Source: Desulfobulbaceae bacterium (GTDB taxonomy: Bacteria; Desulfobacterota; Desulfobulbia; Desulfobulbales; Desulfocapsaceae). Taken from it: a DNA stretch of 43,695 nucleotides. The stretch's first letter is position 1, and every line of letters starts with the position of its first letter. The stretch is taken from NCBI GenBank assembly GCA_011391225.1, contig JAABQY010000004.1, positions 1 to 43,695 of the forward strand, read 5' to 3'. Shown here piece after piece: positions 1 through 43,695 of the stretch. Position numbers and translations under genes: made by a program. Under the pieces are notes generated by a model. It searched no databases, was not told the origin of the DNA, and was given only the letters and a program-made list of their open reading frames with translations.

Positions 1-714
1 GGCAATATGGCGCCTCGAACGGCAATTTTTGCCGGCAAGGCGGCACCTTCCTACTCACGGGCCAAACAGATAATCAAACTGATTACCTCTATAGGCGATG
101 TCATCAACAAGGATCCGCGTGTCAAAAACCTCCTCAAGGTGGTTTTTCTTCCAAACTACAACGTCAGCCAGGCGGAGATTATCATGCCGGCGGCCGACCT
201 CTCGGAGCAAATCTCAACGGCAGGCACTGAGGCATCGGGAACCGGCAATATGAAGTTCTCCCTCAACGGCGCACTGACCATAGGCACGCTCGATGGAGCC
301 AATATTGAGATCCGTGAGGAGGTGGGTGCGGAGAACATTTTTATTTTCGGGATGACCTCCGAAGAGGCGGAGTTTGAAAGGAAAAATATCAGCCGCACTC
401 CGGAGCAGATATGTCAGCACAATGAGGGCATCCGTAACGTCATCGAAAGCATCGGCAATGGATCATTCAGCAACGGTGACACAGAACTTTTCCGACCGGT
501 GGTCGATAGCCTGATGAGCAGGCATGACCCGTATCTCCTGGTCCTTGATCTTGAGGCCTATATTGCCTGTCAGAATCAGGTAAATGATGCCTTCCTCGAT
601 TCTGACGCCTGGGTCAGGATGGCCATTCTCAATGTGGCGAGGATGGGTAAGTTTTCCACCGATCGAACCATCAAGCAGTATTCGGAGGAAATCTGGGGCA
701 TTCCTGTTCAATAA
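1..714 (+). CDS. glgP: Glycogen/starch/alpha-glucan phosphorylase, C-terminal part (5' end outside window)
   Basis: Open frame runs from the window edge; contains the phosphorylase C-terminal motif EASGTGNMKFSLNGALTIGTLDGANIEI. Confidence 0.95.
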   Translation, partial: GNMAPRTAIFAGKAAPSYSRAKQIIKLITSIGDVINKDPRVKNLLKVVFLPNYNVSQAEIIMPAADLSEQISTAGTEASGTGNMKFSLNGALTIGTLDGANIEIREEVGAENIFIFGMTSEEAEFERKNISRTPEQICQHNEGIRNVIESIGNGSFSNGDTELFRPVVDSLMSRHDPYLLVLDLEAYIACQNQVNDAFLDSDAWVRMAILNVARMGKFSTDRTIKQYSEEIWGIPVQ

Positions 715-753
715 AAAAGGGATTACAGATTGTGACAATCTGTAATCCCTTTG
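715..753. terminator. Bidirectional hairpin between glgP and tRNA-Cys
   Basis: Near-perfect inverted repeat AAAGGGATTACAGATTGT / ACAATCTGTAATCCCTTT, flanked by A and T runs, between convergent genes. Confidence 0.75.
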
Positions 754-760
754 AAATTGC

Positions 761-836
761 TGGAGGCGGCGATCGGAGTCGAACCGATGAATAATGGTTT
801 TGCAGACCACTGCCTTGACCTCTTGGCTACGCCGCC
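761..836 (-). tRNA. tRNA-Cys (GCA anticodon), CCA encoded
   Basis: Minus strand: GGCGGCGTAGCCAAGAGGTCAAGGCAGTGGTCTGCAAAACCATTATTCATCGGTTCGACTCCGATCGCCGCCTCCA; acceptor stem GGCGGCG/CGCCGCC, U73 discriminator, anticodon loop CTGCAAA, T arm GGTTCGACTCC. Confidence 0.95.
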
Positions 837-893
837 TGTTAGAAGGACACTTTTATACCATAGCAGAAAAAATTCACAAGGAAAATATTTAAA

Positions 894-1622
894 ATGGGTA
901 TGGATATTGATTCGTTGGTGCGGATCAACAAGGAAGAATTGAGCAAGCTGGAACAAAGCCTCGGCTATCGTTTTACTGATTTGCGCCTCCTGCAGATGGC
1001 CATGGTGCACTCCTCCTACGCCTTCGAGCAGGGCCTCTGCGGCAACAACGAGCGCCTAGAGTTTTTGGGGGATGCCGCCCTTGATCTGGTGATCGGGCAC
1101 ATCCTGTTTCACCGTTACGGCAATTTGCAAGAGGGTGAGTTGACCAAGCTGCGTGCATCCCTGGTCAACGAGCAGCACTTGGCGAAAATGGCGAGAGACG
1201 TCGATTTAGGCAAATTTCTCGCCCTTGGCAAAGGCGAAGATTCTTCCCAGGGACGAAGCAAACCTTCGATCCTTTCCTGCGCCTATGAAGCGGTGATCGG
1301 GGCGATTTTTGAGGATGGCGCTTACCCGGCGGTTGCCGACTTTGTAACGTGCTTCTTTTTGCCGGACATTGAAGGGAAAAAGGAGGAGCTGTTGATCGCC
1401 GATGCCAAGAGCCGTCTGCAGGAGGTGTTGCAGGAAAAACACAACGAGGCACCGACTTATAAAATAGAGGCGGAGGAAGGACCCTCGCATCAAAAGCTCT
1501 TCACCGTCGCCGTCTGTTTTAAGGAGCAAATCCTCGCTACCGGCCGGGCCGGATCGAAAAAAGAAGCGGAGCAGAAAGCCGCCGCGGCTGCCTTGGCGAA
1601 AATTATACCGGAAAATGGCTGA
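894..1622 (+). CDS. rnc: Ribonuclease III
   Basis: Signature NERLEFLGDAALDLVIG plus C-terminal dsRNA-binding domain (AGSKKEAEQKAAAAALAKI). Confidence 0.96.
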   Translation: MGMDIDSLVRINKEELSKLEQSLGYRFTDLRLLQMAMVHSSYAFEQGLCGNNERLEFLGDAALDLVIGHILFHRYGNLQEGELTKLRASLVNEQHLAKMARDVDLGKFLALGKGEDSSQGRSKPSILSCAYEAVIGAIFEDGAYPAVADFVTCFFLPDIEGKKEELLIADAKSRLQEVLQEKHNEAPTYKIEAEEGPSHQKLFTVAVCFKEQILATGRAGSKKEAEQKAAAAALAKIIPENG

Positions 1623-1627
1623 TCCGC

Positions 1628-2632
1628 ATGTTCCTGGTCATTCCCATCTTTATTCCCCATCAAGGGTGTCCTCACCATTGTCTTTTCTGCAATCAGGAAA
1701 AAATTTCCGGTTGTAAAGAGCACCTGGCCGACCGGTTGGATGTATCAGAGATAATCGATATGTGGCTGGCGCGCAGTCCTTTGAAAAAAAAGGTGCAAGT
1801 GGCCTTCTACGGTGGTTCCTTTACCTGTTTGCCGACATCCCAGCAGATGGCTATGCTGGCGGCTGTGCAGCCATATCTGGCCTCAGGCAAGGTTGACTGT
1901 ATCCGTCTTTCGACCCGGCCGGATTGTATTGATCCGGAGATTTGTCAGTTGCTCCGAGAATTTCGGGTAGGGGTGGTGGAATTGGGGGTGCAGTCATTCA
2001 ATAATGATGTCCTTGTTGAAAACCGCCGCGGCCATAACGCTGAGCAGTGCCGAAGCGCCTTCACTTTACTTAAGGCAGCGAGAATGGAGGTGGGTTTGCA
2101 GCTGATGCCTGGTTTGCCGGGAGAGGCCAATGGTTCTTTTCTTCATGGCATTGACGAGGTCATCAGGTTGAAGCCTGATTTCGTCCGACTGTATCCTGTT
2201 CTGGTCGTCAAGGAATCAGGCCTGGAAGAGCTATACAGGCAAAACCTTTACCAGCCGCAGAGTCTCAACAAGGCCATTGCTTTGACCGCCAGGGCCTACA
2301 CGAAACTGCAGGCGGCTGGCATCAAGGTAGTAAGAATGGGCTTGCAGCCATCCGAGTCTCTCACCAAAAATTTTGTCGCCGGGCCATACCACCCCGCTTT
2401 TGGTGAACTGGTGCTGTCGAGGCTGTGGCTGAAACGGATTCGGCTGCGCCTTATGCAGCTTGCACCCGGAGAGAACCTCTGCCTGCATATCTCGCATCGC
2501 GATCACGGGGCGGTGGTGGGTATGAAAAGGTTTAATATACGGCGACTGGAACAGCTTGGTTTTTCCGGTCGCTTCACAATCTTGCCGGACAAAAATATGG
2601 CTCGGGGAAGTATAGAATATGTTGTCTGTTAA
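1628..2632 (+). CDS. Radical SAM protein, Elp3-like family
   Basis: Cys motif CPHHCLFCNQ near the N-terminus; FYGGSFTCLP and GLPGE motifs typical of Elp3-type radical SAM proteins. Confidence 0.85.
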   Translation: MFLVIPIFIPHQGCPHHCLFCNQEKISGCKEHLADRLDVSEIIDMWLARSPLKKKVQVAFYGGSFTCLPTSQQMAMLAAVQPYLASGKVDCIRLSTRPDCIDPEICQLLREFRVGVVELGVQSFNNDVLVENRRGHNAEQCRSAFTLLKAARMEVGLQLMPGLPGEANGSFLHGIDEVIRLKPDFVRLYPVLVVKESGLEELYRQNLYQPQSLNKAIALTARAYTKLQAAGIKVVRMGLQPSESLTKNFVAGPYHPAFGELVLSRLWLKRIRLRLMQLAPGENLCLHISHRDHGAVVGMKRFNIRRLEQLGFSGRFTILPDKNMARGSIEYVVC

Positions 2633-4592
2633 TCACTTAGATATTCGCTACGGCGAAAAACATCTCTTTAAGGACATTTCCGTGCAGGTGTATGGTGGCA
2701 ATCGCATCAGCCTGGTCGGTGTGAACGGGGCCGGCAAGACCACTCTTCTGAAAATCATGGCCGGGGTAGCGGCAAGCGACGATGGTGTTGTCACCTGCGC
2801 CAAACATTTCAGCGTTGGTTACCTGGCCCAGGAGTCGGCCGAACTTTTTTCCGAGTTATCTCTTTTTCAAGAAGCCGAGACGGCCTTTGCCCCACTTCTT
2901 ACTCTGCAGGAGGAAGTGGCCGAACTGCATGATCAGATTCGCTCGCTGTCGCCCGATTCCCAAGAGTTTCAACTCCTTCTTCAGCGCCAGGGTGAGCTGC
3001 AGCACCGCCTCGATGGGAGCGATATCTATACCATCAGCGGCAAGATCGAAAAGGTGCTCCTTGGCCTCGGTTTTTGTCGGGAAGACATGGAAAAACCGGT
3101 TTCAACCTTTTCCGGTGGCTGGCAGATGCGACTGAAGCTTGCCAAAATGCTGCTGGAAGCGCCATCGCTCCTGCTCCTTGATGAACCTACCAACCATCTC
3201 GACCTTGACTCACTTACCTGGGTTGAACAGTTTCTCCGCAATTACCACGGGGCAATGGTCATCATCTCCCATGATCGCACCTTTCTCGACAAAACCACAG
3301 ATACCACCTGGGAACTCAGTTACGGCCGCATCGATGTATATAAAGGTAATTACAGCTATTATGTGACGGAGAAGGCGGAGCGGCGGGCCATAGAAAAGGG
3401 TGCCTACGATAATCAGCAAGCGCGCATCAAACAGACCATGCGCTTTGTCGAGAGGTTCCGAGCCAAGGCGACCAAAGCCAAACAGGTGCAGAGCCGGGTG
3501 AAGCAGCTGGATAAAATGGACCTCATCGAGCTGTCCGATGATGAGCAGCAGATCAGATTCACCTTCCCGCCGGCCCCCGATTCGGGACGCGATGTGCTAC
3601 GGGTTGATGCGGTGAGCAAGAGTTTTGGCGGTACACCGGTTTTCACAGATGTCGAACTCCTTCTCAGTCGCGGCGATAAGGTCGCGGTCGTCGGGGTCAA
3701 CGGCGCCGGAAAATCGACCTTTGTGAAAATCCTTGCCGGTCAGACATCTCATGATTCCGGCTCGATCCGCCTTGGCAGCAACGTCCGGCTCTCGTATTTT
3801 GGCCAGCACCAGGCACAGGAGCTTTCTCCGCAGTTGACGGTCCTTGAAACTATGAATCTGGCAGGGGAGGATTTGACTACCACCAGGGTCCGCTCACTGC
3901 TCGGGGCTTTTCTCTTTCGCGGCGATGATGTTTTGAAAAAGGTCTCGGTTCTCTCCGGTGGAGAAAAGAGCCGTCTGGCCCTGGCGAAAATGATTGCCAC
4001 CCCGGCCAATTGCATGCTGCTTGACGAACCGACCAACCATCTTGATATGAATTCCCAGGAGGTGCTGCAGGAGGCCATGGCTCAGTATGACGGCACCATC
4101 GTGGTGGTGTCGCATAACCGCTATTTCCTTGACAGTTTTGCCAATAAGGTGCTTGAGGTAAAAGATGGGCGGATCACCCTCTTTGAAGGCAATGTCGCAG
4201 AATATCTATTGAAGCAGGAGGCCTTGCGGGAACTGGCAAAAGAGGTGGATGGCAATGGTATGAATACTTCTGCTCCCATTATTGATAGCCAAGATAGTCG
4301 CAAGGAGCGCAAAAAGCTGGAGGCCTTGATCCGTCAGGAACGCAGCCGTCGCGCCGAGCCCTGGCTGAAGCAGCTGGCCGAGGCGGAAAAACACATCGAT
4401 CTCTGCGAAAAGCAGAAAGAGGCTCTGGAGACCGGCATGGCCGACCCAGAACTGTATAAAGACGAGACCAATTGGGCAAAAACCACCAAGGATTATGAGG
4501 ATTGCAAGCGCCATCTCGAGCGCTGGTACGCCAAGTGGGAGACGGTCCAGGAAAAAATTGACGCCATCGACGCCGATTTGAAAATTGTTTAA
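2619..4592 (+). CDS. ABC-F family ATPase (Uup/YheS-like), duplicated ABC domains with C-terminal coiled coil
   Basis: Two Walker A motifs (GVNGAGKTTLLK, GVNGAGKSTFVK), LSGGEKSRLALAKM, LLLLDEPTNHLD twice, no TM segments. Confidence 0.93.
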   Translation: MLSVNHLDIRYGEKHLFKDISVQVYGGNRISLVGVNGAGKTTLLKIMAGVAASDDGVVTCAKHFSVGYLAQESAELFSELSLFQEAETAFAPLLTLQEEVAELHDQIRSLSPDSQEFQLLLQRQGELQHRLDGSDIYTISGKIEKVLLGLGFCREDMEKPVSTFSGGWQMRLKLAKMLLEAPSLLLLDEPTNHLDLDSLTWVEQFLRNYHGAMVIISHDRTFLDKTTDTTWELSYGRIDVYKGNYSYYVTEKAERRAIEKGAYDNQQARIKQTMRFVERFRAKATKAKQVQSRVKQLDKMDLIELSDDEQQIRFTFPPAPDSGRDVLRVDAVSKSFGGTPVFTDVELLLSRGDKVAVVGVNGAGKSTFVKILAGQTSHDSGSIRLGSNVRLSYFGQHQAQELSPQLTVLETMNLAGEDLTTTRVRSLLGAFLFRGDDVLKKVSVLSGGEKSRLALAKMIATPANCMLLDEPTNHLDMNSQEVLQEAMAQYDGTIVVVSHNRYFLDSFANKVLEVKDGRITLFEGNVAEYLLKQEALRELAKEVDGNGMNTSAPIIDSQDSRKERKKLEALIRQERSRRAEPWLKQLAEAEKHIDLCEKQKEALETGMADPELYKDETNWAKTTKDYEDCKRHLERWYAKWETVQEKIDAIDADLKIV

Positions 4593-4607
4593 AAAGGAAA
4601 CGAATTT

Positions 4608-5774
4608 CTAAAAAAATGCCGCTTCATTGAAATTTGCGACAAAGCGCACCTGCTCTCGACTGTTTTTCAGGCTGCGCCGGTCGGAATCGTTTAATCCTAG
4701 AGTTTCCGGGTATTTAATGAGACCGGAGAAAAGTGCTTTGACTACCTGGGGATCGAAGTGACGACCGCTTTCTTTCGACAAGTTGTGTGCGGCATCTTCG
4801 ATGGACATTCCGGCGAGATGCCGTCTTCCCGCCAGCATGGTTTCAAAGGCATCACAGGCTGTGAGGATCCGTGCCCCCAGGGGAATGTCGCGACCTTTGA
4901 GCCCATCCGGATAGCCGCTGCCGTCAAATCGTTCATGGTGATGGAGGATAAGCGGTTCAACATCACAGAGGAGATTAAGGGGTCTGGTTATCTTTGCGCC
5001 TATCTCGGGATGTCTCCGCACCACGTCCATCTCGCTTTTCGAGAGAATGCCAAGGCGTTGGAGGATAACATCCTCCATGCCGATTTTGCCAATATCGTGG
5101 AGCAGCCCACCGTGATAAACGGTTTCAATTTCGATATCTCCAAGCCCCAACTCCTCCGCCACCAGTCTGGCAAGACTGGCGACCCGCACTGAATGGCCGT
5201 GGGTTTGTTCATCCTTGGCCTCTAAGGCCATGGCCAGTCCTTCCACCATGTGGCGCATGTTTTCAATCATTTTCTCATCGAAGCTGATTGCCTTTTGCAG
5301 GGCAATTGCGCCCTGTTCGCCAAGCGCCGAGACCAGTTCCAGCTCTTCGTGGCTCAGTTCTCGGCGGTCATGAAAATAAATGGCCAGAATTCCTTCCAGT
5401 GAACCGGCAATATCAAAGTAAATTCCGGAGATAGACCCCACTCGTCGCTTTCCAAGTCTTTCCAGATCGGGAATCCTCGGATCATGTCTGGCATCCTCAA
5501 TAAAGCTCAGCGGTCCCCAGCCACGGTCAAAAAGACCGATGAGAGTTCCATAGTCCATTTCTTCAAGACTTCTATAGGAAAACCCATGTGAATATTTGGT
5601 GACGATAGCTCGTTTGTCGCGATCAATGATCCAGTAGATACAGCCCTTGGCATTAAGGATATCTTTGATATGAGCGACGATATTGTGCATAATTTCCGGG
5701 CTTTTTTCACCAGAATGTATAGCTTTACTGACCTGGGTGAAAATTTTGAAAAAAGTTTTATATACGTCGCTCAT
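4608..5774 (-). CDS. GAF-like sensor domain plus HD-GYP phosphodiesterase domain
   Basis: HDIGKIGMED ... HHHERFDGSGYPDGLKGRDIPLGARI motif of HD-GYP proteins; N-terminal GAF-like region. Confidence 0.88.
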   Translation of the reverse strand: MSDVYKTFFKIFTQVSKAIHSGEKSPEIMHNIVAHIKDILNAKGCIYWIIDRDKRAIVTKYSHGFSYRSLEEMDYGTLIGLFDRGWGPLSFIEDARHDPRIPDLERLGKRRVGSISGIYFDIAGSLEGILAIYFHDRRELSHEELELVSALGEQGAIALQKAISFDEKMIENMRHMVEGLAMALEAKDEQTHGHSVRVASLARLVAEELGLGDIEIETVYHGGLLHDIGKIGMEDVILQRLGILSKSEMDVVRRHPEIGAKITRPLNLLCDVEPLILHHHERFDGSGYPDGLKGRDIPLGARILTACDAFETMLAGRRHLAGMSIEDAAHNLSKESGRHFDPQVVKALFSGLIKYPETLGLNDSDRRSLKNSREQVRFVANFNEAAFF

Positions 5775-5781
5775 GTGTTCC

Positions 5782-7440
5782 TTATAGAGACTGCAGTCGT
5801 TTTGCTCGATCGCGCAGTATGAACTTTTGCATCTTGCCCGTCGATGTCTTTGGCAATGCGCCGAACACCACCTTTTTGGGGAGCTTGAACCCAGCCAATT
5901 GGCTGCGACAGAAGGCGATAATCTCTTCTTCCGTCACCTGCTCCATGCCTGGCTTCAGGGTAATAAATGCGCAGGGGGTTTCTCCCCATTTTTCGTGCGG
6001 CTGGGCCACGACCGCAACTTCCATGATTGCCGGATGGCGGTAGAGGACGTCTTCGATTTCAATGGTCGAGATGTTTTCACCGCCGGAGATTATGATGTCC
6101 TTTGAGCGGTCTTTGATCTCTATATAGCTGTTTTCATGCCATACAGCAAGATCGCCGCTGTGGAACCAGCCACCCTCGAAAGCTTCCTCGGTGGCGCTTG
6201 GATTTTTCAGATATCCCTTCATCACGACGTTGCCACGCATAAAGATTTCGCCGATGGTCCGACCATCTTTGGGGACCGGCTCCAGGGTTTTCGGATCAGC
6301 CACCATCAGTCCCTCCAGCATCGGGTAGCGGACACCTTGCCGGGATTTCAGTTGTGCCCGTTCCCCCAGGCTTAATCCATCCCAGTCGTGATGCCAGGAG
6401 CAGACCACGGAAGGGCCATAGGTCTCGGTCAAGCCATAGGTATGAGTGATATCAAAATTCATGTTCTGCATACCCTCTATGACTGCAGCTGGTGGTGCGG
6501 CGCCGGCGGTCATCGCCTTCACCGGATGAGTGATGCCCGCCTTCATCTCGTCAGGGGCATTTTTCAGGAGGTTCATGACAATCGGAGCGCCGCAGAAGTG
6601 GTCCACCTTTTCCCGTTTGATGAGGTCAAATACCGCGTCTGCCCGCACCTGGCGCAGGCAGACATTGGTGCCTACGGCAGCGGCCATGGTCCAGGGAAAA
6701 CACCAGCCGTTACAGTGGAACATCGGCAGGGTCCAGAGATAGACAGGGTGCAGGCCCATATCCCAAACCAGGCCGTTGCTGATAGCGTTGAGGTAGGCAC
6801 CGCGGTGGTGATACACCACACCTTTGGGATTGCCGGTGGTTCCGGAAGTATAGTTGAGGCTGATTGCCTGCCATTCATTATCGGGAAATTGCCATGCAAA
6901 GGCAGGGTCACCAGTGGACAGCAGTGTTTCGTAGTCCATTGTCCCCAGTTTTTCTCCACCGGAAAACTGGGGGTCGTCGACGTCGATAACTAAAGGTCGC
7001 TTTTCCGGTGGCAGCAGCATCAGTGCCTTGCCAATGGTGATGGAAAACTCTCGGTCGGTGAAGAGGATTTTTGCCTCCCCGTGTTGCAGCATAAAGGCAA
7101 TTGTCTCGGCATCCAGACGGATGTTCAGGGTGTTCAAGGTAGCACCGGACATAGGAACACCAAAATGGGCCTCGTACATTTCCGGAATATTCGGCAGCAT
7201 GACCGCAACTGTGTCGCCCCGGCCGATACCCATTTTTTGCAGGGCCGAGGCCAATTGTCGGCTACGGGCGTAGGTGGTGGCCCAATCGCGTCGTACCTCG
7301 CCATGGACCAGGGCGATATATTGGGGATATACAGCTGCGGCCCTTTCGATGAAGGTTAAAGGGGTCAGAGGGACATAGTTGGCGGTGTTCCGTTCAAGGT
7401 TCATTTCGTAAATGTTGTGAATACTGCTGTTCATTGTCAA
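5782..7440 (-). CDS. AMP-dependent acyl-CoA ligase (medium/long-chain fatty acid type)
   Basis: YTSGTTGNPKGVVYHHRG, GWFHSGDLAV, and ALPKTSTGKMQKFILR catalytic lysine motif. Confidence 0.9.
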   Translation of the reverse strand: MTMNSSIHNIYEMNLERNTANYVPLTPLTFIERAAAVYPQYIALVHGEVRRDWATTYARSRQLASALQKMGIGRGDTVAVMLPNIPEMYEAHFGVPMSGATLNTLNIRLDAETIAFMLQHGEAKILFTDREFSITIGKALMLLPPEKRPLVIDVDDPQFSGGEKLGTMDYETLLSTGDPAFAWQFPDNEWQAISLNYTSGTTGNPKGVVYHHRGAYLNAISNGLVWDMGLHPVYLWTLPMFHCNGWCFPWTMAAAVGTNVCLRQVRADAVFDLIKREKVDHFCGAPIVMNLLKNAPDEMKAGITHPVKAMTAGAAPPAAVIEGMQNMNFDITHTYGLTETYGPSVVCSWHHDWDGLSLGERAQLKSRQGVRYPMLEGLMVADPKTLEPVPKDGRTIGEIFMRGNVVMKGYLKNPSATEEAFEGGWFHSGDLAVWHENSYIEIKDRSKDIIISGGENISTIEIEDVLYRHPAIMEVAVVAQPHEKWGETPCAFITLKPGMEQVTEEEIIAFCRSQLAGFKLPKKVVFGALPKTSTGKMQKFILRDRAKRLQSL

Positions 7441-7466
7441 TTCCTCCGGGATGATTTTGACATACG

Positions 7467-9521
7467 TTAGAAGTAAGCAAGTTGGAAACGGGTCTTCATG
7501 AGGGATTGTAGTTCCTGAATCGGACGGAAAATATTGCGGAGAAGAATCCGCTCCATATTAGACAATTCCGACGGGTCGAAATATCGACCCGAGTCGCTGT
7601 TTCTCAAGCCCTGCAGGGTACGTAATCGCATGAGTATTTCGAATGCGTCGGCAGCTTCTTCAAACAGCGCTTTGTTCGATGGTTCACGCCGTGCTATTTC
7701 TTGAAAACGTTGACAGGTGTTGCCTATTCCGACAATGCTGTTTTGCAATGCCAATACCCTTGCGGCGTCGATCAAAGGTGTCATGGCCCTCCGCTTAATA
7801 TCGAACTGATCTTTATGTTCTCCGCTACGCTCAACCATGATGTCTCGGAAAAAAGTCAATGGAGGAGGGTTTTCCACCGCGCTTTTGGCGAGATGTGATA
7901 AAAATATTTTTTGTCCTCCAATGATTTCAAGGATATAGGCGGTAAGTTCGTGGACTAGAAAGCCTAACCCATATATTGCCCGGTAATCAAAGAAGACGGT
8001 ACAATGGAGGATCGACAAAGGCTTGGGTTCCATGATCCAATCGGAAAACTGCAGTTTCCATTCACTGAGGGAAAGACACCATTTTGGATTACCCGCCATC
8101 ATTTCCCCGGGACAGTATTCTAATCCGCAGGAATGCAGAAGATCGTTGATGGTCTTTCCAAGGTGGAGATAATATTTCTTCGTCTCTTCGTAGCTGGATA
8201 CAGGGACATCCTCAAAAATAAGGGCATTGTCCTGGTCGGTATGCAACAACCGTTCTTTTCTTCCTTCACTGCCGAGTCCGAGCCAGCAAAAGCCCTCTTT
8301 GGGTTTTTTCAGACCCTCTGCTGCTACCCGATCCTCGGCAAGGGAAATTACTCGCTTGAGCAGGGTGTCGTTTATTTCGGTGAAGAGTGAGGCTACGTAG
8401 GAGATTGCGACCTCTTGATGAAGGTATTGTTTCAAGAGGTCGTCGGCGCGCAGAAGAATATTGCGAAGTTCCGAGATATGTTCGGCCCTTTTTATCTCGC
8501 GCATAAAGACGGCAGGATTATTGCCTTGAAGGATGAGGAGGTCATGTTCGGTGAACACACCGATTATCGGCGTGGTATCAGTACCGTCCTCGGTGAGACA
8601 GAGGTGACTGATTTTGTGTTTGACCATTGCCATTTGCACATCAGCAACGGTGACGGCAGGATGTACGGTGAAAACCGGGCTGGACATTATCAAGGAAACC
8701 GGTGAGTCGATAGCCACACTGCCGGTAGCAACTTTTTTACGGAGATCTTTATCGGTGAGGATACCTACCGGGCATTGTTTGTCATCGATGGCGATAATCG
8801 ACCCGACTGCCTCGGCGGTCATGATTTTCGCAGCTTCCTGGATACTTCCATGGGGAGAACAGACAACAGGAGCCTTTGACTTCTCTATTGATTGGATTTC
8901 AAGAAGCAGAAAGGTCTGGTTTGCCGGACCATCCTCTTTGAAGGAAGATGCATTTTTTGCACCAATCATCCGGCGCCGCTGAAATACGGCGGCAAAATCG
9001 GAGGCGATGTACAATAACACCTGAGGTGACCCTTCGGCTACGGCCCGAAAAATCTTTTCGGGAATAGCATAGATCAGGGTTTTTTCAGAGGCAATTGCCG
9101 TTAAAGCATAGGTGTCTTTTGCCAACAGGGAACGGAGACCAAAATGTCTGCCCTCGTCACACCGATCGATCAATACCTGTTCGCCATCGTCTTCCCTGTA
9201 TAAATCAACAGCACCATCTCGGACGACATAGATAACAGAACTGGGGCTTTCGCCCTGACGGAAAATAACAGCTCCTTTCGGACGATTTTGCACCTCGACA
9301 TGTTTGGCCATATCGTCGAGTATGGCCGGTTCAAGAAAATCAAAGGGTGGAAAAGCTTTTAAGAAATCGGAGATCTTTGCGGGCATTGTGCCGTCCATGC
9401 AGAGGCAGTACTGATAAAAGTGTCCCAGGCCCCATATGTAATTGAGACCACATGAATCAAATAGATCCTTGTATTTTTTAGCAGAAACAGCACTGCTGTC
9501 AATAAGAAAACATCCAGCCAA
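7467..9521 (-). CDS. Cyclic-nucleotide-binding / CBS pair / DUF294 nucleotidyltransferase-like signal protein (start codon uncertain; Met at 9386 is a likely alternative)
   Basis: CNB-like N-terminus (PKGAVIFRQGESPSSVIYVVRDGAV), CBS repeats (VGSIIAIDDKQCPVGILTDKDLR), DUF294 core (WLGLGSEGRKERLLHTDQDNALIFED). Confidence 0.88.
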   Translation of the reverse strand: MAGCFLIDSSAVSAKKYKDLFDSCGLNYIWGLGHFYQYCLCMDGTMPAKISDFLKAFPPFDFLEPAILDDMAKHVEVQNRPKGAVIFRQGESPSSVIYVVRDGAVDLYREDDGEQVLIDRCDEGRHFGLRSLLAKDTYALTAIASEKTLIYAIPEKIFRAVAEGSPQVLLYIASDFAAVFQRRRMIGAKNASSFKEDGPANQTFLLLEIQSIEKSKAPVVCSPHGSIQEAAKIMTAEAVGSIIAIDDKQCPVGILTDKDLRKKVATGSVAIDSPVSLIMSSPVFTVHPAVTVADVQMAMVKHKISHLCLTEDGTDTTPIIGVFTEHDLLILQGNNPAVFMREIKRAEHISELRNILLRADDLLKQYLHQEVAISYVASLFTEINDTLLKRVISLAEDRVAAEGLKKPKEGFCWLGLGSEGRKERLLHTDQDNALIFEDVPVSSYEETKKYYLHLGKTINDLLHSCGLEYCPGEMMAGNPKWCLSLSEWKLQFSDWIMEPKPLSILHCTVFFDYRAIYGLGFLVHELTAYILEIIGGQKIFLSHLAKSAVENPPPLTFFRDIMVERSGEHKDQFDIKRRAMTPLIDAARVLALQNSIVGIGNTCQRFQEIARREPSNKALFEEAADAFEILMRLRTLQGLRNSDSGRYFDPSELSNMERILLRNIFRPIQELQSLMKTRFQLAYF

Positions 9522-9582
9522 GGCTTAGGTATCAATCAAGCAACGAAGAGGGTAGAAGCCATGAGTCTTTACAGAAAGCCAA

Positions 9583-9657
9583 AACGGCTATCTTTCATAT
9601 TGAAAATCAAAAGATAGCCGTTCTTACGTTGCGGCGGGATTTGTCTCCCGCCGCAAC
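9583..9657 (-). terminator. Two consecutive hairpins downstream of actP
   Basis: AACGGCTATCTTTtcat...AAAGATAGCCGTT (9583-9622) and GTTGCGGCGGGAgatttgtcTCCCGCCGCAAC (about 9628-9657). Confidence 0.6.
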
Positions 9658-9676
9658 AGAGGATGCAGGTGATCTC

Positions 9677-11344
9677 TTAATGCTTGCTCGCTCCGGAAGC
9701 ACCAAAACCGGTCTGAGCCCGCACATACTGATCATGCCAAAGCTCCTTTTCAGCCTTGGCCGAGTCGCTGTTGTCGGTCACCGACATGAGGTAGGCAAGA
9801 CCGAAGGCGATGGGCATGGCAAAAAGAGCAGGCTGAGTATAGGGGAAAAGGGCTGCCTTCTGTCCTATGACATCGACCCACACCGATTTTGAGAAAAGCA
9901 CGAAGCATACCGCTGAAATGACACCGCCATAGCCGCCCCATAAGGCGCCGCGGGTGGTCAGGCCTTTCCAGTACATGGAAAGGATCAGTACCGGGAAGTT
10001 AGCAGCGGCTGCAACACCGAAGGCGAGGCCGACCATAAAGGCGATGTTCTGTTTTTCAAAAGCGATACCAAGCACAACGGCAATCAATCCAAGGCCGACA
10101 GTAGCCATTTGCGAAACGCGTACTTCCTCTTTCTCTGTGGCTTTGCCCTTCTTGATAACCCGCGCATAGAGGTCATGGGAGATCGCTGCGGCACCAGCCA
10201 GGGCGAGACCGGCAACAACCGCGAGAATTGTGGCAAAGGCAACGGCTGCCAGGAAGCCGAGGAGCATATTGCCGCCGACCGATTTGGCAAGGTGCATGAC
10301 CACCATATTGCCGCCGCCGATCAACTTGCCGCCGATTTTTCCACCTTCAAAGAATTCCGGGTTCTGGCCGACGATTACCACCGCACACAGTCCCATGATG
10401 AAGATGACGTTAAAGAAATAGCCGGTAAAGCCGTTGGCATAAAGAACTGATACGCGAGCTGCTTTGGCGTTGTTGACCGTGAAGAAACGCATGAGGATGT
10501 GGGGCAGACCGGCGGTACCGAACATGAGACCCAGGCCAAGGGAGATGGCGGTAATTGGATCAGCGCACAGGGCACCTGGATACATAAGTTTTGGTCCGAG
10601 CTTGTGCACGGCCTCAACTTGCGTAAACAGTTTGCTAAGAGAGAAATCGAATTGGCTGAAGGCCAGAATCATGACGAGGGTACCGCCGCAAAGCAGCAGA
10701 CATGCCTTGATTATCTGAACCCAGGTGGTTGCCATCATGCCGCCGAAGGCAACATATATTACCATAAGGATGCCGACGAGGAAAATCGCCACATTGTAGT
10801 CAAGGCCGAAAAGCAGTTTGATCAACTGGCCGGCACCGACCATCTGGGCAATGAGATAGAATATTACCACAACCAGCGAGGAAATGGCCGCCATGGTGCG
10901 GACACTGTTTTGATTGAGGCGATAGGAGGTAATGTCGGCAAAGGTGAATTTTCCGAGGTTACGCAGCCGTTCAGCCATCATAAAGAGGATGATCGGCCAG
11001 CCGGCAAAGAAGGCGAGCATATAGATATAGGCGTCATAACCCTGTCCATAAGCCATTGCTGAAAGACCAAGAAGAGTTGCCGCCGACATATAGTCACCGG
11101 CAATCGCCAGGCCGTTTTGAAGACCGGTTATGCCGCCGCCGGCCACATAAAAGTCATTGGTGGTCTTGGTGCGTTTCGAGGCCCAGTAGGTGATACCAAA
11201 GGTTATCGATACAAAGAACCCAAACATGCCGATGGCGTGCCAGTTGGTTGCTTGCTTTGCAGCTTCTGCGATTGGCGGACCGGCTGCATGGGCAAGGCCG
11301 GTTAAGGTCAACAGAAAGAGTGTGAGTGCGGTTAAATGTTTCAT
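9677..11344 (-). CDS. actP: Cation/acetate symporter (SSS family)
   Basis: ITYWASKRTKTTNDFYVAGGGITGLQNGLAIAGDYMSAATLLG typical of ActP; multiple TM segments. Confidence 0.92.
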   Translation of the reverse strand: MKHLTALTLFLLTLTGLAHAAGPPIAEAAKQATNWHAIGMFGFFVSITFGITYWASKRTKTTNDFYVAGGGITGLQNGLAIAGDYMSAATLLGLSAMAYGQGYDAYIYMLAFFAGWPIILFMMAERLRNLGKFTFADITSYRLNQNSVRTMAAISSLVVVIFYLIAQMVGAGQLIKLLFGLDYNVAIFLVGILMVIYVAFGGMMATTWVQIIKACLLLCGGTLVMILAFSQFDFSLSKLFTQVEAVHKLGPKLMYPGALCADPITAISLGLGLMFGTAGLPHILMRFFTVNNAKAARVSVLYANGFTGYFFNVIFIMGLCAVVIVGQNPEFFEGGKIGGKLIGGGNMVVMHLAKSVGGNMLLGFLAAVAFATILAVVAGLALAGAAAISHDLYARVIKKGKATEKEEVRVSQMATVGLGLIAVVLGIAFEKQNIAFMVGLAFGVAAAANFPVLILSMYWKGLTTRGALWGGYGGVISAVCFVLFSKSVWVDVIGQKAALFPYTQPALFAMPIAFGLAYLMSVTDNSDSAKAEKELWHDQYVRAQTGFGASGASKH

Positions 11345-11661
11345 TTTCCCTCCTTCTGGGCATCCTTGATTACATCAATTCGCATCTCGTCAAATTCACT
11401 GTTCGAGCGAATCACATAATACAGGGTTGTTAACCAAAAAAAGATGAATAAGAACAACTCGAGTGTGTAGCCGATCGGCCACATTGATCCCTCGGCAATT
11501 TTTTTACCAAGCAATCCAGGGGCGAAAGCGATCAACATGAAGTAGCCGTAAAACATCACCAAAACAATGATCGTCAGCGTCCATTGGAATCGTCCCCTTA
11601 CTTGTACCAGTTTCTGGAATTTTGGATTGCTCCGCATCCGGTCATACATCTCGCTCGACAT
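11341..11661 (-). CDS. DUF485 family inner membrane protein (YjcH-like); start taken at MSSEMYDRM, ORF extends to 11709
   Basis: Small two-TM protein overlapping and translationally coupled to actP, as in yjcH-actP arrangements. Confidence 0.85.
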   Translation of the reverse strand: MSSEMYDRMRSNPKFQKLVQVRGRFQWTLTIIVLVMFYGYFMLIAFAPGLLGKKIAEGSMWPIGYTLELFLFIFFWLTTLYYVIRSNSEFDEMRIDVIKDAQKEGK

Positions 11662-12609
11662 GTTTCCTCCATTTCTTTTTGTTGATTCTACTGCCCACAT
11701 TGCTGACAACTGATAACAACCTTAACGACCGGCGTTTTTTACAAAAGTAAAGTGTTAAGTGGCTGTGGTTTGCAAGGGGGCAATAAAAGCTTGATCGATA
11801 AAGCTACTTGATCCGTTGCAGCCAAACTCCAAAAACTTTGCTTCCAGTCCCGCATTGAAAAAAAGATCTTTAAGGCGGGGGTAAAAAGATGATCATTAAT
11901 CAACTGTTTTCAGTCTTTCAGCTCTTCATACATCAAGAAAATATACAACAAAATTAGCCTTTAACCAGTAGTTTGAAACCCCATTTCTTGGATTGGCTGG
12001 ATCGTGTCATAGGGACATTGTCCTCCCCCAAAAATGAGATATTGTAGGATGTTGGCCGAATACAAGGGGATGCCTGAGGCACTCTTGCTCGGGCTATGGA
12101 TCAATACATTTTTTTGTTTGATGAGGTACGCTGCCACTCTGGGTAAAAGGTGGCTAAGAAAGATTCCCGTGAACCACACGCAAGATAAAAGAATCGCTAC
12201 AAAGACCTTGGCTGGAATGGTGAGTGTGGAAAAAAGTCGGCAATGTACTTTTGCAGGCACTTCATGTGGGACTGTGTCGGGGCTCGGTAAAGGGTATTGT
12301 TCGAAAGGTGTGGAAAGTGAAACGGAGATGGATTTGGTCGCAAATTCGGCAACTGAACTTGGATAATTGCCATTGTCGTCATGGCGGCAGTTGCAGAACA
12401 CTATTCTACAGTACAATTTATCCATAGTTCGACAGACTCAAGGCACAATTTTGCACGGGCCGGCAATTCTTCTTTGTTCGATAAAATATCCAAATATTAC
12501 ATATTGTTAACTTAATACACTTAGATCCTTGATCGATACTTCACAATACATTGCTTAACATAAATAATTGAAGCAAAAGCTAAAGTCAAGTTGTAATTCG
12601 CGCAAACAT

Positions 12610-12622
12610 GTAACCATGTTCT
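12610..12622. promoter_or_regulatory. Degenerate operator-like site GTAACCATGTTCT
   Basis: Matches the GTAAC-N3-GTT pattern found upstream of propionate-pathway operons. Confidence 0.35.
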
Positions 12623-12826
12623 TTTATTTTCTGTATATATGCTAATATGAAAATATAACTACATGTTATATATAATAAAAATTATTGTTTCAAAACAATA
12701 ACAGCAACTCTTTCGTTTTTGATTCTTAGGGATGGTTAACTGAGTTTTTCGCTCATTAAAAAAATATAACTGTTTATTATATAAAAATATATTCGGATAT
12801 ACTGAAATCTAAAGCATGCTTGATGT

Positions 12827-12839
12827 GTAACGATGTTTG
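12827..12839. promoter_or_regulatory. Operator-like site GTAACGATGTTTG
   Basis: Context GTGTAACGATGTTTGAATTTTT resembles GTGTAACAATGTTAAATTTT upstream of prpE. Confidence 0.4.
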
Positions 12840-13050
12840 AATTTTTGGTTTTTTTAGTGCGGCGCTTCAGGAGCGTAAGATTTTGGCAATAAAGCAATCT
12901 CTATTCGAATGCTTGCCAAACGTTTGGTGGTCTTTTTTGGGTCTAATGAAGATACAGCAGCTCTCTTTTGAGGTAGGAGCATCGGTCTCTGCCTTGAAAG
13001 CGACTTACTCCCCTTAACGGGGTAGTGAATAGGGCAGCATTTGTCGGGGT

Positions 13051-14937
13051 TCAGGACCCCAACTCATTAAATCGGCAACTGAGGATGAGATCGCCGTCTT
13101 CGTATTGAGTTTTGACTTTATACGGCAAGGTTTTAAAGAGGTTGATCATTGCCTTGTTGCTCGGGAAGGTGTAGGCCATCAAGCCGCCGATGCCGTTTTC
13201 TCTGGCAACCGCCGCCAATTTTTTCAAGAAAAAGCGACCAAGACCCTTGCCCTGATATTCCTCGCTGACAGAGAATGCCACTTCGGCCAAATTCTGGTCG
13301 GGCAGTTTCATGCTCTCTGCAACGGCCACTACCCGACCGAATCCAAATTCGCCAACCACTGCGACCAAAGTAAGATCGTTGACATAATCGACATGCGAAC
13401 GGCTTTCCATTTCAACCCGGCCAAAAATGGTTTTTTGACAAAAAAATCTCGATAAAATATCGTCCTTCGGCAAACTGTAGTAATGCTCCTGAATACGCCG
13501 TTCATCAACCGGTTTTGCCGGCCGAATGGTAACTTTTGTGTCATTGATGGTCAGGGTTTCTTCCAACTGAACCGGATATACGGCTCGCGCTGCCTCGCCC
13601 AGGGTTCTTTCGGCACCGATAAAATGACGCTGTTTTGCCGCTTCAAAGAGCTCTTCCCGGAACATCGGATGGGCGATACTAATCATGGCGATAACCCTCT
13701 CCTGCAGGCTTTTACCAAAAAGATTGACGGAACCGTATTCCGTCACCACGTAATGTACATCAGCACGCGGAACAACAACGACATGGTCTTTCATGTAGGG
13801 GACGATATTTGATTCAAGGCCTTTTTCCGTCTCATTGGTGGAAAAGAGCATGAGGATTGATTTACCTCCCGGTGAACGTCTGGCACCTCTGACAAAATCG
13901 GGTATGCCTGATACCCCGGCAAATCGTGTTGCCGCAGAGGCCTCAGCAGAGACCTGTCCGGTAAGATCAATAATTTTAGCAACATTCAAAGAAACCATGC
14001 GGTTGTGTTGCGAGATTACAAACGGATCATTTACGTAGTCGGAGGGATGAAATTCAATAGCTGGGTTATCATTGAGGAATTCATAGAGATTATGGCTGCC
14101 GATAGCCATCGAGGCAACCATTTTCCCTTCATTAAGACCCTTTTTCTTGTTGTTGATATTGCCGGTGGCATAAAGGTGCATGATGTCGTCGGTAAGAAAT
14201 TGCGAATGAACACCAAGATCGTTTTTATTGGAGAGCCCTTGAACAGTAGCTTGCGATGCGGAATCAAGTCCGATCTGCAGGGTTGAGCCGTCCTCTATCA
14301 GGTTGGCGATGTGTTTGCCGATGCTTATAGCGGCTTCCGAGGTTATTTTTGAAGGAGGAATCGACAGAAGTTCCTCTTCATATTCCACCAGGAGATCGAC
14401 GTCATTGACGTGAATAAAGCTTTGCCCCATAATCCTCGGCATTTTCGGATTGACCTGGGCGATAACGAAATCAGCCGAGCGTGCTGCGGCCATGGTCACA
14501 TCGACAGAGATGCCAAGGCTCATCCAACCAAAGTCGTCAATGGGGGACACCTGGATTAAGGCAACATTCAAAGGTAGTTTACGCTTGGTGAACAAGCTGG
14601 GAACATCCGACATGTTCATCGGCGTGATAAATCTTCGTTGCTGAGCGATGGTCAGGTTAGTGGTGGAACCAAGATAAATCGACCGAATGTTCAGGTTGGT
14701 ATCCTTGGTCTTGTCGGCTATGGCGGACAGGGAGACGGTTTCTCTGCCGAGCAAACGAACTATTTCCAAGTCGCTAAACTTACTAGTATTATCAACAAGG
14801 GTTTTAACAAGTATCTGGGGCTCACCGCACCCGGAGCTAATAAATACCCTGTGGCCGGATTTAATTCTGCTGATAGCCGCATAGGGCGTTACCGATTTTT
14901 CCAAATATCCATCTGCCCAATATTGAGAATTTGGCAT
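13051..14937 (-). CDS. Acetyl-CoA hydrolase/CoA-transferase domain protein with C-terminal GNAT acetyltransferase domain
   Basis: N-terminal about 450 aa CoA-transferase family I-like (TEYGSVNLFGKSLQERVIAMISIAHP); C-terminal GNAT with EEYQGKGLGRFFLKKLAAVARENG acetyl-CoA-binding motif. Confidence 0.9.
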   Translation of the reverse strand: MPNSQYWADGYLEKSVTPYAAISRIKSGHRVFISSGCGEPQILVKTLVDNTSKFSDLEIVRLLGRETVSLSAIADKTKDTNLNIRSIYLGSTTNLTIAQQRRFITPMNMSDVPSLFTKRKLPLNVALIQVSPIDDFGWMSLGISVDVTMAAARSADFVIAQVNPKMPRIMGQSFIHVNDVDLLVEYEEELLSIPPSKITSEAAISIGKHIANLIEDGSTLQIGLDSASQATVQGLSNKNDLGVHSQFLTDDIMHLYATGNINNKKKGLNEGKMVASMAIGSHNLYEFLNDNPAIEFHPSDYVNDPFVISQHNRMVSLNVAKIIDLTGQVSAEASAATRFAGVSGIPDFVRGARRSPGGKSILMLFSTNETEKGLESNIVPYMKDHVVVVPRADVHYVVTEYGSVNLFGKSLQERVIAMISIAHPMFREELFEAAKQRHFIGAERTLGEAARAVYPVQLEETLTINDTKVTIRPAKPVDERRIQEHYYSLPKDDILSRFFCQKTIFGRVEMESRSHVDYVNDLTLVAVVGEFGFGRVVAVAESMKLPDQNLAEVAFSVSEEYQGKGLGRFFLKKLAAVARENGIGGLMAYTFPSNKAMINLFKTLPYKVKTQYEDGDLILSCRFNELGS

Positions 14938-15131
14938 ATTTCATCTCCTGCAAATATATCGATTTTAAATAATTGATACGTTGATTAAAGAATGGTGGTC
15001 GTCGATATTGTCGATCAGGTCTTTTGAGAATCTTATAACACCAGCGATGCAATCACAATACATTTTCCGTCACAGTGCAGGAGTTCTCGGTGTAGATAAA
15101 AGCAAGGCTTAGTCCGTGATATATAACAAGA

Positions 15132-15144
15132 GTAACAATGTTCT
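15132..15144. promoter_or_regulatory. Operator-like site GTAACAATGTTCT upstream of prpE
   Basis: GTAAC-N3-GTT pattern in the divergent intergenic region. Confidence 0.45.
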
Positions 15145-15343
15145 TTTTTTTGATTAAAATAGAATGGAATATAAATAAATAGTAATATCAATTGGATAAG
15201 TAAATACCATGGCAGGTCAATCCTGAATTTTTGGTTTTTCCTGGTTTGGCCATGTGAAATTTCTATTCTGTTAAATATATAAACAAATAATTGTAATTAT
15301 ATGAATTAGTATTTATTTAGTGAAAACCGGTCAAAATTTAAGT

Positions 15344-15356
15344 GTAACAATGTTAA
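15344..15356. promoter_or_regulatory. Operator-like site GTAACAATGTTAA upstream of prpE
   Basis: GTAAC-AAT-GTTAA, about 90 bp upstream of the prpE start codon. Confidence 0.5.
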
Positions 15357-15444
15357 ATTTTGCCTTGAACTCTACTTTGCTTTGCAGTATACATTTACGT
15401 GGAAACTGATGGATGGACTAAAATTCATACCAAAAGGAGTGAGT

Positions 15445-17340
15445 ATGGCAAATTATGATGAAGTGTTTAAGTACAGTGTGACGAATCGCGAGGAATTTTG
15501 GGCGGAAGCCGCAAAGGGTATCACTTGGTATAAGCAATATGACAGTGTTTTAGACTCCTCAAACCCTCCGTTTTACAAGTGGTTTTCCGGTGGCAAAATG
15601 AACACCTGTTATAATGCCATCGACCGTCATGTGGAAGGTGGAAGGGCAGATCAGGTTGCAATTATTTATGATAGTCCGGTCACCAATACACTCAAAAAGA
15701 TTACCTACAAGGAACTGCTGGAGAAAGTTTCCACATTTGCTGGGGCGCTGGCGAGTCAGGGTGTTGTGAAAGGTGACACCGTGGTAATTTATATGCCGAT
15801 GATTCCTGAAGCGGCAATCGCCATGCTCGCGTGTGCCAGAATAGGAGCGATTCATTCAGTGGTCTTTGGCGGTTTTGCACCCCATGAGCTTGCTATTCGC
15901 ATCGATCATGCACAGCCGAAATTAGTAATTACCGCATCTGGAGCAATTGAAGGCAAAAAAGTGCTTTCCTATAAACCACTTGTAGACAGCGCTATAGAGC
16001 AGTCTACCCATGAGGTGAAAACAGTAATAGTTTTTCAGCGTGATATCGTACAATCCGATATGATCGCCGGGCGTGATCTTGACTGGGTTGAGTTGGTAAG
16101 CAAGAGTTCCCCTGTCGGCTGCACTGAGGTTGATGCGACTGATCCGCTCTATATACTCTATACCTCCGGCACGACCGGAATGCCCAAGGGAGTTATCAGA
16201 GATAATGGCGGACATGCCGTGGCTCTTTACTGGACCATGAAAAACCTTTACAACATTAACCCCGGCGAGGTATGGTGGTCTGCTTCAGATGTCGGTTGGG
16301 TAGTTGGGCACTCCTATATCGTTTATGCGCCTCTTCTGCAAGGTTCGACTTCAGTCTTTTATGAGGGCAAGCCGGTTGGAACTCCTGATGCAGGTGCTTT
16401 TTGGCGTGTTATTTCCGAACATAAGGTGAAGTCGCTGTTTACTGCTCCTACGGCTTTCCGGGCTATTAAGAAAGAAGATCCGCAGGGAGTTCATTTTGCC
16501 AAATATGACACATCTTGTTTTGAGTGTCTGTATCTTGCCGGCGAGCGAACCGATCCTGACACCCTGCACTGGGCTGAAAACCTGATCGGTGTCCCGATCA
16601 TCGATCATTGGTGGCAGACCGAGACGGGCTGGGCCATCGTGGGCAATTGTCGAGGCATTGAACAGCTACCGGTCAAAGAAGGATCGCCGACCAAGCCGTT
16701 GCCGGGTTACGACGTACGTGTAGTAAACGATGAAGGTGAATTTTTGCCTAATGGAACTAATGGTAATATTGTAATTAAGCTTCCGTTGCCGCCTGGGAAT
16801 CTCACAACTTTGTGGAGAAATGACGAGCGGTTTTTAAAATCTTACATGAGTAAGTTTCCAGGGTACTACGATACCAGCGACGGTGGATTCATAGATGCTG
16901 ATGGGTATGTCTATGTAATGGGCCGCATGGATGACGTAATCAATATTGCCGGTCATAGGCTATCAACTGGAGCCATGGAGGAGATTATCTCCAATCATCC
17001 TGATGTCGCTGAGTGTGCTGTGTTCGGTGCCGATGATCAGATGAAAGGTCAGTTGCCGGTCGGTCTGTTTGTTGTCAAAGCAGGGGTCACTCGTGATGGC
17101 GAGGAGATCAAGAAGGAGTTGGTAAAAATGGTTCGCGAAACCATCGGACCAATCGCCTGTTTCAAAGATGCTATGCAGGTTGTCCGACTGCCGAAAACCA
17201 GATCCGGAAAGATTCTCCGCGGCACAATGCGTTCCATTGCCAATAATCAAGAATATAGAACCCCATCAACCATCGATGATCCGGCCATTCTTGGCGAGAT
17301 TACCGCAGCCCTGGCGAAAATGGGATATGTGAAAAAGTAG
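15445..17340 (+). CDS. prpE: Propionate/acetate--CoA ligase, PrpE-type (start taken at MANYDEVFKYS; ORF opens at 15382)
   Basis: YTSGTTGMPKGVIRDNGGHAVAL, WWQTETGWAIVGN, LPKTRSGKILRGTMRSIAN; AAGGAG just upstream of ATG at 15445. Confidence 0.92.
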   Translation: MANYDEVFKYSVTNREEFWAEAAKGITWYKQYDSVLDSSNPPFYKWFSGGKMNTCYNAIDRHVEGGRADQVAIIYDSPVTNTLKKITYKELLEKVSTFAGALASQGVVKGDTVVIYMPMIPEAAIAMLACARIGAIHSVVFGGFAPHELAIRIDHAQPKLVITASGAIEGKKVLSYKPLVDSAIEQSTHEVKTVIVFQRDIVQSDMIAGRDLDWVELVSKSSPVGCTEVDATDPLYILYTSGTTGMPKGVIRDNGGHAVALYWTMKNLYNINPGEVWWSASDVGWVVGHSYIVYAPLLQGSTSVFYEGKPVGTPDAGAFWRVISEHKVKSLFTAPTAFRAIKKEDPQGVHFAKYDTSCFECLYLAGERTDPDTLHWAENLIGVPIIDHWWQTETGWAIVGNCRGIEQLPVKEGSPTKPLPGYDVRVVNDEGEFLPNGTNGNIVIKLPLPPGNLTTLWRNDERFLKSYMSKFPGYYDTSDGGFIDADGYVYVMGRMDDVINIAGHRLSTGAMEEIISNHPDVAECAVFGADDQMKGQLPVGLFVVKAGVTRDGEEIKKELVKMVRETIGPIACFKDAMQVVRLPKTRSGKILRGTMRSIANNQEYRTPSTIDDPAILGEITAALAKMGYVKK

Positions 17341-17354
17341 TTGTTTTTTAACCG

Positions 17355-17387
17355 GGCAGCTGCCGTTTTGGCAGCTGCCTTTTTTTT
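17355..17387 (+). terminator. Rho-independent terminator between prpE and sucC
   Basis: GGCAGCTGCCgtttTGGCAGCTGCC followed by TTTTTTTT. Confidence 0.85.
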
Positions 17388-17442
17388 CATTTCCACAGGA
17401 GCGAGAGTAAGCTCGAGCTCCGTTTTCCTAGGACGGCTTTTT

Positions 17443-18600
17443 ATGAAGATTCACGAATACCAGGCGAAGGAGCTTTTTCGCAAATACAAAGTGCCAACTC
17501 CCGAGGGTGGTGTAAGCGACACGGTCCAGGAGATTGAAAAGATTGCTGCGGGTCTTGGTCTACCTGTTGCGGTGAAGGCGCAGATTCATGCCGGCGGTCG
17601 GGGTAAGGGCGGCGGGGTGAAAGTCGCCAGAACCAGCGAGGAGGTTACGGCAGCCGCCAAGGCCATCCTGGGAATGACCCTGGTGACCAAGCAGACCGGT
17701 CCGGAAGGGCGTGTTGTTAAGACAATTCTGGTTGAAAAGGGGGTGGCGATCAAGAAGGAGATGTATCTCTCGATTGTGCCCGATCGCAGTACCGCAACTC
17801 TGACGATTATTGCCAGCCAGGATGGTGGCATGGATATAGAGGAAGTCGCAGCAAAGACCCCTGAACGGATTATTAAGGTACCGGTCAATCCGATTACCGG
17901 CATTCGCGGTTATCACGTGGGGCGGGTGATGTTTGGCCTGGAGCTTGAAAAGGAGCTGATGAAGGAGTTTTCGGCCATTCTCAAAAGTCTTTATGCGCTC
18001 TTTGTCGACTACGATTGTTCCATGGTCGAGATTAACCCGCTTATCATCACCGAAGATAACAAAATTATTGCTCTTGATGCGAAGATGGATATCGATTCCA
18101 ACGCTTTGTATCGGCATCCGGATGTCGTGGCAATGCATGACCCTAACGAGGATGATCCGACCGAAGCCGAGGCTGCCAAATTCAACCTGAATTACATCAA
18201 TCTCGGCGGTAATGTTGGAAATATGGTCAACGGCGCCGGTCTGGCCATGGCAACCATGGATATCATCAAACAGGCAGGAGCTGAACCGGCCAATTTTCTT
18301 GATGTCGGCGGCGGTGCAAATGCTGAGATGGTGGAAAACGGATTTCGTATTATCCTCAGTGATTCTAAGGTGAAGGGGATTCTCATCAATATCTTCGGCG
18401 GCATCCTGCGCTGTGACGTTCTGGCTCAAGGTGTTGTTCAGGCAGCCAAAAAAATACAGCTCTCGGTACCGGTGGTTGTCCGGATGGAAGGGACCAATGT
18501 TGAAGAAGGCCGGAGAATTCTCGGTGAGTCCGGGTTGAAATTGATCAATGCCACCGACCTGGCTGATGCCGCAAAAAAAGTTGCGGAAATTGTCGCCTAG
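17443..18600 (+). CDS. sucC: Succinyl-CoA synthetase (ADP-forming) beta subunit
   Basis: [23 protein letters not shown] start; [37 protein letters not shown]. Confidence 0.96.
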
Positions 18601-18638
18601 CAGCAACACACGAGCAAATATACAATGAAAGGAACAAA

Positions 18639-19514
18639 ATGAGCATTTTAGTCAACAGAGAAACGCGTGTTCTCGTTCAGGGCATTACAGGTAAAGAGGG
18701 GCAATTCCATACTCAGCAGTGTATTGCGTACGGCACGAAGGTTGTTGCTGGAGTAACGCCGGGAAAAGGCGGCCAGAAAATGGACGGGGTGCCGGTTTTT
18801 AATACCGTGCAGGAAGCTCGGAACCAGACCGGAGCCAATGCTTCTATGATTCTCGTTCCCCCGCCTTTTGCTGCCGATGCCATACTCGAGTCGATCGACG
18901 CCGAGGTGGAAGTCATTGTCTGTATAACTGAAGGCGTGCCGGTTATGGATATGCTCAGGGTAAAAAATTACCTTGCAACCAAGCCGACCATCAGGCTTAT
19001 CGGCCCCAATTGTCCCGGCATCATCACTCCCGGTGAATGCAAGATAGGGATTATGCCTGGCGCCATTCACACCCCCGGTGGACCCGTTGGTGTTGTTTCC
19101 CGTTCCGGAACCCTCACCTACGAGGTGGTGCACCAGTTGACCCAGGTTGGCCTCGGCCAGACGACATGTGTCGGGATTGGCGGGGATCCGGTAAATGGTA
19201 CGGGATTTATTGATTGCCTGAAGGCATTCAATGAAGATCCCGCGACCAAGGCGGTGGTTATGGTTGGAGAAATCGGTGGTAATGCCGAAGAGCAGGCTTC
19301 TGCGTGGATCAAGGCTTATATGAAAAAGCCGGTGGTTGGCTTTATCGCCGGACTGACAGCCCCTCCCGGTCGGCGGATGGGTCATGCCGGCGCCATCGTC
19401 AGTGGTGGGCAGGGGACGGCATCCGCCAAAATCGAATCTATGCAGCAGTGTGGTATCTACGTCTGTAAGGATCTTGGATCTTTAGGGAAATTGTGCAAGG
19501 AAGTCTTTACATAA
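18639..19514 (+). CDS. sucD: Succinyl-CoA synthetase alpha subunit
   Basis: [83 protein letters not shown]. Confidence 0.97.
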
Positions 19515-19676
19515 CTCCGAAAAACGTGATTCTACTCATTGCCACCAGAGGACTTTGAGCCTCTTGAAACGACTTTTCACATCTCATTTGACGAGACGTC
19601 GGCGAAGGGGAGGTAAGGTTCTGCTTTCGATGGTTACATGCGCTAAATACAGTGATATTTCTTTCAAGGAGAGACT

Positions 19677-21227
19677 ATGAAGACTGATGACCAACTAGAA
19701 CATCTGAGAAAACTCAGGGAAGAAGCCCGATTGGGCGGTGGTCAAAAAAGAATCGATAAACAGCATGAAAAAGGCCTTATGACCGCCAGGGAGCGTATTG
19801 ATCTGCTCTTGGACAAAGGCTCTTTTGAAGAATTTGACATGTTCAAGACCCATAGATGCAGGGATTTCGGCATGGACAAGCAGGTCTTTCTGGGAGACGG
19901 TGTAGTAACCGGGCATGGTACCGTCGACGGCCGCATAGTCTATGTTTTTGCCCAGGATTTCACTGTCCTTGGTGGTTCCCTGTCAGAAACATTTGCGGAA
20001 AAAATATGTAAAATTATGGATCTAGCCATGAGGAACGGCGCTCCTGTGGTTGGATTAAATGATTCCGGAGGGGCACGTATTCAAGAAGGAATCGAGAGTC
20101 TTGCCGGTTATTCGGAAATATTCCAACGCAATGTCATGGCTTCGGGAGTAGTTCCGCAGATCTCGGCTATTTTTGGCCCCTGTGCCGGTGGTGCGGTATA
20201 TTCGCCCGCCCTCACCGATTTTGTCATCATGGTCCAGAAAAAATCATATATGTTTCTCACCGGGCCGAAAGTTGTTAAGTCAGTAACACACGAAGACGTA
20301 GACGAAGAGACCTTGGGCGGGGCGGCTATGCATGCGAGCAGGAGCGGGGTAGTTGATTATCCGGCGGGATCAGGTGCCGACGCCATTGCTTACGTTCGCC
20401 GGTTGCTTTCGTTTCTTCCTCAGAATAACATGGAAAATCCTCCCCTTGTACCCTGTAACGATCCGGCAGATCGTGAGGTTGTCACGCTCAATAAGATTAT
20501 TCCTGAAAATCCTAATGCTGCATATGATATGAAGGATGTCATTCGCCAAACCGTTGACAACGAGGATTTTTTTGAGATTAAAGAAAACTTTGCTCCGAAT
20601 CTTTTGGTTGGGTTTGCCAGGTATAATGGGATGAGTGTCGGAATAGTCGCCAACCAACCTGCCCATCTCTCAGGTGTTCTTGATATCGATTCGTCGATAA
20701 AGGGTGCACGTTTTGTCAGGTTCTGCGATTGTTTCAATATTCCTGTCGTTACCTTTGTAGATGTACCGGGTTTCTTGCCGGGAACTGCTCAGGAGTTTGG
20801 TGGAGTAATACGTAATGGCGCCAAAATTCTTTATGCTTATGCCGAGGCGACTATTCCCAAGGTTACCGTGATAACCAGAAAGGCGTATGGTGGAGCTTAT
20901 TGCGTCATGTCATCCAAACATTTGCGCGGCGATATAAACTATGCCTGGCCTACCGCTGAAATTGCGGTTATGGGGGCAAGGGGCGCTGCTGGAGTTTTGT
21001 ATGGCAAAGATGCACAGAAAGCACCGGATCCAAGCGCATTTTTGGCCGAAAAAGAAAAAGAATACCAAGATGCTGTTGCCAATCCCTACGTCGCAGCCCA
21101 GCGTGGATACATTGATGATATCATCGAACCTTCGAAAACCCGGGCGAGAATCATCAGGTCACTCGGCTTGCTCCAGAATAAGCGCGATACAAATCCGATG
21201 AAAAAGCATGGTAATATACCACTATAA
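19677..21227 (+). CDS. Acyl-CoA carboxyltransferase (methylmalonyl-CoA carboxyltransferase 12S / propionyl-CoA carboxylase beta-like)
   Basis: [85 protein letters not shown]; ends MKKHGNIPL. Confidence 0.93.
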
Positions 21228-21286
21228 TAATAGAAAATATCATGAGTATCATAAAGAATCCCGTTAATCGGGCTTAGGAGATCCAC

Positions 21287-21571
21287 ATGTCTGTAAAGAT
21301 TTTTATCAAACGAAAAGTGCAGGACGATAATGCCGTTGAACTGACACTCCTCCTGAAAAAGTTACGGGCTCTCGCTCTCAGCCAACCCGGCTATATTTCA
21401 GGGGAAACTTTCAACAGGATAGACAAAAAGGACGAATGCATTGTTGTTGGTACCTGGCGTTCGTTGGAAGACTGGAATAATTGGGTGAACAATCCCAAAC
21501 GCATTGAAGTTCAGTCGGAGATAGACAAACTGCTTGGCGAGGAAACCGAATACGCCATGTACAACTCCTAA
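21287..21571 (+). CDS. Antibiotic biosynthesis monooxygenase (ABM)-fold small protein
   Basis: LSQPGYISGETFNRIDKKDECIVVGTWRSLEDWNNWVNNPKRIEVQSEID pattern of dimeric alpha/beta-barrel ABM domains; RBS GGCTTAGGAG upstream. Confidence 0.75.
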   Translation: MSVKIFIKRKVQDDNAVELTLLLKKLRALALSQPGYISGETFNRIDKKDECIVVGTWRSLEDWNNWVNNPKRIEVQSEIDKLLGEETEYAMYNS

Positions 21572-21661
21572 GCTATCGATGCTCAAGATAAATATTTGCG
21601 ATTTTTATGCCGCCCTTGGTACTGGTATTTTTTGTATTGGGTTGCGAGATTAACACAAAAT

Positions 21662-21880
21662 ATGGGTGATGTGATGGCAGGTCAAAGAAAAAAAATGGCT
21701 GCCGCCCTGGCTGCCGTGAGTCTCTATCTGCAACAGGAGGAAGCTCTGGCCGCCCAAGAGCAGCTGGCGCCTCTTAAGAAACCTGAATGTTTCGAGTTTA
21801 GCCAGTGGGGACAGAGTGGGCGGCAGGAGATGATGGCCATGCGGAAATTAATCCAGCTGAGAGCGTTTACCCGCTTTTAA
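21662..21880 (+). CDS. Small soluble protein resembling the C-terminal tail of OadG/MmdD subunits (start uncertain; ORF opens at 21596)
   Basis: KMAAALAAVSLYLQQEE ... FSQWGQSGRQEMMAMRKL resembles MmdD of this window (ELVAVITTVLAMKMQ ... SPLWNRAGIIEQMNSRL); lies between the 12S- and 5S-like genes. Confidence 0.6.
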   Translation: MGDVMAGQRKKMAAALAAVSLYLQQEEALAAQEQLAPLKKPECFEFSQWGQSGRQEMMAMRKLIQLRAFTRF

Positions 21881-21923
21881 TAAGCATCAATTGTTAATGA
21901 TGAGGAAGAAGGAGACACATACA

Positions 21924-23897
21924 ATGAGCGATCAAGTCAAGATGACCCCGTTGAACTATTTCGCAGACCGGCCAAAGGCTAGGAATCCTGTAAAAATTAT
22001 GGATCTGTCACTGCGTGACGGCCACCAGTCCCTTTTCGCTACCCGCGGGCGCACGGAGGATATGATCCCGGTAGCCGAACTCATGGATGAGGTTGGTTTC
22101 TGGGCGATTGAAACCTGGGGTGGAGCCACGTTTGATACCATGCACCGCTTTCTCAACGAGGATCCCTGGGAGCGGTTGCGTACCCTGAAACGCTATATTA
22201 AAAAGACCCCGTTCTCTATGTTGCTGCGGGCTCAGAACCTGGTTGGTTACCGTAATTATGCCGATGATCTTGCCTTTGCTTTTGTTGAACGTGCGGCAGA
22301 AAACGGTATGGATATATTTCGGACTTTCGATGCCTTAAACGATTATCGAAACTTCGAGACGGTGGTCAAACAGATTAAAAAGAGTGGCAAACATTTTCAA
22401 GGCTGCATCTGTTACACGCTCACCGAACCTCGACTTGGCGGGGAGGTTTATAATCTTGAGTATTATATTGATAGGGCCAAATCCCTGGAGTCGATGGGGG
22501 CGGATTCCGTCTGTATTAAAGATATGGCTGGGTTGTTGGCTCCTTATGACGCCTATCCCCTCATTAAAGCACTTAAAAAAGCCGTGAAGGTACCTATTCA
22601 TCTGCACAGCCACTTTACCTCGGGCATGTCGCCGATGACCCACCTCAAAGCCATTGAAGCAGGTGTCGATATTATCGATACGTGCATGACTCCTTATGCC
22701 TACAGGACTTCGCATGCAGCGGTCGAGCCTTTGGTAATGGCCCTTTTGGGGACAAATCGCGATACCGGCTTTGATATTAAAAAACTCGCCGAAATCAATG
22801 ATATTTTCGAAAAAGAAGTAATGCCGAAATACAAGCATCTCCTTGATGATTCCAAGGTTTCGATTATTGATATCAACGTCTTGCTGCATCAGACTCCGGG
22901 TGGAATGTTGTCGAATCTTGTTAACCAATTACGGGAAATGGACGCTCTCGATAAAATTGATGAAGTGTACAAAGAACTGCCGCGTGTCCGCAAAGATCTC
23001 GGCCAAATCCCCCTAGTCACACCGACCAGCCAGATTGTTGGTGTCCAGACGGTAAACAATGTTTTGCACGATACCCCTGGCGAGCGATACAAGATGATCA
23101 CCGGGCAAGTCAAGGATCTCTGCTTTGGTTTGTACGGCAAGACTGCGGTACCGATCAACCCGGAAGTGCAAGCCAAAGCTCTGAAAGGCTATCCCCGTGG
23201 AGAAAAACCGATCACCTGTCGTCCGGCAGAAGTTCTTGCGCCGGAACTTGCAAAGGCAAAAGCCGAGATTGGTGATTTGGCGGCAGATATGGATGACCTC
23301 ATCCTGTATGCCCAGTTTCCTGTCACCGGCAAGAAATTTCTTGAGTGGAAGTATGGCAAAGCTGAAGCGCCCGCGAGTGTCAAGCCTCTTACCATTGAAG
23401 ATGTTAAGAAAAAAGATGAGCTTGTTAAAAAGGCTTTAGCCGGCAAACTCGTTGAGAAAAAGGAAGTTGAAAAACCTCTGAAGTCGCAAGCCGTAAGAAC
23501 CTTCAACGTGTTTGTTGATGACGACTTTTTTGCAGTTGAGGTTGATCCAGTGGGAAACACACATTTTGTTTCAGCTCCTCAGCCTGTTATTGCTGCACCC
23601 GCGTCCGCGCCTGTTGCCGTAACACCTGCACCCATGAAAGCCCCTGCTCCTGCACCTGCCTCAGTACCTGTGCACCAAGAGGAAGGGACGGTCCTTCTTG
23701 CACCTATGCCGGGAATGATCGTTAAATATTTGGTGAAAGTAGGAGATCAGGTTACCCAGGGCGACACCATTGTTATCCTTGAGGCCATGAAAATGGAAAA
23801 CGCCCTTACAGCCCCCTGTGACGGCAAGGTTCAATGTATCAAGTTTGCCAGTGGTGACACTGTGTCAAAAGGTGCTGTTCTCTGTGTAATCGGATAG
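21924..23897 (+). CDS. Methylmalonyl-CoA carboxyltransferase 5S-like / oxaloacetate decarboxylase alpha-like subunit fused to a biotinyl carrier domain
   Basis: IMDLSLRDGHQSLFATRGRTEDM; ETWGGATFDTMHRFLNEDPWERLR; Ala/Pro-rich linker; [17 protein letters not shown] biotinylation motif. ORF opens at 21891; ATG at 21924 (MSDQVKMT) preferred. Confidence 0.92.
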   Translation: MSDQVKMTPLNYFADRPKARNPVKIMDLSLRDGHQSLFATRGRTEDMIPVAELMDEVGFWAIETWGGATFDTMHRFLNEDPWERLRTLKRYIKKTPFSMLLRAQNLVGYRNYADDLAFAFVERAAENGMDIFRTFDALNDYRNFETVVKQIKKSGKHFQGCICYTLTEPRLGGEVYNLEYYIDRAKSLESMGADSVCIKDMAGLLAPYDAYPLIKALKKAVKVPIHLHSHFTSGMSPMTHLKAIEAGVDIIDTCMTPYAYRTSHAAVEPLVMALLGTNRDTGFDIKKLAEINDIFEKEVMPKYKHLLDDSKVSIIDINVLLHQTPGGMLSNLVNQLREMDALDKIDEVYKELPRVRKDLGQIPLVTPTSQIVGVQTVNNVLHDTPGERYKMITGQVKDLCFGLYGKTAVPINPEVQAKALKGYPRGEKPITCRPAEVLAPELAKAKAEIGDLAADMDDLILYAQFPVTGKKFLEWKYGKAEAPASVKPLTIEDVKKKDELVKKALAGKLVEKKEVEKPLKSQAVRTFNVFVDDDFFAVEVDPVGNTHFVSAPQPVIAAPASAPVAVTPAPMKAPAPAPASVPVHQEEGTVLLAPMPGMIVKYLVKVGDQVTQGDTIVILEAMKMENALTAPCDGKVQCIKFASGDTVSKGAVLCVIG

Positions 23898-23916
23898 TAC
23901 TTTGGTGGGATTGGCC

Positions 23917-23954
23917 GGGGCACAAGATCCTCTTTTTGCAGAGTCTTGTGCCCC
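23917..23954 (+). terminator. Strong hairpin after the 5S-biotinyl gene
   Basis: GGGGCACAAGAtcctcttttt...agagTCTTGTGCCCC. Confidence 0.65.
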
Positions 23955-24010
23955 AACTTTGAACGTCAGTGATTGGCAAATCACGCCGATTTTTACCGGT
24001 GCGAGGGTGT

Positions 24011-24520
24011 ATGATAATTAAAGAACTGAATGGACATACCCCGAAATTTGGTAAGGATTGCTTCCTGGCTGAGAATTGCGTCATCGTCGGCGACGTGGAA
24101 ATGGGGAATCAGTGCAGTATTTGGTATAACGCGGTGATTCGAGGCGATGTCCACTTTATCAGGATGGGAAATAAGGTGAACATCCAGGATGGAGCTGTAG
24201 TGCATTGTACTTATCAGAAATCGCCGACCACTATTGGCAATAACGTTTCCGTTGGCCACAATGCCATTGTGCACGGGTGCACCATTCACGATAATGTTCT
24301 TGTGGGAATGGGGGCGATTGTTATGGATGATTGCGTCGTCGAAAGCAATTCAATCATAGCGGCTGGTGCCGTTGTCACTCAAGGCACACGGGTTGAGGCC
24401 GGAACGATTTATGCCGGTGTGCCCGCTAGGAAGGTAAAAGATATCAGTCGAGAATTGATTTCTGGCGAAATTGAAAGAATAGCCAACAACTACGTTCAAA
24501 ATGCCGGCTGGTATAAATAG
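24011..24520 (+). CDS. Gamma-carbonic anhydrase family protein (left-handed beta-helix)
   Basis: VIVGDVEMGNQCSIWYNAVIRGDVHFIRMGNKVNIQDGAVVHC; NVSVGHNAIVHGCTIHDNVLVGMGAIVMD with conserved His residues. Confidence 0.9.
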   Translation: MIIKELNGHTPKFGKDCFLAENCVIVGDVEMGNQCSIWYNAVIRGDVHFIRMGNKVNIQDGAVVHCTYQKSPTTIGNNVSVGHNAIVHGCTIHDNVLVGMGAIVMDDCVVESNSIIAAGAVVTQGTRVEAGTIYAGVPARKVKDISRELISGEIERIANNYVQNAGWYK

Positions 24521-24543
24521 CTGCCGTTACGCTCAGCCGCCTT

Positions 24544-25533
24544 TTATTCAGCCCCTTGCTTATGCAAAAAACTAAGAAGACTATCGGCTGCAGCGGTCGG
24601 CGAAGTCTTTTTTTCTTCCACATTCTTCCTGAGCGCTGGTAAGGCTTTGCGCACATGGGGGTTGGTGTAGAACCATTGCCGTAGTCCTTCATCGAGAAGA
24701 AATGCCATCCAGTCGAGGGCTTGGGTTTTTCGTTTTTCCGCAATTTCACCGCTGAAAGTCAATTTATCGCGATGGTCCAGGATAGTCTCCCAGATTTTAT
24801 CAATTCCCTTGCCTTCCACTGCACTGCATGTAAGAACCGGGGGACTCCAGTTTGGGCTGTTGGCCATGAGCATGTGCAGAGCTGTCTGATACTCCTTCTG
24901 GGCTATTTCAGCCCGCAATAGATTGTCGCCATCGGCCTTATTGATGACAATGGCGTCCGCTACTTCAAGAACGCCCTTTTTGATTCCTTGAAGTTCATCT
25001 CCCGCTCCGGCAATCATCAGCACCAGAAAAAAATCGACCATTGAGGCGACGGTGGTTTCCGATTGGCCGACGCCAACCGTTTCGATTATCACAACATCGT
25101 AGCCGGCAGCTTCGCAGACGAGCATGGTCTCTCGGGTTTTTCTGCCGACACCGCCGAGGGTGCCGCTTGCAGGCGATGGGCGAATAAAGGCATTTGGATC
25201 AACCGCCAGTCGTTCCATGCGAGTTTTGTCACCGAGAATACTACCGCCGCTACGAGTGCTGCTCGGATCAATGGCAAGGACGGCAACCCGGTGCCCAAGT
25301 TTTGTGAGCATCGTCCCGAAACTTTCAATATATGTACTTTTTCCTGCACCAGGAACACCGGTTATTCCAACCCGGATGCCGCGGCCAGTATGAGGAAGGA
25401 GTTGGTTGACTATGGTTCGAGCAAGTTCCTGATGCTTCGGGAGAGTACTTTCGATAAGGGTAATGGTTTTGGCGAGGGTCAGTCGATCACCATTGAGAAC
25501 GCCTGTCACATAAAGCTGGGGATTATTTATCAT
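24544..25533 (-). CDS. meaB: Methylmalonyl-CoA mutase-associated GTPase MeaB (ArgK family); start taken at MINNPQLYVTG
   Basis: VGITGVPGAGKSTYIESFG, AIDPSSTRSGGSILGDKTRMERL, IRPSPASGTLGGVGRKTRETMLVCEAAGYDVVIIETVGVGQSE. Confidence 0.94.
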   Translation of the reverse strand: MINNPQLYVTGVLNGDRLTLAKTITLIESTLPKHQELARTIVNQLLPHTGRGIRVGITGVPGAGKSTYIESFGTMLTKLGHRVAVLAIDPSSTRSGGSILGDKTRMERLAVDPNAFIRPSPASGTLGGVGRKTRETMLVCEAAGYDVVIIETVGVGQSETTVASMVDFFLVLMIAGAGDELQGIKKGVLEVADAIVINKADGDNLLRAEIAQKEYQTALHMLMANSPNWSPPVLTCSAVEGKGIDKIWETILDHRDKLTFSGEIAEKRKTQALDWMAFLLDEGLRQWFYTNPHVRKALPALRKNVEEKKTSPTAAADSLLSFLHKQGAE

Positions 25534-25585
25534 TTGTTGAGAATCCAGGTTGGTAAGCCACGTCCTATAAGGATGGTTATCGTGT

Positions 25586-25626
25586 AAAAAAGCAGACTCG
25601 GCGGCACGAAAGACCGTCGAGTCTGC
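25586..25626 (-). terminator. Rho-independent terminator after mcm, before meaB
   Basis: Minus strand GCAGACTCGACGGTctttcgtGCCGCCGAGTCTGC followed by TTTTTT. Confidence 0.8.
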
Positions 25627-25641
25627 CAAGGGCAGCACATC

Positions 25642-27783
25642 TTATTTAAGAAATTTTTCTTCCAGCAATGCAAGAGTTTTGTCAGCCGATTCAGGGATCG
25701 GTGTGCCCGGCCCAAAAATTGCCTTTACTCCGGCATTGTAGAGGAATTCGTAATCTCCAGGGGGGATAACTCCCCCGGCAACAACGAGAATTTCACCACC
25801 ACCGCTTTTCTTCAGTTCTTCAATCAAGGCAGGAATCAGTGACTTGTGCCCGGCTACAAGACTTGAGGCGCCAACAACATGGACATCGTTTTCAATAGCC
25901 ATTTTCGCTGCCTCTGCAGGGGTCTGGAACAACGGGCTGATGTCAACATCGAAGCCGAGGTCGGCATAGGCGCTGGCGATTACCTTAAAACCACGATCAT
26001 GACCGTCCTGCCCCATTTTGGTGACCAGGAGGCGTGGGCGTCGCCCATGTTTTTCGAGAAACACGTTGGTCCGTTGTTTTATAGCGGTCATAGCATTGTT
26101 GTCACCTTTGAATTCTGATGAGTAAGCGCCCGAGATGCAGCGGGTCGTGGCAACAAAACGGCCAAACACCGCTTCCATGGCAGTAGAAATTTCACCGACA
26201 GTGGCTCTTGCCCGAACAGCAGGAAGTGCAGTCTCAAGTAAATTGCCGCCGTTTTTCGCAGCGTTGGTCAAATCTGCAAGCGCTCTTTCGACCGCAACCT
26301 TATCCCGGCTGGCTTTGATTTCGTTGATACGGGCGATCTGTTCGTCGCGAACGGTAGCCGGCACTTCACGAACTTCGAAGTCAATTTTTTCATTGGCAAG
26401 TTTGTATTTGTTGACGCCGACTATTACATCAAGGCCTTGATCGATGCGTGCCTGTTTTCTCGCTGCGGATTCCTCAATGCGCATTTTTGGCATACCGCTT
26501 TCGATGGCCTTGGCCATCCCGCCCAGTTTTCCAATTTCATCGATTATTTTCTGTGATTCATTGATAATACTGTTGGTCAGTGATTCAAGATAATAGGATC
26601 CACCCAAGGGGTCAATGACATGACAGATCTGAGATTCTTCCTGGATGATTATCTGGGTGTTGCGGGCAATGCGGGCGGAAAAATCGGTGGGCAGACCGAT
26701 AGCTTCATCAAAGGAATTGGTGTGCAGGGACTGGGTGCCGCCAAGTGCTGCCGTCATGGCCTCGAGAGTCGTGCGAATGACGTTGTTATAGGGATCCTGC
26801 TCGGTGAGACTCCACCCCGATGTTTGGCAGTGGGTGCGGAGCATGGAGGATTTGGCATTTTTTGGGTTAAACTGGCTCATCAGCCGATACCAAAGAAATC
26901 TCGCTGCCCGCAGCATGGCGATATCCATGAAGAAATTCATGCCGATACCGAAAAAGAAAGAAAGTCTCGGGGCAAAGGTGTCAACATCCATGCCACTCTT
27001 CAACGCCGCTTTCACATACTCGACCCCATCGGCCATGGTAAAGGCGGTCTGAAGAACACTGTTGGCGCCCGCTTCCATCATATGGTAGCCGCTGATACTG
27101 ATGGTGTTGAATTTGGGCATCTCTTTTGAACAGTAAGCCATGATGTCGGAGATGATCCGCATCGATGGGGTGGGAGGGTAGATGTAAGTGTTTCTTGTAA
27201 GGTACTCTTTGAGGATGTCGTTTTGTATAGTGCCTTCCAATTTGTCGTGGGCAACACCTTGTTCTTCGGCAGCGACAATGTAGGATGCGAGAATCGGAAT
27301 TACCGCACCGTTCATGGTCATTGAAACGGACATCTGATCAAGAGGAATGCCGTTGAAAAGGATTTTCATATCTTCAACGGAATCGATGGCGACACCGGCC
27401 TTGCCGATATCGCCTGCAACCCGCGGATGGTCGGAATCATACCCACGGTGAGTAGCCAGGTCGAAGGCCACCGACAGGCCTTTTTGTCCGGCTGCCAGAG
27501 CCTTGTGATAAAAGGCATTCGATTCCTTTGCGGTTGAGAAACCGGCGTATTGGCGAATGGTCCATGGTCGCCCGGTGTACATAGTGGCCATGGGGCCACG
27601 GACATAAGGAGCCATGCCGGGGAGGGTGTTGACCGATTCCAATCCTTCAAGATCTTCGGCAGTATAAAGGGGTTTGACTTTAATACCTTCCGGGGTCATC
27701 CATGAAAGTGTTTCGACGGATTTACCCTTCATCTGCTTTTCAGCAATTTCAGTCCATTTCGGTAATTGTGGATGTTGTGCCAT
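25642..27783 (-). CDS. mcm: Methylmalonyl-CoA mutase, single-chain with C-terminal B12-binding domain
   Basis: [45 protein letters not shown]-terminal B12 motif [26 protein letters not shown]. Confidence 0.97.
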
Positions 27784-27843
27784 GTGTAACTCCTTGTCTA
27801 AAGGTATTTCATGCCCGGAAAAACGGATGAGTGCAGTAGTGGA

Positions 27844-28245
27844 TTAACGCTCGCAAAGTTCAACCAGAACGCCTCCGGTGGCCTTGGGGTGCAGGAAGGC
27901 AATCTTGGCTCCACCTGCGCCAATGCGCGGTTGCTGGTCAATGAGCTGAATACCTTTTTCTTTGAGTTCTTTTAAGGCATCTTCGATATTTGCAACTCGA
28001 AAAGCGACATGTTGAAAGCCAGTACCTTTCTTTTCGATAAATTTTGCAACCGGGCCATCAGGCGAGGTAGACTCAAGAAGTTCCACTTCACTTTCGCCGA
28101 CCGGGAAAAAAGCCGTTATAACTTTCTGAGCTTCCACCGTGTCAGTGCCTTGAAAACTCAGCCCAAGGACGTCAGACCAAAAATTTTTTCCGTCATCAAT
28201 ACTGTTGACGGCTATTCCCAGGTGATCAATTTTGAGTATTTCCAT
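27844..28245 (-). CDS. mce: Methylmalonyl-CoA epimerase; start taken at MEILKIDHLGIAV
   Basis: VOC-fold: IDHLGIAVNSIDDGKNFWSDVLGL ... GTGFQHVAFRVANIEDALKELKEKGIQLID ... FLHPKATGGVLVELCE. Confidence 0.95.
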   Translation of the reverse strand: MEILKIDHLGIAVNSIDDGKNFWSDVLGLSFQGTDTVEAQKVITAFFPVGESEVELLESTSPDGPVAKFIEKKGTGFQHVAFRVANIEDALKELKEKGIQLIDQQPRIGAGGAKIAFLHPKATGGVLVELCER

Positions 28246-28317
28246 TGTGTGCCTCCAATGCGTCAGAATTATAGCCCGTAGGGCCTTATTGAATTGATAG
28301 TCCAGTTCTTTCAAATA

Positions 28318-28929
28318 TCAAGGGGTGTGTCCTTGTTGATGTTTTTGCGGATCGACCATTCCTTGCCAAACCATTTCGAACATGACATTGGCCTGCTCGG
28401 AAAGGCTGTCTTTCTTGCCGCGGAGTATCCACATAAAAAAACTGCGCTGTACGAATCCCATAAAGAAGTCCAGCAAGGTCCCGGCTCGTACATTGGGGTT
28501 GAGGATTCCTTCCTTTTGCCCCTGGCGGAGGACATCGATCATCAGAGACATCATCCGCGGTTGATCGAAGGTTTCATCGGCCATCCAGGTCTTCATCGGC
28601 AGGGTCATGAAAACTATCCTGCCGAGACCTTCATGTCGTTCGTAGTAATCAAGCTGGAGCCAGAAAACCTTGCGCAACTTTTCCTTCAAGTTTTCTATGC
28701 CTTGGAGGTGATCGACTATACGATCGGTCAACTTACCCATCCAGATATCGACAAAGGCAAACACCAGGTGCTCCTTACTGCCGTAATGCTTGTAGATGGT
28801 GGTGAAGCTGACACCAGCCTTGGCGGCAATGTCGCGAATGGAAGCCCGGTGAAAATCCGATTCGGAAAATATTTCAAGTACAGCCTTCTCAAGTCTTGCG
28901 TGAATATCACTGCTCAATTCGTCTGACAT
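28318..28929 (-). CDS. TetR-family transcriptional regulator (TetR1); start taken at MSDELSSDIHARL
   Basis: HTH ASIRDIAAKAGVSFTTIYKHYGSKEHLVFAFV; closely similar to TetR2 in this window. Confidence 0.92.
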   Translation of the reverse strand: MSDELSSDIHARLEKAVLEIFSESDFHRASIRDIAAKAGVSFTTIYKHYGSKEHLVFAFVDIWMGKLTDRIVDHLQGIENLKEKLRKVFWLQLDYYERHEGLGRIVFMTLPMKTWMADETFDQPRMMSLMIDVLRQGQKEGILNPNVRAGTLLDFFMGFVQRSFFMWILRGKKDSLSEQANVMFEMVWQGMVDPQKHQQGHTP

Positions 28930-29108
28930 TGATATTGTCCTATGTGCATTTTTTGTTGTTGCAGGTGAGGTGGCAACTTTTGGGGGATCATTTGTTAATG
29001 TCAAGGCTGAGTTCCACATGCGTATAGATGTTTTTCAAAATATAAAAATATAACTGTATAAAATATCGATAGAAAAAATTATGCAGAAAAAATTGATTTA
29101 AAGCGAAA

Positions 29109-29121
29109 GTAACAACGTTAC
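29109..29121. promoter_or_regulatory. Perfect-arm operator-like palindrome GTAACAACGTTAC upstream of tetR1-mce-mcm
   Basis: GTAAC-AAC-GTTAC, about 180 bp upstream of tetR1. Confidence 0.55.
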
Positions 29122-29227
29122 CCGCATTTGTTTTAATGTATTGGCGAAGATATATCAAGAACAAACCATCTTTCCCATAGCCTTTTTTCTGGGAAATGTA
29201 CCTAAGGCGTATTGTTTTAGTCTTTAT

Positions 29228-29267
29228 CCTGGAAGGACAGCCTCTTCACTCCGGAAGTCCTTCCAGG
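29228..29267 (-). terminator. Hairpin downstream of the mmd operon
   Basis: CCTGGAAGGAC ... GTCCTTCCAGG inverted repeat just after the mmdB stop. Confidence 0.6.
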
Positions 29268-29280
29268 CAATGTATCGTCG

Positions 29281-30444
29281 TCATTTACCAAAAAGTGACA
29301 GCAATACTCCTGCAGCAACCGCCGATCCTATAACACCTGCCACATTCGGCCCCATGGCGTGCATGAGGAGGAAGTTGCCGGGGTCCTCCTTTTGGCCGAC
29401 AACTTGGGAAACCCTGGCTGCCATCGGTACAGCCGAGACCCCTGCCGAACCGATAAGGGGGTTAATGGGCACCTTTAAAAATTTGTTCATGAGCTTGGCA
29501 AGCAAGACCCCACCAGCTGTACCCATAGCAAAAGCAGTTACTCCGAGAGCGAGGATTGCCAGGGTTTGCACCGTTAAAAATCGCTCGGCACTGGCGGTAG
29601 CGCCTACAGTTACCCCAAGAAAAATGGTGATAATGTTAATCAAGGCATTTTTTGAGGTGTCTTCAAGTCTGCTGACGACGCCACTCTCTCTGAACAGATT
29701 GCCAAGCATGAGCATGCCGATGAGTGTACCAGCTGGCGGCACCATGAGAGAAACCACCACTGTTACGATAATCGGAAAAAGGATGCGTTCCCGTTTACTG
29801 ACTTCACGCAGCTGGCTCATTCTGATCAACCGTTCTTTTTTAGTGGTCAGCAGTCTCATGATCGGCGGCTGAATGATAGGTACCATAGCCATATACGAGT
29901 AAGCAGCTATGGCTATAGGCCCAAGGAGATGCGGCGCGAGTTTTGACGAGAGAAAGATCGCCGTAGGGCCGTCAGCTCCGCCGATTATACCGATGGAAGC
30001 AGCCTCCTGAGCGTTAAAAAGCCCAGAACTGATAGCACCAATAAAGGTAAGGAAGATACCCAGTTGGGCGGCCGCCCCTAAAAGAAGCGATTTGGGGTTG
30101 GCGATGAGCGGCCCGAAATCCGTCATTGCACCAACACCCATGAAGATAAGCGGCGGGAAAATGCCCAGACAATCGCCCTGATAAAGATAATACAGGAGGC
30201 CACCGGGCTCGATGGTATGGATCATATTATTCTTGATTTCCAGTATCGGTGGCGCCATCATTCCGGCAAGGGGCAGATTGGTTAAAAGAACACCAAAGGC
30301 AATTGGCACGAGGAGCAGCGGTTCGAATTTCTTGACAATAGCCAGATACAGCAAAATGCACGCCACTGCCATCATAACCAGTGCTCCGGGTGTTAGAGCA
30401 AAAAAACCCGTGCTTTTAATAAATGCGAGAATTGGTTCCAGCAT
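29281..30444 (-). CDS. mmdB: Na+-translocating decarboxylase beta subunit
   Basis: [45 protein letters not shown] signature of OadB/MmdB/GcdB. Confidence 0.94.
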
Positions 30445-30457
30445 GAAGATGTCTCCT

Positions 30458-30871
30458 TTATGTTCCTAATACTACGAGAATATCACCGGGGTTAACCGAA
30501 GCTCCTTGGCTGACATTCAGCTGTTTTACCACGCCGTCAGCAGGCGCCAAGATTTCGTTTTCCATCTTCATAGCTTCAAGAATCATCAGGGTATGACCTT
30601 TGGCGACGGCATCGCCGGTACTCACCTCAACCCGCAGGATTGTGCCCGGCATAGGTGCCACAATGGTTTCACCGCTGCCACTGTTTGTAACAGGTTTTGC
30701 CGGTTCAGATTTTTGCGTCACTGGAGGTTTGTCGGGTCTCGGGACTGACGCGGCTCTAGCCTCTGTCGGTCGGGAAGTGTTTCCTCCCTGCAGTTCTTCA
30801 ATACCTACCTGGTATTCATTGCCATTCACTACTACTCTGAACATTTTCATTTTGACGTTCTCCCTCTTCAT
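30458..30871 (-). CDS. mmdC: Biotin carrier subunit of decarboxylase (biotinyl domain protein)
   Basis: [43 protein letters not shown]. Confidence 0.92.
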
Positions 30872-31278
30872 TAAAGTCTGCTGTTCATTTGCTCGATTAT
30901 TCCCGCCCGGTTCCAGAGTGGAGAACGATCTTCAATTTTTTGGATATTTCTGATAACAATGTTATCAGCGGTGGTCTGCATTTTCATGGCAAGAACTGTG
31001 GTGATTACTGCGACAAGTTCGTTGTCATCTTGTTGTTCAACAAGTTCTGTCTTCTGCACCACTTGCGCGGCCGAGGCCGTTGTTTCCGGCTGAGCGACAC
31101 TTCGATTAATCAGTCGGTCCATCCAGGAGATGAGCACCTGGAGGATGATCAAAGCAATAAAAGTTATGCCCATGCCGAGCACGGTAGTCACCAGCCCTGC
31201 CAGAAGTTTATGGGTAAAGGATAAGGTTTTTATGGTTTCGGGATTGGCGAATTGAGCCAACAGTTCAGTTATGGTCAT
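30871..31278 (-). CDS. mmdD: OadG/MmdD-like membrane-anchor subunit
   Basis: One N-terminal TM segment (LLAGLVTTVLGMGITFIALIILQVLISWM) with acidic linker and OadG-like tail; position between mmdA and mmdC. Confidence 0.85.
   Translation of the reverse strand: MTITELLAQFANPETIKTLSFTHKLLAGLVTTVLGMGITFIALIILQVLISWMDRLINRSVAQPETTASAAQVVQKTELVEQQDDNELVAVITTVLAMKMQTTADNIVIRNIQKIEDRSPLWNRAGIIEQMNSRL
30950..30968. promoter_or_regulatory. Perfect palindrome CTGATAACAATGTTATCAG inside mmdD, upstream of mmdC
   Basis: 8-bp arms CTGATAAC/GTTATCAG around AAT; best match to the operator motif. Confidence 0.45.
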
Positions 31279-31293
31279 GGTCTTCTCCGCCTT

Positions 31294-32841
31294 TTAAAGT
31301 GGAATGTTGCCGTGCTTTTTGGTAGGGCGTTTTTCCCGTTTTCCGGCCAGCATATTATAGGCGTCAATTATCCGCTGGCGGGTTGTGTGCGGTTCGATAA
31401 CATCATCGACAAAGCCGCGTTCGGCCGCCTTATAGGGGGTGGCAAATTCTGCTGCATAGTTCTCGAGGATCTTTTGTTTGGTGCCTTTTTTATCCTCTGC
31501 CGCTGCAATATCGTTTTTAAAGATGATATTTACCGCACCTTCGGAGCCCATGACAGCGACCTCCGCTGTTGGCCAGGCAAAGACCATGTCGGCGCCGAGG
31601 GATTTTGAGCACATGGCGACGTAGGCCCCGCCGTAGGCCTTTCTGGTGATGACCGTAACTTTGGGTACGGTTGCTTCACTGTAGGCATAAAGAATTTTCG
31701 CACCGTGTCTGATTATACCGCCAAATTCCTGGTTGGTGCCGGGAAGAAAACCGGGGACATCGACGAAGGTGAGAAGCGGGATATTGAAGGCGTCGCAGGT
31801 TCTGATAAAGCGGGCTGCCTTGTCACCGGCATTCATGTCCAGGCATCCCGCCATGACCTTTGGCTGGTTGGCGATAATTCCCACCGATTGGCCGTTGATT
31901 CTGGCCAGTCCGGCTATCAGGTTGGTGGCAAAATAGGGCTGATATTGCATGAAATCCCCATTGTCGACAATGGGAATGATAACGTCGAGGATGTCGTAAG
32001 GTTTGTTCGGGTTGTCGGGGATCAGGGTGTTGAGCTCGTCGATGGTCCTGTTGAGATCGTCGGTAGTTGCCTGGATCGGGGCTTTTTCCATGCTGTTGGC
32101 CGGGAGAAACTGGAGGAGCCGCCGGATGTCTTCGAGGCACTGCAGTTCCGAGTCGGCGATAAAGTGGACGTTGCCGCTGACGCTGTTGTGGGTCATGGCG
32201 CCACCGAGTTCCTCGGCGGTAACGATTTCACCGGTAACCGTCTTAATGACCTGTGGGCCGGTTATGAACATCTGCGAAGTTTTATCGACCATGAAGATGA
32301 AATCAGTCAGTGCCGGGGAGTATACGGCACCGCCGGCGCACGGCCCCATTACTGCAGAAATCTGAGGAATAACCCCTGAATAGATGGAGTTGCGGTAGAA
32401 GATATCGCCGTATCCGGAAAGGGCGTCGACCGCTTCCTGGATTCTGGCGCCACCGGAATCGTTCAGCCCGACGATCGGAGCTCCGACTTTGACGGCGCTG
32501 TCCATGGCTTTGACAACTTTTCTGGCGTGCATTTCGCCAAGTGCTCCACCGGTAATGGTAAAATCCTGGGAGAAGGCGTAGACCACTCGCCCTTCGATCT
32601 GCCCATAACCGGTGACCACCGATTCGCCTTCAAAATCAAGCTTGTCCATACCGAAACGGGTGCAGCGGTTTTTTACAAAGGCGTCAATCTCGATAAACGT
32701 TCCTTGATCAAAAAGATGAAGGAGGCGTTCTCTGGCGGTCATCTTGCCGCTGCTATGCTGTTTTTCAATCCTCTCAGGGCCTCCTCCGAGGCAGATTTTT
32801 TCTTTCTTTTTCTGTAAGATTTCCGTTTTATCCAACGACAT
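31294..32841 (-). CDS. mmdA: Methylmalonyl-CoA decarboxylase carboxyltransferase (alpha) subunit; start taken at MSLDKTEIL
   Basis: [85 protein letters not shown]; operon with mmdD, mmdC, mmdB. Confidence 0.9.
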   Translation of the reverse strand: MSLDKTEILQKKKEKICLGGGPERIEKQHSSGKMTARERLLHLFDQGTFIEIDAFVKNRCTRFGMDKLDFEGESVVTGYGQIEGRVVYAFSQDFTITGGALGEMHARKVVKAMDSAVKVGAPIVGLNDSGGARIQEAVDALSGYGDIFYRNSIYSGVIPQISAVMGPCAGGAVYSPALTDFIFMVDKTSQMFITGPQVIKTVTGEIVTAEELGGAMTHNSVSGNVHFIADSELQCLEDIRRLLQFLPANSMEKAPIQATTDDLNRTIDELNTLIPDNPNKPYDILDVIIPIVDNGDFMQYQPYFATNLIAGLARINGQSVGIIANQPKVMAGCLDMNAGDKAARFIRTCDAFNIPLLTFVDVPGFLPGTNQEFGGIIRHGAKILYAYSEATVPKVTVITRKAYGGAYVAMCSKSLGADMVFAWPTAEVAVMGSEGAVNIIFKNDIAAAEDKKGTKQKILENYAAEFATPYKAAERGFVDDVIEPHTTRQRIIDAYNMLAGKREKRPTKKHGNIPL

Positions 32842-32984
32842 TGCGTTACGCTCCTTGATTGATGTTTGTCTCTTTCGATCGGTGTCGCCGTCGAAGTTTC
32901 CCCCTTTTGAAACACTCAAAGACCAGCACAGCATAGACCACCTGGTGGGGCTTTATGCCCAGTTGAGGGTGGGTACTATGGGTA

Positions 32985-33617
32985 CTACATTTCTTTTCCC
33001 GATGTTTCCGGCAGGGCAACATAACGAACGATTTCCGGATTGACCATGCCCTGCCAGACCATCTCGAAGAGAGAATTGGCCCCTTCCGCTAAACATTCCT
33101 GTTTGCCCCGTATTACCCACATGAAAAAGGTTCGCTGGATGAACCCAAGCATAAAATCGAGCAGGCTTCCGGCTCTGACATGGGGATTGATGATACCTTG
33201 TTGCTGCCCGGTTTTCAGTACTGTGATGATCAGGTCAACTCTTCTTTTTTGATCGAAAGAGTCGTCGGCCATCCAGGTCTTCATTGGCAGGGTCATGAAG
33301 AGAATGCGTCCGAGTCCTTCATGGCGTTCGTAGTAATCGAGGTGCAGCCAGAAAACTTTTCTGAGTTTTTCCTTGAGATCCTCAATGCCGTTGAGGTGGT
33401 CTTCGATGCGATCGGTAAGTTTCCTCATCCAGATATTCACATAGGCAAACAGAAGGTGCTCTTTGCTGCCAAAATGTTTGTAAATAGTCGAAAAACTCAC
33501 ACCGGCAAGGTCGGCGACATCGCGGATACTGGCTTTATGGAAATCGGCGGTGGAGAAAATTTCCATAACTGCCGATTCAAGTTTCTTTTGTACTTCTGGG
33601 TTGAGTTCATCTAACAT
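32985..33617 (-). CDS. TetR-family transcriptional regulator (TetR2), paralogue of TetR1
   Basis: HTH ASIRDVADLAGVSFSTIYKHFGSKEHLLFAYV; directly upstream of mmdA on the same strand. Confidence 0.92.
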   Translation of the reverse strand: MLDELNPEVQKKLESAVMEIFSTADFHKASIRDVADLAGVSFSTIYKHFGSKEHLLFAYVNIWMRKLTDRIEDHLNGIEDLKEKLRKVFWLHLDYYERHEGLGRILFMTLPMKTWMADDSFDQKRRVDLIITVLKTGQQQGIINPHVRAGSLLDFMLGFIQRTFFMWVIRGKQECLAEGANSLFEMVWQGMVNPEIVRYVALPETSGKEM

Positions 33618-33623
33618 TGTTAT
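33611..33623. promoter_or_regulatory. Operator-like site CTAACATTGTTAT overlapping the tetR2 start codon
   Basis: Reverse complement ATAACAATGTTAG matches the shared motif. Confidence 0.45.
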
Positions 33624-33822
33624 CGAGAGGCCAATCTTGTGTGCAAATTTTAGTAATTGAAGTTCTCAAATTATCAAAAAAAGCATCAATTCAACAAGAC
33701 AATCATAGCTGATTGAATAATTTTGAACTGTTAAAGAGATGTTCGTAGAAATGTTTCTTTTATTTAACATGCAGATATTCAATGAAATAGAAAACCATTT
33801 GGAATTAATAAAATATTTTATG

Positions 33823-33847
33823 GTAACATTGTTATCGACATTGTTAC
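33823..33847. promoter_or_regulatory. Double/overlapping operator-like site GTAACATTGTTATCGACATTGTTAC upstream of tetR2-mmd operon
   Basis: Two copies of the GTAAC-N3-GTTAY type in 25 bp, in the divergent intergenic region. Confidence 0.55.
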
Positions 33848-34083
33848 TTCAAACATCATGGGTTTGTCAATAATAAATATGTATGTTTTGGTGTCGGAGG
33901 TGGGATTTCTCGAGTCCTTGACCCGATTGCAGTTTGCGAAAGAAGAAGGGTTTGGTTCAGAGTAATTGGAAAATAGATTGAAAGTTTGATCGAAAAAATG
34001 CTAGGCTGGAGTCTCCGCTTCTGGTGCCCGGCAATGATCGGGCAAGACATTCCAGTTTCCATATCAAGGGGAAGGGTGATGAT

Positions 34084-34968
34084 ATGTTCGGTGATAAGCC
34101 GTTGACCATGGGTGATGTGGAAATCTACTGGCTCAAAGGCGGTAACTTTCGTCTTGATGATAAATCGATGTTTGGGACTGTTTCCAAGGCCTTGTGGGCA
34201 CAGCGTTACCCGGCTGATGCGGACAACACTATTCTGATGTGTAACGATCCCCTTCTGGTGAAGACGCCGCACAATATTGTTCTGATAGATACCGGTCTTG
34301 GCAATAAACTTACTGCTAAACAAAATTCAATTTTCAAGGTATCCACTTCCTGGGACATCCCAGCCGGTTTGCAAGCATTGGGGATCGCCCGCGAGTCGGT
34401 GACCCATGTCGTTCTTACCCATGGCGATTTCGATCATGCCGGAGGGGTAGCCATGTTGACAGATAAGGGGACGCTGGAATTAACCTGCCCTAACGCTGTC
34501 CATTTCCTGCAAAAAAAGGAATGGGAGGATATCGCCAATCCCCCTCTGCTTGCAAAATCGACGTATCTTCCCGAAGATTTTTCGTTGTTGAGAGGTCGCA
34601 AACTTGAAATAATTGAGGGTGATGCAGAAATTTGTCCTGGGATACGCTTACGTTTTTCCGGAGGACACACCCGAGGTCATCAGTTGGTGGAAATTTGTTC
34701 CGGGGAGAGGGTCGCTGTGCATATGGGAGATCTCTACCCAACACATTTTCATACCAACCCCTTATGGGTGACGGCTTATGATAATTTCCCAATGGAAGTG
34801 ATAACCAGAAAGATTGAGTTCTTTTCTGAATATTCATTGCAAAACAGCTGGTTTACCTTCTATCACGATCCCTTCGTCAGAGCGTGCCGTATGGATCGTC
34901 AGCATCAGGTGAGTGAAACCTGGCCGACTCCTTTGTCCCAAGCCGTGCCTGATATGCAGAGGAGTTAG
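34084..34968 (+). CDS. Metallo-beta-lactamase fold hydrolase
   Basis: VVLTHGDFDHAGGVAML (HxDxDH-type motif), FSGGHTRGHQLV, HMGDLYPTHFH. ORF opens at 34024; ATG at 34084 preferred. Confidence 0.88.
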   Translation: MFGDKPLTMGDVEIYWLKGGNFRLDDKSMFGTVSKALWAQRYPADADNTILMCNDPLLVKTPHNIVLIDTGLGNKLTAKQNSIFKVSTSWDIPAGLQALGIARESVTHVVLTHGDFDHAGGVAMLTDKGTLELTCPNAVHFLQKKEWEDIANPPLLAKSTYLPEDFSLLRGRKLEIIEGDAEICPGIRLRFSGGHTRGHQLVEICSGERVAVHMGDLYPTHFHTNPLWVTAYDNFPMEVITRKIEFFSEYSLQNSWFTFYHDPFVRACRMDRQHQVSETWPTPLSQAVPDMQRS

Positions 34969-35060
34969 AGAAAAAACCAGAGCATTTTTTTAATGTTTAG
35001 TCGGCGATGGCGGGATATGTTGATCTCGGAAAGATCGTAATCGAAAAACAGGAAAATCTT

Positions 35061-36014
35061 ATGAAAAGAACTGGGTTTGTTTATGATGAAAGATTTTTGT
35101 TACACCAAACGGGCGCGTACCATCCTGAAACTTCTGAGAGGTTGAAGGCTATCCACAAAGGGCTCGAAAATTCTGGAATAATTGAGAAATTGACTCGGGT
35201 TGAGGCTGCAAGAGCAAATCAAAGATGGATAGAAACAGTCCACAATATCCGTTATATTTTGCGGTTCGATGAGGCATGTATTTCCGGTTTCAACGAATTT
35301 GAACATCCGGATAATGCTATTTGCCGAGACAGCTTTGATACAGCGTTTCTGGCAGTCGGCGGCGTTCTTAAGGCGATCGACGCGGTCATGAAAGGCGAAG
35401 TGGATAATGCCTTTTGTGCAGTGCGTCCTCCGGGACATCATGCCGAAGTGGACAAGCCCATGGGGTTTTGCTATTTCAACAACGTGGCCATCGGGGCACG
35501 GTATCTGCAAAAGGAATATGGTGTCGAACGGGTGGGGATAATAGATTTTGATGTCCATCACGGCAACGGCACGCAGCATATCTTTGATAATGATCCAACG
35601 GTATTTTATTATTCAATTCATGAGCATCCTTCTTTTGCATATCCGGGAACAGGCCGTGAATTTGAAGTGGGAATAGGTGAGGGAGAAGGGTATACGGTCA
35701 ACTCTCCGGTTCTCCCCGGAAGAGGGGACGATGAGTACAAGCGATTGATCATGCAGGATTTGGTTCCCGCCTTTAAGAAATTCAACCCGGAATTCATTTT
35801 GCTGTCGGCCGGCTTTGATGCCCATGAAAGCGATATGATGTCCGGGACCAATCTTTCCACCGAAGGGTATGATTTTATTTCCGAGGTCATAATGAATTTG
35901 GCCAATCGTTGTGCAAACGGTCGAATAGTTTCCGTCCTTGAGGGCGGTTATAATCTCGATATTTTGCCTCTTTTGGTAGAGAATCATATCAGGTTCTTGG
36001 CGGATCTCAAGTAG
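35061..36014 (+). CDS. Histone-deacetylase-family (AcuC-like) protein
   Basis: VRPPGHHAEVDKPMGFCYFNNVAIGARYL; GIIDFDVHHGNGTQHIF; LLSAGFDAHESD; SVLEGGYNLD catalytic motifs. Start taken at MKRTGFVYDERF. Confidence 0.95.
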   Translation: MKRTGFVYDERFLLHQTGAYHPETSERLKAIHKGLENSGIIEKLTRVEAARANQRWIETVHNIRYILRFDEACISGFNEFEHPDNAICRDSFDTAFLAVGGVLKAIDAVMKGEVDNAFCAVRPPGHHAEVDKPMGFCYFNNVAIGARYLQKEYGVERVGIIDFDVHHGNGTQHIFDNDPTVFYYSIHEHPSFAYPGTGREFEVGIGEGEGYTVNSPVLPGRGDDEYKRLIMQDLVPAFKKFNPEFILLSAGFDAHESDMMSGTNLSTEGYDFISEVIMNLANRCANGRIVSVLEGGYNLDILPLLVENHIRFLADLK

Positions 36015-36076
36015 CAGCCATGCTTTAGCCATTTCCCGGTAAATTTTGAAAATATTAAAGAAAATATGGAGGTTAT

Positions 36077-36754
36077 ATGTTTGTAAGTGAGAGAATGTCG
36101 AAAGATCTGATCACGGCTGGTCCGGACATGACGATATACGAGGCCAAAATGATAATGACGGAAAAGGGCATCCGCCATTTACCGATTATTGATAGTGTCG
36201 GTAAACTCCTAGGCATAGTCACCGACCGTGATGTTCGCGACGCCATGCCTTCCACGCTTTTGAAGAAAGTGGATTACGATATCACCCTGGCAAAGATCAT
36301 GAATTTTCCGGTTCGGGATATCATGACCAAAAACCCCTTGACCATTTATGCATACTATACCATCCAGGACACCTTGTTGATGATGCAGAAAAAGAAGGTC
36401 GGGGCCTTGCCGGTAGTCGACCAGGAAGGTTATCTGAAGGGTATCCTTTCGACCCGCGACCTACTGAGATCCTTCGTCAATGTCCTGAATATTGACGAGC
36501 CGGGCTGTCTACTGTGCATTATTGTCAAAGAAAAACAGGGTCAAATGAAGAGGATAGTTGATATAATTACAGAAGAAAAGATTTCACTGGGCAGCGTGCT
36601 GGTAGCCAGGGTTTGGGACAAGGAAAAAAGGGCAATTTTTCCTTACCTTCTGACCAACAATGTAATAAATGTGAAGAAGAAACTCCTGGAGAATGGCTTT
36701 GAGTTGATTGATCCGATGCAATGGTATCTTGATCAATTGCCGCAAAAGGCCTAA
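36077..36754 (+). CDS. CBS-pair protein with C-terminal ACT-like region (AcuB-like)
   Basis: MFVSERMSKDLITAGPDMTIYEAKMIMTEKGIRHLPIID and RDIMTKNPLTIYAYYTIQDTLLMM CBS repeats. Confidence 0.88.
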   Translation: MFVSERMSKDLITAGPDMTIYEAKMIMTEKGIRHLPIIDSVGKLLGIVTDRDVRDAMPSTLLKKVDYDITLAKIMNFPVRDIMTKNPLTIYAYYTIQDTLLMMQKKKVGALPVVDQEGYLKGILSTRDLLRSFVNVLNIDEPGCLLCIIVKEKQGQMKRIVDIITEEKISLGSVLVARVWDKEKRAIFPYLLTNNVINVKKKLLENGFELIDPMQWYLDQLPQKA

Positions 36755-36841
36755 AGGCTCCGATCGCACGGCGGCAATGGTGATGCAGACTTAGCAGTCG
36801 GACGGGCAGGGCTTGTGAGCCGACCCGATCCCACCAAAGAG

Positions 36842-38239
36842 CTACAATTTGGCCATCTTGTTTACAGCAGACGAGACTGCTATGCCGCCGCTTCCCGTGT
36901 AACTTTCATGATTTTTTTCGATGTGGGAAAGCTGGTAGAGATAATTGACCATCATTCCTGCCGATTGTCCGATGCCTTTCTCGGAAAGATCTGCAGCCCA
37001 GTTGATCCGCTCAATTTTCGCACCGTTTGACAAATGGAAATGGCTTACTCTGTCAAAAGCTTGGAGATTTTTCTTGGCGGAGAGAAGATAGCTCGCGCAA
37101 AGTCGAAGAAGGATCGGTTTCAGGGGGTGGGGACTATCTTCTTTCAGGTGTTCTTTGAGATTATCAATGGCTGTAAAGAAGAATTCTTTTGCATCGCTTC
37201 CTCTGGCCATTTCCTTTAGGAGTTTTAACTCCCGCTCGGAGAATACCAGTTTCTCCGGATGTTTTCGGAGGTAGGTCAGGAAGCCGGGGATCGGCGAGAG
37301 CGTGGAAAAAGTCTTGAGGTTAGGGAGCTTGGCGCTCAAATCCTTGACCACATTTTTGATCAAAAAATTTCCAAAACCAACTCCGGCAAGACCAGCCTGG
37401 CAATTGGAGATGGAATAAAATATCGCACAATCGGCTTGGCCCTGCGGGAGCGTCGGTTTGCTTTCATCAAGCAGGTCGTGAATGTTTGCGGCGATACCAT
37501 TGACCAGGGCGACCTCGACAAAGATAAGCGGTTCCTGCGGCATGCGTGGATGAAAGTATGCAAAGCAGCGTCTATCCTCCCGCAGCCGGTTCTTCAGGTC
37601 TTGCCAGGATTTGATGGCATGGACTGCCTCATATTTGATGAGTTTTTCAAGCAGTGTCGCTGGAGTTTCCCAGGTGATGCGCTGCAGATCGAGAAAACCG
37701 ACATCAAACCAGGAAGAAAGCAGGCCGAGAATATCCTGATCAAGCGACTTAAGTGCCGGGTCTCCGGCGGTGAGAGGCAGGAGTTCTGCCCGGAGGTCGA
37801 CAAGAAATTTTACTCCTTCTTGCAATCCATTGAATTGTCGGAGTAGTTGTGTTCGTGGAGGGATGAGCATCTGGCGCAAGGCATGATTCGATTGTCGTTG
37901 TTCCGCCGGTCCTGAACCTTGTGAACGTGCGGCTATTGCGGCTTCAACAGCTTCGTTGTTGACATCGTATTCTTTGCTCAGCAGCTGGAGAAAACGTTTG
38001 CGGCCTTGTGAATTCAGTACTAAATAGGTTTCTCCCAGTTCCGCTGCTCTGGTCCGGGCAGAAACCTCTCCTCCCCGACCCTCCAGACAGGCATTAATTC
38101 TTGCCCGGAGCTTTTCTACATCCCCGTCCGGCAGGTCGGCATCAACGGAATTTTTTAGGGCTGTCTGGTCACCAAGTGGCCAGATAAGGCGCATCCTGCG
38201 TAAAGTTCTGTCCCATAAAGGCTCTTCCCGTTCAAACAT
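36842..38239 (-). CDS. Malonyl-CoA decarboxylase
   Basis: CFAYFHPRMPQEPLIFVEVALVNGIAANIHDLL; FYSISNCQAGLAGVGFGNFLIKNVV; FSTLSPIPGFLTYLRK; FHLSNGAKIERINWAADLSEKGIGQSAGMMVNYLY. Confidence 0.94.
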   Translation of the reverse strand: MFEREEPLWDRTLRRMRLIWPLGDQTALKNSVDADLPDGDVEKLRARINACLEGRGGEVSARTRAAELGETYLVLNSQGRKRFLQLLSKEYDVNNEAVEAAIAARSQGSGPAEQRQSNHALRQMLIPPRTQLLRQFNGLQEGVKFLVDLRAELLPLTAGDPALKSLDQDILGLLSSWFDVGFLDLQRITWETPATLLEKLIKYEAVHAIKSWQDLKNRLREDRRCFAYFHPRMPQEPLIFVEVALVNGIAANIHDLLDESKPTLPQGQADCAIFYSISNCQAGLAGVGFGNFLIKNVVKDLSAKLPNLKTFSTLSPIPGFLTYLRKHPEKLVFSERELKLLKEMARGSDAKEFFFTAIDNLKEHLKEDSPHPLKPILLRLCASYLLSAKKNLQAFDRVSHFHLSNGAKIERINWAADLSEKGIGQSAGMMVNYLYQLSHIEKNHESYTGSGGIAVSSAVNKMAKL

Positions 38240-38444
38240 GAAATCTCCTGAAATGAAAACGAATAAAGAAGAAGGTTCGTTCCTGGTATTATTTTACACT
38301 GGCGAAAAAGATTGTCGCTGAGTAGATATATCCTATCATTACCAGAAGGTAAGTACAATTACGAAAAAAAAGCAGACCTGTCGTCGAAAAAACTGCAAGC
38401 GTTGGTGGCTTATCCGCTGTGTACACTCACACTCTTATGATGGC

Positions 38445-39284
38445 ATGAAAACAAAACTGAAAGGCATGCTTGTTACTTTATTGGCCATAACCCTAGCCGG
38501 CACCAACCTATGTGCGCAGACCAGGGAACAGCTGACAAAAGATGCCGAGAGCGGGCATGCTGCGGCTCAAACAGGTTTAGCAAAAATGTATCTGGAGGGA
38601 TTTGATGGCGAGAAGAATGTGGCAAAGGCCTTCTCATGGTATCTTAAGGCGGCAAGAAACGGCGATGTCGATGCTCAGGGGAAAGTGTCGACTATGTATT
38701 TTTTGGGTGAAGGAGTGGCAAAGGATGAAAAGAAATCGTTTTACTGGACCAAAATGTCTGCCGAGTCAGGTGTGGCCAGTGCTCAATACAACTTGGCGAT
38801 TATGTACGAGAATGCTACGGGAACCGAGAAATCAACGGATTTAGCATTCATAAATTATAGCAAGGCTGCGAGCCAGGAATATGTTTTGGCGCAAAAAGCC
38901 CTCGCGTGGAAATATAACAAAGGAATCGGTGTTCCTCAGGACAACGTCAAGGCCGCCATGTGGTATGAAAAATCAGCGGAAAACGGAGATCCTTCCGGCC
39001 AGTATAATATCGGCAGAATGTTTGCCAAAGGTGAGGGAGTAGAAAAAGACGAACAAAAGGCCTTTTTTTGGTGGAAAAAGTCAGCAGAACAGGGTTTTGT
39101 GTTGGCGCAGAGCAGAATAGGTTTCTGTTACGCGCAAGGCCTTGGGATAGCCCGTGACGTCACAAAGGCTTACAGCTGGTGGGCGAAGGCGGCTGATGGG
39201 GGGAGCCAGGTGGCTAAGAAAAATCTGGAAATTCTTTGTCGGAACAGTCCGGAAGTTTGCATATCACCAAACCAAGTCAACTGA
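38445..39284 (+). CDS. Secreted Sel1-like repeat (TPR) protein
   Basis: Signal peptide-like N-terminus; repeated AQxxLAxMYxxGxGVxxDxxKAFxWxxKSAExG units. Confidence 0.9.
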   Translation: MKTKLKGMLVTLLAITLAGTNLCAQTREQLTKDAESGHAAAQTGLAKMYLEGFDGEKNVAKAFSWYLKAARNGDVDAQGKVSTMYFLGEGVAKDEKKSFYWTKMSAESGVASAQYNLAIMYENATGTEKSTDLAFINYSKAASQEYVLAQKALAWKYNKGIGVPQDNVKAAMWYEKSAENGDPSGQYNIGRMFAKGEGVEKDEQKAFFWWKKSAEQGFVLAQSRIGFCYAQGLGIARDVTKAYSWWAKAADGGSQVAKKNLEILCRNSPEVCISPNQVN

Positions 39285-39320
39285 AGTGGGTGGCTGCCGA
39301 AATCCACGCTAAAAATTATT

Positions 39321-40457
39321 TTATTTTCGCCAATTTTGTCTGAAAAAATCCTCAAGAAAACTCTTCCTCCAGCCATCTGTTTGGCGGAGTTGTTGGGATG
39401 CCTCAGTTTTTTTGGCGTTAAGCGTTGTTACGAGCATTTTCAGCTCCGAGGCGTTGCCGATCAATCCCGGTGCAATGCCCAGCACTCCGGCCTTGAGGTG
39501 TATCAGGTTGTTGAGTTTTTCCAGGGCCTCTCGGTCTGTTTGACTGAGCCTTATCGGCCGCTCCAGCGCGGGGTAGCTGTCCACAGGTTGGCTGAGGGTG
39601 GTTTCGACAATGGCGGTGATAGTTTTACCGTATTTGGCCGTGGCATTGTCGGAAAGACCGCATCGAGACTTTTGTTCTTCAAGGGTCGTTGGTTTTTGTT
39701 TGGCTAACTCAACCAGGACGACGTCTTTGATGACATGCCCGCGGGGACGGTCGATTTTTCTCGCCATGCCGTCACGCCACGTGGAAAGATTCTTGAGGAT
39801 GGCCAGTCCCGGTCGGTCAAGGGCACTGCTGCCCCTGATCTTCAGATAGCGTTCATCGGCAGGTGGCCCGCAATAGGTGGCAGGATTATTGAGCAGATTC
39901 AGCTCTTCCTGTAACCAGGATTTAATTTTCGGGCCAATAATTCGAGTGAGCAGGAGGATTCTTGCAGCTCGCAGGTAGCGGACGTCATCAAGAGCATAGC
40001 GTACCTGCTCGTCGGTCAGAGGACGTTGACACCAGTTGGTACGGGTTTCTTCCTTTGCCAGTTCAATGTCGAGCAACTCTTTCACCAGATTGCCGAGGGA
40101 GAGAGTTGCCGGAAGGTTTGAAAATCCGGCAGCGAGCCGGGTATCAAAGATATTTTGGGGAGTGGCACCCGTAGCCCTTTGGAGAATCGCCAGATCTTGG
40201 GGTGCATCATGAAAAATTTTCACCACCCTTCGGTCGCAAAGCAGCTGCCCCAGAGCCTTGAGGTTTTTGATGGCGATGGGGTCGATGAGATAACAATCTT
40301 CATCGGAGAGTGCGATTTGAATAAGACCAAGCTGTGGATAATATGTTCTTTCCCAGACAAATTCGGTGTCCAGTGCGACAGTATCGGTTTGTCTAACCCG
40401 GGCAACCAGAATTTCTAGATCGGCCTCGTTTTGAATAAGAGTGCTAAGTTTTTCCAT
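39321..40457 (-). CDS. rnd: Ribonuclease D
   Basis: DTVALDTEFVWERTYYPQLGLIQIA; KIFHDAPQDLAIL; NWCQRPLTDEQVRYALDDVRYL; HRDC-like C-terminus. Confidence 0.94.
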   Translation of the reverse strand: MEKLSTLIQNEADLEILVARVRQTDTVALDTEFVWERTYYPQLGLIQIALSDEDCYLIDPIAIKNLKALGQLLCDRRVVKIFHDAPQDLAILQRATGATPQNIFDTRLAAGFSNLPATLSLGNLVKELLDIELAKEETRTNWCQRPLTDEQVRYALDDVRYLRAARILLLTRIIGPKIKSWLQEELNLLNNPATYCGPPADERYLKIRGSSALDRPGLAILKNLSTWRDGMARKIDRPRGHVIKDVVLVELAKQKPTTLEEQKSRCGLSDNATAKYGKTITAIVETTLSQPVDSYPALERPIRLSQTDREALEKLNNLIHLKAGVLGIAPGLIGNASELKMLVTTLNAKKTEASQQLRQTDGWRKSFLEDFFRQNWRK

Positions 40458-40696
40458 GGTATTGAATGAGTGGTGGTGAGGAGCGAAGGAAAACTGTTAT
40501 GGCTCATATTTGCTGTCTTTGTTTTAATACTATGGCCGCCTGCGGCTCATAACTCGATCCCGGTAACACACTGCATAAAAAGACACAATGGACAAGAAAA
40601 AACAAGAAATATTCTTCTTTTAGGGTGTTTATTTAAATTATTCCTTTTAATATGCCAGGAACTTGCTGCAAAAAGGGCCGGATCCTTGGAGGGAAA

Positions 40697-41752
40697 ATGC
40701 TGTTTTATATCTTGAAAAGGTTTTTTTTGATGATTCCCACCCTCTTCGGGGTAATGGTGATCACCTTTGCGATTACCCAGTTTGTTCCGGGAGGCCCGGT
40801 TGAAAAGATGATCGCCCAGATAGAGGGTTTCAATAAGGCCGGCGGCGAGGTACGGGCCGAGTCATCAGGAATGTATCGCGGGGATTCCGGTCTTGATAGC
40901 GAAAAGATCGCCCAGCTGAAAAAGCTCTATGGTTTTGATCAGCCGCCAATCAACCGGTTTTTCTCCATGATGAAAAGCTATATCGCTTTCGACTTCGGCA
41001 CCTCCTACTATTATCACCGAAGTGTTTTTGACCTGGTGGTTTCACGAATGCCTGTTTCCATGTCTCTAGGCTTATGGAGTTTTTTTATTGTCTATGGGGT
41101 TTGTATTCCTTTAGGAATAAAAAAAGCGATCTCTGATGGTTCGAAGTTTGATCTTATCAGCTCCACTATCATCCTTGTTGGCTATGCCATTCCCGGATTT
41201 GTTCTCGGGGTTTTGTTGGTGGTACTGTTTGGCGGAGGGAGCTTCTGGTCGGTCTTTCCTCTTCGCGGCCTCGTTTCCGACAACTGGAGTGAGCTCGGCC
41301 TGGGGATGCAGATCCTTGATTATCTCTGGCATATGGTCCTGCCGGTTACGGCCGGGGCTGTCGGCAGTCTTGCGGTAATGACCATGCTCACAAAAAATTC
41401 CTTTCTTGAAGAAATCCGCAAACAATATGTTCTGACCGCACGAGCCAAGGGTCTTTCAGAACAACAGGTGCTGTATAAGCATGTGTTCAAGAATGGTATT
41501 ATTCCAATAATCACAGGATTTCCCGGCTATTTTATTGCCTCTTTTTTTACCGGTAGCCTACTGATCGAAACGATTTTTTCGCTTCAGGGCATGGGTTTGC
41601 TCGCCTATGAATCAGTTTTAAATCGTGACTACCCGGTGGTGCTTGGCACCCTCTACTTTTTCACCATTATTGGTCTTATATGCAGATTATTGTCAGATTT
41701 GAGTTATGTACTCGTTGATCCCCGTATAAGTTTTGAGAGTGTAGATGCCTAG
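40697..41752 (+). CDS. yejB: Oligopeptide/microcin C-type ABC transporter permease YejB
   Basis: MLFYILKRFFLMIPTLFGVMVITFAITQFVPGGPVEKMIAQIEG; BPD_transp_1 loop with EEIRKQYVLTARAKGLSE. ORF opens at 40652. Confidence 0.92.
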   Translation: MLFYILKRFFLMIPTLFGVMVITFAITQFVPGGPVEKMIAQIEGFNKAGGEVRAESSGMYRGDSGLDSEKIAQLKKLYGFDQPPINRFFSMMKSYIAFDFGTSYYYHRSVFDLVVSRMPVSMSLGLWSFFIVYGVCIPLGIKKAISDGSKFDLISSTIILVGYAIPGFVLGVLLVVLFGGGSFWSVFPLRGLVSDNWSELGLGMQILDYLWHMVLPVTAGAVGSLAVMTMLTKNSFLEEIRKQYVLTARAKGLSEQQVLYKHVFKNGIIPIITGFPGYFIASFFTGSLLIETIFSLQGMGLLAYESVLNRDYPVVLGTLYFFTIIGLICRLLSDLSYVLVDPRISFESVDA

Positions 41753-42800
41753 TTTACCTCCGGGAGGAAGGCTGAATGTAGCCTTAAGCAAACGCCGGGA
41801 TAAAACCTGGCAACGCTTCAAGAGAAACAAACGAGGGTATTACAGCCTTATCTTCTTTTTGGTCTTTTTTAGTCTCTGCCTGGCGGCGGAGATTATCAGT
41901 AATGATCTTCCGCTAGTTATCGGCTATGAAGGAAAGGTCTATTTCCCGATTTTTATTTCCTATCCTGAGACCACGTTCGGCGGCGACTTCGAGACGGAGT
42001 CGGACTATAAGGATCCGTTCATGATGGAGAAGTTGCATCGACCCGGAAACTGGATTGTCTTTCCCCTCAATAAGCACAGTTATAATAGCATTAACCAAGA
42101 GATTTCCGGTCCAGTACCATCGCCACCGACGTGGGACAACCTGCTCGGGACAGACGACCGCGGCCGCGATGTCTTGGCACGCATTATCTATGGGTTTCGC
42201 TTGAGCGTTCTTTTCGGACTGGCCCTTACTCTGGTTGGAACCACGGTTGGTATTGTTGCTGGCGCTGTTCAAGGCTATTTCGGCGGTCGAACCGACCTGT
42301 GGATGCAGAGAATTATCGAGATATGGGGCGCCATGCCAGAGCTTTATCTGTTGATAATTTTCGCCTCTATTTTCAAACCCAGTTATACATTGTTATTATT
42401 GTTGCTGTCCCTCTTCAGTTGGATGGGTTTGTCGGACTATGTGCGTGCGGAATTTTTAAAGGGCAGGAACCTTGATTATGTCAAGGCCGCCAAAGCCCTG
42501 GGTGTCGGGAACGTGACGATCATGAGGCGACATCTCTTGCCAAACGGCATGACTCCGGTTATCACCTTCCTGCCCTTTCGGGTTTCTGCGGCGATCCTTG
42601 CCCTCACCAGCCTTGACTTTCTCGGCCTTGGTGTACCGCCTTCCACCCCCAGCCTCGGGGAACTGCTTGCCCAAGGAAAAGGCAATCTTGAGGCATGGTG
42701 GCTTTCGCTTGCGGCATTTTCGGTGCTTGTCGGCACCTTAGTGTTGCTTATTTTCATCGGCGAAGCGTTACGCGGAACCTTTGATCCGAGGAGAAAATAG
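41745..42800 (+). CDS. yejE: Oligopeptide/microcin C-type ABC transporter permease YejE
   Basis: YYSLIFFLVFFSLCLAAEIISNDLPLVIGYEGKVYFPIF; GTDDRGRDVLARIIYGFRLSVLFG; EFLKGRNLDYVKAAKALGV; 8-bp overlap with yejB. Confidence 0.92.
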   Translation: MPSLPPGGRLNVALSKRRDKTWQRFKRNKRGYYSLIFFLVFFSLCLAAEIISNDLPLVIGYEGKVYFPIFISYPETTFGGDFETESDYKDPFMMEKLHRPGNWIVFPLNKHSYNSINQEISGPVPSPPTWDNLLGTDDRGRDVLARIIYGFRLSVLFGLALTLVGTTVGIVAGAVQGYFGGRTDLWMQRIIEIWGAMPELYLLIIFASIFKPSYTLLLLLLSLFSWMGLSDYVRAEFLKGRNLDYVKAAKALGVGNVTIMRRHLLPNGMTPVITFLPFRVSAAILALTSLDFLGLGVPPSTPSLGELLAQGKGNLEAWWLSLAAFSVLVGTLVLLIFIGEALRGTFDPRRK

Positions 42801-43003
42801 CGCGCATGATTTACGCCTGGGAGGTGAACAGTGAGCTGTGATAAGTATGGAAACTATCATTTCTGTTGCTTGCCCTTCTGGTAATAATTACCGGGCATTG
42901 ACTTCTTGGCAAGCAGAGAATATGGTAGGGCGCATCTGGTACGACGCAGGGCTCTTTCTCGCTCAGTTCACTTTTTGTATCGGCGTTGCGGAACGCCACC
43001 ACT

Positions 43004-43695
43004 ATGAATGGTAATCCCATAACAAACCTTGGTAATACCGGGTTGTATATTGTCACCGATATCGGGAAAATGGCGATTTTCCTGCTGAAGGCTCTTCGTG
43101 GAGCCTTCAGACACCCATTTAGGCTGAGAGAGCTTGTGCGCCAGGTGCATTTCATCGGCGTTGGTTCACTGGCAGTAATCTTTTTTACCGCTGCCTCGAC
43201 AGGTATGGTGCTCGGCCTGCAAGGATACTACTCGTTAAACAAATTCGGAGCTGAGGGAATGCTTGGGTCGGCTGTTGCGTTGACCCTTATTATGGAACTT
43301 GGCCCCGTCCTTACCGCCCTCATGGTGGCCGGAAGGGCCGGTTCAGCCATGTGTGCAGAGATCGGTATAATGAGAATTTCCGAGCAGATCGATGCCTTAG
43401 ACTGCATGGCAATCGACCCTTTTCGCTATTTCATCACTCCCAAATTTCTGGCTACTTTGATTTCAGTGCCGCTGCTGACGGCGGTGTTTGATGTGGTAGG
43501 CATTGCCGGTGGCTATGTGGTCGGAGTCGGGCTCAAGGATGTCAACCCCGGCAGTTTTATCCAGGGCATGCAGACGAGTGTAACCAATCATGATATCCAA
43601 TTGGGGATAATTAAATCGTTTGTCTTTGCTCTGCTTGTTGTTTGGATTTGCACAGGTCGAGGTTTTTTTGTTCGAGAGATTCGTGGTGCCGGTTT
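43004..43695 (+). CDS. MlaE-family ABC transporter permease, truncated by window edge
   Basis: Translation from ATG 43004 gives MNGNPITNLGNTGLYIVTDIGKMAIFLLKALRGAFRHPFRLRELVRQVHFIGVGSLAVIFFTA... and ...TLIMELGPVLTALMVAGRAGSAMCAEIGIMRISEQIDALDCM, typical of MlaE. Confidence 0.92.
   Translation, partial: MNGNPITNLGNTGLYIVTDIGKMAIFLLKALRGAFRHPFRLRELVRQVHFIGVGSLAVIFFTAASTGMVLGLQGYYSLNKFGAEGMLGSAVALTLIMELGPVLTALMVAGRAGSAMCAEIGIMRISEQIDALDCMAIDPFRYFITPKFLATLISVPLLTAVFDVVGIAGGYVVGVGLKDVNPGSFIQGMQTSVTNHDIQLGIIKSFVFALLVVWICTGRGFFVREIRGAG

What the first reader, a model, noticed from the sequence alone, without database searches (positions are those of the whole stretch)
21662..21880. Membrane-anchor-free OadG/MmdD-like small protein in the transcarboxylase-like operon
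The approximately 72-aa protein has a KMAAALAAVSLYLQ helix and a C-terminal SQWGQSGRQEMMAMRKL segment. These resemble the tail of the MmdD subunit here (ELVAVITTVLAMKMQ ... SPLWNRAGIIEQMNSRL), but no TM segment is evident from the preferred start. It may be a soluble assembly subunit holding 12S and 5S-biotinyl parts together, that is, a membrane-free counterpart of the Na+ pump's delta subunit.
Basis: partly seen in the sequence, partly recalled or inferred. Interest (0 to 1): 0.6.

Follow-up and report, generated by a model that had tools for sequence, protein, structure and literature searches.

The report
Soluble adaptor subunit of bacterial transcarboxylase
A tiny, so far unnamed protein always travels with the carboxyl-swapping enzyme of propionate-metabolising sulfate reducers; it looks like the membrane-anchored clamp of a sodium pump with its anchor removed, and probably holds the soluble enzyme's two halves together.

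Summary
The ORF is a real gene (dN/dS about 0.1-0.2). It is present in 58 of 60 sampled Desulfobulbales genomes that carry the 5S-BCCP gene; the exceptions lie at contig edges. It usually sits between 12S and 5S-BCCP. It has no TM and no Pfam, NCBIfam or PDB hit. It has two conserved elements: helix KKxAAALAAVxxYLQxEE and tail WxxSGRQxxMxxR.

A profile of the family matches the cytosolic tails of TM-anchored MmdD-type subunits (hhalign E 3e-5; 0 of 300 column shuffles as good). TM-anchored pump subunits with the same tail exist, one in a genome that also has the soluble form. Other TM-anchored subunits sit on 12S genes nested inside the soluble-partner 12S clade. The tail occurs in all 15 anchored subunits beside a 12S gene and in none of 15 parsed ones without, so it probably docks 12S. 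The helix probably docks the 5S association domain, as reported for OadG.

It is not an OadG family member (no TM). It is most like the "epsilon" subunit annotated in mmc clusters. Bridging itself is inferred: AlphaFold runs were inconclusive.

The parts
21674..21880 (+). Small soluble adaptor subunit (SML), 68 aa
   Evidence: Conserved start, SD-like sequence, dN/dS 0.09-0.21; homologues
21689..21742 (+). Element 1: amphipathic helix KKMAAALAAVSLYLQQEE (residues 6-23), counterpart of the OadG/MmdD cytosolic helix
   Evidence: Alignment A1; hhalign to MmdD and OadG tails; helix in both AlphaFold models
21800..21868 (+). Element 2: tail SQWGQSGRQEMMAMRKLIQLRAF (residues 43-65), counterpart of the MmdD W..AG..QMNSR tail
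   Evidence: Invariant W45, G49, M54, R57; hhalign to anchored tails
21664..21669 (+). Shine-Dalgarno-like GGGTGA for the 21674 start
   Evidence: Kept as GGTGA/GGGGA in six relatives
19677..21227 (+). 12S (MmdA-like) carboxyltransferase subunit, 516 aa
   Evidence: Pfam Carboxyl_trans 4e-199; PDB 12S and PCC-beta matches
21287..21571 (+). ABM-domain protein, 94 aa, between 12S and SML in this and related genera; missing in other clades
   Evidence: Pfam ABM 2.9e-7; loci with and without it
21924..23897 (+). 5S carboxyltransferase with association domain fused to BCCP, 657 aa
   Evidence: HMGL-like, PYC_OADA and Biotin_lipoyl domains; PDB transcarboxylase 5S match
30871..31278 (-). MmdD (delta) of the Na+ pump: TM + helix + W tail, the anchored counterpart
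   Evidence: OAD_gamma 6.7e-15
29281..30444 (-). MmdB, membrane subunit of the Na+ pump
   Evidence: Conserved pump gene order MmdA-MmdD-MmdC-MmdB in this and related loci
30458..30871 (-). MmdC, separate BCCP of the pump
   Evidence: Position and sequence
31294..32934 (-). MmdA of the pump (true start probably internal), 57% identical to the 12S at 19677-21227

Best explanation
The gene encodes a small soluble adaptor subunit of a methylmalonyl-CoA/pyruvate-type transcarboxylase made of 12S and 5S-BCCP. It is homologous to the cytosolic half of the MmdD/OadG scaffold of decarboxylase Na+ pumps, without the membrane anchor. Two docking peptides are joined by a flexible Pro/Ala/Gln linker. The C-terminal WxxSGR element most likely docks the 12S carboxyltransferase. 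The N-terminal amphipathic helix most likely packs against the association domain of 5S, as the OadG helix is reported to do. The protein would thus staple 12S and 5S-BCCP into one complex in which the biotin arm can reach both active sites. Shown here: coding, conservation, gene linkage, homology to anchored tails, tail/12S association. Inferred: which element binds which subunit, and the stapling itself.
For: Coding: dN/dS 0.09-0.21. Linkage: 58 of 193 Desulfobulbales genomes have both this gene and the 5S-BCCP gene; one has only this gene (cut at a contig edge), two have only 5S (both at apparent contig edges), and the other 132 have neither. Gene order: between 12S (or ABM) and 5S in nearly all loci. 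Homology: hhalign against anchored tails collected independently with PF04277, E 3.2e-5, score 28.7 versus shuffle maximum 16.4 in 300 and 12.1 in 74 natural windows of 12S and 5S. Intermediates: the soluble-family HMM finds TM-anchored pump subunits with tails NLWGLSGRWQTMQQRR, NVWALSGRWQAMQQRR and SMWKISGRQESMIRR, the last with OAD_gamma 2e-5; one genome (G242) has both forms. Tree: anchored partners fall inside the 12S clade served by the soluble protein. Module rule: all 15 anchored subunits beside a 12S gene carry the W tail; 15 parsed ones without end after the helix or carry an unrelated extension. Literature: the OadG C-terminal helix binds the alpha (5S-type) association domain and deleting it releases alpha (PMC7274780). 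Desulfobulbus propionicus has measured methylmalonyl-CoA:pyruvate transcarboxylase activity (PMC3072085), and Desulfobulbus MAGs carry the gene.
Against: AlphaFold models gave no confident docking: the tail had pLDDT below 50 next to both 12S and 5S, and the 5S model itself was poor. MmdD keeps the helix in pumps that have no 5S gene beside it, so the helix may have another partner. Some loci keep the gene with only 12S-BCCP (L090, L097) or only 5S-BCCP (L107, L130, L132), with the other half elsewhere in the genome or not found. Propionibacterial transcarboxylase is described without such a subunit (own knowledge). No expression or interaction data.
Confidence: 0.68

Rival explanations
1. An epsilon-type (MmdE/MmcI-like) stabiliser that binds only the 12S carboxyltransferase and does not bridge to 5S.
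For: W tail tracks 12S adjacency; two loci pair the gene with 12S and a separate BCCP while 5S lies elsewhere or was not found; 'epsilon subunit' (mmcI) is annotated beside mmcH and before the 5S gene in mmc clusters (PMC11206085).
Against: Near-perfect co-occurrence with 5S-BCCP; some loci keep it next to 5S without 12S; the helix is shared with OadG subunits that serve 5S-type enzymes.
Confidence: 0.22
2. The soluble and the anchored adaptors compete for the same 12S, so this protein mainly controls how much 12S goes to the soluble enzyme and how much to the Na+ pump.
For: In family f7, genomes G182, G167 and G130 have one 12S gene but both the 5S-BCCP system and the anchored T3-MmdC-MmdB set; the soluble gene itself was seen in G182 and G167.
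Against: In the window's genome each system has its own 12S-type gene (57% identical); the f7 genomes are MAGs 84-90% complete.
Confidence: 0.12
3. A member of the actinobacterial acyl-CoA carboxylase epsilon family (PF13822).
For: Similar size, a similar EELAALTAVLA helix and a downstream Trp in four annotated and two unannotated actinobacterial epsilon sequences.
Against: No PF13822 hit for any of 23 members; hhalign score reached by 12 of 300 shuffles; epsilon works with a biotin carboxylase-BCCP subunit, absent here.
Confidence: 0.04
4. A leader peptide or untranslated ORF.
For: Short ORF between two large genes.
Against: Purifying selection at protein level, conserved SD, 106 different homologues, copies kept away from 12S in some genomes.
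Confidence: 0.01

Closest known systems
MmdD / GcdD / OadG scaffold subunits of decarboxylase Na+ pumps (PF04277 OAD_gamma)
   Same: Cytosolic amphipathic helix, flexible Ala/Pro-rich linker and, in MmdD-type members, a W..[SA]G....M..R tail; profile similarity E 3e-5; encoded beside a 12S-type carboxyltransferase
   Different: No transmembrane helix, no OAD_gamma hit, no MmdB in its operon, partner is 5S-BCCP
[quoted passage not shown]
   Same: Small TM-less protein; annotated beside the 12S gene in propionate-oxidising mmc clusters that also hold BCCP and 5S genes (PMC11206085). From memory (Huder and Dimroth 1993, not held): Veillonella MmdE resembles the MmdD C-terminus
   Different: No MmdE or MmcI sequence could be compared here; Veillonella MmdE belongs to a membrane pump that also keeps MmdD; in the window BCCP is fused to 5S
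Actinobacterial acyl-CoA carboxylase epsilon (AccE/PccE, PF13822)
   Same: Small subunit encoded beside the CT beta subunit; reported to help assembly and activity (PMC13118682)
   Different: No significant profile match; different partner enzyme
Propionibacterium transcarboxylase (12S, 5S, 1.3S)
   Same: 12S and 5S subunits closely related to solved ones
   Different: BCCP fused to 5S here; no equivalent small subunit known to me there

Membership tests
OadG/MmdD (PF04277 OAD_gamma) | N-terminal transmembrane helix | tested here: not met
   No TM-length hydrophobic segment in the 68 aa
OadG/MmdD (PF04277 OAD_gamma) | Score above the Pfam cut-off | tested here: not met
   No OAD_gamma hit for any of 23 members up to E 10
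OadG/MmdD (PF04277 OAD_gamma) | Cytosolic helix and C-terminal tail homologous to known members | tested here: met
   hhalign E 3.2e-5 against combined anchored tails, 0 of 300 shuffles; intermediates L214-L216
OadG/MmdD (PF04277 OAD_gamma) | Encoded with the membrane decarboxylase subunit MmdB/OadB | tested here: not met
   The operon holds 12S, ABM and 5S-BCCP; MmdB is in a separate operon on the other strand
MmdE/MmcI epsilon subunit | TM-less small protein encoded beside the 12S-type gene | tested here: met
   mmc cluster order from PMC11206085
MmdE/MmcI epsilon subunit | Similarity to the MmdD C-terminal part | tested here: met
MmdE/MmcI epsilon subunit | Sequence similarity to MmdE or MmcI itself | not testable with these tools
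ACC epsilon (PF13822) | Pfam match | tested here: not met
ACC epsilon (PF13822) | Profile similarity | tested here: inconclusive
   Score 12.4; 12 of 300 shuffles as high, with only six epsilon sequences
12S/5S transcarboxylase | 12S and 5S carboxyltransferases and a biotin carrier in one operon, no biotin carboxylase | tested here: met
   no biotin carboxylase gene recognised among the window's ORFs
12S/5S transcarboxylase | Transcarboxylase activity | not tested
   Activity reported for Desulfobulbus propionicus (PMC3072085), not for this organism

The most novel reading that the evidence does not exclude
Soluble (SML) and membrane-anchored (T3/MmdD) adaptors are interchangeable plugs for one 12S carboxyltransferase: the same enzyme is built into a cytosolic transcarboxylase or into a Na+ pump depending on which adaptor binds, and lineages have switched between the two by gaining or losing the adaptor's membrane anchor.
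Probability: 0.33. Interest if true: 0.68.

Novelty: new variant of a known kind. Interest (0 to 1): 0.47.

Why it matters
It supplies a missing fourth subunit for the transcarboxylase of propionate-metabolising sulfate reducers. It shows that the Na+ pump scaffold is modular: anchor, helix and 12S-docking tail. The same 12S lineage appears with soluble and with anchored adaptors, so how soluble carboxyl transfer and Na+ pumping interconvert in evolution becomes testable with two short proteins and one enzyme. It also gives a profile for genes that Pfam and NCBIfam do not cover, and a warning that transcarboxylase reconstitutions from these bacteria may fail without it.

Tried and rejected
Pfam, NCBIfam and PDB searches of the protein and its family: no relevant hit. 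AlphaFold2 on read-through chains 12S-SML and SML-5S from L109, where the genes lie in one frame (stops read as Ser): 12S folded fairly (pTM 0.74) but the SML tail had pLDDT below 50; the 5S chain was poor (mean pLDDT 54.5). No interface claim is made and no fold search was run. ACC epsilon: six actinobacterial sequences compared, no significant match. Plasmid search with a divergent member: none. Single stops in family f2 matches looked odd, but in the loci inspected they lie just outside the shorter protein. Papers on Veillonella MmdE are not held.

Full report
WHAT IS THERE. The finding's ORF lies between the 12S gene (19677-21227) plus a small ABM-domain gene (21287-21571) and the 5S-BCCP gene (21924-23897). 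The true start is ATG 21674, giving 68 aa, not 72. In a close relative a stop codon stands just before that Met (L005), and GGGTGA precedes it at the right distance and is kept as GGTGA/GGGGA in six relatives. dN/dS against six relatives is 0.09-0.21, so the protein is made and selected. No TM-length stretch exists (read directly; no TM predictor was run). No Pfam, NCBIfam or PDB family matches it.

THE FAMILY. A search of 193 genomes of the class gave 59 strong hits, a scan of named genomes gave 80 loci in Desulfobulbaceae, Desulfocapsaceae, Desulfobacteraceae, Desulfosarcinaceae, Syntrophobacteraceae and others, and 59 of 297 genomes across the phylum have it. Nearly every locus reads 12S - (ABM) - small protein - 5S(-BCCP). 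The first alignment shows invariant A10, A11, A14, V15, E22, W45, G49, M54 and R57. The protein is two short conserved elements, helix KKxAAALAAVxxYLQxEE and tail WxxSGRQxxMxxR, joined by a variable Ala/Pro/Gln linker.

CO-OCCURRENCE. In the same 193 genomes, 60 have the 5S-BCCP gene and 58 of them have the small gene. G130's contig ends just upstream of 5S and G160's 5S is itself cut at its N-terminal side. The one genome with the small gene and no 5S (G094) has it at a contig edge. The other 132 genomes have neither. So the protein goes with this enzyme and with nothing else sampled.

RELATION TO THE PUMP SCAFFOLD. Anchored OadG/MmdD proteins were collected independently with PF04277. Three types appear: helix-only OadG without a 12S neighbour; MmdD with helix, VIRNIxKI and W..AG..QMNSR; and a third type (T3) with helix and SPWxxSGR. 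hhalign of the soluble family gives E 0.012 against MmdD, 4.7e-4 against T3 and 3.2e-5 against both combined (score 28.7; 300 column shuffles mean 8.4, maximum 16.4; reversed profile 13.5). Seventy-four natural 75-column windows of 12S and 5S score at most 12.1. ACC epsilon is not significant (12 of 300 shuffles).

INTERMEDIATES. An HMM from soluble members alone picked up TM-anchored pump subunits with an obvious soluble-type tail: L214 and L215 (TM, Pro/Ala linker, LAAAVAVALTLYLEE, NLWGLSGRWQTMQQRR) and L216 (SMWKISGRQESMIRR, OAD_gamma 2.2e-5), each beside MmdC and MmdB. Genome G242 has both the soluble (L220) and the anchored (L215) form. Adding these raises the profile match to E 3.4e-9; that figure is partly circular because the HMM chose them, so 3.2e-5 is the independent one.

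MODULE LOGIC. All 15 anchored subunits with a 12S gene beside them carry the W tail; 15 parsed ones without an adjacent 12S lack it, ending a few residues after the helix or, in L142 and L151, carrying an unrelated extension (the script missed five tails in the first group that one search shows; L138 could not be parsed). Related sequences are not independent, so this is an association, not a p-value. It makes the W tail the likely 12S-docking element. The helix is shared by all types; in OadG the corresponding C-terminal helix binds the association domain of the 5S-type alpha subunit and its removal releases alpha (PMC7274780). The window's own genome shows the three grades: OadG (C104) = TM + helix beside a 5S-type gene; MmdD = TM + helix + tail beside a 12S-type gene; the small protein = helix + tail, between 12S and 5S.

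TREE. On a 12S/MmdA tree the T3-associated 12S genes fall inside the Desulfobulbales clade served by the soluble protein, in two places, with starred support for the enclosing branches. Soluble partners also occur on a second, distant 12S clade (Desulfobacterales and Syntrophobacteraceae). Anchored and soluble adaptors have therefore been exchanged on one 12S lineage.

ONE 12S, TWO ADAPTORS. In family f7, G167 has 12S-ABM-SML-5S and T3-MmdC-MmdB on one contig with a single 12S gene in the genome. G182 has its only 12S in the pump operon and ABM-SML-5S on another contig. G130 is similar but its small gene would lie off the contig. These are MAGs at 84-90% completeness, so this is a lead.

HOW IT PROBABLY WORKS. 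12S moves the carboxyl between methylmalonyl-CoA and biotin, 5S between biotin and pyruvate. The operon has no MmdB and no biotin carboxylase, so 12S and 5S-BCCP must meet. The small protein most likely staples them: tail on 12S, helix on the 5S association domain. Shown: coding, linkage, homology, tail/12S association. Inferred: binding partners and stapling. Desulfobulbus propionicus has methylmalonyl-CoA:pyruvate transcarboxylase activity (PMC3072085). AlphaFold2 on 12S-SML and SML-5S read-through chains from L109 gave helices in the right places but no confident docking.

WHAT IS KNOWN. It is not a PF04277 member: TM and Pfam score were tested and not met. It works like that family's cytosolic half. 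The nearest known kind is the epsilon subunit: mmc clusters of propionate-oxidising Desulfofundulus are annotated mmcH (alpha), mmcI (epsilon), mmcJ (gamma), mmcK, mmcL (5S) (PMC11206085), and D. gibsoniae is said to lack epsilon and gamma (PMC4148979). From memory, Veillonella MmdE resembles the MmdD C-terminus; neither sequence nor paper was available. I therefore rate this a new, unannotated variant of the epsilon/delta scaffold kind, soluble and dedicated to a 12S/5S-BCCP enzyme.

Noticed in passing
Family f7 loci: L043 (G167:C93:1-8000), L233 (G182), L239 (G130), L245 (G167): Genomes with a single 12S gene but both a 5S-BCCP system and an anchored T3-MmdC-MmdB set, suggesting one carboxyltransferase shared by two complexes.
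   Followed up: partly
window 21287-21571; also L140:944-1219 and L146:1146-1421: An ABM-domain protein recurs both in the 12S-SML-5S operon and, at about 64% identity, upstream of OadG beside a different 5S-type gene; its role in biotin carboxyl transfer is unknown.
   Followed up: no
L107, L130, L132 (upstream genes): The small gene plus 5S-BCCP lies downstream of genes that look like NfeD and slipin (SPFH) membrane proteins, with 12S elsewhere in the genome.
   Followed up: partly
L090:3592-4544 and L097:5995-6889: 12S - small protein - stand-alone BCCP that resembles the C-terminal part of the 5S-BCCP fusion; in the L097 genome an intact 5S-BCCP lies alone elsewhere, in the L090 genome none was found.
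   Followed up: partly
L020 / G114:C1:1159934-1161903: 5S-BCCP (and the 12S upstream) are split over two reading frames in this one-contig genome; possible frameshifts or sequencing errors.
   Followed up: no
window 28318-29019 (-) and 32985-33617 (-): Two similar TetR-like regulators flank the Na+ pump operon, looking like a duplication.
   Followed up: no
window 36842-38239 (-); L122:8371-9801 (-): A gene that looks like malonyl-CoA decarboxylase occurs near methylmalonyl-CoA genes in both places.
   Followed up: no
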